DNA of 64,000 bases, taken from Candidatus Bathyarchaeota archaeon. Lineage in GTDB: Archaea; Thermoproteota; Bathyarchaeia; Bathyarchaeales; Bathycorpusculaceae. The position numbers were made by a program, and so were the translations under genes. The first letter of the stretch is position 1; every line of letters begins with the position of its first letter. The notes under the pieces are model-generated. The model saw nothing but the letters and a program-made list of their open reading frames with translations, was not told the DNA's origin and made no database searches. Shown piece by piece: positions 1-64,000 of the stretch. The DNA lies in the NCBI GenBank assembly GCA_026014595.1, contig JAOZHY010000002.1, positions 1 to 64,000 of the forward strand, given 5' to 3'.

Positions 1-1
1 A

Positions 2-289
2 GGCACCACCACAAGCGACACGACCGGCTCGTTCAGCTTCACGTGGACGCCTGACATCCCAGGCGACTTCACCGTGATCGCCACGTTCGCCGGCTCCAAC
101 TCGTACTACGGGTCATGCGCTGAAACACACTTCACCGCGACCGAAGCAGCGACTCCCGCGCCCGTGATTACGCCTCAACCAGGCTTAGCTACGGCGGGAG
201 ACCTGATGATGTACATTGCAGTTGCCATAATCATTATAGTCATCGCAATAGCAATTGCTACGGTTCTGCTGCTCCGGAGACGACCGTAA
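2..289 (+). CDS. C-terminal end of a secreted/surface protein with membrane anchor (5' truncated)
   Basis: The frame is open from the window edge and stops at 289, so only the last 95 residues are seen. The visible part reads as a beta-rich Ig-like repeat (T-G-S-F-S-F-T-W-T-P, then F-T-V-I-A-T-F-A-G), a Thr/Pro/Ala-rich linker, one strongly hydrophobic helix of about 22 residues and an Arg-rich tail (RRRP). This layout is typical of archaeal cell-surface proteins anchored by a C-terminal transmembrane helix, with the bulk outside the cell. An internal ATG is not the real start. The function cannot be told from this end alone. Confidence 0.75.
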   Translation, partial: GTTTSDTTGSFSFTWTPDIPGDFTVIATFAGSNSYYGSCAETHFTATEAATPAPVITPQPGLATAGDLMMYIAVAIIIIVIAIAIATVLLLRRRP

Positions 290-629
290 ACACACTGCAA
301 AACAAAAACAATCTTTCCCCCATTTTTTTGGGTAATAATGCATCAAAGTGCGGAACGGAAATTCCAGCCGAGTCTTGTACATATCCCATCCGATTTTCGC
401 CTAATGGTGGACTTGAACCTCCCCTCATTGCCCTATCACCGTTTATATAAAGGGCTAATAAATGGTTCTGCCCTTAATGCATGTTATGTTTCCATGCGCT
501 GACTGCACTGCCCGCGGCAATCAGCACAACCAAGGCACAACGAAATAAGTTAACTACAAGCCCAAAACACGACCCCCGAAATAAATGTGATAAGCAACGC
601 CCTACAACTTCAAAAACCGCCGAAAAGTG
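290..629. other. Intergenic chromosome left of the integrated element
   Basis: No supported gene. A TATA-like stretch lies near 442-450. Around 400-420 the minus strand resembles a tRNA T-arm, but no acceptor partner is found. The last bases, 628-630, read CCA on the minus strand directly after the tRNA-Cys acceptor remnant, so they are the old chromosomal 3' end of the target tRNA gene. Confidence 0.6.
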
Positions 630-663
630 GAGCTGGGGATGGGAATTGAACCCATATAGAGCA
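630..663. repeat. attL: left 34-bp attachment repeat (tRNA-Cys 3' half)
   Basis: Matches 5486-5519 at 33 of 34 positions; the difference is at 655. On the minus strand it is the variable region, T-arm and 3' acceptor strand of tRNA-Cys. The flanking chromosome at 628-630 completes CCA, marking this as the original chromosomal 3' end displaced by integration. Confidence 0.88.
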
Positions 664-697
664 TCTTATCCTTATCTTCATTGTTTACGTTACTCAT
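630..697 (-). pseudogene. int(N): detached 5' end of the integrase gene
   Basis: On the minus strand an ATG at 697-695 opens a frame reading MSNVNNEDKDK, then runs into the attachment repeat in the same frame that the integrase uses at the right end (LY-x-GSIPIPS). Joining this piece through the 34-bp core to 5486 gives a continuous integrase of 321 codons. The upstream frame closes at a TGA, and no other start codon lies between. This is the SSV-type arrangement, where attP lies inside the integrase gene and integration separates the promoter and first codons from the rest. Confidence 0.8.
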
Positions 698-807
698 TCT
701 TAACCACTGGAGAAAACTTAGACACTGTACGCTTATTAATCATGTGAAACTATCTTCTATAAAACATTTATACTTGTACGTGGTATTCCATTACTGAGGT
801 GATAGCT

Positions 808-1068
808 ATGGATGAGGATGAATATACAATTGAGGCAGTTACTTCTCCTTTACCAATTGTTAAACGTTCGAGTGCTGTATATTCAAAGATTATTAACGAT
901 GTGAGTAAGAGACCATCTGGAATCTATAAGATTACTGTTCCATCTAAGAAGACATCTACTCTCTATCAAGCATTAGCTAAATTGGTTCGTAGCCGTACTG
1001 ACGTTAAATTACACAAAGTTTCTGGAATTGTGTATTTAGAAAAAATAGATAAACCATTTAAGAAATAA
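808..1068 (+). CDS. Small basic element protein, 86 aa, unknown
   Basis: Not recognised. Start chosen at ATG 808, 4 nt after a good ribosome site (GAGGTGAT, 796-803); a GTG at 799 overlaps that site. The product has an acidic N-terminus (MDEDEY), then a Lys/Arg-rich alternating beta-like body and a basic tail (KPFKK), with no Cys. A TATA-like TTTATACTT lies at 766-774. It is the first plus-strand gene of the element and is followed by a T-rich stretch that may end its transcript. A DNA-binding role is possible from charge alone, but this is a guess. Confidence 0.65.
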   Translation: MDEDEYTIEAVTSPLPIVKRSSAVYSKIINDVSKRPSGIYKITVPSKKTSTLYQALAKLVRSRTDVKLHKVSGIVYLEKIDKPFKK

Positions 1069-1161
1069 TACTTCTCTTCTTTTTCTTTCATTCTATAAAG
1101 TCCATAATCCTTTTATACTCTCTAAATATGTTTTTATATGTACATGACTGGCTATCATGTA

Positions 1162-1186
1162 TGAGGAGTTTTTTATACTCCCCTCT
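1162..1186 (+). promoter_or_regulatory. Promoter/hairpin ahead of the zinc-finger operon
   Basis: AT-rich TATA-like sequence at about 1126-1142 is followed by an imperfect hairpin: GAGGAGT at 1163-1169 faces ACTCCCCTC at 1077+100 to 1185, with two bulged C bases. It sits just before the first operon gene at 1214. It may be a leader hairpin or the terminator of the gene ending at 1068. Confidence 0.35.
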
Positions 1187-1213
1187 ATAGCGCTGTAGTG
1201 TTGGGGTAAAACA

Positions 1214-1345
1214 ATGCTGTGTAAAGAATGTCGTTCAATGATGGTCTTTCGTACTGTACAGAATTACAAAGTAGAATTAACCGTATTCGGTAAACCGATA
1301 CAGTACGACGTTACTCCAGTTGATAAGGGAGCATTGTTATGTTAG
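1214..1345 (+). CDS. Micro-protein with single CxxC knuckle, 43 aa
   Basis: ATG at 1214 has a GGGGT ribosome site 7 nt upstream. The product begins M-L-C-K-E-C, a single CxxC pair, then a beta-like stretch (YKVELTVFGKP), and ends L-L-C. A lone CxxC could bind metal only as a dimer or together with the terminal Cys. It overlaps the next small frame by 7 nt (stop 1343-1345, next ATG 1339), which suggests coupled translation. Function unknown. It is the first member of the Cys-rich operon. Confidence 0.5.
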   Translation: MLCKECRSMMVFRTVQNYKVELTVFGKPIQYDVTPVDKGALLC

Positions 1346-1428
1346 AAATTATGTATATACGGTTACTTTATCTCCCTTGTACTGTTACTGTGCTGTTAGT
1401 GTATTTTATAAATGTGTTGTTGGTGTAG
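1339..1428 (+). CDS. Possible single-pass membrane micropeptide, 29 aa
   Basis: An ATG overlapping the previous stop opens a 29-residue frame that is almost wholly hydrophobic (about 20 of Leu, Val, Ile, Tyr, Phe, Thr), enough for one transmembrane helix. It ends 14 nt before the next gene. No separate ribosome site is visible, so it would rely on coupling to the upstream gene. It may be chance, but its place inside a tightly packed operon favours a real gene. Confidence 0.35.
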   Translation: MLEIMYIRLLYLPCTVTVLLVYFINVLLV

Positions 1429-1442
1429 CGGAGGCTATGTGA

Positions 1443-1733
1443 ATGGAAATAGTGACTATACGTAAGGAAGGGGTGTTGTGCAGTGTGTGTCTTGAGCCTA
1501 TTAATGTGGATGGTGAAGCATTCAAATTCTTTAATAGGAATGTGCCTTATGATGTTCCGTTAAGAGCTGGTCATATAAGAATCGGTAATAACTGTAGAAT
1601 ACATTTCAGACATCTTGATTGTCAATATAAGTTGAAGCCTCATAAAGACAGTTTTGAAGACTATATTAAGAACATTAAGTTTCAGATAGAGATGACGAAG
1701 AACAAGAAGAAGTTTAAGGAAGGTAAGTTATGA
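1443..1733 (+). CDS. RING-H2-like zinc-binding protein, 96 aa
   Basis: ATG 1443 follows a GGAGG ribosome site (about 1431-1435). Candidate metal ligands are C13 and C16 (C-x2-C), then C51-x2-H54-x2-H57-x2-C60. These match the spacing of the first six ligands of a RING-H2 finger. The final C-x2-C pair of a full RING is missing; the C-terminus is a Lys-rich helix. It could therefore be a divergent RING-like or other treble-clef fold. The stop overlaps the next ATG (ATGA at 1730-1733). No function can be assigned; a DNA-binding or regulatory role is only a guess from the fold class and context. Confidence 0.65.
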   Translation: MEIVTIRKEGVLCSVCLEPINVDGEAFKFFNRNVPYDVPLRAGHIRIGNNCRIHFRHLDCQYKLKPHKDSFEDYIKNIKFQIEMTKNKKKFKEGKL

Positions 1734-1903
1734 GAACGAGTAACGATAGTGTTTTAGTTTATGGAGTATGTACCAGAGGTAAATGTAATTATTGCGGTAA
1801 GACCAGTGATGAAGTGTATGTAGAAACTCCTAATAGACGTGTCTGTATGGAATGCATAAGAAAAGGCGTAATAGAGTATCATGAGAGAAGGTGTAGTAAA
1901 TGA
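1730..1903 (+). CDS. Zinc-ribbon micro-protein, 57 aa
   Basis: ATG at 1730 overlaps the previous stop by 4 nt and its own stop overlaps the next start by 4 nt (ATGA at 1900-1903), so three genes in a row are translationally coupled. Cys residues occur as C14, C19-x2-C22 and C39-x2-C42, with C55 near the end. C19/C22 with C39/C42 form a standard two-knuckle zinc ribbon. The rest is basic. Function unknown. Confidence 0.6.
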   Translation: MRTSNDSVLVYGVCTRGKCNYCGKTSDEVYVETPNRRVCMECIRKGVIEYHERRCSK

Positions 1904-2280
1904 ACTGGAAGAACATAAAACACATTAAGAAAAGCAAGACTGAACACATATGTTTGGTATGTAAAAAGAATATTCCAGTAGGCTCATCATACATTTATAA
2001 GCCGTATATACCAGACAACATAACAGATGTTTTATTGGAATTGGGATTTAATAGCACATGGTACGATGACAAATACGGTTACGGAATACAATACGTTGGC
2101 ATACCATTATGCAGTGAGTCGTGTTTACATGAAGCTAAACTGTTAAGTAGAGAGTATCCGAGAAGATGGAAGGAAATGTTACAACCACTTATAAACAGTA
2201 AGTATGAATCTTTAAAAAGGATTAGTGTTGAGAGAGGAATATGGAATGAAGGAAGAAAGACGATGTCTATACTGCGGTAG
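1900..2280 (+). CDS. Zinc-finger protein, 126 aa, unknown
   Basis: Starts in the ATGA overlap with the previous gene. Near the N-terminus is C-L-V-C (C-x2-C) in a Lys-rich setting, and about 50 residues later C-S-E-S-C (C-x3-C). Together they could coordinate one zinc ion. A Tyr/Gly-rich loop lies between them. The C-terminal third is a charged helix. It overlaps the next micro-gene (start 2246) in another frame. No family recognised. Confidence 0.6.
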   Translation: MNWKNIKHIKKSKTEHICLVCKKNIPVGSSYIYKPYIPDNITDVLLELGFNSTWYDDKYGYGIQYVGIPLCSESCLHEAKLLSREYPRRWKEMLQPLINSKYESLKRISVERGIWNEGRKTMSILR

Positions 2281-2395
2281 AAAGTTTACAGTTAACAATA
2301 TGAGCAAACGTAAACTATACTGTGACCGTGTTTGTGGAGATAGATACAGGGATAGACTACGTGATTTAAAGCAAATAGCAAAGGCTGTAGCATGA
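2246..2395 (+). CDS. Zinc-ribbon micro-protein of C-x2-C...C-x3-C type, 49 aa
   Basis: ATG 2246 begins inside the 3' end of the previous gene. The protein holds RCLYCGRKF, then Y-C-D-R-V-C, giving C-x2-C-x14-C-x3-C, followed by a basic Arg-rich helix (RYRDRLRDL). This pattern is common in small phage and plasmid zinc proteins that bind DNA. A 35-bp overlap with the preceding gene is unusual but both frames are well formed. A decayed copy of this gene appears near 4341-4425. Confidence 0.6.
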   Translation: MKEERRCLYCGRKFTVNNMSKRKLYCDRVCGDRYRDRLRDLKQIAKAVA

Positions 2396-2416
2396 TGGTG
2401 ATGGAGGTGAAAACGT

Positions 2417-3352
2417 ATGACTGAAGTAAAGCGTATAGAAGATGATTTTAAACAACGTATTGGAAGGGACATTACTAAAGAGGATTATAAGAAGCTCTAT
2501 GAAACGTTTCCAAACATTGGTGATACTGGAATAACCCAATACGAATATGAAGAGTTTATGCGTAGAGAATACCAGAAAGAGATTGAGGCTAAACTATCAG
2601 AGGCTAAAATACAACGTGAGTATGAACTAGCTGAAAAGGCTAAGTTAGCTAAATTGAAGATTGAGGAAGAACAGTTAGCAATACAAGCTGAGAATAGACA
2701 ACGGGAGATGTATAAAAAAATGGAATTACATGGAGCACCTAAAGAATTCATTGATATGCTTAATGACGCAGAGAAAATACAAAGCAGAATCAATAACTAT
2801 AGGCGTTATGGAACAACTGATGACCTTAAGAAGATTAAGGAATTAGAAGGGAAGATAGCAGAGCTTAAGAGTGAAATGTTAAAGTTGCCGTTTAAAGGAT
2901 ATAGCATGGAATTCAAGCCTGTAACTACGTACATGAGTGTAGCCAATCCTGAACATATGTTATTGAAAGATGATAAAGGAAATTGGTATCTAAAAGGGTA
3001 CGATAAATATTATAAGGTCATAGAAGAGAATGGAAAATTGAAAGCAGTAAACAAACTTACGTTAGAGACGGTGTTTAATACTCCAGAGGTAGTTAATGAG
3101 GAACATGACATAATTTTATTGACTGAAGAAGAATTAAAAGCTAAAGAAGAGCAAGAGAGACAGGAGAAACTTAGACGTATAGAGCAGAAGAAGAAAGAGC
3201 AAGAAGCAAAAGCTACTTGGGTATGTGACGTATGCAAGACTGAAAATAAGATGGATGCTACTGTATGTGTTAGATGCAATATACCCAGAAAAGATGTACC
3301 ACAAGGACAGAAGCAACAGCATGACTCATTGATTAAGAAACTGTTTAAATAA
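2417..3352 (+). CDS. Coiled-coil protein with C-terminal RanBP2-type zinc finger, 311 aa
   Basis: The largest element gene apart from the integrase. ATG 2417 has a strong ribosome site (GGAGGTGA, 2403-2410). Residues 30-110 form a long charged coiled coil, rich in Glu, Lys and Ala. The middle (about 160-235) is globular. A second charged helix (KAKEEQERQEKLRRIEQKK) leads to a RanBP2-type finger: W-x-C-x2-C-x3-N-x6-C-x2-C, reading WVCDVC...N...CVRC. In eukaryotes this finger binds ubiquitin or single-stranded RNA; here nucleic-acid binding is the simpler inference. It may be a structural or scaffold protein. No replication or packaging motif is seen. Confidence 0.75.
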   Translation: MTEVKRIEDDFKQRIGRDITKEDYKKLYETFPNIGDTGITQYEYEEFMRREYQKEIEAKLSEAKIQREYELAEKAKLAKLKIEEEQLAIQAENRQREMYKKMELHGAPKEFIDMLNDAEKIQSRINNYRRYGTTDDLKKIKELEGKIAELKSEMLKLPFKGYSMEFKPVTTYMSVANPEHMLLKDDKGNWYLKGYDKYYKVIEENGKLKAVNKLTLETVFNTPEVVNEEHDIILLTEEELKAKEEQERQEKLRRIEQKKKEQEAKATWVCDVCKTENKMDATVCVRCNIPRKDVPQGQKQQHDSLIKKLFK

Positions 3353-3358
3353 TAAGAG

Positions 3359-3724
3359 ATGGTAAAAACGAGACAGTGTTTAATATGTAAAAGGTTTCTA
3401 CCTAAAGGTGGAAAGAAATACTGTAAAGACCATAACAGAAATAACCCTTTAAGACGTTACGCATTTGGAAAGACAGTATCAGCTTTTGAACCTCATAAAT
3501 TCTTTAGAAAGATTAATCATTATAAACGTAGAGGAAGAAAAAGAATACCTAAATCTAAACGGTATATTGAGGTTAAAGTAGCAAATATGCATCGTGCTTT
3601 AATTATGAGACATAAGCATAGACCAGAAACAGAGTATAGACCAGAGAATAGACCTTACAGTAAATACAAAGATATGTTGCAGAAGAAGTATCCACATGCA
3701 GAGATTGTTTACATATTTCCATAA
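3359..3724 (+). CDS. Basic zinc-knuckle protein, 121 aa
   Basis: Starts at ATG 3359, 6 nt after the previous stop, with AAGAG as a weak ribosome site. The N-terminus carries CLICKRFLPKGGKKYCKDH, that is C-x2-C-x10-C-x2-H, a compact zinc knuckle. The rest is very basic (RRGRKRIPKSKRY and RHKHRPETEY) and ends in a short hydrophobic strand. The charge suggests nucleic-acid binding. It is the last gene of the operon. No family recognised. Confidence 0.65.
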   Translation: MVKTRQCLICKRFLPKGGKKYCKDHNRNNPLRRYAFGKTVSAFEPHKFFRKINHYKRRGRKRIPKSKRYIEVKVANMHRALIMRHKHRPETEYRPENRPYSKYKDMLQKKYPHAEIVYIFP

Positions 3725-3801
3725 TGATAACTTATATTTAAATATCGTTTCGTTATACCATAAGAAAGATAACGCTACGCTACGTTCCCCTCTGTCACTA
3801 C

Positions 3802-3817
3802 GCTACGCTAGAATAAT
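3802..3817 (+). repeat. Inverted repeat, left arm (16 bp)
   Basis: GCTACGCTAGAATAAT here is the exact reverse complement of 4572-4587. The arm overlaps a tandem GCTACGCTA motif that also occurs about 30 bp upstream. Confidence 0.8.
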
Positions 3818-3937
3818 AACAGGAATAATAGTGTGGAATTAACTAAGTTTTCCATATAAAGAAAGATAAGACGTAAAGACCATTAACAACATTGTCCTAA
3901 TTAGGTCAAGTAGTAATCTTTAACAAAAATTAAGTTT

Positions 3938-3975
3938 CCTAGAGTCCTAGAGTATGGTCCTAGAGTCCCTAGAGG
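3938..3975 (+). repeat. CCTAGAG iteron cluster, four copies
   Basis: CCTAGAGT at 3938-3945, 3946-3953 and 3959-3966, and CTAGAGG at the end of 3968-3975. Short tandem iterons of this kind often bind a replication or partition protein; which protein is unknown here. Confidence 0.6.
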
Positions 3976-4340
3976 AATCCATGATGATGATGTAATGGTG
4001 ACCAGAGTAATAGTACGGGTCATTATTTCACACATCCATTATCACAGATTACATGTACAGACTAAGTGTATGCTATATGGTTAATATGTTCTTCTCATAA
4101 ACACTTTATTCATTGAAAAAATGCTAAGTTTCCTTAATCACTTTCACGAAATAACAACAGTAGCTAACAATGGACATTTTCGTCAGTCTTTATATGAGGC
4201 GTTGATATTCCACGTATTGAAGCAGTAAAAGACATTCTAATCTCTAAGCTAATAGGTTATTTCAGTAAAAGAGGAATAATCCATTGAGAACATTCTGTTG
4301 AATAGAGCAATAAAACTTAGAGAAAATTAACAACTTGTAA

Positions 4341-4425
4341 ACGTGAACAATGTTATGATTAAAAGAAACTGTACTGTGACCGTACTCTGGAATAGACTGA
4401 ATAGAGAGCTTCTTTAAGCAATTGT
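4341..4425 (+). pseudogene. Decayed copy of the 2246 zinc-ribbon gene
   Basis: The 18 nt at 4366-4383 match 2312-2329 at 17 positions, and flanking bases (AACAAT before, AATAGACT and TTAAGCAA after) align loosely with the same gene. The frame is broken, so this reads as the relic of a second gene copy. Confidence 0.4.
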
Positions 4426-4571
4426 GAAATATTTAACAAAGATTCCACGTGTACACAGCATCTACAGTTCAGCAATACTGGCTCAGTAAAAGAATTCTTA
4501 AAATATCCAGAATCAATGCTTAAAACGACATGGCTTAACAGGGTACTTTATAAAAAAAATAATAAAAAATA

Positions 4572-4587
4572 ATTATTCTAGCGTAGC
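4572..4587 (-). repeat. Inverted repeat, right arm (16 bp)
   Basis: Exact reverse complement of 3802-3817. It ends immediately before the stop codon of the integrase, so the pair frames the whole non-coding block. Confidence 0.8.
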
Positions 4588-5553
4588 TTACTTTCTCTTT
4601 CTAAATAGTTTGTATCCTTCCATGTCACAGACGTATTCATACCCAGATTCAATAAGAGCAGATGCTTCAGTAACAGTCTTAGCAATCTTACAGACGTACT
4701 CATCATTCTTAAACTCTACCAGATGCGTATAGACCAAAGTATTCTTAATGTTCCTATGTCCTAACAGGTTCATAACGTACAGAATGTCCTTACTCTTAGC
4801 ATACTCCATTGTAGCTTTATAGTGACGTAAAGATTTCCATGTGATAGATGCGATCATAGGGTTACAGAGTGCATGGGAGACATTCTTCTTTTCTCTTATG
4901 AACCAGTTACGTAAAGACTCTATTCTAACATTAACGTTACTTTTGAATACATAGTCAGATGTACGTGGTAATGTACTCAGTAAACCAATCAGTTGATTAG
5001 AAACTTTAAGTCTTCTTGCATTACTTCCCTTCTCTGGATTATTGACAGTAACATAACAATTCTGGAAGTCTATATCTATCCACTTAAGATTGAATACTTC
5101 TCCAGATCTAGCTCCAGTTTCATATATTGCCCTTGTGAATATTCTAAGTTTCCTTGGTAAAGCAGACAGTAACGATTCAATGTCTTTCTCCAATGGTATA
5201 AACGGTAACTTATCTGTTCTCTTATACCTCGGTTTTATCAATGGAATCTTAGCGTAATTACAGTAGTTAGCATAGACATCTATCATTACCTCTTTTCTAC
5301 CATCACTTACATGGAGATTAGCAATGTAGCCCAGTACACTCTCAGAATCTTTAATGTTACAGTGCTTCATTAACTGTTTAAGAATCTTAGCGTAATTCTG
5401 GACAATGGTAGTTTCTTTATACCCTCTTTTCTTCAGTGACCACAGAAACTCTGTTATTCCACTGGAGTATAGGGATTCAGTATTAGAGCTGGGGATGGGA
5501 ATTGAACCCACATAGAGCAGCTCTGCAGGCTGCCGCCTGAACCGTTCGGCCAC
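4588..5553 (-). CDS. int(C): SSV-type tyrosine recombinase, main part
   Basis: Catalyses integration and excision at tRNA-Cys. The catalytic part is complete: the first Arg in TGARSGEVFNL, the box II segment SLRHYKATMEY, then LLGHRNIKNTLVYTHL with the Tyr nucleophile. Residues about 12-23 (LLYVGSIPIPSS) are the translation of the tRNA 3' half, so attP lies inside the gene. The listed GTG start at 5553 sits in the tRNA gene and was created by integration; the native start is the ATG at 697-695 at the other end. The gene now has no promoter of its own beyond the tRNA gene, which is read in the same direction, so read-through could still express it. Confidence 0.88.
   Translation of the reverse strand: MAERFRRQPAELLYVGSIPIPSSNTESLYSSGITEFLWSLKKRGYKETTIVQNYAKILKQLMKHCNIKDSESVLGYIANLHVSDGRKEVMIDVYANYCNYAKIPLIKPRYKRTDKLPFIPLEKDIESLLSALPRKLRIFTRAIYETGARSGEVFNLKWIDIDFQNCYVTVNNPEKGSNARRLKVSNQLIGLLSTLPRTSDYVFKSNVNVRIESLRNWFIREKKNVSHALCNPMIASITWKSLRHYKATMEYAKSKDILYVMNLLGHRNIKNTLVYTHLVEFKNDEYVCKIAKTVTEASALIESGYEYVCDMEGYKLFRKRK
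5486..5519. repeat. attR: right 34-bp attachment repeat
   Basis: Forms the 3' half of the restored tRNA-Cys and also codes residues of the integrase. After the discriminator base it reads C-T-A instead of CCA, showing that the 3' end was supplied by the element. Confidence 0.88.
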
Positions 5554-5559
5554 CCCAGC
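5487..5559 (-). tRNA. tRNA-Cys (GCA)
   Basis: 73 nt with a full cloverleaf: 7-bp acceptor GCTGGGG/CCCCAGC, anticodon stem GCAGC/GCTGC with loop CTGCAGA giving GCA, T-arm loop TTCAATT, and discriminator U as expected for Cys. The T-stem base pair 49-65 is G-U here but A-U in the displaced copy at 630-663. CCA is not encoded. AT-rich TATA-like sequence lies near 5585-5595 on the minus strand. Confidence 0.93.
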
Positions 5560-5677
5560 AAGGTGACATTAGGGTTAAGACTGAAATAAAAATATTGTTG
5601 ACTACCTCTTCATGTTTCAGCAGCGCCTATATTCTTTTCTACTCAATTCGCCTGTTTCTTCCTAAAACAAAAAATGG

Positions 5678-5730
5678 CCTATTTGGAGCCTATTAGTGGT
5701 TGGTTGCAGGAACCTATAGAGGGGAGGGGT
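5678..5730 (+). repeat. Conserved 53-nt element, copy A (candidate structured RNA)
   Basis: Aligns without gaps to 10878-10930 with 42 of 53 identical, including a block of 13 identical bases (CCTATTTGGAGCC). A small hairpin (GGTT at 5698-5701 with AACC at 5711-5714) is kept in both copies with one compensatory change. It lies upstream of a gene in each case. Confidence 0.6.
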
Positions 5731-5832
5731 CGCTATTGGCGCCGAAAACAGCCAAAACCATGCAGAAAACAGCAGAGGAGCGGATAGATAAAAGTGACCA
5801 GTGTCAACTCGCTTGTTTCTATGTGCGGTGAG

Positions 5833-5841
5833 GTTATATAC
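5833..5841 (+). promoter_or_regulatory. TATA box of the flavodoxin pair
   Basis: GTTATATAC lies about 25-30 nt upstream of the likely transcription start and 37 nt upstream of the chosen start codon. Confidence 0.5.
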
Positions 5842-5877
5842 TGTGCGGATGTTTAAGATATGGTAGGGTGATTGGGT

Positions 5878-6330
5878 GTGGCGAAGGCTTTAGTTGTTTA
5901 TTACAGCATGTATGGCAATACTGAGAAATTGGCGAAGGCTTTAGCCGCGGGATTAGAAAGTGGCGGCGTCGAAGCCGACGTTGTTAAGGTTGAAGCAGTC
6001 AAGTTTGATGAATTAGCGAGAGTTGATTTGCTGTGTGTTGGAAGCCCAGTGCATGCTTGGAACGCGTCCAAGCCTGTGAAGGATTTTCTGGAGCGGTTGA
6101 AAAATGCAGAGGGCTTGGCGGGCAAAAAGGCGTTTGCGTTTGACACCAAGATGAGGAGTAGGCTGGCTGGAAGCGCGGGAGATAAGATTGAGAAGAAGCT
6201 TAAGGATATGGGCTTGACCATCGCGAAGCACAGCGAATCAGCCATTGTAATGGGCAGGGACGGGCCACTCGAAGAAGGCGCAGAGGAAACTTTCAAGCAA
6301 ATAGGCATGGAACTCGCCAAAATGTTGTAG
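5878..6330 (+). CDS. Flavodoxin-like FMN protein 1, 150 aa
   Basis: Small electron carrier. The phosphate-binding loop is VVYYSMYGNTEKLAKAL, the classic T/S-x-T-G-N-T-like site at the N-terminus, followed by the VLCVGSPVHAWNASKP flavin loop. GTG 5878 is preferred because GGGTGAT (5866-5872) sits 5 nt upstream; the TTG at 5872 overlaps that site. The domain is complete at 150 residues. It is followed 21 nt later by a second flavodoxin, so the two probably share a transcript. Redox partner unknown. Confidence 0.8.
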   Translation: MAKALVVYYSMYGNTEKLAKALAAGLESGGVEADVVKVEAVKFDELARVDLLCVGSPVHAWNASKPVKDFLERLKNAEGLAGKKAFAFDTKMRSRLAGSAGDKIEKKLKDMGLTIAKHSESAIVMGRDGPLEEGAEETFKQIGMELAKML

Positions 6331-6351
6331 CTGCAAAGGCAGGTTTGAAGA

Positions 6352-6825
6352 ATGAAAGGCATAGTTGTTTACGACACATCATACGGAAACACCAAGAAAA
6401 TCGGGGAAACCATCGCAGAGACACTGAAAGAGTCTGGATTAGATGTTGACGTTTTCTATGTGAGAGACGTCAAGAAGTTAAGCGGAAAAGACTATGATTT
6501 TCTGGTTCTCGGTTCTCCGACCAAATTTGGCACGATGAGCTTTGCAGTCAGAGGTTTCTTAGGTAAGGTGAAGAGTGAGGAATGGATGAACAAGCCTTTT
6601 GCGGCTTTCGACACTGAAAATCCCGAGAACGTTGAGCGCGCACAAGCTGAAAATAAAGAATGGAGTGCGGCTGAAAAGATTGCTCAAAGGCTTAGAGAAA
6701 AGAAGATGAATCAACTGATGCCAGTTTTGAAAGCGCTTGTGATTGGGCAAAAAGGACCGATTGTGGATGGCGAAATCGAGCGGACAAAAGACTATGCAAG
6801 GCAATTCGCAACTAAATTGAAGTAA
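6352..6825 (+). CDS. Flavodoxin-like FMN protein 2, 157 aa
   Basis: Starts MKGIVVYDTSYGNTKKIGET, with D-T-S-Y-G-N-T as the FMN phosphate loop, then LGSPTKFGTMSFAVRGF as the isoalloxazine loop and IGQKGPIVDGE near the C-terminus. It is paralogous to the gene just upstream but differs in detail (for example an insert around ENPENVERAQ), so it is not a recent duplicate. Likely a soluble electron carrier or the flavin part of a small oxidoreductase. Confidence 0.8.
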   Translation: MKGIVVYDTSYGNTKKIGETIAETLKESGLDVDVFYVRDVKKLSGKDYDFLVLGSPTKFGTMSFAVRGFLGKVKSEEWMNKPFAAFDTENPENVERAQAENKEWSAAEKIAQRLREKKMNQLMPVLKALVIGQKGPIVDGEIERTKDYARQFATKLK

Positions 6826-7128
6826 AGTAACGAGAGGACATGCGTGAGGCAGCAAACAGAATTCTCCCGCAAGAACGACCACAAAGAATTTGTGACAACC
6901 ACTGTAGACTGAAAAAATTGACTTTTTCGTTCTCTGCTGTAGACAGCAGCGGTGCACATTTGCAATTCTCAAACGAGGACAAGTCTCTGTGTTTGCGTGC
7001 AGGAAATCTCTAAGGCAGCGCCTTAAAAACCGTGTAGTGTGCAGGATGCTTTAGCATGCTTATTGAAAAATAGCCCACTAGTTTTAAATATTCGTGTTCC
7101 ATGGAGCATAGTGCTCAAGGTGCAGCAG

Positions 7129-7569
7129 ATGCCCAAACAGGAAAAAGGGAAATCCCATTCAATTCGTCCAGTCAGCAAGCGACCGCCAAGCTGGTGCAAG
7201 TACCAGCCTGAAGAAGTGGAAGCTTTCGTTATCAAACTCGCCAAAGAAGGGCACTCGCTAAGCAGCATCGGCACCATACTCAGGGACCAGTACGCCATTC
7301 CGCTGGTTAAGCCAATAACAGGCAAGAGCATAAGCGACATACTGGAAGACGCAGGATTAGCGCCTTCGATGCCTGAGGACTTGGCTAACTTGATTAAGAA
7401 GGCACAGGCGCTTGCAGTGCATCTAGATAAGCACAAGAAGGACCTGCACAACAAACGCTCCATGCAGGTCATCGAAGCACAAATACACAAACTCTCACGA
7501 TACTACAAGCGCAAAGGCGTCTTGCCCAAGAATTGGAAGTACGAGGCAAAAGTAGCCTCCATAACATAG
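7129..7569 (+). CDS. rpsO: 30S ribosomal protein S15 (uS15), 146 aa
   Basis: Archaeal S15 binds the central domain of 16S rRNA. The N-terminal archaeal extension (SIRPVSKRPPSWCKY) and core (GKSISDILEDAGLAP, then NKRSMQVIEAQIHKLSRYYK) are clear. ATG 7129 is chosen because AGGTG lies 6 nt upstream and the product then has the usual 146-150 residues; the frame is open further upstream but with no ribosome site. A TATA-like TTTTAAATA is at about 7082-7090. It begins an rpsO, recJ-like, pcc1 order often seen in archaea. Confidence 0.93.
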   Translation: MPKQEKGKSHSIRPVSKRPPSWCKYQPEEVEAFVIKLAKEGHSLSSIGTILRDQYAIPLVKPITGKSISDILEDAGLAPSMPEDLANLIKKAQALAVHLDKHKKDLHNKRSMQVIEAQIHKLSRYYKRKGVLPKNWKYEAKVASIT

Positions 7570-7666
7570 CTTAGAACCGAGTTTTCAGGTGCTTTTTTCG
7601 CAGGCAGTAGGCAGGACACCAGCTTTAAATTAAGGAACCCAGCTTTTAGGAAAGAGTGGAAAACAC

Positions 7667-9127
7667 ATGACAGTGCAGATGCCAACTGAAGCCTTCTTAG
7701 CGTCAGCCGCAAAAGCCGCCAAGGTAATCTCTGAAACCGTGGAAAAAGACGGGTTCATACACATTTTCTCTCACTTGGATGCAGATGGCATCGCTGCGGC
7801 AGGCGTAATCGGCAAAGCCCTGTATCGGCTGGACGCGAGATTCCGCATCAGGATAACGCAGTGGGTTGACGAGAAAATCATAGGTGAAATAATCGCGGAC
7901 AAGCCGCAACTGGTGATTTTGACGGATTTCGGCAGCGGCTACCTTGAACTCCTGGATGAAAAAGTCCCAGATTTCCGACTCCTCATACTGGACCATCACC
8001 AAATTTTAGGAAAAACGGATAACGAGAATTTTGTGCAGGTTAACCCGCATGTTCACGGCATAGACGGGGCAACTGAAGTTAGCGGTTCCGGAGTAGCTTA
8101 TTTCGTGGCCAAAGCCGTAAATCCAGCAAATGTCGATTTGTCGCCCATAGCGCTAGTCGGCGCGCTCGGGGACATGCAGGACAAGTGTGAACAGAGAAAA
8201 CTCTGCGGCTTAAACGAGCGCATAATCAAAGATGCCGTGAGCGTAGGCCTAGTCAATGTGGAGAAGGATTTGACGTTCTTCGGCAGAGAAACACGCCCCA
8301 TCCACAGGGCGTTGGCAGCCACTACCACCCCGTTTATTCCTGGGTTAAGCGGCGAAGAAGACGCCTGCGTCGCCTTCCTCAACAACCTCGGCATCGAACT
8401 GAAGGATGGCGGGCGTTGGCGTGCGCTCCGGGACCTCACAGAAGACGAAAAGAAACGCTTATCCTCGGCGCTGGCGGAACACCTGCTGTCAAAAGGATTG
8501 CACCTCGAAGTGGCGAACCTAATCGGCGACATATACGTTTTAAACCGCGAAGAGCCGTGGACGCCGTTGCGAGACGCCAGAGAATTCGCCGTGCTGCTGA
8601 ATAGCACTGGAAGACTGGACAGGCCAAGCTTGGGAATAGCGGTTTGCATGGGGGACAGGGGCACGGCGCTCGAGGAGGCGAACAGGGTTCTGGAGGATTA
8701 CAGGAAAACCATTAACACGTACTTGGGCTGGGTGATGGAAAAGCCTGAACGCCTAAAGGAGCTGGAGAATATATACGTTGTTTACGGTGAGAGCTTCATA
8801 AACGAGAAAATCATCGGTACCATCTCCTCTATCCTCATCAACAGCGTCGAACACCCTGAAAAGCCGCTCATAGCCTTTGCACAAGTGGAGAAAGAAGGCG
8901 CTGCCAAATTTTCTGCCAGAACCACCGACACCGCCCTGCGCAAAGGCGTCAACCTCGGTGACGTCATGCAGGCGGCTGAAAAATTCGGCGGCAAAGGAGG
9001 CGGTCACAACGTGGCAGCAGGTGCCCAAGTGCCCCTTGACAAGGTTGAAGACTTCATCAGAGCCGTGGACGGGTTGGTGGGCAAACAGCTACGGGGTGAA
9101 AAGGTTGGAAGCCACGATAACGCTTGA
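7667..9127 (+). CDS. RecJ-like DHH/DHHA1 phosphoesterase (GAN type), 486 aa
   Basis: Member of the archaeal RecJ/Cdc45 family, which acts as a single-strand exonuclease and associates with GINS in the replication complex. Metal motifs: SHLDADG (residues 35-41), the DHH motif in LDHHQ near residue 108, an internal D in GALGDMQD, and the DHHA1 signature GGKGGGHN near residue 440. All ligands are present, so it should be active rather than a Cdc45-like degenerate. TTTAAATT near 7624 is a likely TATA box. The 3' end overlaps pcc1 by 23 nt. Confidence 0.88.
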   Translation: MTVQMPTEAFLASAAKAAKVISETVEKDGFIHIFSHLDADGIAAAGVIGKALYRLDARFRIRITQWVDEKIIGEIIADKPQLVILTDFGSGYLELLDEKVPDFRLLILDHHQILGKTDNENFVQVNPHVHGIDGATEVSGSGVAYFVAKAVNPANVDLSPIALVGALGDMQDKCEQRKLCGLNERIIKDAVSVGLVNVEKDLTFFGRETRPIHRALAATTTPFIPGLSGEEDACVAFLNNLGIELKDGGRWRALRDLTEDEKKRLSSALAEHLLSKGLHLEVANLIGDIYVLNREEPWTPLRDAREFAVLLNSTGRLDRPSLGIAVCMGDRGTALEEANRVLEDYRKTINTYLGWVMEKPERLKELENIYVVYGESFINEKIIGTISSILINSVEHPEKPLIAFAQVEKEGAAKFSARTTDTALRKGVNLGDVMQAAEKFGGKGGGHNVAAGAQVPLDKVEDFIRAVDGLVGKQLRGEKVGSHDNA

Positions 9128-9353
9128 GTACGACGACGCGAAAACGGCTGAGGCTGTGGCACGCGCGGTTTCCCCAGACAACTTCAAGATCCCCACTGGG
9201 CTGTCCATAAAAACGGTTTGCGTCGGGAAACAGGTCATCACCAACTTGGAGGCTGAGGTGAAACTTGCCACTTTCATCGCCACGATTGACGATTTGCTCT
9301 TCAGCGCCTCAACAGCGGAAAAGGCGCTGCGCATCATAAAAGGCGCGCGTTGA
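9105..9353 (+). CDS. KEOPS subunit Pcc1, 82 aa
   Basis: Dimerisation subunit of the KEOPS complex, which makes t6A on tRNA. The sequence matches the CTAG/Pcc1 fold: ATITLEYDDAKTAEAVARAV, then a Val/Ile strand and a C-terminal helix with FSASTAEKALRII. TTG 9105 is chosen as start because GGGGTGA (9093-9099) lies 5 nt upstream; a GTG at 9096 has no site. It begins inside the recJ-like gene, so the two are translationally linked. Kae1 and Bud32 are encoded at 54813-56482. Confidence 0.8.
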   Translation: MEATITLEYDDAKTAEAVARAVSPDNFKIPTGLSIKTVCVGKQVITNLEAEVKLATFIATIDDLLFSASTAEKALRIIKGAR

Positions 9354-9390
9354 AGTCTTATCTACAACCATGTACATTGCTTAGTCAGAA

Positions 9391-10755
9391 GTGGAAAAGT
9401 TGCTGAAGACCGCCTGGACCGTTGCCATCGAAACCCTAAGCTGGATGGAGATGCAGAAACTCAGCGAGCACATGGCTCTGAATCAAACCGTCAAGCAGTT
9501 GGGCGTAAAGGACGCTGATGCTATCCGATACGCTTACGGCTTGGTGGTTGAAACCATTAGGCGGAGGAACCTGATAGACAGGTTCGTCAACAGCGTGCTG
9601 AAGCCGAAAACGATAAGCGAGTTAAACCTGGGTGTCCAAGCGTTTCTGAGGCTTTACGTTTACCAGAACCGAGTGACAAAGAACTGGGCGAAAACAGATT
9701 TGATTGAAGCAGAGCGAATCGCCAGTTTGGGACGCGCGATTTTGGGATGGAAGACGCTGCTGGAGGTCGAACCCGTTCTGGGTTTTCTGCTCACACGCCA
9801 GATTGAGCCGTTACTGAAGACAGCAAGCGACGAAGCAAGAACAGGGCTGCAGACGTTTCATCCCACATGGTTTGTCAAGTACTGCTTCAGGCTCTTCGGT
9901 CGCGACGAAGCCATAGCCTTCCTCGAAGGAAACGTTAATCCGCCGCCGACGTACGTTCGGCTGAACACGCTTAAGGCTTCTGAAGACGAGCTTCTTGAAA
10001 AGCTAGGCGCTGAAGACGTGAAGCTGGAGAAGGCTGAACCTCTTACGCATGTGTACAAGGTGGTGGGCGCCAAGAAGCCACTGGCTGGCACCACGAGCTT
10101 CAAGGAAGGCTTATTCTACATCCAAGACAAGGCGAGCTGTTTTTCCACGGAAGCCGCTGCACCTAAGCCCGGCGCAACGGTTCTGGATGTGTGTGCTGCG
10201 CCCGGCGCTAAAACTACGTACATCGCGCAGCTTATGCAGAACCGGGGCGCGGTTTACTCGGTGGATTACTCTCTTCGAAGGTTGCAGGTTTGGAAACGGG
10301 AGGTGGCGCGGATGGGCGTGACAATTGCGGAGCCAGTTTTAGCGGATGCACGGGCTGCTTTGCCCGTCGCGTTGGAGGCGGACAGCGTAGTTTTGGACCC
10401 GCCATGCACTGGCACGGGCACATTCGGCAGGTTTCCTTCAGCCAAGTGGCGGCTCACGCCCAGGTCGATTGAGAAGATGGCAGAGATCCAATGGCAGATG
10501 ATTAACCGCTGCGCAGAAGCGGTTAAGGCTGGCGGCGCTTTGACCTATTCGACGTGCAGCGTAACCATGGAGGAGAACGAACTTGTTATCGAGCGATTCC
10601 TGAAATGGCATCCAGAATTCGCGCTTGCGGAGATAAGACCAGAGTTTGGCGCGCCAGGTCTCAGGGGTTTGAGCAAGTGCCGGAGACTGTACCCGCACCT
10701 TCACGAGAGCAACGGCTTCTTCGTAGCCAAACTGCAAAAAAATAACCGATGCTGA
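9391..10755 (+). CDS. RNA m5C methyltransferase, NSUN/RsmB family, 454 aa
   Basis: SAM-dependent cytosine-C5 methylation of rRNA or tRNA. N-terminal helical NusB-like domain (residues 1-150), then a Rossmann domain with the SAM motif DVCAAPGAKT (about 265), motif IV DPPCTGTG with one catalytic Cys (about 339) and motif VI YSTCS with the other (about 388). Both Cys are present, as needed for NSUN catalysis. Start GTG 9391 has no clear ribosome site. The NusB-like domain resembles bacterial RsmB, but the exact target cannot be told. Confidence 0.88.
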   Translation: MEKLLKTAWTVAIETLSWMEMQKLSEHMALNQTVKQLGVKDADAIRYAYGLVVETIRRRNLIDRFVNSVLKPKTISELNLGVQAFLRLYVYQNRVTKNWAKTDLIEAERIASLGRAILGWKTLLEVEPVLGFLLTRQIEPLLKTASDEARTGLQTFHPTWFVKYCFRLFGRDEAIAFLEGNVNPPPTYVRLNTLKASEDELLEKLGAEDVKLEKAEPLTHVYKVVGAKKPLAGTTSFKEGLFYIQDKASCFSTEAAAPKPGATVLDVCAAPGAKTTYIAQLMQNRGAVYSVDYSLRRLQVWKREVARMGVTIAEPVLADARAALPVALEADSVVLDPPCTGTGTFGRFPSAKWRLTPRSIEKMAEIQWQMINRCAEAVKAGGALTYSTCSVTMEENELVIERFLKWHPEFALAEIRPEFGAPGLRGLSKCRRLYPHLHESNGFFVAKLQKNNRC

Positions 10756-11088
10756 TTCGCCAGCCACCTCAACACGCCTGCGTTTTCTGACAAAACAAAG
10801 CATCTAAGAACGCTTTGCTTCATTCACCCTCTTTAATAGGAGAGAGGTACAGATGCCTCGCGCTGATAGCGCAGAAACCTATTTGGAGCCTAATAGCAGT
10901 TCTATGCAGGAACTAGTAGAGGGTAGGGCTGCCCGGAGCTGTCAACGCTATGCATGGCTCCTTTTAAGGGGCTATATACAAAAATCGCACATCAGTTCAG
11001 CCTACCGCCAGCACCAGATTGCAGCGCTAATAAAATCAAAGATAAATAGTTGGACTGCACATTCCTATGGAATAGGATGGAGATTTAA
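10756..11088. other. Intergenic region with repeat element B, leader of the Lsm gene
   Basis: Contains the 53-nt element at 10878-10930, a TATA-like GCTATATAC near 10970, a second AT-rich site near 11029 and a ribosome site GGATGGAG just before 11089. A 94-codon frame (10853-11137) runs through the repeat; it overlaps the Lsm start and has no family resemblance, so it is not called. Confidence 0.5.
10878..10930 (+). repeat. Conserved 53-nt element, copy B (candidate structured RNA)
   Basis: Gap-free match to 5678-5730 (42/53). Its hairpin is AGTTC (10898-10902) with GAACT (10910-10914) and a loop holding TGCAG. The outer pair is A-U here and G-C in copy A, a compensatory change. It sits 158 nt upstream of the Lsm gene. 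Confidence 0.6.
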
Positions 11089-11511
11089 GTGTCTGTACCA
11101 CAGAGAAAATTCTTCACCGAAGTCGCGGCGCTGGTAGAAAAAACCGTCAGCGTCTCAACCACCACGGGAAAAACATTCACCGGCACACTAATCGGCATTA
11201 ACCCCGACAACCTGAGCCTGTGCATAGCCGAAGCAAAAGACGAAACTGGAAAAGTCACGCATAGGCTGTTCCTAAACGGCAACGTCGTGGCTCAAATTTC
11301 AAGCGCCGAGAAACCCTTCGATCTGCAAGCCTTAGCGAGCCGCCTAGAAAAAGTGTTCCCAACAATGGTTAAGCTGTACGAAGACAAAGGATTCATATGG
11401 GTCATGGACAAGGTGAAGCTGACTGAACGCGGTGTTGTGGAAGGTTCAGGTCCAGCTGCAGAACGCGTGCAAAGAGTCTACGAACAATTCATGAGCGAAA
11501 CAAAGGGTTAG
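11089..11511 (+). CDS. Lsm/Sm-like RNA-binding protein with C-terminal domain (SmAP3 type), 140 aa
   Basis: The first 75 residues are an Sm fold: the Sm1 region SVSTTTGKTFTGTLIGINPD and the Sm2-like LFLNGNVVAQISS. Residues 80-140 add a helical C-terminal domain (DLQALASRLEKVFP...). This two-part layout is the SmAP3 type of archaeal Sm protein rather than the 75-residue SmAP1/2. It probably forms a ring that binds RNA. Start GTG 11089 with GGATGGAG upstream. Its stop overlaps the convergent PAC2 gene by 4 nt. Confidence 0.78.
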   Translation: MSVPQRKFFTEVAALVEKTVSVSTTTGKTFTGTLIGINPDNLSLCIAEAKDETGKVTHRLFLNGNVVAQISSAEKPFDLQALASRLEKVFPTMVKLYEDKGFIWVMDKVKLTERGVVEGSGPAAERVQRVYEQFMSETKG

Positions 11512-12257
11512 ATGAACCAGCGCATCTGCTCCTCTTTCTTCTTTTCTTCAGCGATGTTTCTGATTAGCCCGAAGGACTCAAGTATCTTCTTTGTCTGCTC
11601 CGCCGCAGCGTCCAGCTTAGAAACGTCAATCTTCAAATCCAAGTATTTACCGAGCGTAGCCAAGGCGTGTCGAGTGGCGTTCACGTCAGGAAACATACCC
11701 AGCGTATCCACCAGCAGCGCAAACCCCTTCAGGTTCCGAAGCCTCCCCATGCCTATGAGAAGCCCTGCGATGCCGAAAATGTGCCCAACCATAATCTTAG
11801 TTCCCAAATCCAACGCTTCCTTCATCGAATCCGCGTCCGTGGCAGCGCTGTAGATGGCTGGAACAGGCTGAACCTCATCCTTCTTGAAACCGCCGATAGA
11901 AATGACTGTGCGACAGCCAAGTTCCTGCACGATGTCCAGCACCTTACCGCAAAGCTCGTACTGCCCAAAAGTCGTTAACGCCTGGCTGTTGCCGTACCAG
12001 ATTATCAAATCGCGTTTGCCCTCTCCTCGCTTATAATAGTACAGCTCATTAACGGGCGAATTAACGCCTCCGCCTTCCGTTGTCGATGCAAAATCCTGAA
12101 ACGAGGCTGACACGATTTCGGCGAAACGCTTTGCCTTCAACTCGTTTATCAGGTGCAAAGCTGCAATGTTAGCGACGAAACCTATTCCCGGCAAGCCTTC
12201 AATAAGGATTGGGTCGTTGAGCTCTGGTTTTTCATGGATTTCTATGGTGCAGACCAT
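11508..12257 (-). CDS. PAC2-family protein (proteasome assembly chaperone-like), 249 aa
   Basis: The PAC2 core is clear: PILIEGLPGIGFVANIAALH at the N-terminus and TVISIGGFKKDE in the middle, followed by GIAGLLIGMG. Archaeal members include proteasome assembly factors such as PbaB; others are unassigned. ATG 12257 is used because the homologous region starts here; upstream codons up to 12296 are open but unlike the family. The C-terminus ends R-W-F-I, not a clear HbYX motif, so direct docking on the proteasome is uncertain. Confidence 0.85.
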   Translation of the reverse strand: MVCTIEIHEKPELNDPILIEGLPGIGFVANIAALHLINELKAKRFAEIVSASFQDFASTTEGGGVNSPVNELYYYKRGEGKRDLIIWYGNSQALTTFGQYELCGKVLDIVQELGCRTVISIGGFKKDEVQPVPAIYSAATDADSMKEALDLGTKIMVGHIFGIAGLLIGMGRLRNLKGFALLVDTLGMFPDVNATRHALATLGKYLDLKIDVSKLDAAAEQTKKILESFGLIRNIAEEKKKEEQMRWFI

Positions 12258-12317
12258 GGTTCGGCGCCTCAGCAAGACCTGTAATAGATAAAACAAGCGA
12301 TATAAGGATGCCTAATT

Positions 12318-12989
12318 CTAAACGTGACAGTTATTCTCAATCAGCTCCACGCGAAGAAAAACCATGCGCTCATCCACACTTTTCTCAATTGGTTTTATCT
12401 TGTAAATTTTTGAGTAAAGGGGACTTCCAACGCATATAGTGTGGTACTCACCGTTCTCTCCCAATGGATCTACCCCGTTAGTTTTCGACAAGAATTCCGT
12501 AGCCGTATCTTTGCTTAACGTGAACCCCAGCCACTCTTCGCCTAAATGTTTAGTGTCAACGCCTATTATGGTAGCTTTAAAAGTCGAATTTGGGTTTGCA
12601 AGAAACATTTCACGAAACAAAATCAGCGTGTCTTTTCCGAAAAGCGGCTCAAGCAGTTTCACGCCTCCGGCCTTACTGCACACCTCGCTGAGCCAGGCAA
12701 CGTGTTGCGGAACGTTAATGTCTCCAGCCACAAGAGCGCCAACATTAAGTTTCCTAAGTGTCTTAACCAGCTCGTCTCCGTCTGTGTCAAGTTTTACTAT
12801 CGTGAAGCTTTTGTGCATGGATTCCGCCAGCGTTTTTAGGGCTTCGATGTTAAATGCGTGAGGAGATGGGAAGGTTGGAATTTCGTAAATCAGGTGTTCA
12901 ACCTCGACTTCTTGTTTTTGCACCGTTTGCAGGGCGTAAAGCGATTCTTTGCCACCACTGAACAGGCATGCGGCTACAGTTTTTTTCAA
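12318..12989 (-). CDS. Diphthine-ammonia ligase-like ATP pyrophosphatase, 223 aa
   Basis: Belongs to the MJ0570-related ATP-PPase family; the eukaryal relative Dph6 makes the final amidation of diphthamide on EF-2. The ATP loop is LFSGGKESLYAL near the N-terminus, with the family segments HLIYEIPTFPSPHAFN and ALVAGDINVPQHVAWL. TTG 12989 is used because AGGTGA lies just upstream and the product then has the usual 223 residues. The frame stays open far upstream, but that part overlaps the divergent tgtA region. EF-2 in this window has the target His. Confidence 0.82.
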   Translation of the reverse strand: MKKTVAACLFSGGKESLYALQTVQKQEVEVEHLIYEIPTFPSPHAFNIEALKTLAESMHKSFTIVKLDTDGDELVKTLRKLNVGALVAGDINVPQHVAWLSEVCSKAGGVKLLEPLFGKDTLILFREMFLANPNSTFKATIIGVDTKHLGEEWLGFTLSKDTATEFLSKTNGVDPLGENGEYHTICVGSPLYSKIYKIKPIEKSVDERMVFLRVELIENNCHV

Positions 12990-13119
12990 ATAGTCACCTG
13001 CAAATCGTTTCCTTGTTATGAGCACGCCATTATAATAGTTTATAGTGGAGCATAAAACCTGCAGCGGCAGAGGGCTAACGTTTTTTATAAGCGTAACCGC
13101 TGATTGTTTAAGGTTCACA

Positions 13120-14745
13120 ATGAGCTTCGAAGTTAAAGAAAAAGACCTCCTCGCACGCATCGGAAAACTCAAAACCAAAAGCGGCACAGCGGAGACTCCG
13201 CTGCTGTTCCCGGTGATTAATCCCAGCATTCAGCCTGTCCCGCCCAAACGGCTGAAGGACGAGTTCGGTTTCGAAGCCGTCATAACTAACGCATACATCC
13301 TGAAGAAGCGCTACCAAAATAAGCCCGTTGAGCAGGGTGTGCACCGTTTCCTCGGGTTTGATGGCGCAGTTATGACAGACTCTGGCGCTTACCAAATCCT
13401 CGTTTACGGCAACGTGGAAGTCACCCAAGCCGAAATCGTCGAGTACCAGGAGCAGATAGGCAGCGACATTGCAACCATACTCGACATCCCGACAGGCTGG
13501 AAAGTAACCCGAGAACACGCCGAAGCTACAGTGACGGAAACACTTGAACGAGCCAAAGCCTTCTTCAAAACCAAAACCCGCAACGACATCCTCTGGGTTG
13601 GACCAGTCCAAGGCGGCAGACACCTCGACTTGGTGGCGAAATCCGCCGTCGCCATGAGAAAACTGCCCTTCCAAATTCACGCGTTGGGAAGCCCAACAGA
13701 AGTCATGGAGAACTACCGCTACGACGTGTTGGTGGACATGATTTTGGCGGCTAAACGGAACCTGCCCGTCGAGCGACCACTTCACCTTTTCGGCGCAGGA
13801 CACCCAGCCATGTTTGCTTTAGCCGTGGCTTTGGGCTGCGACTTCTTCGACTCCGCCGCTTACGCGCTGTACGCTCGGCAAGGACGTTACATGACTGAGA
13901 CTGGCACATGGAGCCTGAGCGAACTTGACTACTTCCCATGCCAATGTCCAAAATGCGCGGGCACCACGCCAAAAACGGTGGCGGCGCTACCGCAGAATGA
14001 TAAGGAGATTTTCCTCGCTGAGCATAATCTCTACGTCTGCGTCACCGAGCTCCGGCGAATAAAGCAAGCCATCCGAGATGGCAGGCTTTGGGAGCACTTG
14101 GAAATGAGGGCGCATGGGCATCCTGCCTTGTTCACGGCGCTGAAAAAGCTGAAAAACCACGCAGATTTCATCGAGAAATACGCGCCAGCAACTAAGAAAA
14201 GCGGGCTCTTCTTCTTCAATTCAGCGGGGCTTGCTCGCCCTGAAGTGGTTCGTTACAGGAATCGACTGCGGGAACGCTATTCCTCTCCACAGGATGCAAG
14301 GGTGCTGTTGCTACTTCCGCAGTCCAAGAAGAAGCCTTTCCACAAGGCACAGGAATTCAACAAAGTCAAGCAAACCATACAACGCTTAACCGAGACGCAG
14401 AGAAACATGATTCACATCTGCTTCTATGCAGCGCCTTTCGGCGTTGTTCCGCTGGAGCTTGACGAGGTTTACCCGCTTTCCCAGCATGAAACCGCGCTTC
14501 CACTTGACCGTGAAACCATAGACTACGTGGCAAACCAAGCGTCCGAGTACATCGAGCAAAGGCATTACGCGGTTGTGGTGCTGATTCACGACCCACAGAA
14601 CTGGGGCGACCGCGTCAAGAAATTGTGCAGAGCCGCCTGTCGAAAGAAAGGAGTAAGCTACGATTTTGTGGATGTTGAAGCGAAAAAGGGCAAAAACATT
14701 TTAACTCGGTTAGAGCTGATTCTGAGGAAGCACTTGAGCGAATGA
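13120..14745 (+). CDS. tgtA: tRNA-guanine(15) transglycosylase, archaeosine pathway, 541 aa
   Basis: Swaps G15 of archaeal tRNA for preQ0, the first step of archaeosine synthesis. The catalytic domain shows MTDSGAYQ with the nucleophile-region Asp, the TIM-barrel segment VGPVQGGRH and the zinc site C-Q-C-P-K-C followed by a His. Start ATG 13120, at the family N-terminus; GTTTTTTATAA at about 13080 is a likely TATA box. The C-terminal part matches the archaeal C1/C2 extension, but I see no clear PUA domain at the end, unlike the longer euryarchaeal enzymes. Overlaps the next gene by 4 nt. Confidence 0.88.
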   Translation: MSFEVKEKDLLARIGKLKTKSGTAETPLLFPVINPSIQPVPPKRLKDEFGFEAVITNAYILKKRYQNKPVEQGVHRFLGFDGAVMTDSGAYQILVYGNVEVTQAEIVEYQEQIGSDIATILDIPTGWKVTREHAEATVTETLERAKAFFKTKTRNDILWVGPVQGGRHLDLVAKSAVAMRKLPFQIHALGSPTEVMENYRYDVLVDMILAAKRNLPVERPLHLFGAGHPAMFALAVALGCDFFDSAAYALYARQGRYMTETGTWSLSELDYFPCQCPKCAGTTPKTVAALPQNDKEIFLAEHNLYVCVTELRRIKQAIRDGRLWEHLEMRAHGHPALFTALKKLKNHADFIEKYAPATKKSGLFFFNSAGLARPEVVRYRNRLRERYSSPQDARVLLLLPQSKKKPFHKAQEFNKVKQTIQRLTETQRNMIHICFYAAPFGVVPLELDEVYPLSQHETALPLDRETIDYVANQASEYIEQRHYAVVVLIHDPQNWGDRVKKLCRAACRKKGVSYDFVDVEAKKGKNILTRLELILRKHLSE

Positions 14746-15356
14746 TCTTGATTAGAGCCGACTTGCACGTTCACACCACGTTCTCGGATGATTCGTCGAT
14801 AACGCCTAAGACACTAGTAGAGCGGCTTGTGGCCCACAGCTTCATCAAGGTGGCAGCCGTGACTGACCACGACACAGTTGCTGGTTGCGGCGTAACACGG
14901 CAGCTCGCTTCCGCTTACCCCGACATCTTGATAATTCCAGGTGTTGAGATAAGCACTCAACAAGGAGACATCGTGGTCTTAGGCACCGAGGAACTGCCTC
15001 CTAGACCCTGGACTGTGGAGGGCGTGTTGGATTTCGCTCGGGAAAACGGCGCCGTTTCTGTGGTGGCGCATCCTTACCGCGAGTGGGGCATGGGCGACTT
15101 AGCCAAGAATTACAAGTTTGACGCCGTCGAAGTCTACAACGGCGCCTCACAACCAGCCTCCAACAAAGCAGCTCAAGAATTGGCTAAGCTGATGGGGTTA
15201 CCTGGCGTGGCGGGCAGCGACGCGCACCAGTCTTCAGAGCTATGCACCGTCTACACGGAAATCCAAGCTGGCTTAGAAGTTGACACGATTCTTGCAGCGT
15301 TGAAGAAAGGCTTAGTTAAGGTGCCGCCGTCTGCTGGGAGGTCAATACATTTTTAA
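14742..15356 (+). CDS. PHP-domain metal-dependent phosphoesterase, 204 aa
   Basis: All PHP metal motifs are visible: DLHVHTTFSDD, TDHDT, the GVEIS loop, AHPYR and a late GSDAH. Single-domain PHP proteins of this length hydrolyse small phosphoesters; the substrate is not known. It starts inside the tgtA stop (ATGA), so it is made from the same transcript. A link to tRNA modification is possible but unproven. Confidence 0.85.
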   Translation: MILIRADLHVHTTFSDDSSITPKTLVERLVAHSFIKVAAVTDHDTVAGCGVTRQLASAYPDILIIPGVEISTQQGDIVVLGTEELPPRPWTVEGVLDFARENGAVSVVAHPYREWGMGDLAKNYKFDAVEVYNGASQPASNKAAQELAKLMGLPGVAGSDAHQSSELCTVYTEIQAGLEVDTILAALKKGLVKVPPSAGRSIHF

Positions 15357-15415
15357 AACAGAAAACCAGATTCTTGACTGTTCATCAAACTGCTAAAGAA
15401 AAGGATTGATTCTAA

Positions 15416-16672
15416 TTGAAGATAGCATTTTTAGGCGGAGCACGCGAGGTCGGCAGGATAGGAATAGCCGTAAAAACTGAGAAAACTCAGGTTTTGCTGG
15501 ACTACGGCGTAATGCTGGATAATGAACCGGGTTTTCCCATGCATGTTCCACCGAAAGAAGTTGACGCGTTAATTCTGACGCACAGCCATCTTGACCACTC
15601 CGGCGCCTTGCCAATCTACTACATTGAGGGCAAGAAGCCACTGTACACGAACAAGCTCAATTTGGAGTTGTCACAGCTTCTCATCCAAGATTTCATCCAC
15701 CTCTCAAGCTACTACCTGCCCTTCGAGTACTTGGAACTGAAAACTATGATGCGCAGCAACAAGCATCTGGACTTCGGCGTGGAAGAGACCTTAGGCGACA
15801 TGAGATTCCAGCTTTTGAACGCTGGACACACGCCGGGAAGCGCGTCGGTGCTGATAGAGGCTGAAGGCAAACGGGTGCTTTACACAGGTGACTTCAACAT
15901 CATCGACAGCCAACTGCTGGCTGGCGCCTCCATGGACTACGGAGATCTAGATGCGGTGATAATGGAGAGCACGTACGCAAACGAGGAACATACTGAACGT
16001 AGAGCGCTTGAAAAACGGTTTGTGGAGTCCGTCACGGAAGTGGTGGAGAAAGGCGGAACCGTGTTGGTGCCTGCTTTCGGGGTTGGCAGGTCGCAGGAGA
16101 TGGCTTGCATCCTCGCAGCGTATCACTTTGAATACCCCGTCGTCTTGGACGGCATGGCTCGGGAGGCGAGCAGAATAATCATGAATTATAAGGAGTTTCT
16201 CAGAGACCCGAAGCTGTTCATGAACGCCATGCACTCGGTTGATTGGGTGGAAAGTTGGCGGGACAGGCGAAAAGCCCTCAAATCTCCCTGTGTCATCATC
16301 TCAACCGCTGGCATGTTAAAGGGGGGTCCTGCTGCCTTTTACGTGTCGAAGCTCGGAAAGAAAGCCAACAACGCCATATTCCTCGTAAGCTACCAGATTC
16401 CAGGGACTCCTGGAAAAGAGCTTCTGGAAAAGGGCATATGCACCATTGACGGCAAACTTCGCAAGATTAAAGCCCGCTACGAACACTTCGACTTCTCCTC
16501 GCACTGTGGTGCAAGCCAGCTTAAAGAAGCGCTGCAGAGGCTGGGCGGAAAACCGAAAGTGTTCGTTGTTCACGGCGCAGAGAAGAACTGTGAACTCTTC
16601 GCAGGCTGGGCGAAGAACGAGCTTGGGCTGGAAGCTGTGGCGCCGAAGACCGGCGATATGTTTGAGGTTTAG
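15416..16672 (+). CDS. Beta-CASP metallo-beta-lactamase RNase, aCPSF2 type, 418 aa
   Basis: RNA-processing nuclease. The MBL motif HSHLDH is at about residue 58, with the later metal residues in LNAGHTPGS and YTGDF, then the beta-CASP region (PAFGVGRSQE, STAGMLKGGP) and the terminal VVHGAE. There are no KH domains at the N-terminus, which separates it from aCPSF1; the length fits aCPSF2. Start TTG 15416. It probably acts in RNA 3'-end formation or turnover. Confidence 0.87.
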   Translation: MKIAFLGGAREVGRIGIAVKTEKTQVLLDYGVMLDNEPGFPMHVPPKEVDALILTHSHLDHSGALPIYYIEGKKPLYTNKLNLELSQLLIQDFIHLSSYYLPFEYLELKTMMRSNKHLDFGVEETLGDMRFQLLNAGHTPGSASVLIEAEGKRVLYTGDFNIIDSQLLAGASMDYGDLDAVIMESTYANEEHTERRALEKRFVESVTEVVEKGGTVLVPAFGVGRSQEMACILAAYHFEYPVVLDGMAREASRIIMNYKEFLRDPKLFMNAMHSVDWVESWRDRRKALKSPCVIISTAGMLKGGPAAFYVSKLGKKANNAIFLVSYQIPGTPGKELLEKGICTIDGKLRKIKARYEHFDFSSHCGASQLKEALQRLGGKPKVFVVHGAEKNCELFAGWAKNELGLEAVAPKTGDMFEV

Positions 16673-16680
16673 GGCGCATT

Positions 16681-17229
16681 ATGAAAGTCGGAATCTTGCC
16701 CATTGCAAAAGTAGATACGGCAATATTGCGCCGCATGACGGAGAGCTTGGAGCAGATTTTCCCTGACACTATATGCAAGGTTATTGCCGAGAAAATGCCT
16801 CTTCTGGACAGAGCATTTGACAAGAAGCGCAGACAATATCGCTCAAACGTGATTTTAACTGAAATTCAAGCGTTTGCTGCTGAAGAAGATTTAGACCGCG
16901 TTTTAGGCGTCGTGGATGTGGACATTTTTGAACCTGAGCTGAATTTTGTTTTCGGCGAGGCTTCTTGCCCAGGAAAGGCTGCTTTGATATCATTGTTTCG
17001 GCTTAGACCCGAGTTTTACGGTGCATCTGCTGATGAAGCCGTTTTTTTGGCGCGAGCAGTGAAGGAAGCAGTTCACGAACTGGGACATACGTTGGGGCTG
17101 CGGCATTGCCCTCGCGTTTCATGCGTTATGCATTTTTCTAATTCGATTTTTGACACGGATAAAAAACAAAGCTTATTCTGCGACGACTGTTACTTACAAG
17201 CTGCGTTAAGCATCAGCAACATGGGGTAA
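16681..17229 (+). CDS. Archaemetzincin, zinc protease, 182 aa
   Basis: Shows the archaemetzincin signature HELGHTLGLRHC with a following C-x4-C, C-V-M, and a second C-x2-C at CDDC. The first zinc is catalytic and the second is structural. Full length for the family. It lies 8 nt after aCPSF2. Substrate unknown. No signal peptide, so it is intracellular. Confidence 0.92.
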   Translation: MKVGILPIAKVDTAILRRMTESLEQIFPDTICKVIAEKMPLLDRAFDKKRRQYRSNVILTEIQAFAAEEDLDRVLGVVDVDIFEPELNFVFGEASCPGKAALISLFRLRPEFYGASADEAVFLARAVKEAVHELGHTLGLRHCPRVSCVMHFSNSIFDTDKKQSLFCDDCYLQAALSISNMG

Positions 17230-17233
17230 TTTG

Positions 17234-18058
17234 ATGACTGAACGATTTACCGCTCAAGCCGTGTACTTGATACCTGTATTAGCCAGCTTAATGTTCGGAC
17301 TGGCCTGCGCCTCCACGTTGCTGCCTCAGTCGTTTGCGCCTATCCCAGTGACACCGTTTCCCGAAAACTCGCCGTCTGGACCTATTGGCAACGCGATATA
17401 CTTTGTTGTTCTCGTTGCTGTAAGCGCCACTGTTTTCTATATTCTCCTCAAGCGAAAGAGCCAAAAAATAATCAACGTACTCATCAGCTTAGCCTTGACC
17501 ACTGCTGCTTTGCTGTTGTCGCTGATTTACCTATCTGCCGTGCTTGCTTATTTTCCAAGTTTGGAGTTTCTGGTCATACCGCTTTCCATAATTATGACTA
17601 TCCTTTTTGACCTCGCGGTTTTCCGTTGGAGCAGCAGAGCCCGCAACACCGCCGTGGTCTGCTTGGGCGGAGCGCTTGGAGTGTTCTTCGGATTTTTCAT
17701 CCCATTCTGGAGTGCACTGCTGATTCTCGTGTTCTTGGCGGTTTACGACGTAGTTACAGTTTATTACGGGCCTGTGGGCAAAATCGCTCAGTCAGGTCTG
17801 GACCAGCTTAAGGGTTTAAGCTACTCGTTTAAGGACATTCAGATGGGCTTGGGAGATTTGGTGTTTTACTCTATGCTTTCAGGCACTATGCTCTTCAACT
17901 TCCAGCCGAATTTCTTGCCATGCTTCGTTTCTATAATCAGCATCTTGGCTGGCTCTTTTCTCACTCTGTTGATATTGGAGAGGAAGAACATTTTCCCGGG
18001 CTTGCCGCTGCCAGTGTTTTTGGGGTTGGCAGGTGGGCTTCTGGCGTCCCTGATTTAA
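17234..18058 (+). CDS. Presenilin-like intramembrane aspartyl protease, 274 aa
   Basis: About nine hydrophobic segments. The two catalytic Asp are present: YD at D172 in AVYDVVTVYYG and GLGD at D208 in MGLGDLVFYS. A Pro-rich LPLPV near the C-terminus takes the place of the PAL motif. This is the archaeal presenilin homologue family, which cuts membrane helices. ATG 17234 is taken as start, since the TTG at 17231 is directly before it. Confidence 0.85.
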   Translation: MTERFTAQAVYLIPVLASLMFGLACASTLLPQSFAPIPVTPFPENSPSGPIGNAIYFVVLVAVSATVFYILLKRKSQKIINVLISLALTTAALLLSLIYLSAVLAYFPSLEFLVIPLSIIMTILFDLAVFRWSSRARNTAVVCLGGALGVFFGFFIPFWSALLILVFLAVYDVVTVYYGPVGKIAQSGLDQLKGLSYSFKDIQMGLGDLVFYSMLSGTMLFNFQPNFLPCFVSIISILAGSFLTLLILERKNIFPGLPLPVFLGLAGGLLASLI

Positions 18059-18060
18059 AT

Positions 18061-18639
18061 TTAGGTTTTACCGAACCATTCCTCGAAGACTGCGCGAATT
18101 TTCTGCGGGTTTTCCAGCACATGCACATCGTCCATGCGCTCCAGTCGTCTGACGTTTTCGGCGTCTTCCTTCCTGATTCGCAGCTTCATCTCCTTGCCGT
18201 TGGGAAGCTTGGTGTAGACGGTTTTCTCTTCGTAATCCGTGGGCACGATGTAGACTGGCACGAAGGCTTTCAGACTCATGCTTGCAGCGTTCGTGAGCAT
18301 GCTGTCACCTATGCCTAGGGCTATTTTCGCCACAGTGTTCGACGTGCCGGGCGCGATAAGTAGAAACTCGTACTTGCGCATCTGCATCCACGCCGCGAGA
18401 AACGGAGAGTTAGCGTTCACCTCCACCTGAACCTTCGAGAAGTTCTGCTTCAGTTCGTCTTCAAGGCGATAGAACTTGAGGACCGTTTCCGCTGCTTTAG
18501 AGAGGAAAACGTGGATTTCCACGGTGCCCTCGTAGTCTTTCTTCACGCCTTTCATGACGTCGATGAACTCGGCGATTTTGTCACCTGCACCCGAGATTCC
18601 CCAAGCAACCTTCCGTTTCTTAGCTTCATTTTTTGCCAC
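18061..18639 (-). CDS. afpA: Archaeoflavoprotein AfpA, 192 aa
   Basis: FMN-dependent electron carrier first described in Archaeoglobus, where it passes electrons from ferredoxin to the iron-sulfur flavoprotein Isf. Visible family features are WGISGAGDKI, a flavoprotein-type nucleotide loop, and LLIAPGTSNTVAKIALGIGD. GTG 18639 is chosen because AGGAG (18648-18652) lies 8 nt upstream; a GTG at 18648 overlaps that site. The Isf-like gene lies immediately upstream, matching the known partnership. Confidence 0.8.
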   Translation of the reverse strand: MAKNEAKKRKVAWGISGAGDKIAEFIDVMKGVKKDYEGTVEIHVFLSKAAETVLKFYRLEDELKQNFSKVQVEVNANSPFLAAWMQMRKYEFLLIAPGTSNTVAKIALGIGDSMLTNAASMSLKAFVPVYIVPTDYEEKTVYTKLPNGKEMKLRIRKEDAENVRRLERMDDVHVLENPQKIRAVFEEWFGKT

Positions 18640-19231
18640 GCGGGTCACTCCTGTACATGTTGAGATACTCGGCGAAGCGCTTCACCGTTTTCTTTAAGCT
18701 GCGGAAACCCTCCTCGTCCTGCTTTACGCCTTCCAACGTGTCCTTGGTCCAGAAGGTAGCGCCTAAATTGGCGCCGAAGAATCCGCCGCTCGCCACTATT
18801 ATGCCGTTCAAGATGTAGAAAGTGTGAATCTGCTGCAACGCTGCTTCTTGCCCGCCGATGCGGTCGCCTCCGAGAGCGATGCCCATGCCCACTTTACCCT
18901 TAAAAAAATTCTTGTCAGCTGCCACGACAGCACGGCACCTGTCCATAACCGTTTTAATCTGGGCGCTGGCTCCGCCGTTGTAGACTGGAGTGGCAAAGAT
19001 TAAGCCATCCGCGTCCTTGAACAGCGCGTAGAGTTCCTGCATGTCATCTTTGAAGACACATTCCTTGTTCTCGAGGCAGTAGTCGCAGTGGGTGCAGAAG
19101 CCGAGACGCTTGCCGCGCACCGTCCAGAACCGCGTCCCAAACCCTTTCTCCTCAAGCATATGCAAAGCTTCTTTCAAAACGTGCTCGGTGGCTTGCTGCC
19201 TTGGGCTACCGCAGACGCCGACAACTAACAT
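18626..19231 (-). CDS. Iron-sulfur flavoprotein, NADPH-dependent FMN reductase fold, 201 aa
   Basis: N-terminal flavodoxin-like FMN loop VGVCGSPRQQATEH and a compact cluster motif C-T-H-C-D-Y-C-x4-C, which fits the C-x2-C-x2-C-x4-7-C motif of the Isf family and would bind a [4Fe-4S] cluster. The middle holds FATPVYNGGASAQIK. It overlaps the AfpA gene downstream, and AfpA donates electrons to Isf in Archaeoglobus. The pair may reduce O2, H2O2 or another acceptor; the acceptor is not known. Confidence 0.83.
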   Translation of the reverse strand: MLVVGVCGSPRQQATEHVLKEALHMLEEKGFGTRFWTVRGKRLGFCTHCDYCLENKECVFKDDMQELYALFKDADGLIFATPVYNGGASAQIKTVMDRCRAVVAADKNFFKGKVGMGIALGGDRIGGQEAALQQIHTFYILNGIIVASGGFFGANLGATFWTKDTLEGVKQDEEGFRSLKKTVKRFAEYLNMYRSDPRGKK

Positions 19232-19319
19232 AACACATCAAAAACCAATAAGCGCTTGTGCAGATTAAACTTTCCTAAATTTCGAGAATAAGGCGCGGCT
19301 GCTTCTCCTCAGGGTATAA

Positions 19320-19343
19320 ATAGCCCCTTATATAACGGGCTAT
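19320..19343. other. Perfect 7-bp hairpin between isf and fusA
   Basis: ATAGCCC (19320-19326) pairs with GGGCTAT (19337-19343) around a 10-nt AT loop. It lies in the 211-bp gap after the fusA stop and before the Isf start on the minus strand. It could be a terminator or part of the isf promoter, as the loop is TATA-like. Confidence 0.35.
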
Positions 19344-19442
19344 AGACTTGTTCATACGCTAGAGAACATGATAGTCACACTGTATTCAGTTCCTAATGAA
19401 GTAAAAGAAAAGAGCTGGGGAAAAGAAGAAAGCTCTTGTGGT

Positions 19443-21659
19443 TTATTCTGACTCGTAGAATTCTTCTGGCTTCGGTGGTGTTGGTGGCAATCCTCTGCGT
19501 TCACGAATCTGCCTTATCGTGTCAGCCTGCATCTGCTCTGGAACTGGTGCCCAACGGCTGAACTGTGTAGCCCAGAAAGCTCTGCCCTGCGTGCTGCTTC
19601 GCAGTTCATCGGCGATTCCGAAGCTCTCGGAAACAGGCATCTCCGCCTTAACAATTACCATGTCCTCTTCGGTCGGCATGTCCAAGATTTTGCCACGCCG
19701 CTTATTCACAAGCGCAATAACTGGACTTACGAATTCCTGCGGCACTTTGCACTCGAAACTCAACAAAGGCTCAAGCAGTTTCGGGTCGCTCAACAAGAAA
19801 GCGCACCATATTGGACGCCAAGTCATGGGCAAAATCTGCGCTGGACCCCTGTGTACTGGATCTTCATGGACAGTAACATCTTCTAGATTCACTTTTAACC
19901 CGTAAGCTGGCTCCTTCGCCAACGGTGATGAATGCATCGCTTCGCGGAAACCGGATTTAACGTGGTCCATGATTTCTTCAACGTACTGTCTTCCCTTGAT
20001 CCTATTAACCAACAAGTTGTTCTCTTCAATCGCCACCACGTTTCTGGCGTCATCCGCTGACCAGCCCAAAGCCCGAAGTGTTTTCGTTCGTTCATCACGA
20101 GTTTGCATCTCTGCAATCTTTCCTTCCTTTATGGCTTGAATCACGTCTTCGCTCAGTTTCTCAATCGTGACCCAGAGTTTATTGTGTTTATTCGGGCTTT
20201 TACCCATTATAGCTGGACCCCGGTAGTCGTGGCTGATGGTTTCACGGTAAATCACGATAGGTTTGCTGAGCTTAACTTTCAAGCCAGCTTCCTGCATTCG
20301 ATACGCGGTAATTTCAAGGTGTAACTCACCCATGCCGCTTAACAGGAATTCGCCGCTTTCCTTATCCATCGTGAAATGCAAGTTAGGATCCTCAGTCGTC
20401 AACTTGTGCATGACCTTGTCGAAAAGCGGCAGGTCTTTTACGTCCTCAGGCTCAACAGCCACGGTGACAACTGGGTCAGAAACATACTTCAAGCCCTCAA
20501 ACGGCTGCGTCTCCACACCGTCTTCTGCGACCGTTTCACCCACATGAATCGAGGGCAAACCAGAAATCGCCGCAATGTTTCCCGCAGGAACACGGTCAAC
20601 GATAACTCTGTCAGTAGCCATGCTCATGTAAACCTGCTGTATAGTGCCTTTCTGATGACTGTTCACAAGCTGCACCACTTTGCCCTTAGTCACCGAACCA
20701 CTGAAAACCCTGCCTATGGCAACGGTTCCGCTGTGAGGATCAACCTCAATCGTCGAAATGCACATTAGCAACGGACCATTAGGATCTACTTTTGACATGC
20801 TCTTGCCAACAACGCTCTCTGCTTCTCCAGGCCAGATCTGGCTCTGCCTGTACGGTTGTGCTTGCAAAGGATTAGGTAAGTGCTCGCAGAACATGTCCAA
20901 AATCGGCTCAGGCAATGGTGCCTTCTTGCTTAACTCGTCAACTTTCCTGCCGATTTCTTCTGGTGCACCTGTGTATGCATCTATGATGTCCTTGAAGGAA
21001 AGTCCTTTGGCTTTCATGTGGGGCAGATTCAAACCCCATTTGTGAAGTGCTGAACCAAACGCCACACGTCCATCTTCAACCTTTACTTGCCAGTCTTTTT
21101 TGTGCTCGGCTGGCGCATATTTCTCGATGAGTGTGTTTACTCGTACGATGATTTTCGCGAATTTTCGCTGAACTTCTTCTGGAGTAAGTTTGATTTCCTT
21201 GATGAGCCTGTCAACTTTGTTGATGAACAAGATCGGCTTCACCCGCTCACGCAATGCCTGCATGAGCACTGTTTCCGTCTGCGTCATGGGTCCTTCAACC
21301 GCGTCCACAACCACAAGCGCACCGTCAACCGCTCTGAGGCTTCTGGTCACTGCTCCGCTGAAGTCGATGTGCCCTGGGGTGTCAATGAGGTTAATCAAGT
21401 AATCCTGGTTCTTATACGTGTGAACTAAGCTTACGTTAGACGCGAACACCGTCATCTGACGTTTCTGTTCAAGATCCCACGAGTCTAGGAAAAGTTTCTG
21501 CCCAGCTGTCTGAGTGCTGATGATTCCAGCAGCCGCCAAAAGGCTGTCTGACAGCGTGGTTTTTCCGTGGTCAACATGGGCGATGATGCTGGTGTTCCTT
21601 ATGATTTCGGGGTTGTTCATCAGCTTGATGATTTCTTCAGTTTGTCTGTAACGCGCCAT
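19443..21659 (-). CDS. fusA: Translation elongation factor EF-2, 738 aa
   Basis: Ribosomal translocase. G1 loop AHVDHGKT, G3 DTPGH and G4 NKVD are all present, followed by domains II-V. The diphthamide site is intact: VHEDPVHRGPAQ near residue 600 holds the target His. The C-terminal part (RRGKILDMPTEED, VPVSESFG-like) is standard. Archaeal length. The promoter must lie in the large gap upstream (21660-22108). A diphthamide-type amidation enzyme is encoded at 12318. Confidence 0.96.
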   Translation of the reverse strand: MARYRQTEEIIKLMNNPEIIRNTSIIAHVDHGKTTLSDSLLAAAGIISTQTAGQKLFLDSWDLEQKRQMTVFASNVSLVHTYKNQDYLINLIDTPGHIDFSGAVTRSLRAVDGALVVVDAVEGPMTQTETVLMQALRERVKPILFINKVDRLIKEIKLTPEEVQRKFAKIIVRVNTLIEKYAPAEHKKDWQVKVEDGRVAFGSALHKWGLNLPHMKAKGLSFKDIIDAYTGAPEEIGRKVDELSKKAPLPEPILDMFCEHLPNPLQAQPYRQSQIWPGEAESVVGKSMSKVDPNGPLLMCISTIEVDPHSGTVAIGRVFSGSVTKGKVVQLVNSHQKGTIQQVYMSMATDRVIVDRVPAGNIAAISGLPSIHVGETVAEDGVETQPFEGLKYVSDPVVTVAVEPEDVKDLPLFDKVMHKLTTEDPNLHFTMDKESGEFLLSGMGELHLEITAYRMQEAGLKVKLSKPIVIYRETISHDYRGPAIMGKSPNKHNKLWVTIEKLSEDVIQAIKEGKIAEMQTRDERTKTLRALGWSADDARNVVAIEENNLLVNRIKGRQYVEEIMDHVKSGFREAMHSSPLAKEPAYGLKVNLEDVTVHEDPVHRGPAQILPMTWRPIWCAFLLSDPKLLEPLLSFECKVPQEFVSPVIALVNKRRGKILDMPTEEDMVIVKAEMPVSESFGIADELRSSTQGRAFWATQFSRWAPVPEQMQADTIRQIRERRGLPPTPPKPEEFYESE

Positions 21660-22108
21660 AACTATGCATTCTCCAACCTAAACGATACATATGTAACTTG
21701 CAATGTTTTAACGAATGGAAGCATTCTAAATCTCACTTAAATAGGTAAGCTACATGGAAATGAAAAATGTCGCCTATTAACTTTATGCCAAACATCTCCT
21801 GAAATACTCTATGCAAAACTAACCCTCAAGAAAGTAAGACAGAGAAACAATCAGTGTATGAAAAATGTACACCTGAATCCGATTGGTTTAAAAGCCGCCC
21901 TTTTTACTTTAGCCAAAAACAAATAACATAAAAGGCAAACCACACGTAATTAAAATGGTAAGCGCTGAGGATACGCATGTGCCATCAACTCGTTATAAAC
22001 CGAGAGAATAATTCAGCATTCCAGATTTTACCAGCACATTTCATATCCACATGTCACTGCGGTCGTGTCCGTAGCCAATTTGTCTGCTAAAGTTTTGGCG
22101 GGAGTTAT
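21660..22108. other. Divergent intergenic region between fusA and the P-type ATPase
   Basis: 449 bp without a convincing gene. A strong BRE/TATA-like sequence GGTTTAAAAGCC lies at about 21892-21903 on the plus strand, more than 180 nt before the ATPase start, so it could drive a long leader or an unmarked small RNA. A 5-base ribosome site GGGAG (22099-22103) serves the TTG start at 22109. No structure clear enough to name. Confidence 0.4.
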
Positions 22109-24853
22109 TTGGAAAAAGCTGCTTCTATGCGTCTTAACGAGGTCTTTGACGCCTTGCGTACGTCATCTAACGGATTAAGTAGCGAAGAAGCTAAAGCTCG
22201 CTTGAAGAAATATGGCTTCAACATACTCGTCGAGAAAAAACCCACATCCCTCTCATACAGGTTTATAGTCCACTTCAAAGATTTATTCGGCATACTCCTG
22301 CTGTTCGCAGCTGCTTTGGCAGCCATAAGCCAGCAGTGGGAACTAAGCCTAATAATCCTCGGCGTTGTGCTGCTCAACATCTTCGTCAGCCTGTTCCAAG
22401 AATCCAGAGCGGAAAAAGCCATGCAGACGCTGAAGCACTGGATGCCAGAATACGCTAAAGTTATCCGCGATGGAGAACTCCACAAGATACCGGTGAAGGA
22501 GATAGTTCCCGGCGACATCATCATTCTGGAAGAAGGTGACCGAGTTCCCGCAGACGCACGGCTGATTGAGGCGTTTGACTTATGGACGAATAACGTTCCG
22601 TTGACTGGGGAATCTGAGCCACAGCCGAGAAGCGCCAAGCCTCCGAAACAGGTTGACAGGGCGTACTTGGATTCGCCAAACCTTGTTTTCATGAGTACGA
22701 GTGTGGCTCGCGGCAGCGGCAAAGCTGTTGTGGTTGCTACTGGTATGAACACGCAGTTTGGACAGATTGCTAACTTAACTCAGACGATCCGTGAGGAAGA
22801 TAGCCCTCTCCAGAAGGAAATTGCGCTGATGGCCAAGTATGATTTCGTCATTGCCGTTGTTGTTGGAACCGTTTTTTTCGCTGCAAGTTTACTGTGGCTA
22901 AGAGTGGAATTGTACACCAGCATACTCTTCATGATAGGTGTCATGGTTGCATGCGTTCCTGAAGGCTTGCAGGTCACGGTTTCCAGCGCTCTTGCGATTA
23001 ATGTTTTGAAGATGGTGCGGCAGAACGTTCTCGTGAAGCGGTTGTCTTCGGTTCAGACGTTAGGCAGCGTCACCGTGATCTGCACCGACAAGACTGGCAC
23101 AATCACGAAGGGTGAGATGACAGTTAAGAAGCTGTGGGTCAAGAACTGCATCGTCGAGGTGTCTGGAATAGGTTATGACCCAACTGGCGACTTCACTGTG
23201 AAAGGTAAACCGTTGGAGAAGAAGGAGGTTGGCGCGGTTGAGAAACTGCTGGAGATTGCCGCGCTTTGTAACAGCGCCAAGATTGAACCTCCATCGGACA
23301 GGAACGCTGCGTGGAGCGTTATCGGCGATCCGACTGATGGAGCGCTCATTGTCGCAGCGCTTAAGTACGGCTTGAATGTTCAGGATGTACTCGCTGAGAA
23401 ACCCATTATTGACATTAAGCCTTTTGATTTTACGCGGAAACGAATGACCACGGTTCACAAGCTTAACGGTGACGTACTTGTATACACGAAAGGTGCTCCA
23501 AGAAACATACTGACTGTCTGCAAGAGAATTCTCGTGGACGGCAAAGAGGAAGAGTTTACTCGCGCAAATTTGAGGGTTGCAGAAGCGCGAATTCGCGAGT
23601 TCGCCAATGAAGGCTTACGTGTCATTGCAATCGCCTACAAGAAACTGCCCAAAAGTGAATATTCTAAGGACATGGATGTGGAGCAGGACATGGTTTTTGT
23701 GGGGTTAGTTGCTATGCGTGACCCACCAAGACCTGAGGTGAGAGACGCTGTTACGAAGGCGAAGCAGGCTGGAATCAAGACGGTGATAATCACTGGAGAT
23801 TATGGTCCCACGGCGCAGGCGATAGCGGAGGAAGTGGGCATTGTGACGCGTGACTGCTGCAATGTGGTTCGGGGTGTGGATTTAGACTCTTTAAGCGACG
23901 AGGATATCGTGGCCGCAGTTAGAAAGGGAAACGTACTTTTTGCACGGGTGTCTCCAGAGCAGAAGCTACGCATAGTCAAAGTTATTCGGGATAGCGGCGA
24001 AATTGTGGCAGTCACGGGTGACGGCGCAAATGATGCACCTTCTTTGAAGGAGGCAGATATCGGCGTGGCAATGGGGGTTTCTGGAACTGATGTGGCGCGT
24101 GAAGCGGCTGACATGGTTCTGCTGGATGACAGTTTTGAGTCGATTGTGAAGGCTGTGGAGTCTGGAAGGGCGATTTACGAGAACATCCGCAAATTTATCG
24201 TGTACGTTTTCTCGCATAACTGGGCTGAGCTGATTCCTTACGTGCTTTATGCGTTGTTGGGGATTCCGTTGCCGCTGCTAGTGGTGCAGGTTTTGGCTAT
24301 TGACCTAGCCATAGATGTTGTTCCTTCATTGGCTCTGAGTCGTGAACCACCTGAAGTGGGTATAATGAATGAACCGCCAAGAAGCATCAAGGAGCGATTG
24401 TTTACCGCCAAGGTTTTCTCTCGTTCGCTCTTCATCGGCGTAATAATCGCCATCGGTGCCATGTACGGTTGTTTGAGTACGTGGATGGCTGGTGGCTGGC
24501 AACTCGGGATGTCGTTGCCTAGCAACAGTCCTGTTTACCTCAAGGGGGTTACGATGACTTTTGCGGGAATTGTTGTGGCTCAGGCGGGAAACGTGCTTGC
24601 CTGCAGGACAAGCAAGGCTTCGATTTTCAAGTCGAGACTTTCAGCCAACAAGTGGATAATCGTGGGCATCGCGGCGCAGCTTTCCATCCTGTCTTTTCTG
24701 ATTTATGTGCCATTTATTCGACCGTTCTTCGGCACAGCACCACTGGGCTTTGGCGATTGGGTATTCTTGGCTTCGCTGGCTGTGGTGGTTGTTGTGGCTG
24801 AGGAAATCCGCAAGTTCTTCGCAAGAAGATTGCCCAAGAGCTCTGAGAACTGA
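22109..24853 (+). CDS. Type II P-type ATPase, Na,K-ATPase-like cation pump, 914 aa
   Basis: Complete pump: actuator motif LTGESEPQ (about 165), phosphorylation motif CTDKTGT (Asp about 327), nucleotide-binding TKGAPRN, hinge GDGANDAPSL and about ten membrane helices. The M4 motif is VPEGLQ and the actuator motif is followed by PQPRS, both closer to Na,K-ATPases (type IIC) than to bacterial Ca pumps. It would move Na, K or Ca across the membrane. TTG start at 22109 with GGGAG 5 nt upstream. No beta subunit is seen nearby. Confidence 0.88.
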   Translation: MEKAASMRLNEVFDALRTSSNGLSSEEAKARLKKYGFNILVEKKPTSLSYRFIVHFKDLFGILLLFAAALAAISQQWELSLIILGVVLLNIFVSLFQESRAEKAMQTLKHWMPEYAKVIRDGELHKIPVKEIVPGDIIILEEGDRVPADARLIEAFDLWTNNVPLTGESEPQPRSAKPPKQVDRAYLDSPNLVFMSTSVARGSGKAVVVATGMNTQFGQIANLTQTIREEDSPLQKEIALMAKYDFVIAVVVGTVFFAASLLWLRVELYTSILFMIGVMVACVPEGLQVTVSSALAINVLKMVRQNVLVKRLSSVQTLGSVTVICTDKTGTITKGEMTVKKLWVKNCIVEVSGIGYDPTGDFTVKGKPLEKKEVGAVEKLLEIAALCNSAKIEPPSDRNAAWSVIGDPTDGALIVAALKYGLNVQDVLAEKPIIDIKPFDFTRKRMTTVHKLNGDVLVYTKGAPRNILTVCKRILVDGKEEEFTRANLRVAEARIREFANEGLRVIAIAYKKLPKSEYSKDMDVEQDMVFVGLVAMRDPPRPEVRDAVTKAKQAGIKTVIITGDYGPTAQAIAEEVGIVTRDCCNVVRGVDLDSLSDEDIVAAVRKGNVLFARVSPEQKLRIVKVIRDSGEIVAVTGDGANDAPSLKEADIGVAMGVSGTDVAREAADMVLLDDSFESIVKAVESGRAIYENIRKFIVYVFSHNWAELIPYVLYALLGIPLPLLVVQVLAIDLAIDVVPSLALSREPPEVGIMNEPPRSIKERLFTAKVFSRSLFIGVIIAIGAMYGCLSTWMAGGWQLGMSLPSNSPVYLKGVTMTFAGIVVAQAGNVLACRTSKASIFKSRLSANKWIIVGIAAQLSILSFLIYVPFIRPFFGTAPLGFGDWVFLASLAVVVVVAEEIRKFFARRLPKSSEN

Positions 24854-25045
24854 TGTGCTTAAAACAGCATCCTGCAACCCGAAAAACAAATCGAACTCCA
24901 GAAATCAACGCAGAAGCCACGAGCAAGAAGTGATTATTTAGCAATCACACACATACCTGCAACAAAAAATAAAAACAAACCGCAAAACACCTTAAATCTA
25001 ACTAAATCAAATACACTATACATCAAACCACGAAGGCACAAAAAC

Positions 25046-26674
25046 ATGAGAAGTGACACGATAAAAAAAGGAATAGACAGAGCCCCACACCGCGCACTCC
25101 TAAAAGCGTTAGGACTTACCGATGAAGACATAGCGAAACCCTTCATCGGCATAGCTAACAGCTACACCACCATAGTCCCAGGACACATCCACCTAAACGA
25201 AATAGTCGCCGCCGTAAAAGCTGGTATTGAGGCCGCTGGCGGAACACCCTTCGAATTCAACACAATTGCTGTTTGTGATGGACTCGCTATGGGACACGAA
25301 GGTATGCGCTACTCGCTTCCTAGCCGCGAACTCATCGCCGACTCAATCGAAATCATGGCGCAAGCGCACCGTTTAGACGGCTTAGTCCTCGTCTCTAACT
25401 GCGACAAAGTCACTCCAGGCATGCTCATGGCAGCCATACGACTAGACATACCAGCAATATCCGTTACTGGAGGAGCAATGGAATCTGGCAGACTGAATAC
25501 CGAAAAAGTTGGCGTGAACAGCGTTTTTGAAGGCATGGGCAGAGTTCTCGCCAACAAAATGACCACAGAAGAACTAGCGCATTTAGAAAATGTTGCATGC
25601 CCCGGCTGCGGTTCATGCAACGGCATGTTCACAGCTAACACAATGGCTTGTTTGACAGAGGCGCTGGGCATGTCCTTGCCCTACTGCGCTACTGCGTTGG
25701 CCACGAGCGCTGCAAAACTGCGGATAGCCAAGGAAACCGGCAAGAAGATAGTAGACCTTGTGTGTAACAGCGTGAAGCCGTCTCAAATCCTCACGAGGGA
25801 AGCTTTCGAAAATGCTATAACCGTAGACATGGCACTTGGTGGCTCCACAAACAGTGTGCTCCACCTTTCCGCCATAGCCAAGGAAGCAGGAATAGCGTTG
25901 CCTATGAACGTTTTTGACGCCATCAGCAGGCGAGTTCCGCATCTCTGCAATATGGTTCCTAGCGGACCTTACGATATGGAAGATTTGGATATGGCTGGAG
26001 GTTTGCCTGCTTTGATGAAAGAACTTGAACCTCTCTTGCACGGCGACGCGTTAACCGTTGCATGTCGCACCGTCAGCGAGAACATTAAAGACGCTGTGGT
26101 CTTGAATTCTGATGTCATTCGGCCATTAGCTAAACCTGTTCACGCTGGAGGCGGCATAGCTATATTAACTGGAAACTTGGCGCCGAAGGGTGCCGTGGTT
26201 AAGACTGTGGCTGTTTCGCCTAATATGCTTCAGCATAGGGGTCCAGCGAAGGTTTTTGACTCGGAACAGGAAGCGGCTGCCGCCATTAGAGCACGTGAAG
26301 TTCAAGCTGGTGACGTTGTGGTTATCCGTTATGAGGGACCGAAAGGTGGTCCTGGTATGCCGGAGATGCTGATTCCCACTGCTACGATCGCTGGTATGGG
26401 CTTGAGCGAAAGTGTGGCATTGATTACGGATGGCAGGTTTTCGGGTGCTACACGTGGACCTTGCATTGGGCACGTTGCGCCTGAAGCGGCTGAGGCTGGT
26501 CCAATCGCTGTGGTCAAGCAAGGCGACATTATCGTTGTGGATATTCCGAATCGCGCTTTGAACGTGGAATTAAGCGATGAAGAGATTAGAAAGCGTTTGG
26601 CGGCGTGGAAGCCGAAACCGCCCAGAATCACGAAGGGAATTCTAACGCGGTATTCGCCGACACCTATGGAATAA
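25046..26674 (+). CDS. ilvD: Dihydroxy-acid dehydratase, 542 aa
   Basis: Third common step of branched-chain amino-acid synthesis. Iron-sulfur ligands: [10 protein letters not shown], the [16 protein letters not shown] segment, and the C-terminal [15 protein letters not shown]. Full length. ATG 25046, with a TATA-like TTAAATC about 60 nt upstream. No other ilv or leu gene lies in the window, so it seems to be transcribed alone. Confidence 0.94.
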
Positions 26675-26849
26675 GCTTTTGTTCACAGAAAAGGGAAGGA
26701 AACGCCGCGAAACAGTTTCTTCTCTTTCTTCGCTTCAAAGAAATTGTATGTTTGGAGATGTGGATGAGAATGTTTCCGGATGTTGGTTTTTGTTTTTTGG
26801 GGCAATATGTTTAAATCGAAGAAATATAACAGTGTTATTGTTGACGCGT

Positions 26850-27446
26850 ATGAAAAAAATCAACATGTTTCTAACCATCCTGATCGCATCTTTAGCGTCT
26901 TTAATAGCGCTAACGGTGATAGGCTTCACCATGTTCGTTTCCACGCCGCAATCCACGTACCAATCAAACTGGATGGGCGACATGTGGAGCAGGATGGGCG
27001 GAATGATGGGACATAGCACAGGTAACGTTCCCGCAACTGCGGTTCAGAACCCAGTTCCAGCCTATTTTGGCGTAGTTTTCATGGCGTTGGCTGGCGTCAC
27101 CATCTTTGGCGTTGGAGGCTTAGCGTATTTCGTGGCGTTTCCTGAAACCCGGACAAGTGCTGTAAAAACGGGAAATGCGGTTGCGCAGCCATCACAGAAC
27201 GTGGTTGCTCCAGTTAACGCTTACGAGTCTGTGCTGAAAACGCTGAACGCGGAAGAACGCAAAGTCGTGGAAGTGCTGAAGGCGCATAACGGGAAATACC
27301 TGCAGAAATACATACGGAAAGAAGCAGGGCTCAGCAGACTCAAAACCCACAGAATAGTAGCAAGATTGGCAGAGAGAGGTATAGTCTCGCTGGAAAAAAC
27401 AGGCAACACCAACCAAGTGTTCCTTGAAAACTGGCTAAAACAGTAA
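26850..27446 (+). CDS. Membrane-anchored winged-helix protein, 198 aa
   Basis: N-terminal membrane helix (MKKINMFLTILIASLASLI...), a Met/Gly-rich outer loop with WMGDMWSRMGGMMG, a second membrane helix, then a flexible linker and a C-terminal winged helix-turn-helix (LNAEERKVVEVLKAHNG...RLKTHRIVARLAERGIV). The wHTH is of the DUF7343/IclR-like type common in Bathyarchaeia. The Met-rich loop may sense metal. ATG 26850 is used because the part of the frame before it has no hydrophobic or family features; TTTAAAT lies about 35 nt upstream. Confidence 0.75.
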   Translation: MKKINMFLTILIASLASLIALTVIGFTMFVSTPQSTYQSNWMGDMWSRMGGMMGHSTGNVPATAVQNPVPAYFGVVFMALAGVTIFGVGGLAYFVAFPETRTSAVKTGNAVAQPSQNVVAPVNAYESVLKTLNAEERKVVEVLKAHNGKYLQKYIRKEAGLSRLKTHRIVARLAERGIVSLEKTGNTNQVFLENWLKQ

Positions 27447-27593
27447 CCAAAACTGGTACGTGAAATTTTTCTACAGCCCCCTAAATAAGGAAGGACGAGT
27501 CTACCTGAGCAGGAGAGGCCGCGCTGGTTCCAGTCAACAACCCGCTTAACCAGCATGATAGACCTAACTTTACCGTTCTTTTTAAGGGTAAAA

Positions 27594-27602
27594 GTTTATA
27601 TT
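27594..27602 (+). promoter_or_regulatory. TATA box of the thermosome gene
   Basis: GTTTATATTTT-type sequence about 70 nt before ATG 27668, preceded by an A/G-rich BRE-like stretch. The gap allows a leader of about 40 nt carrying the GTGAGGT ribosome site (27655-27661). Confidence 0.4.
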
Positions 27603-27667
27603 TTCGTTGGGTTTCTGCTTAATTCCGATTGAAAAAAGTTCTAACGGAAAAAAGTGAGGTTAACAAA

Positions 27668-29317
27668 ATGGCGTATTTAACGACAACAGGGTCAGGACAG
27701 CCAGTCCTAATCCTCAAGGAAGGCACTACGCGAAGCAGAGGGAAAGAAGCTCAAAGAAACAACATCATGGCAGCACGCGTAATCGGAGAAGTCCTCAAAA
27801 CTACATTGGGACCACGCGGTATGGACAAAATGCTCATCGACAACCTCGGCGACATCACCATAACTAATGACGGCGCAGCCATCCTCAACGAGATAGACGT
27901 GGAGCATCCAGCGGCAAAAATGATGGTTGAAATCGCCAAAACCCAAGATGACATGGTCGGTGACGGAACCACAACTGCCGTGGTACTTGCAAGCGAACTG
28001 CTCAAGAAAGCAGAGGAACTGCTCGACCAGAACATTCACCCAACGATAATCGTCAGCGGCTACCGCAAAGCAGCTCAGAAAGCCATCGAAATCATAGGCA
28101 AAAATGCCCAGCCAGTGGACATCGAAGACAAGAAAACGCTCTTGAAAGTGGCTTTGACGTCTATGAGCAGCAAAGCCGTCGGCGCAGCCCGCGAGCACTT
28201 AGCACAAATTGCCATAGACGCAGTGAAGCAGATTGCCGAGAAACGCGGAGACAAGATGATTGCAGACATAGACAACATCCAACTGGTGAAGAAGACAGGC
28301 AAAAGCCTCCTTGAAACTCAGCTTGTACGTGGCATAATCGTTGACAAAGAAGTCGTCCACCCAGGCATGCCCAAAAAGAAAGAAAACGCGAAAATCGCCT
28401 TGCTCGACGCAGCCCTAGAAATCGAGAAAACCGAAATCAGCGCAGAAATCCGCATCCGCGACCCCACGCAAATGAAGGCTTTTCTAGATCAGGAAACCAC
28501 CATGATGAAGGAAATGGTCGACAAGATCAAAGCCTCAAAAGCAGACGTAGTCTTCTGCCAAAAAGGCATCGACGATATGGTGCAGCACTTCCTGGCGAAA
28601 GAAGGCATAATGGCCGCACGACGCGTAAAACAATCCGACATGGAGAAGCTTTCACGCGCTACAGGCGCCAGAATCGTCTCAGACCTTGAAGACCTGAAAG
28701 CTGAAGACCTCGGCACCGCGGGTTTGGTGGAGGAACGCAAAATCGGCGAGGACAAAATGATATTCGTCGAAAAATGCAAAGACCCCCACAGCGTAGCCAT
28801 ACTTATCCGCGCTGGGCTCGAACGCATGGTGGATGAAGCCGAACGTGCCATGACTGATGCGCTTTCAGTCGTCTCAGACGTTGTCGAGAACAGCAAAATT
28901 GTCGCGGGTGGAGGAGCAACCGAAATCGAAGTCGCCAAGGAACTCCGCAAGTACGCCACCAAAGTCGGTGGACGCGAGCAATTGGCGATTGAAGCTTTCG
29001 CAGACGCGGTTGAGGTGATTCCCCGCACGCTAGCCGAAAACGCAGGCTTAGAGCCCATAGACATCCTCGTTGACTTGCGCAGTGCGCATGAGAAGGAAGA
29101 CGGCAAATACAAAGGCGTCAACGTTTTCACTGGCAAAACGCAGAACAGCCTCGACGACGGCGTCATCGAACCCATCGTAGTCAAGGAACAAGCCATAAAA
29201 TCCGCCGCGGAATCCGCAGCCATGATACTCCGCATCGACGACGTAATAACTGCTAAAGCGCCGAAGGGCGGTCCACCGGGCGGAGCACCACCTGGCGGTC
29301 CTGAAGGCGAAGAATAA
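27668..29317 (+). CDS. Thermosome subunit, group II chaperonin, 549 aa
   Basis: ATP-driven protein-folding chaperonin. ATP motifs [11 protein letters not shown] and the ANNN-type [13 protein letters not shown] are present, plus [11 protein letters not shown]. The C-terminus is a Gly/Pro-rich tail ([12 protein letters not shown]) instead of the GGM repeats of many thermosomes. ATG 27668 has a ribosome site 6 nt upstream; an upstream TTG (27629) is open but lacks one. One copy only in this window. Confidence 0.95.
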
Positions 29318-29511
29318 ACTTCCATATTTTTCTTTATTGTGCCTTTGAAAACAAATGGGTATTTTTGTTGCTGTGAGTTACGTGTATTGTTGATTTTTTC
29401 TATGATTGTTACTGTTCTTCAATCTTTGCCATGGGTGCAAAACAGTTGTTTGCAGAATCGCTATTTTTATTAAACCAAAGTTTCTTACGGTAGGCAACGT
29501 CCAACGTTTGC

Positions 29512-29589
29512 GCTCCGGTAGTATAGTCCGGTCAAGTATAACGGCCTCTCGAGCCGTGGACCCGGGTTCAAATCCCGGCCGGAGCACCA
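29512..29589 (+). tRNA. tRNA-Glu (CTC) with encoded CCA
   Basis: Acceptor GCTCCGG/CCGGAGC, anticodon stem ACGGC/GCCGT with loop CTCTCGA giving CTC, T-arm CCGGG-TTCAAAT-CCCGG. The D stem is weak (two G-U pairs). Discriminator A at 29586, then CCA at 29587-29589 in the DNA. Its last 14 nt recur with one mismatch at 31036-31049. Confidence 0.93.
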
Positions 29590-29912
29590 CAGTTTATCAC
29601 AAACTAAGAACATCTCAAAAGACCAGCTATTACAATTCTTAATGACAAAAAGATTCAAAGCTATTGGATTAGATAAGCCAATTGTAATGGAATTCGTGGA
29701 TCTGATAGATGCTGCAGACATACAGCCATGATGATGCCTTGAAAACCGTAAGATGGACAAAAGGACTATTGACTTGAAAACAGAGACGCTGCACTCACAA
29801 GAAAATCAGAGAAATACCCAGCTTGCAATTACACTGAAAACTGAGGCAAACTTCAAAAATGCAAAATTAATATACAAAAGCCACGATCACTTGATTGAAG
29901 GAGAAGTGTTTT
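29590..29912. other. AT-rich stretch downstream of tRNA-Glu
   Basis: Start of a small AT-rich island. Two short frames exist (29 codons from 29641, and 89 codons from 29753 that overlaps the following gene), but neither has a ribosome site or family resemblance, so they are not called. Confidence 0.4.
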
Positions 29913-31067
29913 ATGCCGAAACACAGTCACAAATCTGTTCGTTTTCTGTCAAAACCTTATACCGAATGGATCTGCAAAACGGATCACGCTGCATCTGCAA
30001 CGCAGCTTCTTCGTCTCATTGAAAACTTTAATGGAAGCGAACTAGCATTAAAGCCTTGGGATGCACGCTGCCACAGAAGCGAATCATACACTTGCTGGTA
30101 TGTTAGTTTTTTGGATGCTGACACATATACTGGAGAAAATGGAAAGCACAAACTATGCATCGTGCTCCATTTCGATTTACAGCCCAAAGACATCCGGGTT
30201 TACTTTAGATTTATGCAATACGCGCCTAAAGATAGGTTGGTTGGATTTGATAAACACAAGGAATATGTGCTTCTTAGCGAAAACAGAGAGTGCATTACGG
30301 CAGCCTTGATTTCTTATCTGAAAGCTGTTCGCGCTGATTTCGACAAGGGTAAACTACCTAATTTCAAAGATTTTAAACCATCATCTCCAGAAAACCAGAA
30401 GAACAATTTTGCCATAAAAATGCAACCGCGCCGCCAGCCTTCTCTTGATTTATGTGATTCTAGGCACCCGCTAAAGAACGAAATGAGCAAGAAAGAAATT
30501 TTGGAGCTGGCTCGAGTGCATGATGAGAAAAATGCTTTTTGGGTTCAAATGGAGAACGAAATAGGCGAAAGCCTCCGAAAAACAAAAATTTTAACAATGC
30601 TTGATTTAGAGAAGATAATAGAGTGGAAGTTCGAAAGCAACGCGTTGGTTAGGACGATTGAGTTGAGGCGGATAAAGAAAAATTCTAATGAGCAGCTTGC
30701 TATTGTTTCAAAGGAAGTTTTTAACCTTAACGAAACACAGGACGCGAAGCGGATTGAGCAACTTTGCACTTTGAGTGGTGTCGGTACGGCTGTGGCAAGT
30801 GTACTTTTGGCATTTTATGATCCGGAAAACTATTGCGTTATAGACTTTCACGTTTTTCAGGAAGTGTTTGGACATAGGCCAAAAGGTCCAACAATTAGCG
30901 AGTATCTCATGCTACTTGATAGAATTCGTGAAGAGGCAAGGGAGCACGGTTTGACAACGAGAATTGTGGAAAAAGCATATTTTACCAGAAACTTGGGTGC
31001 AAAGGGCCCGTGCCACTACCCAAAATGGCTATGCTCGGCTGGAGCACCAAAAAACTTTACGCGATAG
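29913..31067 (+). CDS. Helix-hairpin-helix protein, putative DNA-lesion or nucleic-acid enzyme, 384 aa
   Basis: Family not named with confidence. The C-terminal half holds LCTLSGVGTAVASVLLAFYDPENYCVID (a helix-hairpin-helix GVGTAVA followed by a Y/D-rich strand), as in HhH DNA-binding or glycosylase-like proteins. A conserved Asp follows in VIDFHVF. The N-terminal half is beta-rich (YVSFLDAD, LCIVLHFDL). ATG 29913 has AAGGAG 8 nt upstream. Codon use is AT-rich compared with neighbours. It sits between tRNA-Glu and a near-copy of the tRNA 3' end, suggesting transfer. Confidence 0.6.
   Translation: MPKHSHKSVRFLSKPYTEWICKTDHAASATQLLRLIENFNGSELALKPWDARCHRSESYTCWYVSFLDADTYTGENGKHKLCIVLHFDLQPKDIRVYFRFMQYAPKDRLVGFDKHKEYVLLSENRECITAALISYLKAVRADFDKGKLPNFKDFKPSSPENQKNNFAIKMQPRRQPSLDLCDSRHPLKNEMSKKEILELARVHDEKNAFWVQMENEIGESLRKTKILTMLDLEKIIEWKFESNALVRTIELRRIKKNSNEQLAIVSKEVFNLNETQDAKRIEQLCTLSGVGTAVASVLLAFYDPENYCVIDFHVFQEVFGHRPKGPTISEYLMLLDRIREEAREHGLTTRIVEKAYFTRNLGAKGPCHYPKWLCSAGAPKNFTR
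31036..31049 (+). repeat. Near-copy of the tRNA-Glu 3' end (candidate att)
   Basis: CGGCTGGAGCACCA matches tRNA-Glu 29576-29589 at 13 of 14 positions, including the CCA. It lies in the last codons of the HhH gene, at the right edge of the AT-rich island. Confidence 0.5.
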
Positions 31068-31099
31068 CCGCTGCAATCACGAAGCTTCTATTGCATTTT

Positions 31100-32050
31100 T
31101 CAGGTTGCTACTTGTCTGCCTTTGTTGTATGGCTCTCTCAGCTCGTTCACTCGCACAAAAAGCGCCTTCAGCTCTTCGTCGCTTGCGCCATCACGCATAG
31201 GCGTCAAAAGGTCAACTAGGTTGTCGTTTCGCATGAGGCACGGCTTCAGTTTCCCGTCACTCGTCACCCGGAGCCGCGTGCAGTGCTGGCAGAACTCGCT
31301 GTTCTCAGTTGGATGCACCACTTCCACCGTCACGTCTGGAAGATGATAAACGTGGCGGTTGTGCATGAACCGTCTGGTTTCCACGCTTAAAGCCTTCTGC
31401 CGGAGCAACTCTTCATTCGCGTCCAGCAACTCATGGTACGCTGAGAAATACACGTTGTCAACGTTCACGGGGTCAAGTTCGATAAGCTGCAGAATGGTGC
31501 CAGTTTCCCGCGCAAAATCCATCATCTCAGGAACCGCGTCACCGTTGACGCCTTTCAAGACCACCATGTTAAGTTTGACTGGGCAGAACCCGGCGGCAAC
31601 CGCGGCTTTGACGCCATCCAAAGCGTCGCCGATTCTTCCGCCAGTAAGCTTGTGATAAACCTCAGCGTTCAGAGTTGGCAGGCTAATGTTCACGCGTTTC
31701 AGCCCGCACCCACGCAGTTCCCTTGCTTGGAAGCCCAGCAAATTGCCATTAGTAGTCAATGAAAGGTCTCTCAAGCCTGGTATTGCTGCTATGCCCTTGA
31801 CGATTTCGCAGAGGTCTTTCCGCATGAGCGGTTCTCCGCCAGTTAGCTTGATTCGGTCGATGCCTAAGCTTACAGCGATTCGTGCGATGCGTGTGATTTC
31901 GTCCACGGTCATTTCTTCGGCTTTGCCTCTTGAGCACTGGCTGAGTTCTTCGCCTTCTTTATGGCAGTAGTCACAGCGCAAGTTGCACCGCTGAGTAACC
32001 GCTATCCTCAGGTTGAGAAGAGGCCGACCGCAGTTGTCTATTAACACCAT
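31100..32050 (-). CDS. moaA: GTP 3',8-cyclase MoaA, 316 aa
   Basis: Radical SAM enzyme of the first molybdopterin step. N-terminal cluster TQRCNLRCDYC (C-x3-C-x2-C), SAM-binding KLTGGEPLM, and the second cluster CQHC...C in the C-terminal part (FCQHCTRLRVTSDGKLKPC). All six cluster Cys are present. Full length. Forms a minus-strand operon with moaB and moaC upstream. Confidence 0.95.
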   Translation of the reverse strand: MVLIDNCGRPLLNLRIAVTQRCNLRCDYCHKEGEELSQCSRGKAEEMTVDEITRIARIAVSLGIDRIKLTGGEPLMRKDLCEIVKGIAAIPGLRDLSLTTNGNLLGFQARELRGCGLKRVNISLPTLNAEVYHKLTGGRIGDALDGVKAAVAAGFCPVKLNMVVLKGVNGDAVPEMMDFARETGTILQLIELDPVNVDNVYFSAYHELLDANEELLRQKALSVETRRFMHNRHVYHLPDVTVEVVHPTENSEFCQHCTRLRVTSDGKLKPCLMRNDNLVDLLTPMRDGASDEELKALFVRVNELREPYNKGRQVAT

Positions 32051-32052
32051 CG

Positions 32053-32583
32053 TTATTCCCGAGCGTGCTTAACGATATGAGGCGCCTCGGGACATATAAG
32101 CAATTCGACAGAAATCTGCACAGCGTCAGGGGAACCTGGTATACAAAACAGCGCCTTGCCCTTCGCCACACCAGCCACCGCCCGCGACATAACCGCCGCA
32201 GAGCCAACCCTGTCGTAGCTTATGCGCCTAAAAAACTCGCCGAATCCTGGCAGAGTCTTCTCCATGAAAGGCGAAACCGACTCAATCGTAACATCCGACC
32301 GCGTCACACCAGTCCCGCCACAGAAAATCGCTGCATCTACACCAGCATTGTCCAGAACACTCTTCACCGCGTGCTCAATCATCACCTTATCATCCGATAC
32401 GACTCTTCGGAACAGCACCCGGTGCCCCGCGTTCTTCAGCAAATCCTCAATCATGTCGCCTGAAACATCTGTCGTCTGCTCGCCCTTCTGCATCGCCAGG
32501 TAACGCGAGGTGCTGCACATGAAAACCGCAAAGTTCAATGTCTTCGGTGCATGCGCTTTGTGCATCTTCGAGGTATCGCTCAT
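32053..32583 (-). CDS. moaB: Molybdopterin adenylyltransferase MoaB, 176 aa
   Basis: MogA/MoaB fold: SGDMIEDLLKNAGH, ICGGTGVTRSDVTIE and PGSPDAVQISVE. Adenylylates molybdopterin before metal insertion. ATG 32583 has AGGTG 6 nt upstream. It lies between moaC and moaA with gaps of 2-3 nt, so the three are one transcript. Confidence 0.93.
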   Translation of the reverse strand: MSDTSKMHKAHAPKTLNFAVFMCSTSRYLAMQKGEQTTDVSGDMIEDLLKNAGHRVLFRRVVSDDKVMIEHAVKSVLDNAGVDAAIFCGGTGVTRSDVTIESVSPFMEKTLPGFGEFFRRISYDRVGSAAVMSRAVAGVAKGKALFCIPGSPDAVQISVELLICPEAPHIVKHARE

Positions 32584-32586
32584 CGG

Positions 32587-33024
32587 TTACACCTGTTTGA
32601 ACTTTTTAACCACATGGATGTTTTCGATTGCCGTGGTGGGGTACTGTCCATCCGCGTCTTTTTCATACTGCTTGGTCATATCCCACACCGTCAGCAAACC
32701 CACGGAAACCGCGGCAAGCGCCTCCATCTCCACGCCCGTCTGCGCCCGAGTCTTCACCGTAGCAGACACTTCGACGGTAGACGAGTCTCTAACCGTGGCT
32801 TCCACCTCCACGCTTGTCAACGGCAGCGGATGGCACAGGGGGACCAGGCTGCTGGTTTTCTTGGCGGCGAGGATTCCCGCGATTTTCGCAGTGTACAAGG
32901 GGTCGCCCTTCGCGATTTTCCCCTCTCGGATAAGGTTCACTGTTCGGGGTTTCAGTTTAATCGTTCCCTTTGCGGTTGCTTCCCTGAAAACTTCGGCTTT
33001 TCCTGAAACATCAACCATAGCCAC
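32587..33024 (-). CDS. moaC: Cyclic pyranopterin monophosphate synthase MoaC, 145 aa
   Basis: Converts the MoaA product to cPMP. MVDVSGKAEVFREA, LVPLCHPLPLTSVEVE and TGVEMEALAAVSVG are family signatures. GTG 33024 is preferred because GGAGG (33033-33037) lies 8 nt upstream; TTG 33039 is also open. Usual length for the family. It is the first gene of the moaC-moaB-moaA run. Confidence 0.93.
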   Translation of the reverse strand: MAMVDVSGKAEVFREATAKGTIKLKPRTVNLIREGKIAKGDPLYTAKIAGILAAKKTSSLVPLCHPLPLTSVEVEATVRDSSTVEVSATVKTRAQTGVEMEALAAVSVGLLTVWDMTKQYEKDADGQYPTTAIENIHVVKKFKQV

Positions 33025-33059
33025 GCGCTTAGCCTCCAAGACTCTGTTTGCTTTTCTGC

Positions 33060-33335
33060 TTATTTATCCTGCTCCCACGCCTCTATTAGGTTTTGCACTG
33101 CCCGCGCCTTGGCTGAGGCTTCATTGAACTTGTACATGCGGATTCGCCCGTAAACCCGTTGCTGCAAAATGCCTTCACTTTCCAACAGCTTCAGGTGCTG
33201 ATTAGTTGTCGAATAGTTCAAGCCTATCCGCCGCGCTATCTCAGAAACGTTAACTGCTCCCAACCGCGACAGCAGCTTCAGAATTTTCATCCTAGGCTTG
33301 GAAGAAAAAACCTCTTCAACATCCATAAACTTCAC
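33060..33335 (-). CDS. ArsR-type winged-helix regulator, 91 aa
   Basis: Small wHTH: VSEIARRIGLNYSTTNQHLKLLESEGILQQRVYGRIRMYKF contains the recognition helix and wing. No metal-binding Cys. It overlaps the Cdc6-like gene upstream by 4 nt, so the two are coupled, and lies just ahead of moaC. It may regulate its own operon or act with the Cdc6-like protein; unproven. Confidence 0.82.
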   Translation of the reverse strand: MKFMDVEEVFSSKPRMKILKLLSRLGAVNVSEIARRIGLNYSTTNQHLKLLESEGILQQRVYGRIRMYKFNEASAKARAVQNLIEAWEQDK

Positions 33336-34516
33336 GCCCTCTCTTTTTCCAGCAACGCACTTAATTCTTTCTCCAACTCCACGGCGGGAACCGCGGGCAA
33401 AGAAATCCGCGTTGACCTGCCATGCGCGCCAGTTGAGGCGACCGCGGTTTTCAGTATGCCCAGCGCTGAGAGAAGTTGGACGTACTTCCAGAGCTGCACG
33501 TGGCTTTTGGGCGTCTCATCATATTCTTCGCAGACCACCGCGTAAGCCCCCTCAACCTCAGACAAGGACGCGTAAGCTTTCTGGCTTTCCTTGAAAGTCC
33601 GCGCCGCACCAAGCAGAAACAGTTTTTCATGCCGCCCAAGCGCGGTCAATTCACTTCTTCGCAGCGTCGGAAGTATGCTGGAAACTGCTTTCCGCACGCA
33701 TTCAGGCTCCACTTGTCCCGCGTCTTCGGCGTCAGCGTATTTCCCTGCCCGCCACAAGAGTTCGATGGCGAAGCGGGCGTTTCCGCTCTCCGAGACAGCC
33801 AGCTCAGCTACAAGGTCCACGACGTCTTCGGGAACCGTTGAGGGCTCAAACGCCATGGCAACTCGGTCGTTCAAGATGTCTACAAGCTGGTCTTTCGGGT
33901 ACCGTTCTAAGCGGATTACATTGCATTGCAGCGTGCTCCGTGCGCTCGCGTCTAACCGCTCCGTGGATTTCAGGTCCCGCATGACACTTATCAGCGATAA
34001 CCGTTGGGGTCTGCCCGTCCGCATCTCCTGCAGCCGAGTCAGCGTGTAAACGGCTTCGGAGCCTTCTTTCTCGATGAGCGTGTCGAACTCGTCCAGCGTG
34101 AGAATCACGAACGCGTTATCCTCATCCAGCGCTTGCATGAGCGTCCTGAGAACCTCTTCTGTGGAGTAGCCGCGGCTTGGGAAGGTGGGACGGAAAACCG
34201 TCAGCGCGTGCTGCAGGATGAGGAATAGTTTGCCGCGGTATTCTCGGCAGTTAACATGGATGTAACGCAGGTTTACGCCCTGCTTGTTTGCCTCAGAGGT
34301 TATGTCTGCGCCGAAGCGCTGGGCTAGGACTGTTTTTCCCGTGCCAACCTCGCCCGTTATTATGACCCGCTGAGCCATGCGTTCGGGGAATCGCAGCAGA
34401 AAGTTGAAGAACTCCATTAGTAAGCGGTGTTCCTCTTCTCTGTGAGGCAAGCGGCGGGGAACATAGTTTATGTCGAGTTTTGACTCGTCTTTGAACACGC
34501 TTCGACGGGGCGCCAC
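33332..34516 (-). CDS. Orc1/Cdc6-family replication initiator, 394 aa
   Basis: AAA+ ATPase that binds origins. N-terminal RREEEHR-like segment (RRLPHREEEHRLL), Walker A TGEVGTGKT, Walker B ILTLDEFD, sensor 1 region LISVMRDL and a C-terminal winged helix (SHVQLWKYVQLLSALGIL). Usual Cdc6 length. The 126-bp gap upstream has repeats like origin recognition boxes. A second copy elsewhere in the genome would be common. Confidence 0.9.
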   Translation of the reverse strand: MAPRRSVFKDESKLDINYVPRRLPHREEEHRLLMEFFNFLLRFPERMAQRVIITGEVGTGKTVLAQRFGADITSEANKQGVNLRYIHVNCREYRGKLFLILQHALTVFRPTFPSRGYSTEEVLRTLMQALDEDNAFVILTLDEFDTLIEKEGSEAVYTLTRLQEMRTGRPQRLSLISVMRDLKSTERLDASARSTLQCNVIRLERYPKDQLVDILNDRVAMAFEPSTVPEDVVDLVAELAVSESGNARFAIELLWRAGKYADAEDAGQVEPECVRKAVSSILPTLRRSELTALGRHEKLFLLGAARTFKESQKAYASLSEVEGAYAVVCEEYDETPKSHVQLWKYVQLLSALGILKTAVASTGAHGRSTRISLPAVPAVELEKELSALLEKERA

Positions 34517-34538
34517 GTTTTCTTGACCTCACCAGACT

Positions 34539-34601
34539 ATCCTTTTTGGACTGTGTTATTCTTTTCTCTTGTGCAGCGAAGATTCCTTTTGGAACAAAAG
34601 G
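34539..34601. other. Origin-recognition-box-like repeats upstream of cdc6
   Basis: Two dyad-like motifs: ATCCTTTTTGGAC (34539-34551) and TTCCTTTTGGAACAAAAGG (34583-34601). The second matches the archaeal ORB pattern (TTCC, spacer, GGAAACAAAGGG-like) at about 14 of 20 positions. The sequence around 34600-34640 is AT-rich. Archaeal origins are often beside cdc6. Confidence 0.45.
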
Positions 34602-34642
34602 CTAATAAAGCAATGCGTTAATCTCTATTTTCGATTCATCAA

Positions 34643-35230
34643 ATGATACCCAAATACTTCTTCCTGACTAAGGGTGTCGGAAGACACAAAGAGCAACTGC
34701 AAAGTTTCGAGTTAGCTCTGAGGGACGCCGGCATCCACCACTGCAACCTCGTGAACGTTTCAAGCATCGTGCCGCCAGGATGCAAGATGGTCTCAAGAGA
34801 ACAGGGCTTGAAAATGGTGCAGCCGGGAGAAATCACTTTTGTGGTTTTAGCCAGAAACGCCACCAATGAGCCGCATAGGCTGCTTGCTTCGTCCATAGGC
34901 GTTGCCATCCCATCAACCAAAAACCAGTATGGCTACTTGTCTGAGCATCACTCTTTCGGGCAGACTGACGATAAGGCTGGAGACTACTCGGAGGACCTGG
35001 CTGCCACTATGCTGGCGACGACGATGGGCATACAGTTTGACCCTGAGACGGCGTGGGACGAAAGAAAACAGCTATTCAAGACCACTGGGATGATTATCAA
35101 GACAACTAACATAACTCAGACGGCAATTGGAGACAAGAACGGCTTGTGGACTACAACAGTGGCTGCGGCTGTTTTTGTGTCTGCAAAGAATGGGCAACTT
35201 TTAAAAGCGAAAGCAAAGACGCGGTCGTAG
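34643..35230 (+). CDS. Pyruvoyl-dependent arginine decarboxylase, 195 aa
   Basis: Makes agmatine for polyamine synthesis. The self-cleavage site is [10 protein letters not shown], with Ser40-Ser41: cleavage turns the second Ser into the pyruvoyl group. The rest ([24 protein letters not shown]) is standard. The proenzyme has full length. ATG 34643. It is read away from the cdc6-like gene. Confidence 0.93.
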
Positions 35231-35338
35231 ACTTCGCCATCTCTCCATTTCTCAAATTCATTGGTTGCGTCGGCGGCTGGTCTCCTGTTTTGGTGCCATA
35301 AAGCCTTTATTAATGTAACTTACTTTAGTCTGGATGAA

Positions 35339-36049
35339 ATGGTTTTCATGGAAACGCCCGATGATTACATCTTAAAAGTGTCTAACCTGAGCGTGGAGAT
35401 CTCAAACCAACAAATCATCGATAACGTGACTTTTAAGATTAAGCGGGGCATATCCTTAGCCATAGTTGGACCCAACGGCGCAGGCAAAACAACATTGTTC
35501 CGGGCGCTGCTGAACCTGGTTCCATACAAAGGGAAGATTGAATGGGGCGCAAAAGTGAAAATCGGGTACGTGCCCCAGATATTGTCTGTCCGTGATGTTC
35601 CGATTTCGGTGAGGGAATTTTTGTCGTATAAAAACGAGTCGGTGCAGGATATGAAAGCTGCTCTTGCATCCGTCGGGTTGGACAGCGAAGCTATTATTGA
35701 CAAGAGTCTTGCAACTTTATCAGGTGGAGAGATGCGCAGGGTCCTTATTGCTTGGGCTATAGTGGACAATCCTGACGTTCTGCTTTTTGATGAACCCACG
35801 ACTGGCGTGGACTTGGACAGCGAAGAAGCCATCTATGGCATGTTGAAGAAGCTTACGGTGAAAAACAAGATAACCCTTCTCCTGATTTCGCATGATCTGC
35901 ATATCGTTAGGGAATATTCGGATTATGCGTTGGCGTTGAATAAATGCGTGGTTTTCTTCGGCGAGTCTAAAGACGTTATGGACCCAGCTACTCAGAAGTT
36001 GATTTACGGAGAGCCCATATGCAAGGAGTTTGGTGAGGCTTATGTCTGA
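35339..36049 (+). CDS. ABC transporter ATP-binding protein, metal type (ZnuC-like), 236 aa
   Basis: Walker A GPNGAGKTT, Q-loop VPQIL, signature LSGGEMRR, Walker B LLFDEPT and the H-loop ISHDLH. Closest in style to the zinc/manganese ABC family with its ZnuB-like partner next. ATG 35339 or 35348 starts the conserved part; the upstream TTG-led frame is open but holds the promoter region. A TTTATTAATGTAAC stretch (35306-35319) may be the TATA region and operator. No substrate-binding protein gene is close by. Confidence 0.86.
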   Translation: MVFMETPDDYILKVSNLSVEISNQQIIDNVTFKIKRGISLAIVGPNGAGKTTLFRALLNLVPYKGKIEWGAKVKIGYVPQILSVRDVPISVREFLSYKNESVQDMKAALASVGLDSEAIIDKSLATLSGGEMRRVLIAWAIVDNPDVLLFDEPTTGVDLDSEEAIYGMLKKLTVKNKITLLLISHDLHIVREYSDYALALNKCVVFFGESKDVMDPATQKLIYGEPICKEFGEAYV

Positions 36050-36830
36050 AGCGGTGCTGTACAGTCTCGTAGTGGGAGCCACCGTGGGGCTTGCCGCTGG
36101 CTACCTCGGTTCGATTATGGTGCTTGAGAAGATGGCGCTTGTTGGTGATGCATTATCGCATGTTGCCTTGCCTGGGCTTGCTTTGGGTGTGCTGTTTAAC
36201 TTCAACCCGTTGGTCGGCGGTTTCGCGTTCCTTTTCGTCTCAGCGGTTTTGATTTGGCACTTAGGCAGGGTCACGAAGCTGTCGTTTGAGACGCTTGTGG
36301 GCGCCACGTTCACGCTGGCGTTGGCGATTGGCATATTGCTTTTTGGAGATAATCTTGACGCGCTTGAAGAAGCCTTGTTCGGGGACATAACCAAAGTCGG
36401 TGCTATCGAAGCCGTGGTCGCCGTGATAATCTCCGTCGCGGTGATTGCGTTGACGAGGCTTATTTACAGAAAAATAGTGCTGGGCCTAATCTCTGAAGAG
36501 CTGGCTATTTCTAAAGGCATCAGCATCGCCCGAAACAACCTCTTGTACCTGCTACTTGTTTCTCTCACCGTGGCTGTGGGCATACAGATCACGGGGACGC
36601 TGCTGGTCGGGTTTTTGGTGGTGACGCCTGCTGCGGCGGCGAAAACAATAAGCGCCAACATGTCCCGCTATCTGCTGCTTAGTTCCATATTTGGCGCGAT
36701 TTCAGCGGTTTCCGGCATATTAATGTCCAGCTACTTCAACATCCTTCCTGGTCCCTTAGTGGTGATTTCGGGCATTGCGATATTCGTTATTGTCATCATT
36801 ATCAGGTGGCGCAAGAAATTCACTTATTAG
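36042..36830 (+). CDS. ABC metal transporter permease (ZnuB-like), 262 aa
   Basis: Eight or so membrane helices with ALSHVALPGLALG, the conserved ABC-3 family segment, and ITGTLLVGFLVVTPAAAAK near the C-terminus. It overlaps the ATPase gene by 8 nt, with GGTGAGG upstream. With the ATPase it should import or export a divalent metal; the metal is inferred from the family only. Confidence 0.88.
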   Translation: MSEAVLYSLVVGATVGLAAGYLGSIMVLEKMALVGDALSHVALPGLALGVLFNFNPLVGGFAFLFVSAVLIWHLGRVTKLSFETLVGATFTLALAIGILLFGDNLDALEEALFGDITKVGAIEAVVAVIISVAVIALTRLIYRKIVLGLISEELAISKGISIARNNLLYLLLVSLTVAVGIQITGTLLVGFLVVTPAAAAKTISANMSRYLLLSSIFGAISAVSGILMSSYFNILPGPLVVISGIAIFVIVIIIRWRKKFTY

Positions 36831-36908
36831 CGTTGCAAGCATCTACCGTTGATCAGCCGCTAAAATTTCCTGAAAGCTTATTAGCTATGTTGAGGGGGTT
36901 GAAGAAGC

Positions 36909-37319
36909 ATGAAGTTCGCTGGCAGGACAGCAACCGCCATAATTCCGTTCCCTGAAGACAAGATTCTTCTAATCAAGAGGTCTACGCCGCCCTTCGTTGG
37001 GTACTGGGCTTTGCCCGGCGGAAGAGTTGACGCTGGAGAAACCGTGGAGCAAACCATAGTGAGAGAAGTGAAAGAGGAAACAGGGCTCGACGTGGCGGTG
37101 GTGAAGAAAATAGGTGAGTACCATGAGCAAGGCGTACAGGGCGGCATGGAGTACGATTACTATCCGGCCTGCTTTCTCGTGAAAATTTTGGGCGGGGAAA
37201 TTAAACGACAAAAAAGTGAAATCCAAGACATCAAACTGTTCAGCTTAAGCGAAGTTCCAGAGCTTGCGTTTGAGCACTCGCAGATGGTTAAAGAATACGT
37301 TGCGATACGCAAGGCTTAG
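36909..37319 (+). CDS. Nudix hydrolase, 136 aa
   Basis: Complete Nudix box: GGRVDAGETVEQTIVREV followed by KEETGL. The early PPFVGYWALPGG segment fits ADP-ribose or 8-oxo-dGTP type enzymes. Substrate not known. ATG 36909. Confidence 0.9.
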   Translation: MKFAGRTATAIIPFPEDKILLIKRSTPPFVGYWALPGGRVDAGETVEQTIVREVKEETGLDVAVVKKIGEYHEQGVQGGMEYDYYPACFLVKILGGEIKRQKSEIQDIKLFSLSEVPELAFEHSQMVKEYVAIRKA

Positions 37320-37471
37320 AGTTCAAGTGATTTCTACTGGCTGATTTGTCCATACGCATAATCCTTAACATGCTGCCTTCAGTGTCCGAGCAGTAAGCTA
37401 AGTAGCCTTCTAAGCGAAGGATGTTTTACTGAATTACTGCTGTGATGTTTTTGCTATGATTTTGGGCTTTC

Positions 37472-37618
37472 TCAGTGGCAACGCGTCTGTAATCGTCTCC
37501 TAACTTTTCTGTACGCTTCTCCAGGTTTCATTCCTTCGGTGCAAAGTCGAACATAGTCTGAGATTACCCGATTCTTGATTGTAGGTGTTTGGGGTTCAAG
37601 AATGCGCCTTCTTCCCAT
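37472..37618 (-). CDS. Basic micro-protein, 48 aa
   Basis: ATG 37618 lies 2 nt after the stop of the gene upstream. The product is rich in Arg/Lys (MGRRRILEP..., YRKVRRRLQTRC) with a central helix (VISDYVRLCTEGMKPGEAY). No family known. The short spacing and the GAGTGAATGAGG ahead of it point to coupled expression with the neighbour. Its codon choices look like a real gene, but the case is thin. Confidence 0.4.
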   Translation of the reverse strand: MGRRRILEPQTPTIKNRVISDYVRLCTEGMKPGEAYRKVRRRLQTRCH

Positions 37619-37620
37619 CC

Positions 37621-37845
37621 TCATTCACTCTCTACGCTTGACGGTCTGCTGGCTTCCTTGGAAAGTTTCATGAGGTACTCGCGATATTTCTGCATCATCT
37701 TATCGTGGGCTTCTCTCTCTTTCACCGACCAATCGTAAAGCTTTAAAATTCCACTCTTTGAGTAGTCCAAAGGCGTTAACCGCTTAACTTCCCTGCGAGC
37801 CTTCTCATCACCAAATTCCTTCGAGGCATGTGTTGCTGCTTGCAC
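37621..37845 (-). CDS. Small helical protein, 74 aa, unknown
   Basis: Charged helical protein with a Lys/Glu-rich body (LYDWSVKEREAHDKMMQKY) and a Ser/Glu tail. GTG 37845 is preferred because AGGAGAG (37854-37860) lies 8 nt upstream. The upstream TTG at 37902 lies only about 6 nt from an AT-rich TATA-like TTTAAATAA, too close for a normal leader. No family recognised. Confidence 0.5.
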   Translation of the reverse strand: MQAATHASKEFGDEKARREVKRLTPLDYSKSGILKLYDWSVKEREAHDKMMQKYREYLMKLSKEASRPSSVESE

Positions 37846-38038
37846 TTCAACGACTCTCCTTAAAACTTGTTTAGAGTTGGTTGCCTGTGATGTTACGAAC
37901 AAAAATTATTTAAATTGTTGTAGTTGCATGGTTACAGTCACAGTCAGCTACTCATGCTGGGTGCTGCAGCTGACTTAACTCGGCAGAACCATGTTTATCC
38001 AAACAGTTACGTTCACTCGCGTCTTAAACTCGACAAAA

Positions 38039-38425
38039 TTATGCGTTTTCTTCTTTGCTCTTCAATTTTTCTTCAATAAGCATCAGCAGTTCTTCTGGTT
38101 TTACTGGCTTCACCAAGTAAGCATCTGCTCCCTCGTCAAGCGCCTTGATGCCGCTTTCCAGTGATGGGAAACCTGTAATCATGATTTTTATAGTGTTTTG
38201 CATGGTGTTCTTCATCTTGGCAAGCAAGTCTGTCCCATCCATGTCTGGAAGCCTGACATCCACCAAGGCTAAGTCATAATGCCGCACCTCAGCTTTCTCA
38301 ATTGCCTCTTTTCCAGTTTCCGCCGCGTCAATGTCATAGCCGTTCTTTTGAAGTATGCGGGTGAATGTTCGAAGTATGGACTTATCATCATCTACGACTA
38401 AAATGGTTTTCTTGTGTATAGGCAT
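38039..38425 (-). CDS. Stand-alone response regulator receiver, CheY-like, 128 aa
   Basis: Single receiver domain: acidic patch VVDDDKS (residues 11-14), phospho-acceptor Asp56 in LALVDVRLPDMDG, and Lys105 in AYLVKPVKPEEL. No output domain and no histidine kinase gene in the window. It may act as a protein-interaction switch, as CheY does. The upstream 368 bp are AT-rich. Confidence 0.9.
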   Translation of the reverse strand: MPIHKKTILVVDDDKSILRTFTRILQKNGYDIDAAETGKEAIEKAEVRHYDLALVDVRLPDMDGTDLLAKMKNTMQNTIKIMITGFPSLESGIKALDEGADAYLVKPVKPEELLMLIEEKLKSKEENA

Positions 38426-38794
38426 ACTTTTGCTCCTTCGATACCATTTTCACACATTTCTGCATCAATTCTAAACCATTTTTGTTAGAGACTATTGATT
38501 TGTAATCAATAGCCTTGTATATGTTTGCAACATTTGCCTTACGAATTCGCAACATCCTAAATTGTGTGCGGAACAATGCTTTAAAGATTGTGCTCCACTT
38601 TTTCGGGATAGGCTTAGCTAAGCTTATAAATAATATTCCTTTTTCCATGTAAACTTGTTGAGTTAACCAGAGGACACGACCGAAAGTATCATATTTCTCG
38701 CTATCTGCGTCACTTGTACTACCATTTTATATATTAAAAAGTGCAAAATTATGAATCAGCAGTCCAACTTCACTTCAATCGGAGCATCTGAAGT
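38426..38794. other. Divergent intergenic region between receiver and TrmB-CBS genes
   Basis: 369 bp, AT-rich. A TATA-like TTTATATATT lies near 38726-38735, upstream of the TrmB-like gene. An 86-codon frame on the minus strand overlaps the receiver start and is not supported. Confidence 0.45.
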
Positions 38795-40483
38795 GTGAGC
38801 GAGAAAGACATTTCAAAGTTTCTACAGGTTCTCGGCTTATCAAAAAGGGAAATACAAGTTTACATGTTTCTCGCCAAAAGCGGCGTCCAATCAACCAGTT
38901 TCGTCGCCAAACGTCTCAAAATGGAAAGAGTTCAAGCTTACCGCACGTTCAAAAAACTCCAAGAAAAAGGCTTCATTGAGGCAACTTTGGAAAGACCAAC
39001 ACGCTTTGCCATAGTTCCGTTCGAAGCGCTCTTGGAAACATTCATTAACGCCAAGAAAAACGAGATTGCCAGCCTCAACGAACAAAAAGAAAACCTTCTA
39101 ACCGCTTGGAAGGCTGTTAGTGCGCCCGAATCCGAATATCCTGTAGCAAAGTTCTCAGTTATCAGCGGAAAAAAGAAGATTCACTCAAAAATGCTCAGTA
39201 TGATTAACGAATCCAAGAAAAGCGTCTTAATCTTAACAACTGGCTTGGGTTTAATTCAGGAAGACATCGCCGGGATTTTTGATGCCCTCGTTCAGCCAGC
39301 CCATAAACGCAAGGTCGATTTCAAAATCTTGACCAATATCTCGCAGGATAACCTCAAGATAGCAGAGCGATTAGAAAAGACGTTCTCGGCTGAAAACGCG
39401 AACATAACGCTGAGGCACCTGAACCTGAGTGCGCGTTTTTTTCCGCGTTTCCTAATCAAAGACGACGAAGACGCCATGCTGTACGCGCCGTCAGGAGACG
39501 AGCAGTCAATACTGAACCTTGAGGACGAGGGCTTATGGATAAATGACAAGATGTTTATTTCAATCTTGAAAGCCTTCTTCGTTCAGATGTGGCAGAGTGC
39601 CATGGATGCCGACGCAAGAATACAAGAGTTGAAAAGCGGCATCCCTGCGAGCGAGACCATCGTTATAAAAGACCCTGAAGAAGCTTGGGCAAAAATCACG
39701 CAGGTTCTGGGAACAGCCAAAGAAGAGGTAACCATAATCACATCGTCCCAGAGCATTAGCAGTCTTTTGGATAATGACCCGCTCCGCAAATACTGCAAGG
39801 GAAACATTAAATGCCGAATCATGGCGTCAATAGACATTGATAATCTTGAACTGGCGCAGAAACTTTCAAAGCGCTACAGCATCAAGCATGTGCCAATCAG
39901 CTACTTGACCATGATGGTAGTTGACAACAAGCACCTCTTCATGTTTAAGAGGTCACCCGTCAGCGAGTGGGGGAACGAACTTTTCTACTTGGCAGACACG
40001 TTCTACACCACCGACCTAAGTTCAATCGAAAGAGTAAGCGAAATGCTCAACGACATCTGGAAACGCGGCGTAGATATCTCGGAAATAAGCCAGCAAGCAG
40101 GCATGAAAATGCCCACCGTGGAAATCTCAACCGCCGAGACAGCGGCCGCCCTCGCCAACGCCATGCTCAGAAACGGCGTTACGTCAGCCCTCATCACTGA
40201 AAACGGCAAGCCAATAGGCATGATAAGCGACAGAGACTTGTTGAAAGAAATCGTTGAAAGCCATCAAGATCCTGAAAAAACTCTTGCAAAGGACCTCAAG
40301 TACACGAAGCTCATAATGCTTGATAAGGAAGAATCTATAATTAACGCCTTGAAAATGATGCGTGAAAAAGGCATAAATCGCGTAGCAACCGTCAAAAACG
40401 GGCGGTTGGTCGGCATGCTAACCGAAGCCTCAGCCAAGAAACAGGCAGGTATATCTGCTAAAACCGGCCTTCCCAAAAATTAG
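38795..40483 (+). CDS. TrmB-family transcriptional regulator with C-terminal CBS pair, 562 aa
   Basis: N-terminal TrmB winged helix (LGLSKREIQVYMFLAKSG, then RLKMERVQAYRTFKKLQEKG), a coiled-coil, a sensor domain like that of sugar-binding TrmB proteins, and two CBS motifs at about 430-550 (ITENGKPIGMISDRDLL and ATVKNGRLVGMLTEASA). TrmB proteins usually sense sugars; a CBS pair would add adenine-nucleotide sensing, so this could link transcription to energy state. GTG 38795. The next genes are TIM and glycogen-type enzymes, suggesting control of sugar metabolism. Confidence 0.8.
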   Translation: MSEKDISKFLQVLGLSKREIQVYMFLAKSGVQSTSFVAKRLKMERVQAYRTFKKLQEKGFIEATLERPTRFAIVPFEALLETFINAKKNEIASLNEQKENLLTAWKAVSAPESEYPVAKFSVISGKKKIHSKMLSMINESKKSVLILTTGLGLIQEDIAGIFDALVQPAHKRKVDFKILTNISQDNLKIAERLEKTFSAENANITLRHLNLSARFFPRFLIKDDEDAMLYAPSGDEQSILNLEDEGLWINDKMFISILKAFFVQMWQSAMDADARIQELKSGIPASETIVIKDPEEAWAKITQVLGTAKEEVTIITSSQSISSLLDNDPLRKYCKGNIKCRIMASIDIDNLELAQKLSKRYSIKHVPISYLTMMVVDNKHLFMFKRSPVSEWGNELFYLADTFYTTDLSSIERVSEMLNDIWKRGVDISEISQQAGMKMPTVEISTAETAAALANAMLRNGVTSALITENGKPIGMISDRDLLKEIVESHQDPEKTLAKDLKYTKLIMLDKEESIINALKMMREKGINRVATVKNGRLVGMLTEASAKKQAGISAKTGLPKN

Positions 40484-41305
<822 letters not shown>

Positions 41306-41323
41306 CGGCGTCGTGATTAAGCT

Positions 41324-42205
41324 TTGAAAGTTGAAGCGGAATGTGCATCTTGCCTGCTTGCGAGGGCGACAGCGGAGACTTACATGGCGACAACGAACCC
41401 AGCGTTGCGGTTCAGAGCCATCAAAGAAGTGACAAAACTCATAAACAGGGAATTCAAGCCATCCACAGTTCCCGCAGACATAGGCACCAAACGAGACCGC
41501 TTGATAAAGCAGCTCACAGGCAACAATGACCCGTACCAGCGAAGCAAGAAGCTGAGCAACCAGAAAGCCTTGAAAATGCTGCCTTACGCCAGAAAACTCG
41601 TGGAGCAGGGCTACACGCAGCAGGAACGCTTCAAGAAAGCATGTTTATGCGCCATCGTGGGCAACATACTGGAATTTGACATTCCTGGGCACCATGTTAA
41701 CTTGAACGGCTTGACAAAGTACTTCCGGCAAGCAGCCAAAGACCTTGCGGTTGACGACGTGGATAAGGTTTACGAATTGGCGAAGAAAGCCCAGAGCGTA
41801 CTTTACCTAGCGGACAACGCTGGCGAAATTGTTTTTGACACCTTGCTGGTTGAGCAGTTGAAGAACATGGGGTTGAAGGTGACCTGCGTTGTGAAGGACG
41901 GCGCGGTGATTAACGACGCCACCATGGCTGACGTCGCGGCTTCCGGGATGGATAAGATTGCTGACCAAGTTTTGACAACAGGCACGGACGCGGTTGGGCT
42001 GCTGGTAAAGGAGGTTTCAGCCGAATTCATGAAAGTCTACAACGACGCGGAGCTGGTCTTCGCCAAGGGCATGGGATACGCTGAAACCTTAACCGAGTAC
42101 AAGCTTACAAAGCCGCATTTTCTTCTGTTCCGAACCAAATGCAACCCTGTCGCAAACTATTTCTGCGTCCCACGCGATAGAAATATCGCCAAGTTGATGC
42201 CTTAA
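41324..42205 (+). CDS. DUF89/ARMT1-type metal-dependent phosphatase, 293 aa
   Basis: The family acts on damaged or reactive phospho-metabolites. N-terminal C-x2-C (ECASCLLA), the DN motif in YLADNAGEIVFDTLL, the VVKDGAVINDATM segment and a Lys-Gly (FAKGMGYAETL). The domain is complete. TTG start at 41324. Directly ahead of a glycogen debranching enzyme with no gap, so it may repair sugar phosphates; this is inference. Confidence 0.85.
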   Translation: MKVEAECASCLLARATAETYMATTNPALRFRAIKEVTKLINREFKPSTVPADIGTKRDRLIKQLTGNNDPYQRSKKLSNQKALKMLPYARKLVEQGYTQQERFKKACLCAIVGNILEFDIPGHHVNLNGLTKYFRQAAKDLAVDDVDKVYELAKKAQSVLYLADNAGEIVFDTLLVEQLKNMGLKVTCVVKDGAVINDATMADVAASGMDKIADQVLTTGTDAVGLLVKEVSAEFMKVYNDAELVFAKGMGYAETLTEYKLTKPHFLLFRTKCNPVANYFCVPRDRNIAKLMP

Positions 42206-44281
42206 ATGAAGCTGCCAGCCATAACCCTGATCCAGGAGGCGCTTTCACGTTTTGACGAATGCATCCGGAAAGAGTGGCTGGTGACGAATGGGCTGGGCGG
42301 CTACGCTTCCTCCACAGTCGCGGGCGTAAACACGCGGAAATACCATGGTTTGCTCGTTGCCGCGCTGCATCCGCCGGGCGACCGAACCGTCTGTCTCGCG
42401 AAGCTGGATGAGGAGGCGCGCGTGGGCAACAACATTTACCCGCTTGGGGCTAACGAGTTTCAGGGCAAGATTTTTCCGCAGGGCTACCTGTCGCTGAAAG
42501 AATTCTCGGTTTCTCCTTTCCCCAGATACGTCTACAGCGTGGAAGATGTAGAGGTTGAAAAGACTGTTTTCATGCCGAGGGAAAGAAACGCCACCGTGAC
42601 GGTTTACAACGTGGTGAACGGCAGCGATTCGGAGACGAAGCTTAGGATTTACCCCTTGCTGAACTGCAGGCATTTTCACTCTGTCGTGGACAGGAGACAA
42701 AGCCCGCTGGAGTTCAGCCAAACGCAAGATAGTCGAGAAGTCGAATTGGCGTTCACCAACCCGAAAGCCTCAGTCGTTGTCCGAGCCACCAGTGGAACGT
42801 TCACCGCGAAACCAAACTGGCTGGACCGTCTTTTCTATCGTGAGGAAGCCGCGCGGGGCGAAAGCAGCATTGACGATTGTTATCAACCTGGCTTCTTCGA
42901 GGTGGTCGTTCCGCCAAAACGACGAGACCGATTCGCCGTAGTCGCCGCGGCAAGCGAGAACAGGATGGATTGCAGGGAAGACTTGGACGCGGTCGGCTTC
43001 TCAATGTACGATGTTGATGGCTTGATGCGGAAAGAGCTGGACACACGTGAAAAATTGCTTGCCGAGTTTTACGGTTTGCACAAGCAGGTGCCGCTGAGCG
43101 ACTGGCTGAACTGGCTTCTCTTGACTGCGAACGCTTTCATTGTTAAAAGCATAAATGATGGCAGGTCTGTCGTGGCGGGATATTACTGGTTTGAGTCATG
43201 GGGCAGGGACACTTTCATCTCGCTGCCTGGCCTGATGCTTGTAACGGGCAGGCTTGAGGATGCCAGGAAAATCTTTCTGCAGTTTGCCCGCCACAGCAAA
43301 CAGGGTTTAATTCCGAACTATATTCAGGACAGGACTGGCAAGCCAGCCTACAACACGGTAGACGCCACGTTATGGTACGTCAACGCGGTTCTGCAGTACC
43401 TGAAGTACACGGGCGACTACAGATTCGTCCAGAAACACCTGTGGAACGACTTGAAAGCAGTGATTGATTTTCACGAGAAAGGCACCAGCTATGGCATACG
43501 AGTGGACGGCGATGGCTTGCTGGCGCATGGTCCGCAGTTGACTTGGATGGATGCTACTGTGGATGGCGATGCGGTGACGCCGCGGGCGGGAAAAGCCGTG
43601 GAAGTCCAAGCATTGTGGTATAATGCGTTGAGGACTATGCAGCGTTTAGCAGACAGGTTTGATGAGACGGGATTGGCAGAGAAGTATGGTGACATGGCTG
43701 AGAAGGCGCGGGCAAGCTTTAATCTGAAGTTTTGGAACAACCAAGCTAACTGTCTATTTGATGTCGTGGTGGAGTCGGACGCTGACGCGTCTCTCAGACC
43801 CAACCAAATACTCGCTGCTTCGTTAGATTTTGCCGTGCTGGACAGCAGCAAGGCTGAACAGGTTGTTGATGTGGTACAACGTGAGCTTCTGACACCCTTT
43901 GGGCTGCGGACGCTGGCGCGCAACGATGGACGGTATCATGGGATGTACGTGGGAGACAGGCGCAGCAGAGACCAAGCTTACCACAACGGCACGGTTTGGC
44001 CTTGGCTACTGGGACCGTTCACCACGGCTTATTTGAAGGTTAAGGGACACGCGGACTACAGGGTTGAGTATGCGCTGAAGAATTTCCTCTTGCCCTTGTT
44101 CACGCAGCAACTATCCGAGGCGGGGCTCGGCACATTAAGCGAAATCTTTGACGGCGAACCGCCACATGCTCCGAGGGGTTGTGTGGCGCAGGCGTGGAGC
44201 GTGGCTGAGCCGTTGCGGGCTTACGTGGAAGACGTGATGCAGGTTAAGCCTCGCTATGAACGAGAGGTTCTGCAGTTTTAA
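42206..44281 (+). CDS. Amylo-alpha-1,6-glucosidase, glycogen debranching type, 691 aa
   Basis: N-terminal GDE domain (TNGLGGYASSTVAG, KYHGLLVAAL) and a C-terminal (alpha/alpha)6 barrel with WFESWGRDTFISLPGL and GTVWPWLLGPF. It cuts alpha-1,6 branches of glycogen-like polymers in the cytoplasm. The start overlaps the DUF89 stop region (TAA then ATG). It is convergent with galT, overlapping by 4 nt. Confidence 0.9.
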   Translation: MKLPAITLIQEALSRFDECIRKEWLVTNGLGGYASSTVAGVNTRKYHGLLVAALHPPGDRTVCLAKLDEEARVGNNIYPLGANEFQGKIFPQGYLSLKEFSVSPFPRYVYSVEDVEVEKTVFMPRERNATVTVYNVVNGSDSETKLRIYPLLNCRHFHSVVDRRQSPLEFSQTQDSREVELAFTNPKASVVVRATSGTFTAKPNWLDRLFYREEAARGESSIDDCYQPGFFEVVVPPKRRDRFAVVAAASENRMDCREDLDAVGFSMYDVDGLMRKELDTREKLLAEFYGLHKQVPLSDWLNWLLLTANAFIVKSINDGRSVVAGYYWFESWGRDTFISLPGLMLVTGRLEDARKIFLQFARHSKQGLIPNYIQDRTGKPAYNTVDATLWYVNAVLQYLKYTGDYRFVQKHLWNDLKAVIDFHEKGTSYGIRVDGDGLLAHGPQLTWMDATVDGDAVTPRAGKAVEVQALWYNALRTMQRLADRFDETGLAEKYGDMAEKARASFNLKFWNNQANCLFDVVVESDADASLRPNQILAASLDFAVLDSSKAEQVVDVVQRELLTPFGLRTLARNDGRYHGMYVGDRRSRDQAYHNGTVWPWLLGPFTTAYLKVKGHADYRVEYALKNFLLPLFTQQLSEAGLGTLSEIFDGEPPHAPRGCVAQAWSVAEPLRAYVEDVMQVKPRYEREVLQF

Positions 44282-45315
44282 AGCTGGATTGTTTTCCTGA
44301 GTTCTGCGGCTGCGTTTTCTGGCATGATGGTGTTTATGTACATGCCCGTGCTTTTTTCGAAGCCTGCCCAGGTGGACAGTTGCGGATAAACCTCTAGGTG
44401 CCAGTGGTAGCAGTCCGCGTCGGTTTTGTCTATGGATAAGTGGATGCCGTAGTTGTATGGTGGGTCGTTCACCAAATTCTTCAGCCCTTTGAGGCTGGTT
44501 TTCAGGGTTTGGGCGAAGGCTTCAACTTCGGCTCTGTTTAGGCTGAGAAGGTTCATGTCGTGTTTTTTGGGGATTATCCAGAACTCCATTGGGTGCACGC
44601 TTGCGTACGGCGCGAATACTACAAATCGCGAGTTTTCAAGCACCAGCCGCGGAGTTTTCTTTTCTTTATCGATTAAATCGCAAAAAACGCATTTTTCATG
44701 TTGGTTTAGAAAGTTCTTGCTTGCTGCTATTTCTTCCGCGACTGTTCGGGGGATGATGGGTGTTGCGATTATCTGGCTGTGTGCGTGCGTTAGCGAGGCG
44801 CCTGCTTCCTTGCCGTAATTGCGGAATATCGAGACGTATCGCACGTATGATTTGGCGCTTAAGTCGTGGAGCCTGTCTATGTAAGCGTTAATAACGTGCA
44901 CCAACTGTGGGAGGTCCGCGTCTGCTGGGTTTTCATCGTGGTTGGGTGACTCCACCAGAACTTCATGGTGTCCGATGGCGTTGCCGTAGCTGTCGCTTTT
45001 GATTATCTGCGTCGTGTCCAAGGAGTTTTGTGGTGGGGAGAAGGCTGGGTACAGGTTGGGTATGCAGCGGATGAGCCAGTTCTTGTGGCGTAGCTTTTCT
45101 GTGTCCTTGTCTTTCACTATGTCGCCGTTTGATTTTAGATAGAGCAAGACGGCTGGCGGTGTCATGTGTTCATTGCCAGCGCAGAGGGGGCAAACGACGT
45201 TTTTGGATGTTTCTGTTTTTGGTTTGGCGAAGTCGGTGGGTCTTCTGCCACGCTCGGTGGCGATTACAACCCAGCGGTTTAACAAATAATCTTTTCTAAG
45301 CTCGTTGTAAACCAT
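44278..45315 (-). CDS. galT: Galactose-1-phosphate uridylyltransferase, 345 aa
   Basis: Leloir-pathway enzyme of the HIT superfamily. Two zinc-type C-x2-C pairs (CPLCAG, CVFCDL), the catalytic THAHSQ with the His nucleophile, and the C-terminal HWHLEVYP. Full length. Together with TIM and the debranching enzyme nearby it points to sugar and glycogen use. Confidence 0.9.
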   Translation of the reverse strand: MVYNELRKDYLLNRWVVIATERGRRPTDFAKPKTETSKNVVCPLCAGNEHMTPPAVLLYLKSNGDIVKDKDTEKLRHKNWLIRCIPNLYPAFSPPQNSLDTTQIIKSDSYGNAIGHHEVLVESPNHDENPADADLPQLVHVINAYIDRLHDLSAKSYVRYVSIFRNYGKEAGASLTHAHSQIIATPIIPRTVAEEIAASKNFLNQHEKCVFCDLIDKEKKTPRLVLENSRFVVFAPYASVHPMEFWIIPKKHDMNLLSLNRAEVEAFAQTLKTSLKGLKNLVNDPPYNYGIHLSIDKTDADCYHWHLEVYPQLSTWAGFEKSTGMYINTIMPENAAAELRKTIQL

Positions 45316-45524
45316 TTATGATGCCCGAGAGGGTAGAAAGGCTGCGGCGACTTTTTAGCGTTTCCTAGTGTTTACTCCGAGAATTTGAGACGAGTTTCTT
45401 TGGGTTTTCGGTGGAATTATGGAGAAACGGACTATTTCAAAGAACGTTTCAGCAGCCGGCAGGTTTTTGTTGCGGATGTTGGAAGGTTTTAATTATGGTT
45501 TAAACGATACTTACGGAGCAAGTC

Positions 45525-46193
45525 GTGGTCCTGATGGGTCGTCAACCGCGTGGTCAACGCATAACTCTGGCTGTTTCATTGCTGTCTCTAATCGGGTTCC
45601 TTCTTCTTGCGTTTTCGCTGAGCAACTTCTCCGCAGTTAACGCGGGCGTGAATTCTTGGGCAGTGACGATTCAGGCGGACTGGTTTACGCCTGTGGCTGT
45701 TGCGATTTCGGTTGTTTTTGACACGTACAGTCTGCTTTTAATCTCGCTGGCGATGGCTGTCTTGCTCTTTTACAAGAATTGCAGGAAACAAAGCGTCCTC
45801 TTGCTGGGCGCCATGGGCGGAGACGCCCTTCTGGTGGCAGCATCCAAAGCGCTCGTTTATTCGTCGAGACCAGCCAACGAGCTAATCGCGGAGACGGGTA
45901 ACTCTTTTCCAAGCGGGCACGTCACGGGAATTATAGTCTTCGCTGGTGTACTAACGTATTTCGCATGGCAAGTCTGGCGTTCCTCGAAAGCGAAGGCGGC
46001 GTCAAGCGTGTTTTATGTGGCAATCACTGTTGCCGTTGGCTTTGACAGGATATACCTTAACGTTCACTGGTTCAGCGACGTGCTGGGAGGACTCCTGCTG
46101 GGAACGTTCTGGCTGACATTTTCGATACTGGTTTTCCAGTACTTGGAGAGCCAGCAAATTATTCGTTGGCGGATGCTGTCTCGCTCGGGGTGA
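45525..46193 (+). CDS. PAP2-family membrane phosphatase, 222 aa
   Basis: Six or so membrane helices and all three PAP2 motifs: K-x6-RP in KALVYSSRP, PSGH in FPSGHVTG, and DRIYLNVHWFSDV. It removes phosphate from lipid phosphates or polyprenyl diphosphates. GTG 45525 has GGAG 6 nt upstream. Confidence 0.9.
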   Translation: MVLMGRQPRGQRITLAVSLLSLIGFLLLAFSLSNFSAVNAGVNSWAVTIQADWFTPVAVAISVVFDTYSLLLISLAMAVLLFYKNCRKQSVLLLGAMGGDALLVAASKALVYSSRPANELIAETGNSFPSGHVTGIIVFAGVLTYFAWQVWRSSKAKAASSVFYVAITVAVGFDRIYLNVHWFSDVLGGLLLGTFWLTFSILVFQYLESQQIIRWRMLSRSG

Positions 46194-46235
46194 TTATCCC
46201 CTTCCCTTATTTAAAGGACTAAAACTGGGTCTTTG

Positions 46236-47078
46236 CTATAATCTTCTGAGCATGTTTAGGGTTCCCAGATAGGTGCCGTCTAAAAGATACAGCTCTGCGT
46301 TGTCAACGTCCACGGCTTTCGACCGCAGGACTGGCCCGATGAGCGCTTCGCTGGCAAGAGTTTTTCGGGGTTTGGTTTCGTTCACAGGTCTGCCGCCGAG
46401 GATGTCGTTGAAGCTAGGCATCATGAAAATCTGCATCGCCTTAGGCGTGACGTTGTAATGCTTCTGAAGCGTCGCCTCAACTGTGCCCTCGACCTTCACG
46501 CCATGCTTCTGCAAGAGAACTTGGGCAAGGGCTTCAGTGTCGCAGGTGGCTTTCATCCACACTTGCCGCGTCATCTTGAAGCTTGCTGGGTCGCGGAACA
46601 CCACGACGGGGTGAAGGTGCCCCATGACCAGCGTTTTACAGCCTAATAGAGCTGGGGATGGCCACTTGTGACCGTGAAACAAGCCTACGTCGCCTATAAT
46701 TGTGCCTGTTGCTGGGAGCATCCGGATATTCTCTGGCAGCAGAGGTTCAAGGTTGGCGTCGTGGTTACCCCGCACTATGGCTATACTTTTCACGTGGTTT
46801 CGGAGTTCAGTGAAGAACTCAGGTATATCATGCCACTCGCCGGCTTCTGTGGTGACCACGGTGTACTTGACATCGCCAAGAATCACGAGCGCGTCAGGCT
46901 TCTGCTCAGAAAGCAACGCGACCAGTTTCTGCAGAATCCTCGGCGTCTGGCTCGGAACATGGATGCCCTTTTCCTGCAGCGCCAGCTCCCATCCCAGGTG
47001 AGGGTCGGCGATGACCAGAGTTTCTGTCTTGCCCGTTTTTATGAGCGCGGCAGGGTGAGGCAGCAGTAGCTTCAACAT
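46236..47078 (-). CDS. Metallophosphoesterase, calcineurin-like, 280 aa
   Basis: Motifs: ADPHLGWE, LGDVKY, RGNHD, HGHKW and MGHLHP, all metal ligands present. This is the MJ0037-type archaeal family; its substrate is not settled. It overlaps the inositol phosphatase gene upstream by 7 nt and is probably co-transcribed. Confidence 0.88.
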   Translation of the reverse strand: MLKLLLPHPAALIKTGKTETLVIADPHLGWELALQEKGIHVPSQTPRILQKLVALLSEQKPDALVILGDVKYTVVTTEAGEWHDIPEFFTELRNHVKSIAIVRGNHDANLEPLLPENIRMLPATGTIIGDVGLFHGHKWPSPALLGCKTLVMGHLHPVVVFRDPASFKMTRQVWMKATCDTEALAQVLLQKHGVKVEGTVEATLQKHYNVTPKAMQIFMMPSFNDILGGRPVNETKPRKTLASEALIGPVLRSKAVDVDNAELYLLDGTYLGTLNMLRRL

Positions 47079-47902
47079 TTGGGTTTTACCAAGCCGAGGA
47101 TGGTTTTATGAATCTGCGGGTTTCCCGAGGCTACAAACTTGATTTTTTCTTTGGCGTCCAGCTTGACTTCAAGCGCTTCGCCTTCAGGTGTGGTGACGGT
47201 CCCGCCTGCCTCTTTCAGTATGAGAACACCCGCTGCTACATCGGTTGCCCGGAGTTTGCCACGAATGTCCACGAAAGCGTCTGTTAAGCCCGCTGCCACG
47301 TAGCATAGCTCAAGCGCGTTGGCGCCGAAGTGCCTGATGTGCTTTGTATGCTGGATGAGGCTGGTTAGCTGAGACGCGATTTCAGCGACTCTGTAAGTGT
47401 TCAGGTCTAAACCAATCATCGCGTCGTCCAGTGACACCGCTGTGGAAGGGGCTATTTTTTCGCCGTCGCGGTAAGCGCCTTCGCCAGCCATTGCGGTGTA
47501 CGTAGTATCGTGATGGAGGTCTGCCACTAAACCCGCGTAAACCGAGGACAGAACAGGCGCGGTGGACACGGCTATGGATGTGGCGTAAAAGGGAAGTCCG
47601 CGGACAAGGTTGTTTGTGCCGTCTATCGGGTCAACAGTCACGTAACATTGTGCTGGCGTTGCGCCGAACTCTCTCACGCCCGACTCCTCGCTTATGAGTG
47701 TAAACGACACGCCCTGTTGCTGTAAAACCTCCACGATGGCTTTTTCCGCAGCCAAATCCACTAGCTTAATTGGGTCGCCGCCAGCGCCCACACCCAAATC
47801 AGGCGGCGGTTCCCTTCGAACTTTCAGGTGCGGCTGTATGCTGGCTTTGACGTTGTCTTTGCACTGCAGGAGAATCTTCAACCAGTCAGTTCGTTTTTTC
47901 AT
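47072..47902 (-). CDS. Inositol-1-monophosphatase/FBPase family, 276 aa
   Basis: Mg-dependent sugar phosphatase: SEESG, DPIDGTNNL and the late ATDVAAGVLILKEAGG. In archaea this family often serves as both inositol monophosphatase and fructose-1,6-bisphosphatase, so it may run gluconeogenesis. Full length. Confidence 0.88.
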   Translation of the reverse strand: MKKRTDWLKILLQCKDNVKASIQPHLKVRREPPPDLGVGAGGDPIKLVDLAAEKAIVEVLQQQGVSFTLISEESGVREFGATPAQCYVTVDPIDGTNNLVRGLPFYATSIAVSTAPVLSSVYAGLVADLHHDTTYTAMAGEGAYRDGEKIAPSTAVSLDDAMIGLDLNTYRVAEIASQLTSLIQHTKHIRHFGANALELCYVAAGLTDAFVDIRGKLRATDVAAGVLILKEAGGTVTTPEGEALEVKLDAKEKIKFVASGNPQIHKTILGLVKPKC

Positions 47903-47961
47903 TAAGACGCCTTCTTAATCGTTCTATATTGAGGTCGGACTGATAAAGACTTGTCCAACAA

Positions 47962-48564
47962 CTATTCTTTGAGCTTTCTCAGCACGAACTCAACGGGGAA
48001 AACCTGGAGCTTTCCACCACCAACCTGAATGCTCCGGGGCGCTGTGAACCCTCGTTTTTCGCGAACCAGAAACGCGTGTTTCACGTCTAAACCGCCGCCG
48101 TAACCGCCCAACCCGAAGCCGGCGCTGACCACCCTGTGGCAAGGAACAATCGGAGCGAAAGGATTTCGAGCCATGACGTTGCCGACCGCTCTCGCGCCGC
48201 CGCCTGCTGCCTTGGCAACAGAACCGTAAGTCGCCACGTAACCAACTGGGATGGCGGATGCCGTTTCGAGCACTCGGCGAGTGTAGGCTGGTAGATGCTC
48301 GGTGGATAACGGGAAGTTTTGAGCTGCATCTTTGCCGTCATAGATGCTTTTCACGTATGCAATAACACGGTCTGCGAATGCAGACGGCTCAGCGAAAACT
48401 TGGAAGGGAACGTTGAAAGGCAAGCCATGCAGAAGCCCAGCAAGCGCTCCGTTTTCGGTGGAGGCGAATGAGGTGCCGAAAACCCTGTGCTCATCGCAGG
48501 CAACCCCTACCCAAACATCATCGATGTTTTTAGCGTAAACACCTATCATACTCTGCCACACCAT
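47962..48564 (-). CDS. ogt: Methylated-DNA-protein cysteine methyltransferase, 200 aa
   Basis: DNA repair: removes O6-methyl from guanine. Helix-turn-helix YVATYGSVAKAAGGGARAVG, then NPFAPIVPCHRVV with the acceptor Cys and the GLGGYGGG loop. N-terminal domain shorter than in E. coli Ada. ATG 48564 (or 48549). Confidence 0.93.
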   Translation of the reverse strand: MVWQSMIGVYAKNIDDVWVGVACDEHRVFGTSFASTENGALAGLLHGLPFNVPFQVFAEPSAFADRVIAYVKSIYDGKDAAQNFPLSTEHLPAYTRRVLETASAIPVGYVATYGSVAKAAGGGARAVGNVMARNPFAPIVPCHRVVSAGFGLGGYGGGLDVKHAFLVREKRGFTAPRSIQVGGGKLQVFPVEFVLRKLKE

Positions 48565-48626
48565 GCATTGATAAGCGTATTAAGCGTTAAAACTCTTGTG
48601 CAGTTTCCTCGGCTCAGCGTTTTATG

Positions 48627-48773
48627 CTACTTCTTCTGTGAGCAATCCATGCAGATAGCGATTATCTTGACGTTTTGGAGAGGCTGCTGGAAGCGCAGAC
48701 CTTTCGCGAGCACAGTCACGTAGCCTAAAGGTTTCCCGCATTTCTGGCATCTGACGGGTTTAGCTTCGCTCAT
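48627..48773 (-). CDS. Zinc-ribbon micro-protein, 48 aa
   Basis: ATG 48773. Two C-x2-C knuckles: RCQKCGKPL and ICMDCSQ, spaced about 28 residues, with a basic middle. It would bind one zinc. A TATA-like TTATTAGG lies about 35 nt upstream on the minus strand. It is not overlapped by another good gene. Function unknown; the type resembles small archaeal zinc ribbons near RNA or proteasome genes. Confidence 0.6.
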   Translation of the reverse strand: MSEAKPVRCQKCGKPLGYVTVLAKGLRFQQPLQNVKIIAICMDCSQKK

Positions 48774-48938
48774 TTTCCATCATTTGAAATATGCAGCGTA
48801 AACTCCTAATAAGCTCTTATTCGTTAAATAACTCGGTCAGCGCTTAGGTCCAGCAAAAGGCACAAACACGGCTGTAGAGCGCTTATAAGTAACCTTAATA
48901 TGTTGTCTTGCGTATATCAACGAGAAAAGGTGAAAACC

Positions 48939-49574
48939 ATGGAAGGTTACGGTTCCCAGCCACAAGCGCAACAAAACGGTTTAGCCTGGATTCCCGGCGC
49001 CACCACAATCGGAGTCGTCTGCGGAGACGGCGTGGTCTTAGCCGCTGAAAAACGCGTGACATACGGCTACTTCGTCGCCAGCAAAGGCGGCAAAAAAGTC
49101 TTCAGAATAACCGACTGCATAGGGGCAGCCTGTGCGGGACTCGTCGGCGACATGCAAATCCTAGCCAAAGAAGTGGAAGCCCAAGCCGAACTGTTCAACA
49201 TGGACGTCGGCAGACCAATCACAGTCCGCGCCGCGTCAAAACTCATGGCAAACATACTCTTCAACCGCCGATACGCGCCATTAATCACACAGACAATTGT
49301 AGGCGGCTTAGATGACGAAGGTGCCTCGCTTTTCGTGCTAGACGTTCTGGGGTCGCTGATACCAGATAAGTATGCCGCAGTGGGTTCTGGAACAGAAATA
49401 GCCATGGGCGTCCTCGAAGAAGGCTACAAAGAAGGCATGAGTGTAGAAGAAGCAAAGAAGCTGGTGACCAGAGCCATAAAATCAGCTATAAGCAGAGACG
49501 CCATGAGTGGAGACGGCATAGACTTCCTGATAATAACCAAGGAAGGACTATCTGAAGAATCCATAAAATTCTAA
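48939..49574 (+). CDS. Proteasome beta-type subunit lacking Thr1, 211 aa
   Basis: 20S proteasome beta fold: GVVLAAEKRVT, then GGKKVF with Lys33, and GSGTEIAMG. But the cleavage site reads P-G-A-T-T-I-G: aligned on the family G-T-T-T-V-G, position 1 is Ala, not the catalytic Thr, while Glu17 and Lys33 are kept. It is thus likely an inactive or modulating beta subunit, with an active one elsewhere. ATG 48939 has AAGGTGA 6 nt upstream; the open frame before it has no site. Upstream TATA-like TAAGTAACC is near 48885. Confidence 0.85.
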   Translation: MEGYGSQPQAQQNGLAWIPGATTIGVVCGDGVVLAAEKRVTYGYFVASKGGKKVFRITDCIGAACAGLVGDMQILAKEVEAQAELFNMDVGRPITVRAASKLMANILFNRRYAPLITQTIVGGLDDEGASLFVLDVLGSLIPDKYAAVGSGTEIAMGVLEEGYKEGMSVEEAKKLVTRAIKSAISRDAMSGDGIDFLIITKEGLSEESIKF

Positions 49575-49637
49575 ACCCAAACCTATCCTAACGCTAACCA
49601 AGCAGCCGCAGGAAACTGCGCTTAGGGAGGAAACAGC

Positions 49638-50264
49638 TTGACGTTTGAATTGAACATAGAAGAAGGAAAATTCCTAATCAAACTTGCACGAAACGCGGTA
49701 GAAGAGTACTTAGAAACAAGGAAAACCATCAAGCCGCCAGAAAACACTCCCGCGAAGCTTCAGGAGCACTGCGGCGCCTTCGTCACCATAAACAGCCTCA
49801 AAAATGGCGAGAAACAGCTCCGTGGCTGCATCGGATACCCTTATCCGACTAATCCTCTGGTGGAAGCGGTTATTGATTCAGCCATCAACGCAGCAACACA
49901 AGACCCAAGATTCCATCCGCTCGTGCTAAGCGAACTCAGCAAAGTGATTTTTGAAGTCAGCGTGCTCACCCCACCTGAAAAGATAGAAGTTGAAAACCCG
50001 AAAGAGTACCTCAAGAAAGTCAAGGTCGGCGAAGACGGGCTGATCGTCGAAAAAGGCTACTACAAAGGGCTGCTTCTACCTCAGGTGCCAGTGGAGTGGG
50101 GCTGGTGCGAAGAAGAATTCCTCTGCCAATGTTGCGCCAAAGCCGGACTGCCCATGGATGCGTGGCTGACGAAGGATGCCAAAATCTACAAGTTCCACGC
50201 CATAATCTTCGAAGAAGAAGCTCCACAGGGGGAAGTCAAACGCGTGCACCTCAGCGGGGAGTAG
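49638..50264 (+). CDS. AMMECR1-family protein, 208 aa
   Basis: Conserved across archaea and eukaryotes; function unknown. The signature LRGCIGYPYPTNPLVEAV is present, with later PVEWGWCEEEFLCQCC. TTG 49638 has GGGAGG upstream. It follows the proteasome gene and faces the glycosyltransferase gene. Confidence 0.9.
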   Translation: MTFELNIEEGKFLIKLARNAVEEYLETRKTIKPPENTPAKLQEHCGAFVTINSLKNGEKQLRGCIGYPYPTNPLVEAVIDSAINAATQDPRFHPLVLSELSKVIFEVSVLTPPEKIEVENPKEYLKKVKVGEDGLIVEKGYYKGLLLPQVPVEWGWCEEEFLCQCCAKAGLPMDAWLTKDAKIYKFHAIIFEEEAPQGEVKRVHLSGE

Positions 50265-50269
50265 CAGGG

Positions 50270-51409
50270 CTATTTCACGGCGTTTTCGATGATTTCCACG
50301 GCTCGGTCTAGCCCACGGAACCTGTTGGAAACCGCGTTAAGCACAGCAACATTCCGCTTGTAGAACTCCATGTTTTCTTCGATTTTCTGAATCGCCACCC
50401 GCAGCTCGTTCCTATTCTTCGCGGTTATAGAGCAGCCCAGGTTCTGGAGCTTCGCGGCGTTGCCCATCTGCTCCGGCTGCGTCGGAATACAGACACTCGG
50501 TTTCCCGTACTTTATGGTTTCGAAGCATGTGGCGTGTCCCCCGCTGAAAATCACCAGCTTGGCGTTTCTGATGCAGTTCTGCCGTTCAGCCGCGCTCAGC
50601 CATGTATGTATCTCGCAGTTGCCTGCTTTGCCCGTCTTTCTCGTGCCAAGCACGCCCAAGCTGACCACGCTCTTGGTTTCAAGCTTTTCAAGCACGGGAA
50701 TTATCATATGCGTCAGCTTCGCCCTTGTCCCGAACGGTCCACTGATGGGCGCGAAAATGTGCTCTTCGCCGCCTTCCACGGGCGCGGTGTCAAGGAAGCT
50801 TCCGACGAACTCTACTTTTTCCCCGACGCCCATGCCGTCCAAATCGCCCAAATTATACTCTGAAACCGTGTACGGCGGCGGGTTGTCAGGCACGATTATC
50901 CATGCGCACTGCTTCACGTAACGTTCAACGAAGCGTTCGCCAGGGTTAAGCAACGCAGAAAAACCATAGCTCGGGCGCACCATGTTCGCTATGTAAACCG
51001 AGGGAATATGCCACCTGCTTGCGAGTCGGAGCGCATGCATGTCCCCGTCGGAAATGAGCAGGTCAGGCTTGATTTTCCTGATGTGACGCCGCAGGTCGTA
51101 GTAGCGGTGAACGGTTTCCATGCCGCTGCTGCTCTTGACTTCGAACGCGGCTTTCTCAGGGTTGTACGTGGGCAAGGGAAAGAGGATGTTGATGAGCGAC
51201 GCGGAAGTGACGATGCCATGCGCGTTCTCGTACCACGCCACGGGCGTGCACGGGTAAACGTTCCTGAACTCTTTTTGCAAAAGCTCATAGGCTTTGCCGC
51301 CTGAAAAAAAATGTAGCTCGTGACCTTTTTCCTGCAGTTTTTTGCCTAAAGGTATGATTCGGGAAACGTGTCCTAAACCGAGTTCGGCGCAGCAGAGCAT
51401 CAGTCGCAT
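50270..51409 (-). CDS. Glycosyltransferase, MurG/GT28-like, 379 aa
   Basis: N-terminal acceptor side with CCAELGLGHVSRIIPLG, C-terminal donor-binding part with FSGGHATCFETIKYGKPS and TQPEQMGNA. Two Rossmann domains. Likely adds a sugar to a lipid or surface glycan; donor not clear. ATG 51409 starts the conserved part. Confidence 0.82.
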   Translation of the reverse strand: MRLMLCCAELGLGHVSRIIPLGKKLQEKGHELHFFSGGKAYELLQKEFRNVYPCTPVAWYENAHGIVTSASLINILFPLPTYNPEKAAFEVKSSSGMETVHRYYDLRRHIRKIKPDLLISDGDMHALRLASRWHIPSVYIANMVRPSYGFSALLNPGERFVERYVKQCAWIIVPDNPPPYTVSEYNLGDLDGMGVGEKVEFVGSFLDTAPVEGGEEHIFAPISGPFGTRAKLTHMIIPVLEKLETKSVVSLGVLGTRKTGKAGNCEIHTWLSAAERQNCIRNAKLVIFSGGHATCFETIKYGKPSVCIPTQPEQMGNAAKLQNLGCSITAKNRNELRVAIQKIEENMEFYKRNVAVLNAVSNRFRGLDRAVEIIENAVK

Positions 51410-51502
51410 AAACCACAAGTGCGCGCCCCGATTTATTTTATTTTATCCCTAAACACATCAGAAAGCAAGTGTTTTAAGCCCAGAACGAGAAGAATAGAAG
51501 TC

Positions 51503-52396
51503 ATGTTTATTCCACGCAAGGTTCTGGAAGAAAAACTGATTCGACTGCTCGCCGAAGATATCGGCCAGGGCGACGTAACCACAGCGGCGCTTGTTCCCGC
51601 AGACTTGACGGTGGAGGCTGAAGTCATTGCCAAAGAAGCTGGCACCGCGGCGGGCATCGAAGAGATCATTATTCTCGTGGAGACCTTAGGCTTAAGCGTT
51701 AAAGCAGAAGTAGCAGACGGAAAGGGAGTCAAGAAAGGACAGGTTATAATGAAGATTTTCGGGGACGCCCGAACCATCCTCTCAGTTGAGCGAACACTGC
51801 TAAACATACTGTCGCGCATGAGCGGCATCGCCACTGCAACCAGAAGGCTAAGCGAAAAACTGGAAAAGGCTCAGGTTAAGACGCGAATCGCGGCTACCCG
51901 CAAAACCGCGCCCGGCATGCTCTACTTCGACAAGAAAGCCGTGTTCATCGGAGGCGGCGACTCTCACAGGCTGCATCTTGATGACATGGTGCTGATTAAG
52001 GACAACCACCTCGTTGTGGGTGGAAGCGTCGAAGCTGCCGTGAAAACCGCAAAACAGAACGCTTCCTTCACCAAGAAGGTTGAGGTGGAAGTCACCAAAG
52101 CCGCAGACGCCGTGAAAGCCGCCAAGGCAGGTGCAGATATAATTATGCTTGACAATTTCTCGCCGCAGCAAATCGAGGAGACTGTGGAATCGCTGCGGAA
52201 GGCGGGGTTCCTTGGCAAAGTCCTGTTGGAGGCAAGCGGCGAAATCACTGAGGAAAACCTCTTAGAATATGCGAGGACGCAGGTGGACATCATCAGCTTA
52301 GGAGAGCTTACCCACAGCGCCAAAGCCTTAGACATGAGTTTGGAGATAAGTCGCATCGAAAAAAAGGGAAAAGAACTAGGCTCGAAAAATGCGTAG
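51503..52396 (+). CDS. nadC: Quinolinate phosphoribosyltransferase, 297 aa
   Basis: NAD synthesis. EDIGQGDVTTAAL, the RKTAPGMLYFDKKAV segment with GGGDSHRLHL, and KVEVEVTKAADAV with the phosphate-binding GLSEASGE-like end. ATG 51503. Family length. No nadA or nadB gene is in the window. Confidence 0.93.
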   Translation: MFIPRKVLEEKLIRLLAEDIGQGDVTTAALVPADLTVEAEVIAKEAGTAAGIEEIIILVETLGLSVKAEVADGKGVKKGQVIMKIFGDARTILSVERTLLNILSRMSGIATATRRLSEKLEKAQVKTRIAATRKTAPGMLYFDKKAVFIGGGDSHRLHLDDMVLIKDNHLVVGGSVEAAVKTAKQNASFTKKVEVEVTKAADAVKAAKAGADIIMLDNFSPQQIEETVESLRKAGFLGKVLLEASGEITEENLLEYARTQVDIISLGELTHSAKALDMSLEISRIEKKGKELGSKNA

Positions 52397-52401
52397 CCTT
52401 T

Positions 52402-52953
52402 TTACACTACGATTGAAATCAGAGCTGCCTCCACTACGGCGCCTATGGCAAGCAGCACCGAGCAAATCGAAATGAAGATACATGTGTTTCTGAGTTCACG
52501 GAATCCTCTGCCTTGCAGGAGACGGCGGAACAGCCAAACGCTCGCAGCCATGGCGGTGGAATAAGCGGCGAATTCCAGCCAGAACACCGGCGTTATAACC
52601 AATGTTACGAATGCTAAAATTGAGGGATAGCCTTGTGCTGTGGCGACGGCGCTGACTGCCGTGCCTGTGTTAAAGAGCACGAACAATCCGAAAACTGGTC
52701 CCAAGACGGGAACGAACATCAACAGACAAATGAGAAAGTTGTTTCCGAAAATATACTGCGTCAACGAACCGCTTTCGGTTGCCGTGGTGACGGTTTGGTT
52801 GAGGCTGTCGTTGATTTGGCGTGCTTGCTCCGCGCTGACTGGCACCAAACCGCCCAGCACGGTAATTATGACGGCGACTATGAAAACCGCGATTATCGAG
52901 TAGATTCTCTTGCGTCTCGGCGAAGCGTTCCTCCACACTGCGGGTAAACTCAT
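52402..52953 (-). CDS. SpoIIM/DUF95 membrane protein, 183 aa
   Basis: Five or so membrane helices with the family core FGNNFLICLLMFVPVLGPVFG and LFNTGTAVSAVA. Function unknown; in Bacillus the relative is needed at engulfment. ATG 52953 starts the family part. It lies in a minus-strand run with the next two genes. Confidence 0.82.
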   Translation of the reverse strand: MSLPAVWRNASPRRKRIYSIIAVFIVAVIITVLGGLVPVSAEQARQINDSLNQTVTTATESGSLTQYIFGNNFLICLLMFVPVLGPVFGLFVLFNTGTAVSAVATAQGYPSILAFVTLVITPVFWLEFAAYSTAMAASVWLFRRLLQGRGFRELRNTCIFISICSVLLAIGAVVEAALISIVV

Positions 52954-52970
52954 GCTAACAAAACCTCTTC

Positions 52971-53678
52971 TCAACTCAACGGACGTATTTTCAGGGCGCG
53001 AAAACCTCTTGCACATGGATTTAACGTTTCCAAGATATTAACCTTTTTTAAAACGCCAGAAGCATCCTCAGCGAAGCCGCGGACATCATGCTCCGCCGCC
53101 ATAAGCGAATACAGGTAAACTTTCCCGTCTGCAATTCTGTATTGGCACTTCGAAGGTAAACCCAGAAGCACGGGCTGCTTTTCTTCCACAACCTTAGCGC
53201 AAGCGAACAGTATAGCCTCAGCGCCGCTGGTTAGCTCTGCGACTCTGACAGGAATACTTTCTTTGCCGATTGCCAGAACCTCTATCCCCTGTTTCCGCCT
53301 GATTTCGCCCGCAATCTTCCGCAGCTTGGGCAACACTTTTAGAATGTGCTGTCGTGCTCGGGTGGAGATTCTCATGTTTGAAAGCTGCACAGGAGACAAC
53401 TCTTCAAGCGAAATGGCATCCAACGACATGTCCAAGTGCACCACGTCAGCCTTCACCTTGTCAAGCAGGTCGCGGCAAAGCTCAGCCTCATGCACAATTA
53501 CTTCGTAAGAGTCTTCCATCTCCTTGAAAATCGGCTCCGCCAAACGACACTGCGGCTCACGGTACGGCGGGTTAACCAGCACCGACGCAGAAGCAACAAG
53601 GCGCAGCGGCATGAACTTCTCATCCAGTATGGCGGCTGAAGAATCCGCAGAGATTACTCGCAAGTTTTCACCCGCCAC
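52971..53678 (-). CDS. Conserved archaeal protein, DUF4152-like, 235 aa
   Basis: Seems to be a conserved archaeal protein of the DUF4152 type, but I could not confirm the family. Visible features: an Asp-rich early segment (DSSAAILDEKF), VHLDMSLDAISLEEL and SGAEAILFACAKVVEEK. The D-x-D pattern and fold order suggest an RNase H-like fold, unproven. The gene lies between SpoIIM and rlmE-like genes on the same strand. Confidence 0.6.
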   Translation of the reverse strand: MAGENLRVISADSSAAILDEKFMPLRLVASASVLVNPPYREPQCRLAEPIFKEMEDSYEVIVHEAELCRDLLDKVKADVVHLDMSLDAISLEELSPVQLSNMRISTRARQHILKVLPKLRKIAGEIRRKQGIEVLAIGKESIPVRVAELTSGAEAILFACAKVVEEKQPVLLGLPSKCQYRIADGKVYLYSLMAAEHDVRGFAEDASGVLKKVNILETLNPCARGFRALKIRPLS

Positions 53679-53699
53679 TAAAATGGGCGCAGGTGAAGA

Positions 53700-54332
53700 T
53701 TAGGTTTGCCCCTCAACCCGGCTAGTAGGTTTCAGATGCATAGCCAAAAGATACATTTCGCTGCTCTTCGCGCGGCTAGCCTTCGGCTTTACGACCTTTA
53801 CAGATTCAAAGTGTGCCTCAACCGTCTTCGTGAAGGTGCTGAGCAGGTCGCCTTCAAACACCTTGACAAAGAAGTTGCCCCCGGGACGCAGCACCTGCAG
53901 GGCGATGTTTAACGCTTGAGTCGCCAAGTCGATTTGCCGTGCGTGGTCGACTTCCCAGACTCCAGAAATGTTTGGCGAAGCATCCGAAATAACAACATCT
54001 ACTTTTCTCGGTAGAAAACTTTGAATTTGCCGCAGCGTTTCAGGCTCGGCTATGTCGCCGACGATGGTTCGGACGTAGTCTTGAGGAAACGGCTCGATGG
54101 GTTTCAGGTCTACGCCGAGGACGAAACCGTGTTTTCCAGCGATTTTTCTGGCGGCTTGTATCCACCCGCCTGGTGCCGCGCCTAAATCAACCACAACATC
54201 GTTTCGGCGTATAAACTGGTATTTCGCCACGGCTTGCGACAGCTTATAAGTTGCTCTTGAACGGTAATTCTCCGCCTTAGCTTTCTTATAGTAGTAATCC
54301 CGTTTTCTATCTTGGATCCATGCCTTGGGCAA
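53700..54332 (-). CDS. rRNA 2'-O-methyltransferase, RlmE/FtsJ family, 210 aa
   Basis: SAM-dependent ribose methylation. The SAM loop VVDLGAAPGGW, the catalytic tetrad Lys in RSRATYKL, Asp in ISDASPN, Lys in FFVKVFEGD, then a later Glu. TTG 54332 is chosen because AGGTGA (54342-54347) lies about 9 nt upstream; GTG 54344 overlaps that site. The gene starts near the stop of the TFE-beta-like gene. Confidence 0.87.
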   Translation of the reverse strand: MPKAWIQDRKRDYYYKKAKAENYRSRATYKLSQAVAKYQFIRRNDVVVDLGAAPGGWIQAARKIAGKHGFVLGVDLKPIEPFPQDYVRTIVGDIAEPETLRQIQSFLPRKVDVVISDASPNISGVWEVDHARQIDLATQALNIALQVLRPGGNFFVKVFEGDLLSTFTKTVEAHFESVKVVKPKASRAKSSEMYLLAMHLKPTSRVEGQT

Positions 54333-54717
54333 AATCAGGTTCACCTAACGCGCCTGAACCCTCCTTATCCAATGAAAGGATCCAGTCGGTAAGTTTCGCG
54401 CAGCTCTTCGGCGAAATCGCAGTCGTGGGGTCGCATCTCGCGTTATCCTGACAAAGGAGACAGGGGCAATCAGCGATTGATTCTATTGAGGCAGGGAGCC
54501 TTTTGGGGAAAAGGCGGTAGGTCCATCTTCCGCCTTCTAGCTCTTTCTGTCGGCGGACTAAGCCTTTTTCTTCAAGTTTTATGGCTATTCTGGAGCCTTC
54601 TCTGCTGCTTGCGCCCAGCTCTCGCCAGAGTTCTGACTGGAGCACGCCGGTGTAGCCGGTGTTCATCACGAAATGGAGCGCTTTCTGTTCCAAATCATTA
54701 CGTTTAGGCATAATCAT
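54307..54717 (-). CDS. TFE-beta/RPC34-39-like transcription factor, winged helix plus Fe-S, 136 aa
   Basis: Winged helix at residues 10-65 (GVLQSELWRELGASSREGSR, LEEKGLVRR), then a Cys-rich tail: CPCLLCQDNARC followed by ISPKSC and a terminal TDWIL. That order of Cys with ISP-x-C and a Trp is how the cubane [4Fe-4S] domain of TFE-beta and human RPC39 looks. TFE-beta helps RNA polymerase open promoters. The minus-strand TATA (54737-54747) lies about 25 nt from the start, so the mRNA may be leaderless. Other winged-helix Fe-S proteins cannot be excluded. Confidence 0.7.
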   Translation of the reverse strand: MIMPKRNDLEQKALHFVMNTGYTGVLQSELWRELGASSREGSRIAIKLEEKGLVRRQKELEGGRWTYRLFPKRLPASIESIADCPCLLCQDNARCDPTTAISPKSCAKLTDWILSLDKEGSGALGEPDFAQGMDPR

Positions 54718-54812
54718 CCTCGGTTCTGAAGGTCACATTAAATATATGCGCAGACTCCAGATAAAAATATGTATCCCCGAAAACGGCTAAAAGGCATGAA
54801 GGAATCACCGAA
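54718..54812. promoter_or_regulatory. Divergent promoter between TFE-beta-like and kae1
   Basis: 95 bp with a TATA-like ATAAAAATA (54761-54769) for kae1 and, on the minus strand, a TTTAATG-type box (54737-54747) for the TFE-beta-like gene. Each lies 25-50 nt from its start codon. Confidence 0.5.
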
Positions 54813-55829
54813 ATGAAACGTGCAGATGAGCAGTACTGCTTAGGCATAGAATCCACAGCAGACGACTTCGGCGTAGGAGTCTCCACCTTCAAAGGTGAAA
54901 TAGTAGCCAATGTGTCCAGCGGCTACATACCGGAAGAAGGCGGAATACACCCACGCGAAGCGGCAAGACACCACGCCGAAGTAGCCGATAAAATCCTCGA
55001 AGAAGCGCTAAAGAAAGCAGACATTAAGTCCAAGGACTTGGCGATAATCGCTTTTTCTCAGGGTCCCGGGTTGGGACCGTGTCTCCGTACAGGTGCCACC
55101 GTTGCCCGAGCTTTAGCATCGTACCTTAACATTCCACTCGTCGGAGTCAACCACTCCATAGCCCACATCGAGATAGGGAAGCTCGCAACAGGGACGCAGG
55201 ACCCGGTGACGCTTTACGTTTCAGGGGGCAACACCATGGTCACGGCTTACGACTGCGGCAGGTACAGAGTTTTCGGCGAAACCTTAGACATCGCTCTCGG
55301 CAACTGCTTGGACGTGTTCGCCCGAGAAGCAGGACTCAAGCACAAGAAAGGCTTGCCTTTGGGCGCCGCTTTGGAACAGTTGGCTGCCAAGGGCAAAAAA
55401 CTGGTTCCGCTGCCATACGTTGTGAAGGGCATGGACCTTTCCCTGAGCGGACTGCTCACGGCAGCCACAACCGCGCTCCGCAATGGCAGCTGCAGGCTGG
55501 AGGATTTGTGTTACAGTCTTCAGGAGAACGCGTTTTCCATGGTTACCGAGGTGACTGAGCGGGCGCTGGCGCATACCGAAAAGAAAGAAGTATTGCTGAC
55601 AGGTGGCGTGGCAGCCAACAGGCGGTTGCAGTCGATGTTATCAGTGATTGCAGAGGAGCATGATGCACGGTTCAGCGTGGTACCAAGAGAATTCGCAACT
55701 GACAACGGCGCCATGATAGCTTGGACCGGAGTGCTGGCTTATACGCACGGCGTGGTCACGCCTGTAGATGAGAGTTTTGTCAAGTTGCGGTGGCGCGTGG
55801 AGAAGGTTGATGTTCCATGGCTGAAGTAA
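54813..55829 (+). CDS. KEOPS catalytic subunit Kae1, 338 aa
   Basis: Transfers the threonylcarbamoyl group to A37 of tRNA (t6A). ASKHA fold with the metal ligands His114 and His118 in NHSIAHIE, the GPGLGPCLRTG loop, SGGNTMV and a late ATDNGAMIAW. Full length. ATG 54813. Bud32 starts inside its 3' end (13-nt overlap), giving a kae1-bud32 operon. Confidence 0.95.
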   Translation: MKRADEQYCLGIESTADDFGVGVSTFKGEIVANVSSGYIPEEGGIHPREAARHHAEVADKILEEALKKADIKSKDLAIIAFSQGPGLGPCLRTGATVARALASYLNIPLVGVNHSIAHIEIGKLATGTQDPVTLYVSGGNTMVTAYDCGRYRVFGETLDIALGNCLDVFAREAGLKHKKGLPLGAALEQLAAKGKKLVPLPYVVKGMDLSLSGLLTAATTALRNGSCRLEDLCYSLQENAFSMVTEVTERALAHTEKKEVLLTGGVAANRRLQSMLSVIAEEHDARFSVVPREFATDNGAMIAWTGVLAYTHGVVTPVDESFVKLRWRVEKVDVPWLK

Positions 55830-56482
55830 CGTCGGGAACCCTGCTCAAGAAGGGGGCAGAAGCCAGCCTCTTTCTCACCGAGTGGCATGGCAGAAGAGTT
55901 ATTGTCAAGGTGAGACTCCCAAAAAAGTACCGTCCCACGGAGCTGGATGAGTGGATTCGAAGATACAGGACAGCGCATGAGCCTGAGTTGATGCATGAAG
56001 CGAAGCTGGCTGGGGTGCCGACACCGACGATTTTTCTGGTGGACATGGCGAACGCGGCGATAACGATGGAGTTCGTGGAGGGCAAGCAGGTCAAGCTGCT
56101 GTTAGGCGACATATCGAAGGAGCAAAGACAAGAACTTTGCTTCAGAATCGGCGAGCACATTGGAAAGCTGCACGGGCACGGTATAATCCACGGCGACCTG
56201 ACCACCTCAAACATGATTCTGAACGGCGAGGGCAAGGTTTTTCTGGTTGATTTCGGATTAGGAGAGAAAAACACGGAGCTTGAGGCGAAAGGAGTGGACC
56301 TGCACCTGATGAAACGCGCACTGCAGAGCACACATTACGAGTTCGCGGAAGAATGCTTCCAAAACGTAATGCGCGGCTACGCGGCGGTTCTCGGCGAACA
56401 AGATGCAAAATCGGTCTTGGAGAAAATTAGGGAGATAGAACGCCGCGGTCGCTACGTGGCGGAAAGAAGGGAGGAAGCCTAG
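55817..56482 (+). CDS. KEOPS kinase Bud32, 221 aa
   Basis: Small Rio-like protein kinase/ATPase that activates Kae1. The catalytic loop is HGDLTTSNMIL and the metal loop VDFGLGEK; short N-lobe as in archaeal Bud32. It overlaps kae1 by 13 nt. In some archaea the two are fused; here they are separate. Confidence 0.94.
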   Translation: MAEVTSGTLLKKGAEASLFLTEWHGRRVIVKVRLPKKYRPTELDEWIRRYRTAHEPELMHEAKLAGVPTPTIFLVDMANAAITMEFVEGKQVKLLLGDISKEQRQELCFRIGEHIGKLHGHGIIHGDLTTSNMILNGEGKVFLVDFGLGEKNTELEAKGVDLHLMKRALQSTHYEFAEECFQNVMRGYAAVLGEQDAKSVLEKIREIERRGRYVAERREEA

Positions 56483-56483
56483 C

Positions 56484-57065
56484 TTGGGGTTCAAATTGAA
56501 GGGCAAAGTCATCTTTTTTGCCACAAACAACATTCACAAGTTCAACGAAGCCCGCAGCATACTGTTACCATACGGCATCTCGGTGGGCATGCTCAAGGTA
56601 AAAGCCCTCGAAATACAAAGCAACTCGCTCAACGAAATTGCCACCGCCAGCGTTCTCGACGCGTTCAACCGTTGCCACCTGCCCCTTATCGTGGAAGACG
56701 CAGGCTTATTCATAGACGCGCTGAAGGGGTTTCCGGGACCATACGCTGCCTACGTGTACAAAACAATAGGCAACAAGGGATTGTTGAAATTGATGGAAAA
56801 CGTGAAGGACAGAAAAGCCACGTTCCAGTCAGCCATAGCCTATTACAATGGACAATCGGCGCCCGTGTGCTTCGAGGGCGAATCAAGCGGAGAAATAGCC
56901 TTTGAGGAGAGATGGGGAAGCGGCAACTCTGGCTTTGGTTTCGACCCAGTCTTCCAACCCGTTGGAAGCTCTAAAGTGTTTGCGGAAATGACCATAGAAG
57001 AAAAAAATCGTTTTTCACACCGCGCAAGCGCTTTTCGCAAATTTGCTGAATGGTACAAAAGATAA
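56484..57065 (+). CDS. XTP/dITP diphosphatase, RdgB/HAM1 family, 193 aa
   Basis: Removes non-canonical purine nucleotides. ATNNIHKFNEARSI at the N-terminus, VEDAGLFIDAL and GSGNSGFGFDPVF. TTG 56484, 1 nt after the Bud32 stop, so it is probably in the kae1-bud32 operon. Confidence 0.93.
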   Translation: MGFKLKGKVIFFATNNIHKFNEARSILLPYGISVGMLKVKALEIQSNSLNEIATASVLDAFNRCHLPLIVEDAGLFIDALKGFPGPYAAYVYKTIGNKGLLKLMENVKDRKATFQSAIAYYNGQSAPVCFEGESSGEIAFEERWGSGNSGFGFDPVFQPVGSSKVFAEMTIEEKNRFSHRASAFRKFAEWYKR

Positions 57066-57102
57066 CACGCGTTGAGCCTCATGTTGCTCGTAAAAAGTGC
57101 TC

Positions 57103-57810
57103 TTATTTTGAAATATCGACTTTGATTATTTGCGGGACTTTACCTGCTGTACCCACGCAGCCCTTGTAGAGGATAAGTACGCCTTCGACTCCTTGAATGG
57201 ATAGGGCTTTGTTTATTCCAGCTTGAATGGCGGCTTGGTAATCCTCGCCTTTCACTACGTTGCCCACTGCCGTGGCTGCGGCGTCGGCTAATCCTGCGTT
57301 TTTGCAAAAGACTGTTGCTGCTTCTGCGTCGCCGAAGCTTAAAGCGTGGCTGAACCGCCCCGAACTCGTGGCAACACCAATGGGAAATTCCGTGAGCCTG
57401 AAGCCGAACCGCTTTGACAGGGGCTCGTCTCCCGCGGCAACCGCCACGTCTATGGGCACGTTTGCCATTGCAGAGATTTCACCGCCGTCTTCCACAACCG
57501 CCACCGCGCAGCCAACACGGAGCATATCTTTCACCGCCAAGTCCGCCAATACGCCTGCGACGGCTGCCATGGGACCCACGTTTGCTCTTTCAGCTGCTTC
57601 AGCCATCAGCTTAGCAACCAGCGGCTTGCTCGGCGCGGGAACGGGTACAAGAGAGTGAAGAAATTTGGGGTGGATTTTGATGAACTCTTCGAGCTGTCGT
57701 CTGTGTCGCTTTATCGAGTCTTTGGCTGCTCCAATGCCCTCTGGCTTGTCGGCGATTACGTTGCACTGCGACTCTTTAAGGTTGAAGGCTTCGCGGTACA
57801 AATTCTTCAT
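57103..57810 (-). CDS. UPF0280/COG2122 protein of the homocysteine pathway, 235 aa
   Basis: ApbE-like fold protein. In Methanosarcina the relative MA1715 is needed with the COG1900 and NIL-ferredoxin proteins to make homocysteine from sulfide at low sulfur. Here all three are together. Sequence features: SLVPVPAPS, GPMAAVAGVLADLAV, GGEISAMANVPIDVAVAAGDEP, GRFSHALSFGDA. ATG 57810 has GAAGGCG upstream; the open frame before it is not family-like. Confidence 0.82.
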   Translation of the reverse strand: MKNLYREAFNLKESQCNVIADKPEGIGAAKDSIKRHRRQLEEFIKIHPKFLHSLVPVPAPSKPLVAKLMAEAAERANVGPMAAVAGVLADLAVKDMLRVGCAVAVVEDGGEISAMANVPIDVAVAAGDEPLSKRFGFRLTEFPIGVATSSGRFSHALSFGDAEAATVFCKNAGLADAAATAVGNVVKGEDYQAAIQAGINKALSIQGVEGVLILYKGCVGTAGKVPQIIKVDISK

Positions 57811-57824
57811 ATCCGAACGCCTTC

Positions 57825-58253
57825 TCAGTGCGTGTTGTTGGCGGTGAGTTCCGAGTTGTTCTGCTTCACCGACTTTATCGCTCTCGACGGGCAAGCATCC
57901 ACGCAAGCGCTGCAGGTGCTGCCGATGCATTTTTCCTTGTTAAAAACCACTGACGCGTCCTCATCTATAGTAATGGCTTCGACTGGGCACAGCGTGACGC
58001 AAGCGCCGCAGCTAACGCACTTTTCAGTGTCAACCTCGATGAGTTTCGGTATGCTGACCTTGGCGCCTCGCTTGCGGAACGCCTTAACTATCTTGTCCAG
58101 CGACTCGTCAGGCACTTCAGCCAAGACCTCGCCACCTTTTGAGTTCACGTGCGCCGTGATGATGTTGATCGGCACCTTCAGCTCTAGGATTATCTGTGAA
58201 GTTATGGGCTGCTCAACAATGTCTTCCGAGAACCTTAGCAGTATTCGCACCAT
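57825..58253 (-). CDS. NIL-domain ferredoxin, MA1822-like, 142 aa
   Basis: N-terminal NIL domain (IVEQPITSQIILELKVPINII) and a C-terminal two-cluster ferredoxin: CVSCGACVTLCP, then CIGSTCSACVDACP. The second motif has C-x4-C at its start rather than C-x2-C. It would supply electrons for homocysteine synthesis by the COG1900 partner. ATG 58253 has GGTGA 7 nt upstream. Confidence 0.88.
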   Translation of the reverse strand: MVRILLRFSEDIVEQPITSQIILELKVPINIITAHVNSKGGEVLAEVPDESLDKIVKAFRKRGAKVSIPKLIEVDTEKCVSCGACVTLCPVEAITIDEDASVVFNKEKCIGSTCSACVDACPSRAIKSVKQNNSELTANNTH

Positions 58254-58260
58254 TCTGCGT

Positions 58261-59676
58261 TCACCTTCCCAGAAGCTTGGACACGTCTTCAGCCGTGACG
58301 ATGCCCAACACCTTCTTCTCGTTATCAATCACCGGCAAAGCGGAGATATTGTGTTGCGCCATCCGCTTCGACGCCGTTTCCAAAGGCTCATCAAGCTTCG
58401 CGGTTATCACACGCCGAGTGACGATGTCCGCCAACGCGGTTTTGCCCTGAGCCAACGCGCGCGTTATGTCCCATGAAGTCACTATGCCCGTAAGTTTGCC
58501 GTTGCCGTCGACCACCACGATGTGGTTAACTGACCGCGTCACGATGCGCTCTGCTACGGCTTTCACAGCCTCCGTCTCGCTGCATGTAACTGCCTTCTGC
58601 ATCACGTTAGCCACGAACGATACCTCCTCGGTCTGCCTCATCGGCTTGAACACGGTGTCAACTGGCAAACGCTCTGCAGGCGCGGTCAAGAAGAACTCGC
58701 CCTGTTCAATCCACACTTTTAGCGTTGCAGCGATTTTCCGTGCGGTCTTCAAGCTGGACAGTGAGCTTACTCTGATCCGTTTGTCGCCTACAGTTATGGC
58801 GCCTGACTTCAGCTCTTTGTAGCTGACTTTTGCCAGTTTCGGGCGGTTTCTGCGCGGAACGCCGTAATCCACCACGTTTGTGAAGATTTCCTCGTCGCGT
58901 ATCGCGGTTTTCTTGGCTAAGCCCTCGTTCAAGATGGGGATGGGTATGCCCAGTCCAACGTAGAGCGTCGTGCCATACCGCGTGAAAGTGGCACCCCGCA
59001 GGAACTCTGGATTCATCTTCTTGGCGTCTCCGCGGACCATGATGGTGCCGTTGAGGTTCTGAGGTTCATGCTGTGTTCCCTCGCCGATAACGTAGCCCTG
59101 TGCACCGCCTAAGAAGATTCGGGTGCCGATACCTATCGTCTCATAGTCGGGGTCGTTCATCAACGGGTTCAGTTCGCCCGCGCCCGAGTAGGTGGCGTTT
59201 TTCAGCCGCGGCAGCAGCTTGCCCATGTACGTGTAAATCGTCTCGTCGCGGCTGTTCACTGCGCAGTTATAGCGTTGATAGCAGTTGCGGAAGTTAAGCA
59301 GGTAAAACTGGTTCAAGTCATCCTTCGTCAAGTTGGTCCTAATCTGCGTCCGTGGGTAGCAGTCGGTGCCGTAAGCCGTGGCTCTCAGCTCAACTTCTTT
59401 TCCGCTGACGAGGTCTTCGATGACGTGCCCGCCGCCGTACTCGAAAGGCTGTCGCTCTGACATGGCGGTGGCGCCGATGTACAGGTCCACGGCAGCGCCG
59501 GGATGACAAATCGGCACATCGTTAATCCATGCCTGGTCTATTTTTATTGGGGGGTCTGAGTGCCCAACGTTTATGATGGCGCCTGAAGAGCACATGGCAC
59601 CAAAAGTTCCTGTGGTTACAACGTCTACTTCTCGGAAAGCAACTTCGATGCCGCTGCTTTCGACGAGGCGTTTCAT
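58261..59676 (-). CDS. Homocysteine biosynthesis protein COG1900/DUF39 with CBS pair, at least 471 aa
   Basis: Relative of MA1821, which with a NIL-ferredoxin makes homocysteine from aspartate semialdehyde and sulfide. The DUF39 part holds TFGAMCSSGAIINVGHSDPP and a conserved Cys in GTDCYPRTQIRTN; two CBS motifs follow (VVVDGNGKLTGIVTSWDI, ALPVIDNEKKVLGIV). ATG 59676 is the first start codon, but conserved-looking codons continue in frame up to 59766 (TIEEINEKIRKGDAQVLTAEE) with a GGAGG at 59772-59776 and no ATG, GTG or TTG. So the true N-terminus is probably longer; either a non-standard start is used or the sequence has an error here. Confidence 0.88.
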   Translation of the reverse strand: MKRLVESSGIEVAFREVDVVTTGTFGAMCSSGAIINVGHSDPPIKIDQAWINDVPICHPGAAVDLYIGATAMSERQPFEYGGGHVIEDLVSGKEVELRATAYGTDCYPRTQIRTNLTKDDLNQFYLLNFRNCYQRYNCAVNSRDETIYTYMGKLLPRLKNATYSGAGELNPLMNDPDYETIGIGTRIFLGGAQGYVIGEGTQHEPQNLNGTIMVRGDAKKMNPEFLRGATFTRYGTTLYVGLGIPIPILNEGLAKKTAIRDEEIFTNVVDYGVPRRNRPKLAKVSYKELKSGAITVGDKRIRVSSLSSLKTARKIAATLKVWIEQGEFFLTAPAERLPVDTVFKPMRQTEEVSFVANVMQKAVTCSETEAVKAVAERIVTRSVNHIVVVDGNGKLTGIVTSWDITRALAQGKTALADIVTRRVITAKLDEPLETASKRMAQHNISALPVIDNEKKVLGIVTAEDVSKLLGR

Positions 59677-59771
59677 TTCTTCGGCGGTTAAAACTTGGGC
59701 ATCGCCCTTTCTTATTTTCTCATTTATCTCTTCGATTGTTCGAGTATTCTTTTTTGGGTTGAGTTTTTATG

Positions 59772-59776
59772 CCTCC
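59772..59776 (-). promoter_or_regulatory. Ribosome site GGAGG ahead of the COG1900 frame
   Basis: Strong site, 8 nt before a CTC codon at 59763 and 5 nt before AAA at 59766, both in the COG1900 frame. It is 95 nt from the first ATG (59676), too far to serve it. It shows that translation begins near 59763. Confidence 0.6.
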
Positions 59777-59860
59777 AAACGGTAACCAACCGAAATGCGC
59801 AATCGCGTATTAAAGGCTTTTGGAAGTTTCTATACCTTTAGAGTGTAGGTATAGGAAGTT

Positions 59861-62800
59861 TCACCATAGCTTCCACGGCAGCTCGTCCATGTACTCGTTC
59901 AACGAACGAATCGAATTGCCGTTGCTTTCCCGTTTCTTCAGTACATCCACCAACGCAGAAGCCAGTTCCAAATTCGTAATCACTGGAATGTTAAACTCCA
60001 CTGCTTGCCGCCGGATGATGTAGCCGTCCGTCAGAACGTCGGAGTAGCTCTTCTGCTTGTTCCCCATCGGCACGTTAATGACCAAGTCAATCTTGCGCTC
60101 CTGCAGATAATCCAGGATGTTCGGGTTGGCGCTTTCCTCCTTGATCTTGTGCAGAACTTGAACGCTTTCAATTCCTGATGCACGTAGAACGTCAGCCGTG
60201 TGCGCTGTTGCGTAAATCTTGAAACCCATCTCCTCAAACGCCTTCGCTAACGGCACCACTCGACGCTTCGGCTCCTCGCCGCCAACAGTTATGAGTACTG
60301 AGCCGCCTTTGGGGGGGATGCGGAACTCTGCAGACTGCAGCGCCTTCGAGAAGGCATCAGCAAAATTCGGGCCTAAGCACGCCACTTCGCCCGTGCTCAA
60401 CATCTCCACGCCCAGCACTGGGTCTGCTCCGCTTAAGCGCATGAAACTGAACTGCGGCACCTTCACGCCCACATGTGGCGTAGGTGGCAAACCACAGGTC
60501 TTGAGTCCTTCAAACTTTTTGCCCAGCATAGCTAGTGTCGCAAGTTCGATGAGGTTTATGCCCCGCGTTTTGCTCACGAACGGCATCGACCGCGAAGCGC
60601 GCAGGTTGCATTCGATAACGTATACCTCGCCTTCCTTCACGAGGTACTGGATGTTGTATGGACCTTTGATTTTGAGGGCTTTCACGATTTTCGCTGTGGC
60701 ATCCTCAATCTTCCGCTGGACCTCAACGGAAAGCGTATGCGGTGGGATACTCATGGTGGCGTCGCCGCTGTGGACGCCCGCGTTTTCCACATGCTCCATA
60801 ATCGACCCGATCAAGCAGGTTTCGCCGTCGTAGACGCCGTCCACCTCAACTTCTCTGGCTTTATCCACGAACTTCGAAATCACCACTGGGTGGTCGCGGG
60901 AAACCTTGGCTGCCAACTTCAGAAAGTTCTCCAGCGCCGTCTCGTTATATGCTACACGCATAGCTGAACCCGACAGCACGTAGCTGGGACGCACGATAAC
61001 GGGGTAACCGATTTTCGCCGCAAACCCCTTCGCTTCCTCAATCGACGTGAGTTTGCTCCAACTCGGCTGTGGAATGCCCAACTTGTCCAGCAACGCACTG
61101 AACTTGGAGCGGTCTTCCGCGACATCGATGTCTTCCGCCGAAGTGCCCAGCAGTTTCACGCCAGCGGTCGCCAGCTTCATAGCCAGGTTGTTGGGGATTT
61201 GTCCGCCGACGCTGGTTATGACGCCTAATGGGTTTTCCTTCTCGTAAATGTCCAGAATTCTCTCGGTGCTGAGTTCCTCGAAGTACAGCTTGTCCGAGAC
61301 GTCGTAGTCGGTGCTGACGGTTTCAGGGTTATAGTTGACCATTATAGCTTCCTGAATGCCATTCTTCTTGAGCGCCCAGATGGTGTTGACGCCGCACCAA
61401 TCGAACTCCACGCTTGAACCTATGCGGAAGACGCCAGCGCCTAACACGATAACCTTGCTTTTGCCGGGACTTTGCTCTATGTCGTCTTCATCTCCGCCGT
61501 ACGTCATGTACAGGTAGTTGGTTTTGGCTGGCCACTCCGCCGCGAGCGTGTCTATCTGTTTGATTGCGGGGACTATGCCGGCTGTTTTTCGGAACTGGCG
61601 CACTTCAAACTCGTTAGTACCTGTGCAGACGGCAATTTGTTCATCGGAGAAGCCTAGGCGTTTTGCTTCGCGCACGATTTCTGCTGCAGTGCTGTCGCGT
61701 AGGCGCAACTGGCGGAGTTTTGCTTCCATGTTGATGATGTTCTGGATTTTGTATAGGAAGAACGGGTCGATGCCGCTTAGGCGGTAGATTTCCTCGACTG
61801 AGATGCCCATCTTCAGAGCTTTAACGATTTTGAAAAGCCGCTCATCAGTGGGGTTCGCCAACACCTCTTTAACGCTTTCCTCCGACTCGGGTTCCTCGTC
61901 TTCAGGGTTGCCTACCAAGCCGATTTTGCCGATGTCCAGCATCCGCACCGCCTTCTGCAGCGCCTCCTCGAAGCAGCGTCCGATTGCCATGACTTCGCCG
62001 ACGCTGCGCATCTGGGGACCTATGTGGCGGTCTGCGTTCTTGAACTTCTGCAGGTCCCACCGTGGAATCTTCACGGTGATGTAGTCCAAGGCTGGCTCGA
62101 AGCAGGCGGTAGTGACCTCAGTCACCTTGTTTATTAATTCTGGAAGCGTGTAGCCGATGCTGAGTTTGGTGGCTATGTACGCCAGCGGGTAGCCTGTGAC
62201 TTTGCTGGCGAGTGCTGAGCTGCGTGACAGACGGGAGTTGACTTCTATGACGCGGAACTCCTCGGATTTCGGATGCAACGCCCACTGAATGTTGCATTCG
62301 CCCACTATGCCCAGAGCGCGAATGGCGTTTATCGAGGTAGAGCGGATAAGGTGGTATTCGCGGTTCGTCAAGGTCTGTGACGGCGCCACCACAATGGAGT
62401 CGCCCGTGTGGATGCCCATGGGGTCGAAGTTTTCCATGTTGCAGACTGTTAAACAGTTGTCTGCGTAGTCGCGCATGACTTCGTACTCGACTTCTTTCCA
62501 GTGACCTACATACTCTTCCACGAGCACTTGGGTTATTCGGCTCTGCACCAAGCCGCGTGTGACGATTTCTTTGAGTTCCCAAGCGTTGTGTGCTACGCCT
62601 GCGCCCTTGCCGCCTAGAGTGTATGCGACGCGGACTATGACGGGGTAGCCGATTTCGTTGGCAACGTCGAGGGCTTCCTTAACTGTGGTGGCAGGCTTAC
62701 TTTTCAGCGGCGGCACACCTGCTTTGAGCATAGCTTGGCGGAAACGTTCTCGGTCGCCCGTGTCCTCTATCGCGCTGACGGGTGTTCCAAGAACCTTCAC

Positions 62801-63136
62801 GCCATACTTATCCAGCACGCCATTTTTGACGAGTTCGATGCCGCAGTTTAGTGCTGTTTGCCCTCCGAACCCGAGGAGAATGCCGTCGGGCTTTTCCTTC
62901 TGAATCACCTTCTCCACATACTCGGGAGTAACTGGGAGCAGGTAGACTTTGCCTGACAGACGCGGGTCCGTCTGGATAGTTGCGATGTTGGGGTTTACCA
63001 GGACTGTTTCGATGCCTTCTTCCCGCAGGGCTTTGAGGCACTGGCTGCCCGAATAGTCGAATTCAGCGGCTTCACCGATTTTTATAGCACCGCTTCCCAG
63101 CACCAGCACCTTCTTTATCCACTCGAACTTCGGCAT
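59861..63136 (-). CDS. carB: Carbamoyl-phosphate synthase large chain, 1091 aa
   Basis: Makes carbamoyl phosphate for arginine and pyrimidines. Two ATP-grasp halves, each with a phosphate loop (LGSGAIKIGEAAEFDYSG and LGAGVFRIGSSVEFDWCG), and a C-terminal MGS-like allosteric domain (KIYATAHTADVLRASGI). Full length. ATG 63136 has GGAGG about 8 nt upstream; a TTG at 63145 overlaps the carA stop. carA and carB form one operon. Confidence 0.96.
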   Translation of the reverse strand: MPKFEWIKKVLVLGSGAIKIGEAAEFDYSGSQCLKALREEGIETVLVNPNIATIQTDPRLSGKVYLLPVTPEYVEKVIQKEKPDGILLGFGGQTALNCGIELVKNGVLDKYGVKVLGTPVSAIEDTGDRERFRQAMLKAGVPPLKSKPATTVKEALDVANEIGYPVIVRVAYTLGGKGAGVAHNAWELKEIVTRGLVQSRITQVLVEEYVGHWKEVEYEVMRDYADNCLTVCNMENFDPMGIHTGDSIVVAPSQTLTNREYHLIRSTSINAIRALGIVGECNIQWALHPKSEEFRVIEVNSRLSRSSALASKVTGYPLAYIATKLSIGYTLPELINKVTEVTTACFEPALDYITVKIPRWDLQKFKNADRHIGPQMRSVGEVMAIGRCFEEALQKAVRMLDIGKIGLVGNPEDEEPESEESVKEVLANPTDERLFKIVKALKMGISVEEIYRLSGIDPFFLYKIQNIINMEAKLRQLRLRDSTAAEIVREAKRLGFSDEQIAVCTGTNEFEVRQFRKTAGIVPAIKQIDTLAAEWPAKTNYLYMTYGGDEDDIEQSPGKSKVIVLGAGVFRIGSSVEFDWCGVNTIWALKKNGIQEAIMVNYNPETVSTDYDVSDKLYFEELSTERILDIYEKENPLGVITSVGGQIPNNLAMKLATAGVKLLGTSAEDIDVAEDRSKFSALLDKLGIPQPSWSKLTSIEEAKGFAAKIGYPVIVRPSYVLSGSAMRVAYNETALENFLKLAAKVSRDHPVVISKFVDKAREVEVDGVYDGETCLIGSIMEHVENAGVHSGDATMSIPPHTLSVEVQRKIEDATAKIVKALKIKGPYNIQYLVKEGEVYVIECNLRASRSMPFVSKTRGINLIELATLAMLGKKFEGLKTCGLPPTPHVGVKVPQFSFMRLSGADPVLGVEMLSTGEVACLGPNFADAFSKALQSAEFRIPPKGGSVLITVGGEEPKRRVVPLAKAFEEMGFKIYATAHTADVLRASGIESVQVLHKIKEESANPNILDYLQERKIDLVINVPMGNKQKSYSDVLTDGYIIRRQAVEFNIPVITNLELASALVDVLKKRESNGNSIRSLNEYMDELPWKLW

Positions 63137-63137
63137 C

Positions 63138-64000
63138 TTAGGCAACCTCCATCATCTTTGCGAAGGTGTCGAATAGGAATTCGGTGTCGTAGGGTCCTGG
63201 CGAGGCTTCAGGGTGCCACTGAACCGCGAAAACTGGCTTGGTCTTGTGTTTGACGCCCTCGATGGTTTTGTCGTTGGCGTTTATGAACCAGGGCTCCAGC
63301 GGGGTTCTGCAGAAGCATTCGGTGTCGATGGCGTAGCCGTGGTTCTGGGTGGTGATGTAGCAGCGGTTAGTGTTCAAATCCAGTGCAGGCTGATTTTGAG
63401 AACGATGCCCGTACTTCAGTTTGTAAGTGTCACCGCCCACCGCCAAAGTGAGTATCTGAGCGCCGAGGCATATGCCCATCAACGGCACCCTGTCAACCAA
63501 CTCGCGGACGCTTTCTATGGTTTTGACGCATTTTTTCGGGTCGCCTGGACCGTTGCTTAGGAAAACGCCGTCGGGATGGTACTCCATGATTTCTTTGGCT
63601 GAAAAATCGTAAGGCACACGCACCAAGCTTATGCCGCGTTTCAGCAGGTTGCGCATGATGCTGAATTTCACGCCGCAGTCAATCAACACAACCGTTTTGC
63701 TGCCCTTTGCCTTATAGTGCACGGGTTCTTTCACGGTTACTTCCTTGACTAAGTCGGTCAGGTTGGGGTCTGGGATATTCTTGGCTTCCGTTAGAAGCTC
63801 TTCCAAATTCGGTTCTTCGCCAGCCTCACACACTTTTACCATGCCCAGCATGACGCCGTGCGTTCTAAGCTTCTTGGTGAGACGTCGGGTGTCGATGCCG
63901 TAGATGCCTGGGATGCCTTCGTCTGAAAGCCACTTGTCCAACGTTCTCGTTGACGCCCAATGGTACGGTTCCGTGCACAGTTCATGGATGGCAAGGGCTC
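63138..64000 (-). CDS. carA: Carbamoyl-phosphate synthase small chain (5' truncated by window end)
   Basis: Glutamine amidotransferase partner of CarB. The GATase part is complete: LSNGPGDPKKC, MGICLGAQILTLAVGG with the catalytic Cys, and QWHPEASPGPYDTEF with the His-Glu pair. The N-terminal part (GIYGIDTRRLTKKLRTHG) is present, and the frame continues past the listed TTG to the window edge (PYHWASTRTLDKW). The true start lies outside. Confidence 0.95.
   Translation of the reverse strand, partial: ALAIHELCTEPYHWASTRTLDKWLSDEGIPGIYGIDTRRLTKKLRTHGVMLGMVKVCEAGEEPNLEELLTEAKNIPDPNLTDLVKEVTVKEPVHYKAKGSKTVVLIDCGVKFSIMRNLLKRGISLVRVPYDFSAKEIMEYHPDGVFLSNGPGDPKKCVKTIESVRELVDRVPLMGICLGAQILTLAVGGDTYKLKYGHRSQNQPALDLNTNRCYITTQNHGYAIDTECFCRTPLEPWFINANDKTIEGVKHKTKPVFAVQWHPEASPGPYDTEFLFDTFAKMMEVA

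What the first reader, a model, noticed from the sequence alone, without database searches (positions are those of the whole stretch)
630..5553. Integrase gene split by SSV-type integration, first codons found 4.8 kb away
On the minus strand, ATG at 697-695 starts MSNVNNEDKDK and reads in frame into the left 34-bp repeat. The right repeat continues the same frame into the integrase body. Joining them gives a 321-codon integrase with attP inside the gene. The tRNA-derived codons are conserved as protein (GSIPIPS). Integration would remove the native promoter and start. SSV-type split integrases are known; one whose detached part is only 11 codons, on an element under 5 kb, is worth recording.
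Basis: partly seen in the sequence, partly recalled or inferred. Interest (0 to 1): 0.75.

Follow-up and report, generated by a model that had tools for sequence, protein, structure and literature searches.

The report
Self-splitting integrase family in Bathyarchaeia
A small mobile DNA element inserted in a tRNA gene of an uncultured archaeon has cut off the first 11 codons (start codon included) of its own integrase gene, and the same trick recurs in a whole family of related elements, in an enzyme family different from the one in which such self-disrupting integrases were thought to have arisen once.

Summary
Confirmed and broadened. A 4.86-kb element sits in tRNA-Cys(GCA) of a Bathyarchaeia genome, bounded by a 34-bp repeat (630-663 / 5486-5519, one mismatch). 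The ATG at 697 reads 11 codons into the left repeat; the right repeat continues that frame through the tRNA 3' half into a complete catalytic body (321 aa joined). For this element alone the in-frame start could be chance (about 12%). Relatives settle it: in 17 of 19 Bathyarchaeia elements with a far repeat, the integrase frame has an ATG/GTG 9-19 codons upstream of it (2 of 38 in the other frames), in eight target groups. A tandem insertion (L102) shows the joined 5' end contiguously. The detached peptide carries no domain; integration removes start codon and promoter rather than a folded part. The family matches PF00589 only, whereas SSV1 integrase matches PF16795 and PF07935, so it works like an SSV-type (suicidal) integrase without belonging to that family. 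The 2021 review derives suicidal integrases from one event in the PF16795 group; this looks like an independent origin. One first-reader point fails: GSIPIPS is dictated by the tRNA, not conserved as protein. No circular form or intact free gene was found.

The parts
630..663 (-). attL: element-side copy of the 34-bp core (truncated tRNA-Cys 3' half); codons 12-22 of the joined integrase, element version of the mismatch base (A; ATG codon 15)
   Evidence: not recognised as a tRNA
665..697 (-). int(N): detached first 11 codons of the integrase, MSNVNNEDKDK, running in frame into attL
   Evidence: counterparts in 16 other elements
698..807 (-). intergenic region that would hold the native integrase promoter (divergent from the gene at 808); TATA-like TATAAATG about 70 nt upstream of the ATG; no obvious ribosome-binding site
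   Evidence: sequence reading only; inference
4588..5520 (-). int(C): rest of the integrase, from codon 12 (CTG here) through the tRNA 3' half to the stop; PF00589 tyrosine recombinase with R149, R243, H266, Y275 present (joined numbering)
   Evidence: closest solved structure XerA 5hxy
5486..5519 (-). attR: tRNA-side copy of the 34-bp core; homology of the right flank to the same-genus genome G001 ends exactly here
5486..5559 (-). tRNA-Cys (GCA), intact after integration
808..3724 (+). cargo: series of small ORFs, several zinc-finger-like, plus a 311-aa coiled-coil protein with a RanBP-type zinc ribbon (2417-3352); no recognised replication or capsid gene; the 311-aa protein was not found in 70 other genomes of the family
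3725..4560 (.). mostly non-coding AT-rich region with a 19-nt inverted repeat (3799-3817 / 4572-4590); candidate origin, untested

Best explanation
Positions 630-5519 hold an integrated 4.86-kb mobile element. In its circular form the integrase gene would run from the ATG at 697 through attP (a copy of the tRNA-Cys 3' half) into the body, giving a 321-aa tyrosine recombinase whose codons 12-22 are encoded by attP. The integrase recombines attP with the tRNA gene; crossover most likely lies in or 3' of the T-loop, because the attL mismatch base differs from the tRNA base that the element-free relative G001 also has. The tRNA is restored and the gene is cut: 11 codons with start codon and promoter stay at the far end (attL), and the start-less catalytic body ends up behind the tRNA. 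Integration therefore switches the integrase off by removing its start, and excision needs an intact related integrase in trans or leaky translation from a fortuitous start such as the GTG in the tRNA T-stem. This is the rule for a family of Bathyarchaeia elements that target tRNA-Cys, -Thr, -Ala, -Gln, an intron-bearing tRNA, antisense tRNA-Pro and probably RNase P RNA. Shown: repeat, intact tRNA, in-frame parts, recurrence in relatives, domain family. Inferred: that the joined gene is expressed from ATG 697, the exact crossover, and the loss of activity after integration.
For: Repeat, tRNA and frames. Nearest relative (57% identical) sits at tRNA-Cys too, with a 46-bp repeat 8.8 kb apart and MVNNKTKTN leading in frame into it; its int(C) has no start codon before a GTG near codon 28. 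Thr and Ala-GGC elements: MSI[DE]KITK[AD]K; intron-tRNA elements: MSQEIREPQKSVSRK and variants. Genome-wide, each intron-tRNA int(C) found has a matching separate N-part 5-7 kb away (5 of 5: G146, G145 twice, G048, G136), and the same holds for Thr. Tandem junction in L102 reads MNEQTPPEKLDRLFE-AGSSPARST-FTPARPHFESAQPLEVIL contiguously. A G126 copy carries a 6-bp (two-codon) insertion in the N-part and keeps the frame. Phase statistics. Core-binding domain starts downstream of the att-coded residues (profile position 28).
Against: No circular form, read-through read or intact free gene was found in IMG/VR, phage records or 257 Bathyarchaeia-class genomes. N-part codons within groups are conserved at DNA level with few synonymous changes, so conservation as attP or promoter DNA is not excluded. 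Two RNase P or unknown-target loci (L112, L113) lack an in-frame start. In the window ATG codons 12 and 15 also lie at or in attL, so the true start could be inside the repeat.
Confidence: 0.87

Rival explanations
1. The integrase starts inside the repeat (ATG codon 15 in attP, GTG at the same place in the tRNA copy), so integration leaves it functionally intact, pNOB8-like; the upstream ATG is incidental.
For: In this element GTG at codon 15 is present in attR and ATG in attL; the removed residues carry no domain; some relatives have an in-frame ATG in the target RNA gene (RNase P: MPSLNRRRV).
Against: The nearest relative L048 and others (L062, L100, L123) have no start codon in or near the repeat; upstream in-frame starts recur in 17 of 19 elements; N-parts are conserved within groups and one shows a frame-keeping 6-bp insertion.
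Confidence: 0.1
2. The N-part is not coding; the conserved DNA next to the far repeat is the integrase arm-binding site or promoter, and the open frame is a by-product.
For: Upstream DNA outside the codons is equally conserved in the intron-tRNA group; few synonymous changes.
Against: The integrase frame is open with a start in eight of ten target groups, while the other two frames are mostly closed at once; without it many int(C) genes would lack any start codon.
Confidence: 0.08
3. It is a true member of the SSV/pTN3/pT26-2 (PF16795) suicidal integrase lineage that has diverged.
For: Same layout and tRNA target.
Against: SSV1 integrase hits PF16795 (1.5e-61) and PF07935 (2.6e-34); four members of this family hit PF00589 (down to 5.8e-21) and neither of those two, even at E up to 10; best structures are XerA-like.
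Confidence: 0.04

Closest known systems
SSV-type (type I, suicidal) integrases: SSV1/SSV2, pTN3, pT26-2 (review PMC8371274)
   Same: attP inside the integrase ORF, tRNA target, gene split into int(N) and int(C) with int(C) behind the restored tRNA
   Different: catalytic domain family PF00589 instead of PF16795; detached part 9-17 codons without a domain, against 63 codons before att in SSV1 (D-335 1968-961, att 1778-1735) covered by the PF07935 domain
pNOB8-type (type II) archaeal integrases
   Same: integrase next to and co-directional with the target tRNA; PF00589
   Different: there the gene stays intact after integration; here start codon and promoter are removed
XerA recombinases (5hxy, 4a8e)
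   Same: closest solved sequences, same core and catalytic boxes
   Different: chromosome dimer resolution enzymes with intact genes, no attP in the gene
Zinc-ribbon tyrosine recombinases of Bathyarchaeia (e.g. G000:C35:31965-32819)
   Same: 36-50% identical body, same tree clade as the tRNA-Cys pair
   Different: carry an N-terminal zinc ribbon, intact genes, several copies per genome, not at tRNA 3' ends in those inspected

Membership tests
SSV-type / suicidal integrase (architecture, type I of She et al.) | attP lies inside the integrase coding sequence | tested here: met
   In-frame int(N)-att-int(C) reconstruction, 17 of 19 elements, tandem junction L102
SSV-type / suicidal integrase (architecture, type I of She et al.) | integration splits the gene into int(N) and int(C) at opposite ends of the element | tested here: met
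SSV-type / suicidal integrase (architecture, type I of She et al.) | split integrase is inactive; excision needs an intact gene in trans | not testable with these tools
   no expression or excision data
SSV/pTN3/pT26-2 integrase family (by descent) | Phage_integr_3 (PF16795) catalytic domain | tested here: not met
   SSV1 control 1.5e-61; four members of this family only PF00589 among recombinase domains
SSV/pTN3/pT26-2 integrase family (by descent) | SSV1-like N-terminal domain (PF07935) in the detached part | tested here: not met
   detached part is 11 residues
pNOB8-type integrase (type II) | integrase gene intact after integration | tested here: not met
   start codon and promoter lie 4.8 kb away; caveat: GTG codon 15 could serve as a fallback start
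tRNA-targeting integrative element | target tRNA restored by the element and flanked by a truncated copy | tested here: met
   right-flank homology to G001 ends at attR
tRNA-targeting integrative element | empty site with both flanks joined in a relative | tested here: inconclusive
   G001 has the element-free tRNA-Cys with the right flank, but its left flank is unrelated

The most novel reading that the evidence does not exclude
Self-disrupting (suicidal) integration evolved independently in a PF00589 integrase family of Bathyarchaeia, in a minimal form that removes only start codon, promoter and an unstructured tail. The att-coded linker tolerates any open frame, which would let the family move between tRNA genes (all three T-arm frames), antisense tRNA-Pro and RNase P RNA.
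Probability: 0.75. Interest if true: 0.7.

Novelty: new variant of a known kind. Interest (0 to 1): 0.62.

Why it matters
The standing view (PMC8371274) is that suicidal integrases form one lineage with the PF16795 domain that arose once. A second family with the same layout makes it a convergent solution to directionality control (integrate, then lose the integrase). Because only a short tail is removed, the family separates two possible reasons for the design that SSV1 confounds: loss of a domain and loss of expression. It also gives a simple diagnostic for finding such elements (an in-frame start 9-19 codons before the far repeat), which ordinary gene callers miss.

Tried and rejected
Looked for free or circular forms: IMG/VR with the protein and with alignment A1 (only distant 22-39% relatives), phage records, and N-part plus body queries in 257 class genomes: no intact gene. 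Looked for the empty site: the same-genus genome G001 has the bare tRNA-Cys with the right flank only. Protein-level selection on the N-part: too few substitutions; not claimed. 'GSIPIPS conserved as protein' rejected, since the tRNA dictates it and relatives use other frames. Tree: labels are imperfect (duplicate loci were labelled 'other') and the root is arbitrary, so no claim on whether split or zinc-ribbon forms are ancestral; it only shows the tRNA-Cys pair (100/99) in a clade with the zinc-ribbon recombinases, and split forms in several well-supported clades. The L053 far repeat (868 bp away, inside the integrase 3' end) was discarded as not an element end.

Full report
OBSERVATION. The 34-bp direct repeat (630-663 and 5486-5519) has a single mismatch, 655 against 5511. 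The right copy is the 3' half of an intact tRNA-Cys(GCA), 5486-5559 minus. On the minus strand the ATG at 697 opens MSNVNNEDKDK, reaches the left repeat in frame, and the right repeat continues in that frame to the stop at 4588; the joined protein has 321 residues with R149, R243, H266 and Y275 in place.

IS IT MORE THAN CHANCE? The repeat plainly is. The start is not on its own: about 12% of random positions and frames inside such elements have an ATG/GTG-opened run of 8-25 codons. I therefore looked for relatives. The window is from a Bathyarchaeia genome (a homologue is named Candidatus Bathyarchaeota A05DMB-3; the window's genome itself is unnamed). Searches of 101 relatives and 163 genomes of the order gave many integrases whose frame reads through the 3' end of an RNA gene. 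For each I searched for the far copy of the repeat and read the integrase frame upstream of it.

RELATIVES. The nearest relative (57% identical; L048) sits in tRNA-Cys as well: 46-bp repeat, 8.8 kb apart, MVNNKTKTN leading in frame into the far repeat, preceded by an AAAGGAG ribosome-binding-like site. tRNA-Thr elements (L060, L061, L063, L051) and a tRNA-Ala element (L062) carry MSI[DE]KITK[AD]K (MEIVSIDKITKAK in L051); tRNA-Ala(CGC) elements (L100, L102) MN[KE]Q..PEKLDRLFE; intron-tRNA elements (L101, L104, L106, L107) MSQEIREPQKSVSRK and variants; tRNA-Gln (L123) VTEIENKPENVI; antisense tRNA-Pro (L126) MTEIENEPK; L115 MSEETRKEEPKELLCPK. A start 9-19 codons upstream in the integrase frame is present in 17 of 19 elements, against 2 of 38 for the other frames; eight of ten target groups agree (p = 2e-6 against the 12% background). 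The element-level Fisher value (2e-10) ignores relatedness.

INDEPENDENT LINES. (1) A query made of N-part, att and early body finds, per intron-tRNA element, one hit for the body side and one for the N side 5-7 kb away, in five of five elements, and no contiguous gene; the Thr query behaves the same. (2) In L102 a tandem second copy gives a natural contiguous junction, MNEQTPPEKLDRLFE-AGSSPARST-FTPARPHFESAQPLEVIL, before a frameshift in a decayed body. (3) A G126 contig carries the intron-tRNA type N-part in front of a tRNA-Ala-type T-arm with a two-codon insertion that keeps the frame.

MECHANISM. In the circle the gene is intact. Recombination between attP and the tRNA leaves the promoter-proximal codons at the far end and the body behind the tRNA. 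The attL mismatch base (A) differs from the tRNA base (G in the tRNA sense) that the element-free tRNA-Cys of the same-genus genome G001 also has, so the A is probably the element's own base and crossover lies 3' of it, in or beyond the T-loop; later mutation is the alternative. Right-flank homology to G001 ends exactly at attR, although the left flank differs there, so a full empty site was not seen. The core-binding domain starts at profile position 28, downstream of detached and att-coded residues: integration removes expression, not a domain. Several relatives (L048, L062, L100, L123) have no usable start near the repeat, so loss of translation is likely; the window itself has GTG in the tRNA T-stem, so a truncated integrase from tRNA read-through cannot be excluded. 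For pTN3 the review reports transcription of int(C) from the tRNA promoter as possible and in vivo evidence that int(C) is expressed (PMC8371274).

WHAT IS NOT SUPPORTED. GSIPIPS is not evidence of protein-level conservation: it follows from the tRNA, and other members read the same T-arm as GSN, GFKS or VRIP. Within target groups the N-part DNA is conserved, but so is the DNA upstream; synonymous change is too rare to call selection.

COMPARISON WITH THE KNOWN. The layout is that of SSV-type (type I, suicidal) integrases. By descent it is not one: SSV1 D-335 scores PF16795 1.5e-61 and PF07935 2.6e-34, while four members of this family score PF00589 and neither of those and match XerA-type structures. 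SSV1 detaches 63 codons before att, covered by PF07935; here 11. The 2021 review (PMC8371274) ties suicidal integrases to PF16795 and to a single origin; a thaumarchaeal SSV1-like split integrase is also on record (PMC6563490). Searches of the open literature found no suicidal integrase in Bathyarchaeia or in PF00589; the review's unnamed fam30 groups were not testable here, and subscription papers are not in the library.

TARGET RANGE. A well-supported clade is inserted at RNase P RNA (RF00373 in L052, L112, L117), with bodies reading its 3' end in all three frames (RVTSSTP, GGLRPAHQP, KAGYxQH). There the far in-frame start is clear in L052 but absent in L112, and some near copies have an ATG within the RNase P gene, so the split is less certain for that clade.

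VERDICT. Observation right; interpretation right in architecture, wrong in family; significance larger than stated because it is a family-wide, probably convergent, minimal form of suicidal integration. No direct evidence of the circular form or of expression exists.

Noticed in passing
L052, L112, L117 (also L054, L105, L116, L125, L128): Related integrases inserted at the 3' end of the RNase P RNA gene (RF00373), reading it in all three frames in different lineages.
   Followed up: partly
L126, L110, L120, L124, L058: Integrases whose frame begins in the antisense strand of the 5' half of tRNA-Pro, i.e. integration at the tRNA 5' side.
   Followed up: partly
G000:C35:31965-32819, C49:85142-86029, C19:21958-22836, C46:60491-61369, C4:10181-11074, C35:150227-151093: Multi-copy family of intact tyrosine recombinases with an N-terminal zinc ribbon, several per genome across Bathyarchaeia; look like an undescribed transposon-like family.
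   Followed up: partly
window 5677-5780: Dispersed repeat of about 100 bp with over 20 copies in the window's genome and many in the same-genus genome.
   Followed up: no
L051, L102, L052, L110: Tandem elements at one target; inner junctions put an N-part in front of another element's integrase body, which could rebuild an intact gene.
   Followed up: partly
L060:10992-12086: 4-kb tRNA-Thr element encodes a 364-aa protein with a PHFHVLG (HUH-like) motif, possibly a rolling-circle replication initiator; no Pfam or PHROG match.
   Followed up: no
L103:1879-1939 (also L064, L115): Target of another integrase clade resembles an archaeal C/D box sRNA on the opposite strand (E = 0.0086, below gathering score).
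   Followed up: no
window 3725-4560: Non-coding AT-rich stretch with a 19-nt inverted repeat (3799-3817 / 4572-4590); possible replication origin of the element.
   Followed up: no

What the first reader, a model, noticed from the sequence alone, without database searches (positions are those of the whole stretch)
1214..3724. Operon of up to eight small, mostly Cys-rich putative zinc proteins as the whole cargo of a mini-element
Of the eight frames between 1214 and 3724, all but the 29-codon membrane peptide carry CxxC-type motifs: a lone CxxC, a RING-H2-like set, three zinc ribbons or fingers, a RanBP2 finger on a coiled-coil protein and a basic zinc knuckle. Several overlap by ATGA or share ribosome sites. 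No replication, capsid or partition gene is recognisable. Such a dense set of metal-binding proteins with no known hallmark may be a new kind of archaeal virus, satellite or plasmid.
Basis: partly seen in the sequence, partly recalled or inferred. Interest (0 to 1): 0.72.

Follow-up and report, generated by a model that had tools for sequence, protein, structure and literature searches.

The report
Zinc-protein mini-element with chromosome-terminus site
A 4.9-kilobase mobile DNA circle inserted in a tRNA gene of a sediment archaeon carries a row of tiny, unfamiliar, mostly zinc-finger-like proteins plus a copy of a DNA site that its host family otherwise keeps once per chromosome, apparently where replication ends.

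Summary
Seven of the eight frames at 1214-3724 carry CxxC, most use element-like codons (TM29 does not), and the density exceeds chance: 5 CxxC frames against at most 4 in 400 random windows. Only the RanBP2-type finger has family-level support. The element is 4,856 bp, bounded by a 37-nt repeat of the tRNA-Cys 3' end; its attachment site lies inside the 5' end of its integrase gene, an SSV-like arrangement. The host is a Bathyarchaeia archaeon. No cargo homologue was found in the collections searched.

New: the 'empty' gap 3725-4587 holds a site (4168-4216) whose 26-nt core is 25/26 identical to a motif found once per chromosome in the host's family beside hjc/lonB. In a single-contig relative this motif sits opposite the main cdc6 gene and near a compositional breakpoint, so it probably marks the replication terminus. 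A tailed-virus contig carries the same core. Best reading: a minimal integrative plasmid or satellite that borrows a host chromosome-terminus site, perhaps to resolve multimers as cer/psi sites do, while its zinc proteins bind nucleic acid or host proteins. Both functions are inferred.

The parts
630..666 (.). attL: displaced copy of the tRNA-Cys 3' end
   Evidence: 37-nt direct repeat with 5486-5522, 95% identical, spacing 4856
630..697 (-). int(N): short 5' part of the integrase gene left at attL (start codon probably 697)
   Evidence: joining the ends across att gives one open frame into int(C)
808..1068 (+). orf86, 86 aa, Cys-free; single-sequence AlphaFold model mean pLDDT 73, no confident fold match
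1214..1345 (+). A43, 43 aa, one CxxC
1339..1428 (+). TM29, 29-aa hydrophobic peptide; coding not supported by codon use
1443..1733 (+). B96, 96 aa, CxxC plus CxHxxHxxC
1730..1903 (+). C57, 57 aa, zinc-ribbon-like, two CxxC
1900..2280 (+). D126, 126 aa, CxxC...CxxxC
2246..2395 (+). E49, 49 aa, CxxC...CxxxC, overlaps D126; weak matches to HNH-type phage zinc parts
2417..3352 (+). F311, 311 aa, long helical (coiled-coil-like) protein with a C-terminal RanBP2/NZF finger (about 3215-3292)
3359..3724 (+). G121, 121 aa, very basic (35 K/R, 8 D/E), CxxC...CxxH
3937..3974 (+). about five short copies of TCCTAGAG in the non-coding gap
   Evidence: Tandem Repeats Finder
4168..4216 (+). terminus-type site (motif A); core ATTTTCGNNNGTNNTTATATGAGGC starts at 4176
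   Evidence: 39.8 bits with a matrix from 24 chromosomal copies; next best in the 64-kb window -3.6; best of 20 shuffles 1.2; core 25/26 to L092; exact pattern match
4588..5522 (-). int(C): tyrosine recombinase, frame runs on through the tRNA gene
   Evidence: Pfam PF00589 1.4e-16, PHROG_1 6.3e-32, NCBIfam XerA-type 5.6e-24 below cut-off
5486..5522 (.). attR, inside the intact tRNA-Cys gene
5486..5559 (-). tRNA-Cys (GCA), integration target

Best explanation
A minimal integrative plasmid or satellite of a Bathyarchaeia archaeon. Shown: it inserted at the 3' end of tRNA-Cys; it encodes a tyrosine integrase whose attachment site lies in the 5' end of the int gene, so integration cuts off the first few dozen codons. 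Shown: its non-coding gap carries the core of a site that chromosomes of the host's family hold once. Supported: on the chromosome that site marks the replication terminus region. Inferred: in the circular form the site is acted on by the host's terminus machinery, most likely to keep the circle monomeric (as cer and psi do for bacterial plasmids through dif/Xer), so the element needs few maintenance genes of its own. Inferred: copying of the circle relies on host proteins or on an unrecognised element protein. Inferred: the run of small CxxC proteins are zinc-stabilised nucleic-acid- or protein-binding regulators of element and host genes, with F311 as a scaffold whose RanBP2-type finger is its binding end and the basic G121 as a nucleic-acid binder.
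For: att repeat and tRNA; int frame restored across the joined ends; CxxC density; RanBP2 finger. Site: exact in the element and once on the own chromosome at C17, reversed-pattern control zero; 39.8 bits against -3.6 for the next site in 64 kb; 51 matches in 47 of 256 class genomes, all 47 in the window's own family of 90, reversed control 8 matches. Terminus: in single-contig G101 the site (906,368) and the best Cdc6 hit (2,271,149) are 0.499 of the 2,733,033-bp contig apart; transcription-corrected T-A skew at third codon positions in 60 samples has its best breakpoints at 0.86 and 2.24-2.30 Mb. Boxes B cluster around it in 14 of 14 genomes. A virus contig carries the same core, 25/26.
Against: Function of the site and of every cargo protein is untested. 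The canonical archaeal dif (11-bp inverted repeats, 6-bp spacer) is not met. No XerA-like match was seen in the own genome when searched with the element's integrase (genome 89% complete, query not XerA). The coding-strand breakpoints (0.36-0.40 and 2.48-2.50 Mb) do not fall on the site, circular shifts reach the T-A value in 4 of 58 cases, and sampled skews of G007 are noisy. Neither the element nor the virus carries box B. No cargo homologue was found, so selection on the frames is not shown.
Confidence: 0.45

Rival explanations
1. The conserved site is part of a replication origin, and the element copies itself by mimicking the host origin.
For: Long intergenic region with an inverted pair of 18-bp boxes B in 18 of 24 genomes and at least one in 23 of 24, resembling the ORB-DUE-ORB layout of Sulfolobus oriC1 with its central ucm (PMC12141716, passages). 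It would explain the missing replication gene.
Against: Cdc6 genes are not beside the site in any of 11 genomes searched; in G101 the site is opposite the best Cdc6 gene and coding strands tend to point towards rather than away from it; the element and the virus lack box B.
Confidence: 0.2
2. The site is a replication-fork barrier or a binding site of a terminus-organising protein (Tus/Ter- or MatP/matS-like) that the element uses to order its own replication or to be segregated.
For: Terminus position, surrounding array of 18-bp boxes, ParA-type gene within 10 kb in 4 of 14 genomes.
Against: The repeated array element is box B, which the element does not carry; motif A is single-copy per chromosome, unlike matS (matS recalled).
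Confidence: 0.2
3. A decayed provirus or plasmid remnant: an 860-bp gap of former genes, small frames surviving by chance.
For: The gap 3725-4587 is broken in all six frames and repeats 17 of 18 nt of the E49 gene at 4366-4383; no homologues of the small frames.
Against: Integrase frame, both att copies, codon use of most cargo frames and the conserved site are intact.
Confidence: 0.15
4. A satellite virus whose small proteins are virion or packaging factors supplied to a helper.
For: Small size, one coiled-coil-like 311-aa protein, no replication gene; a tailed virus with related DNA in the same host family carries the same core site.
Against: No virion gene in Pfam, PHROGs or NCBIfam, no shared cargo protein with any locus then held.
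Confidence: 0.15

Closest known systems
SSV-type (suicidal) integrative elements of archaea (SSV1, SSV2, pTN3, pT26-2)
   Same: Attachment site inside the int gene; insertion into the 3' end of a tRNA gene; int split on integration (definition from passages of PMC8371274).
   Different: Integrase matches PF00589, not PF16795 (Phage_integr_3), which the review gives for the suicidal families; only a short 5' part is cut off; cargo unrelated.
dif/Xer sites and plasmid cer/psi sites
   Same: A chromosomal site, single per genome, at the apparent terminus, with core copies on a plasmid-like element and a virus.
   Different: No 11-6-11 inverted repeat, no recombinase identified, recombination not tested.
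Bathyarchaeia viruses of PMC10848311 (abstract and passages read)
   Same: Same host class; one family encodes spindle-virus proteins and an integrase.
   Different: No structural or replication gene recognised here; no cargo match in viral contigs.
Small zinc-finger proteins of archaea and their viruses (PMC6562870 abstract and outline; PMC3541406 passages)
   Same: Single-finger proteins of similar size.
   Different: PMC3541406 says archaeal viruses typically show one or two zinc-finger sequences; here five to seven CxxC proteins are side by side.

Membership tests
SSV-type (suicidal) integrative element | attP within the int gene, frame split on integration | tested here: met
   open frame restored across joined ends
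SSV-type (suicidal) integrative element | insertion in a tRNA gene with a direct repeat of its 3' end | tested here: met
SSV-type (suicidal) integrative element | integrase with Phage_integr_3 (PF16795) | tested here: not met
   only PF00589 up to E 5
Fuselloviridae or other spindle-shaped virus | VP1/VP3-type hydrophobic capsid proteins or AAA+ ATPase | tested here: not met
   no Pfam, PHROG or NCBIfam match in the element
archaeal dif site | two 11-bp inverted repeats with a 6-bp spacer | tested here: not met
   best 5 of 11 pairs for spacers 4-10
archaeal dif site | single copy in the replication-termination region | tested here: met
   one per genome apart from a few second matches; terminus position supported in one genome, G101, only roughly in G007
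archaeal dif site | recombined by XerA or another Xer recombinase | not testable with these tools
   needs an in vitro assay; XerA presence not settled
replication origin (ORB type) | adjacent to cdc6/orc1 | tested here: not met
   no adjacency in 11 genomes
RanBP2/NZF zinc finger (F311) | sequence profile of the RanBP2-type finger | tested here: inconclusive
   E 2.6e-5 but 23.8 bits against a cut-off of 27; Nup153 1.5e-6
known anti-phage defence cargo | PADLOC model match | tested here: not met
   only a 0.049 match

The most novel reading that the evidence does not exclude
Archaea of this Bathyarchaeia family end chromosome replication at a site unlike known dif, ringed by an array of 18-bp boxes, and both a 4.9-kb zinc-protein element and a tailed virus carry the core of that site to have their own circles resolved or segregated by the host: a new class of terminus site, revealed by its parasites, on a replicon with no other maintenance gene.
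Probability: 0.3. Interest if true: 0.75.

Novelty: new variant of a known kind. Interest (0 to 1): 0.6.

Why it matters
How uncultured Bathyarchaeia finish replication and separate chromosomes is not described in the papers listed by the search made here. A single, testable 49-bp site with copies on mobile elements gives a handle on it. The cargo is also a compact set of zinc-finger-like proteins from an element that seems to persist with almost no standard plasmid genes.

Tried and rejected
CRISPR spacers: short matches of the element in relatives were checked in two loci (L105, L106); no spacer-repeat array was seen there; the others were not checked. Conserved site as a coding or RNA feature: flanking frames differ between genomes and Rfam finds nothing in 13 loci. 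Site as origin: first favoured, then demoted. Cargo homology: F311 in 100 relatives, 398 phylum genomes (one other hit, to the finger only), viral contigs and phages; G121 in 250 relatives and viral contigs; D126, orf86 and B96 in viral contigs; all cargo proteins against the loci then held; element DNA against 90 family genomes, only the three best candidates per genome scored. A43, C57 and E49 had no wider protein search. Fold search of orf86 gave nothing at E 0.001. The F311 model (pLDDT 64.5, pTM 0.31) was judged too weak to search. Metagenome contigs could not be scanned (cap of zero).
Full report
Setting. The window is contig C36 of genome G000 (2.06 Mb, 51 contigs, 89% complete). The nearest named relatives of its integrase are mostly Bathyarchaeota contigs, 4 of 5 loci. 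The element (GC 0.34) sits in host DNA of about 0.45-0.55 GC.

Anatomy. tRNA-Cys lies at 5486-5559 on the minus strand. Its 3' end is repeated at 630-666, 95% identical over 37 nt, 4,856 bp away. Joining the two element ends gives one open frame that starts left of the repeat and continues into the integrase at 5511-4588: attP lies in the 5' end of int, as in SSV-type elements (PMC8371274, passages). Unlike those families the protein matches PF00589 and not PF16795, and only a short 5' part is cut off, so int(C) keeps its conserved region; the matches of relatives begin mostly at residues 10-21. Related integrases are common: 54 of 60 genomes searched, the own one included, have at least one. 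The closest, 57% identical, in G077, has a different cargo, so integrase and cargo are separable modules.

Cargo. The plus-strand genes are orf86, A43, (TM29), B96, C57, D126, E49, F311 and G121. Seven of the eight frames named in the finding carry CxxC; codon use supports A43, B96, C57, D126, F311 and G121, is ambiguous for E49 and does not support TM29. Five CxxC frames in a length-ranked choice exceed all 400 random windows of equal length from two relatives. Of 11 other integrase neighbourhoods scored the same way, over differing and mostly longer stretches, one also has 5 (L066) and the rest 0-3. Only F311 has a recognised domain, a RanBP2-type finger at residues 267-292, behind long predicted helices (low confidence). 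G121 is strongly basic. No cargo protein matched Pfam, PHROGs, NCBIfam or PADLOC beyond weak hits, many of them around the Cys pairs, nor the viral, phage and genome collections searched (the one hit covers the finger only).

The non-coding gap. A DNA search of 90 family genomes returned, besides integrase genes and scattered short matches, a recurring match to window 4170-4211. Aligned loci show a conserved site (motif A), GCATGGAGATTTTCGnnnGTnnTTATATGAGGCCnCGnTATTCTCCATG, with outer arms forming a dyad. The own genome has one chromosomal copy (C17:154677) besides the element's, and none of the reversed control. In 256 class genomes there are 51 matches at up to 2 mismatches in 47 genomes, all in the window's family; 7 of the 47 have only a diverged match of another kind (judged by eye), and the control pattern matched 8 times. 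With a matrix from 24 chromosomal copies the element's site scores 39.8 bits; the next best in the 64-kb window is -3.6, the best of 20 shuffles 1.2, and none of the 24 other integrase loci scored exceeds -5.1. The core is 25 of 26 identical to the copy of G032 but 21 of 26 to that of its own chromosome, so it was probably not copied recently from there. One IMG/VR contig of 51 kb has the pattern, next to tail-type genes (read by eye), with a core 25 of 26 identical to a chromosomal copy, and its DNA matches stretches in G001 and G023 of the same family.

What the site marks. On chromosomes it lies beside lonB in 7 of 8 loci read and near hjc in 5 of 8 (families confirmed for one of each). An 18-bp box (GTATACARAAGCATCAAC, box B) occurs as an inverted pair in the gap in 18 of 24 genomes and at least once in 23 of 24, and at two or more places within 10 kb of the site in 14 of 14 genomes. 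In 60 samples of G101 all six boxes at up to 2 mismatches lie in the sample with the site (five) or in one about 40-60 kb away (one). In single-contig G101 the site is 0.499 of the genome from the best Cdc6 hit. A T-A skew corrected for gene strand splits G101 best at 0.86 and 2.24-2.30 Mb (z 5.9), close to the site (0.906) and that Cdc6 gene (2.271); circular shifts reach the value in 4 of 58 cases. Genes run mostly in the plus direction from about 2.5 through 0 to 0.4 Mb and mostly minus elsewhere, which, if genes follow the forks, puts the origin towards cdc6 and the terminus towards motif A. Against this: coding-strand breakpoints are not exactly there, GC skew is weak, a second, weaker Cdc6 gene (1.183 Mb) is at no breakpoint, and G007 samples are noisy, though in G007 too the site and the best Cdc6 hit are about half a genome apart (0.78 of about 1.6 Mb).

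Reading. A site present once per chromosome at the apparent terminus, of which mobile circles carry only the 26-nt core, fits a host-recombined resolution site such as dif with plasmid cer/psi (PMC5357621, passages) better than an origin, which should bring its initiator boxes along. But it lacks the 11-6-11 inverted repeat of archaeal dif (definition from passages of PMC5357621 and PMC2958812), and no recombinase is identified. It therefore works like, but is not shown to be, a dif site. Origin and fork-barrier readings stay open.

Novelty. None of the ten papers listed in a search for Bathyarchaeia with terminus, dif, Cdc6 or skew terms mentions Bathyarchaeia, and searches for archaeal plasmids or viruses with dif-like sites listed none whose abstract opening describes such a case. 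These cover open-licence papers only. The element is a new variant of a known kind; the terminus site and its spread on mobile DNA is the more surprising part.

Noticed in passing
L195-L206, L121, L139; G000 C17:144679-164678: Terminus-like chromosomal locus of the family: single motif A plus 18-bp boxes B at recurring spacings over several kb (14 of 14 genomes).
   Followed up: partly
L121:15064-16268, also L197, L198, L202: ParA-type ATPase with a 141-aa partner gene within about 10 kb of motif A in 4 of 14 genomes, possibly a segregation pair.
   Followed up: partly
L154:3664-3712 (IMGVR_UViG_3300032069_000017): A 51-kb tailed-virus contig carries the motif A core in a non-coding gap.
   Followed up: partly
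window 33332-34516 (-): A second cdc6/orc1-type gene of the host lies in this window; no box B in the 64-kb window.
   Followed up: no
window 4366-4383 and 2312-2329: 17 of 18 nt of the E49 gene are repeated in the non-coding gap, perhaps a decayed second zinc-finger gene.
   Followed up: no
window 3799-3817 and 4572-4590: 19-nt inverted repeat, 95% complementary, bounds the non-coding gap; perhaps the two terminators of convergent genes.
   Followed up: no
G012, G037, G112, G116, G107, G117, G122: A recurring two-mismatch relative of motif A, TGGTAATTTTCGTGCGTTTTTGTTTGA and variants, in one genus; nature unknown.
   Followed up: no
L066, L067, L068: Integrase frames overlapping a tRNA gene in other Bathyarchaeia genomes, so the attP-in-int arrangement may recur outside the PF16795 family.
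   Followed up: no
G009 C4:419259-421132 and C9:197034-198912; G004 C8:1235-2592: Tyrosine recombinase genes in convergent pairs.
   Followed up: no
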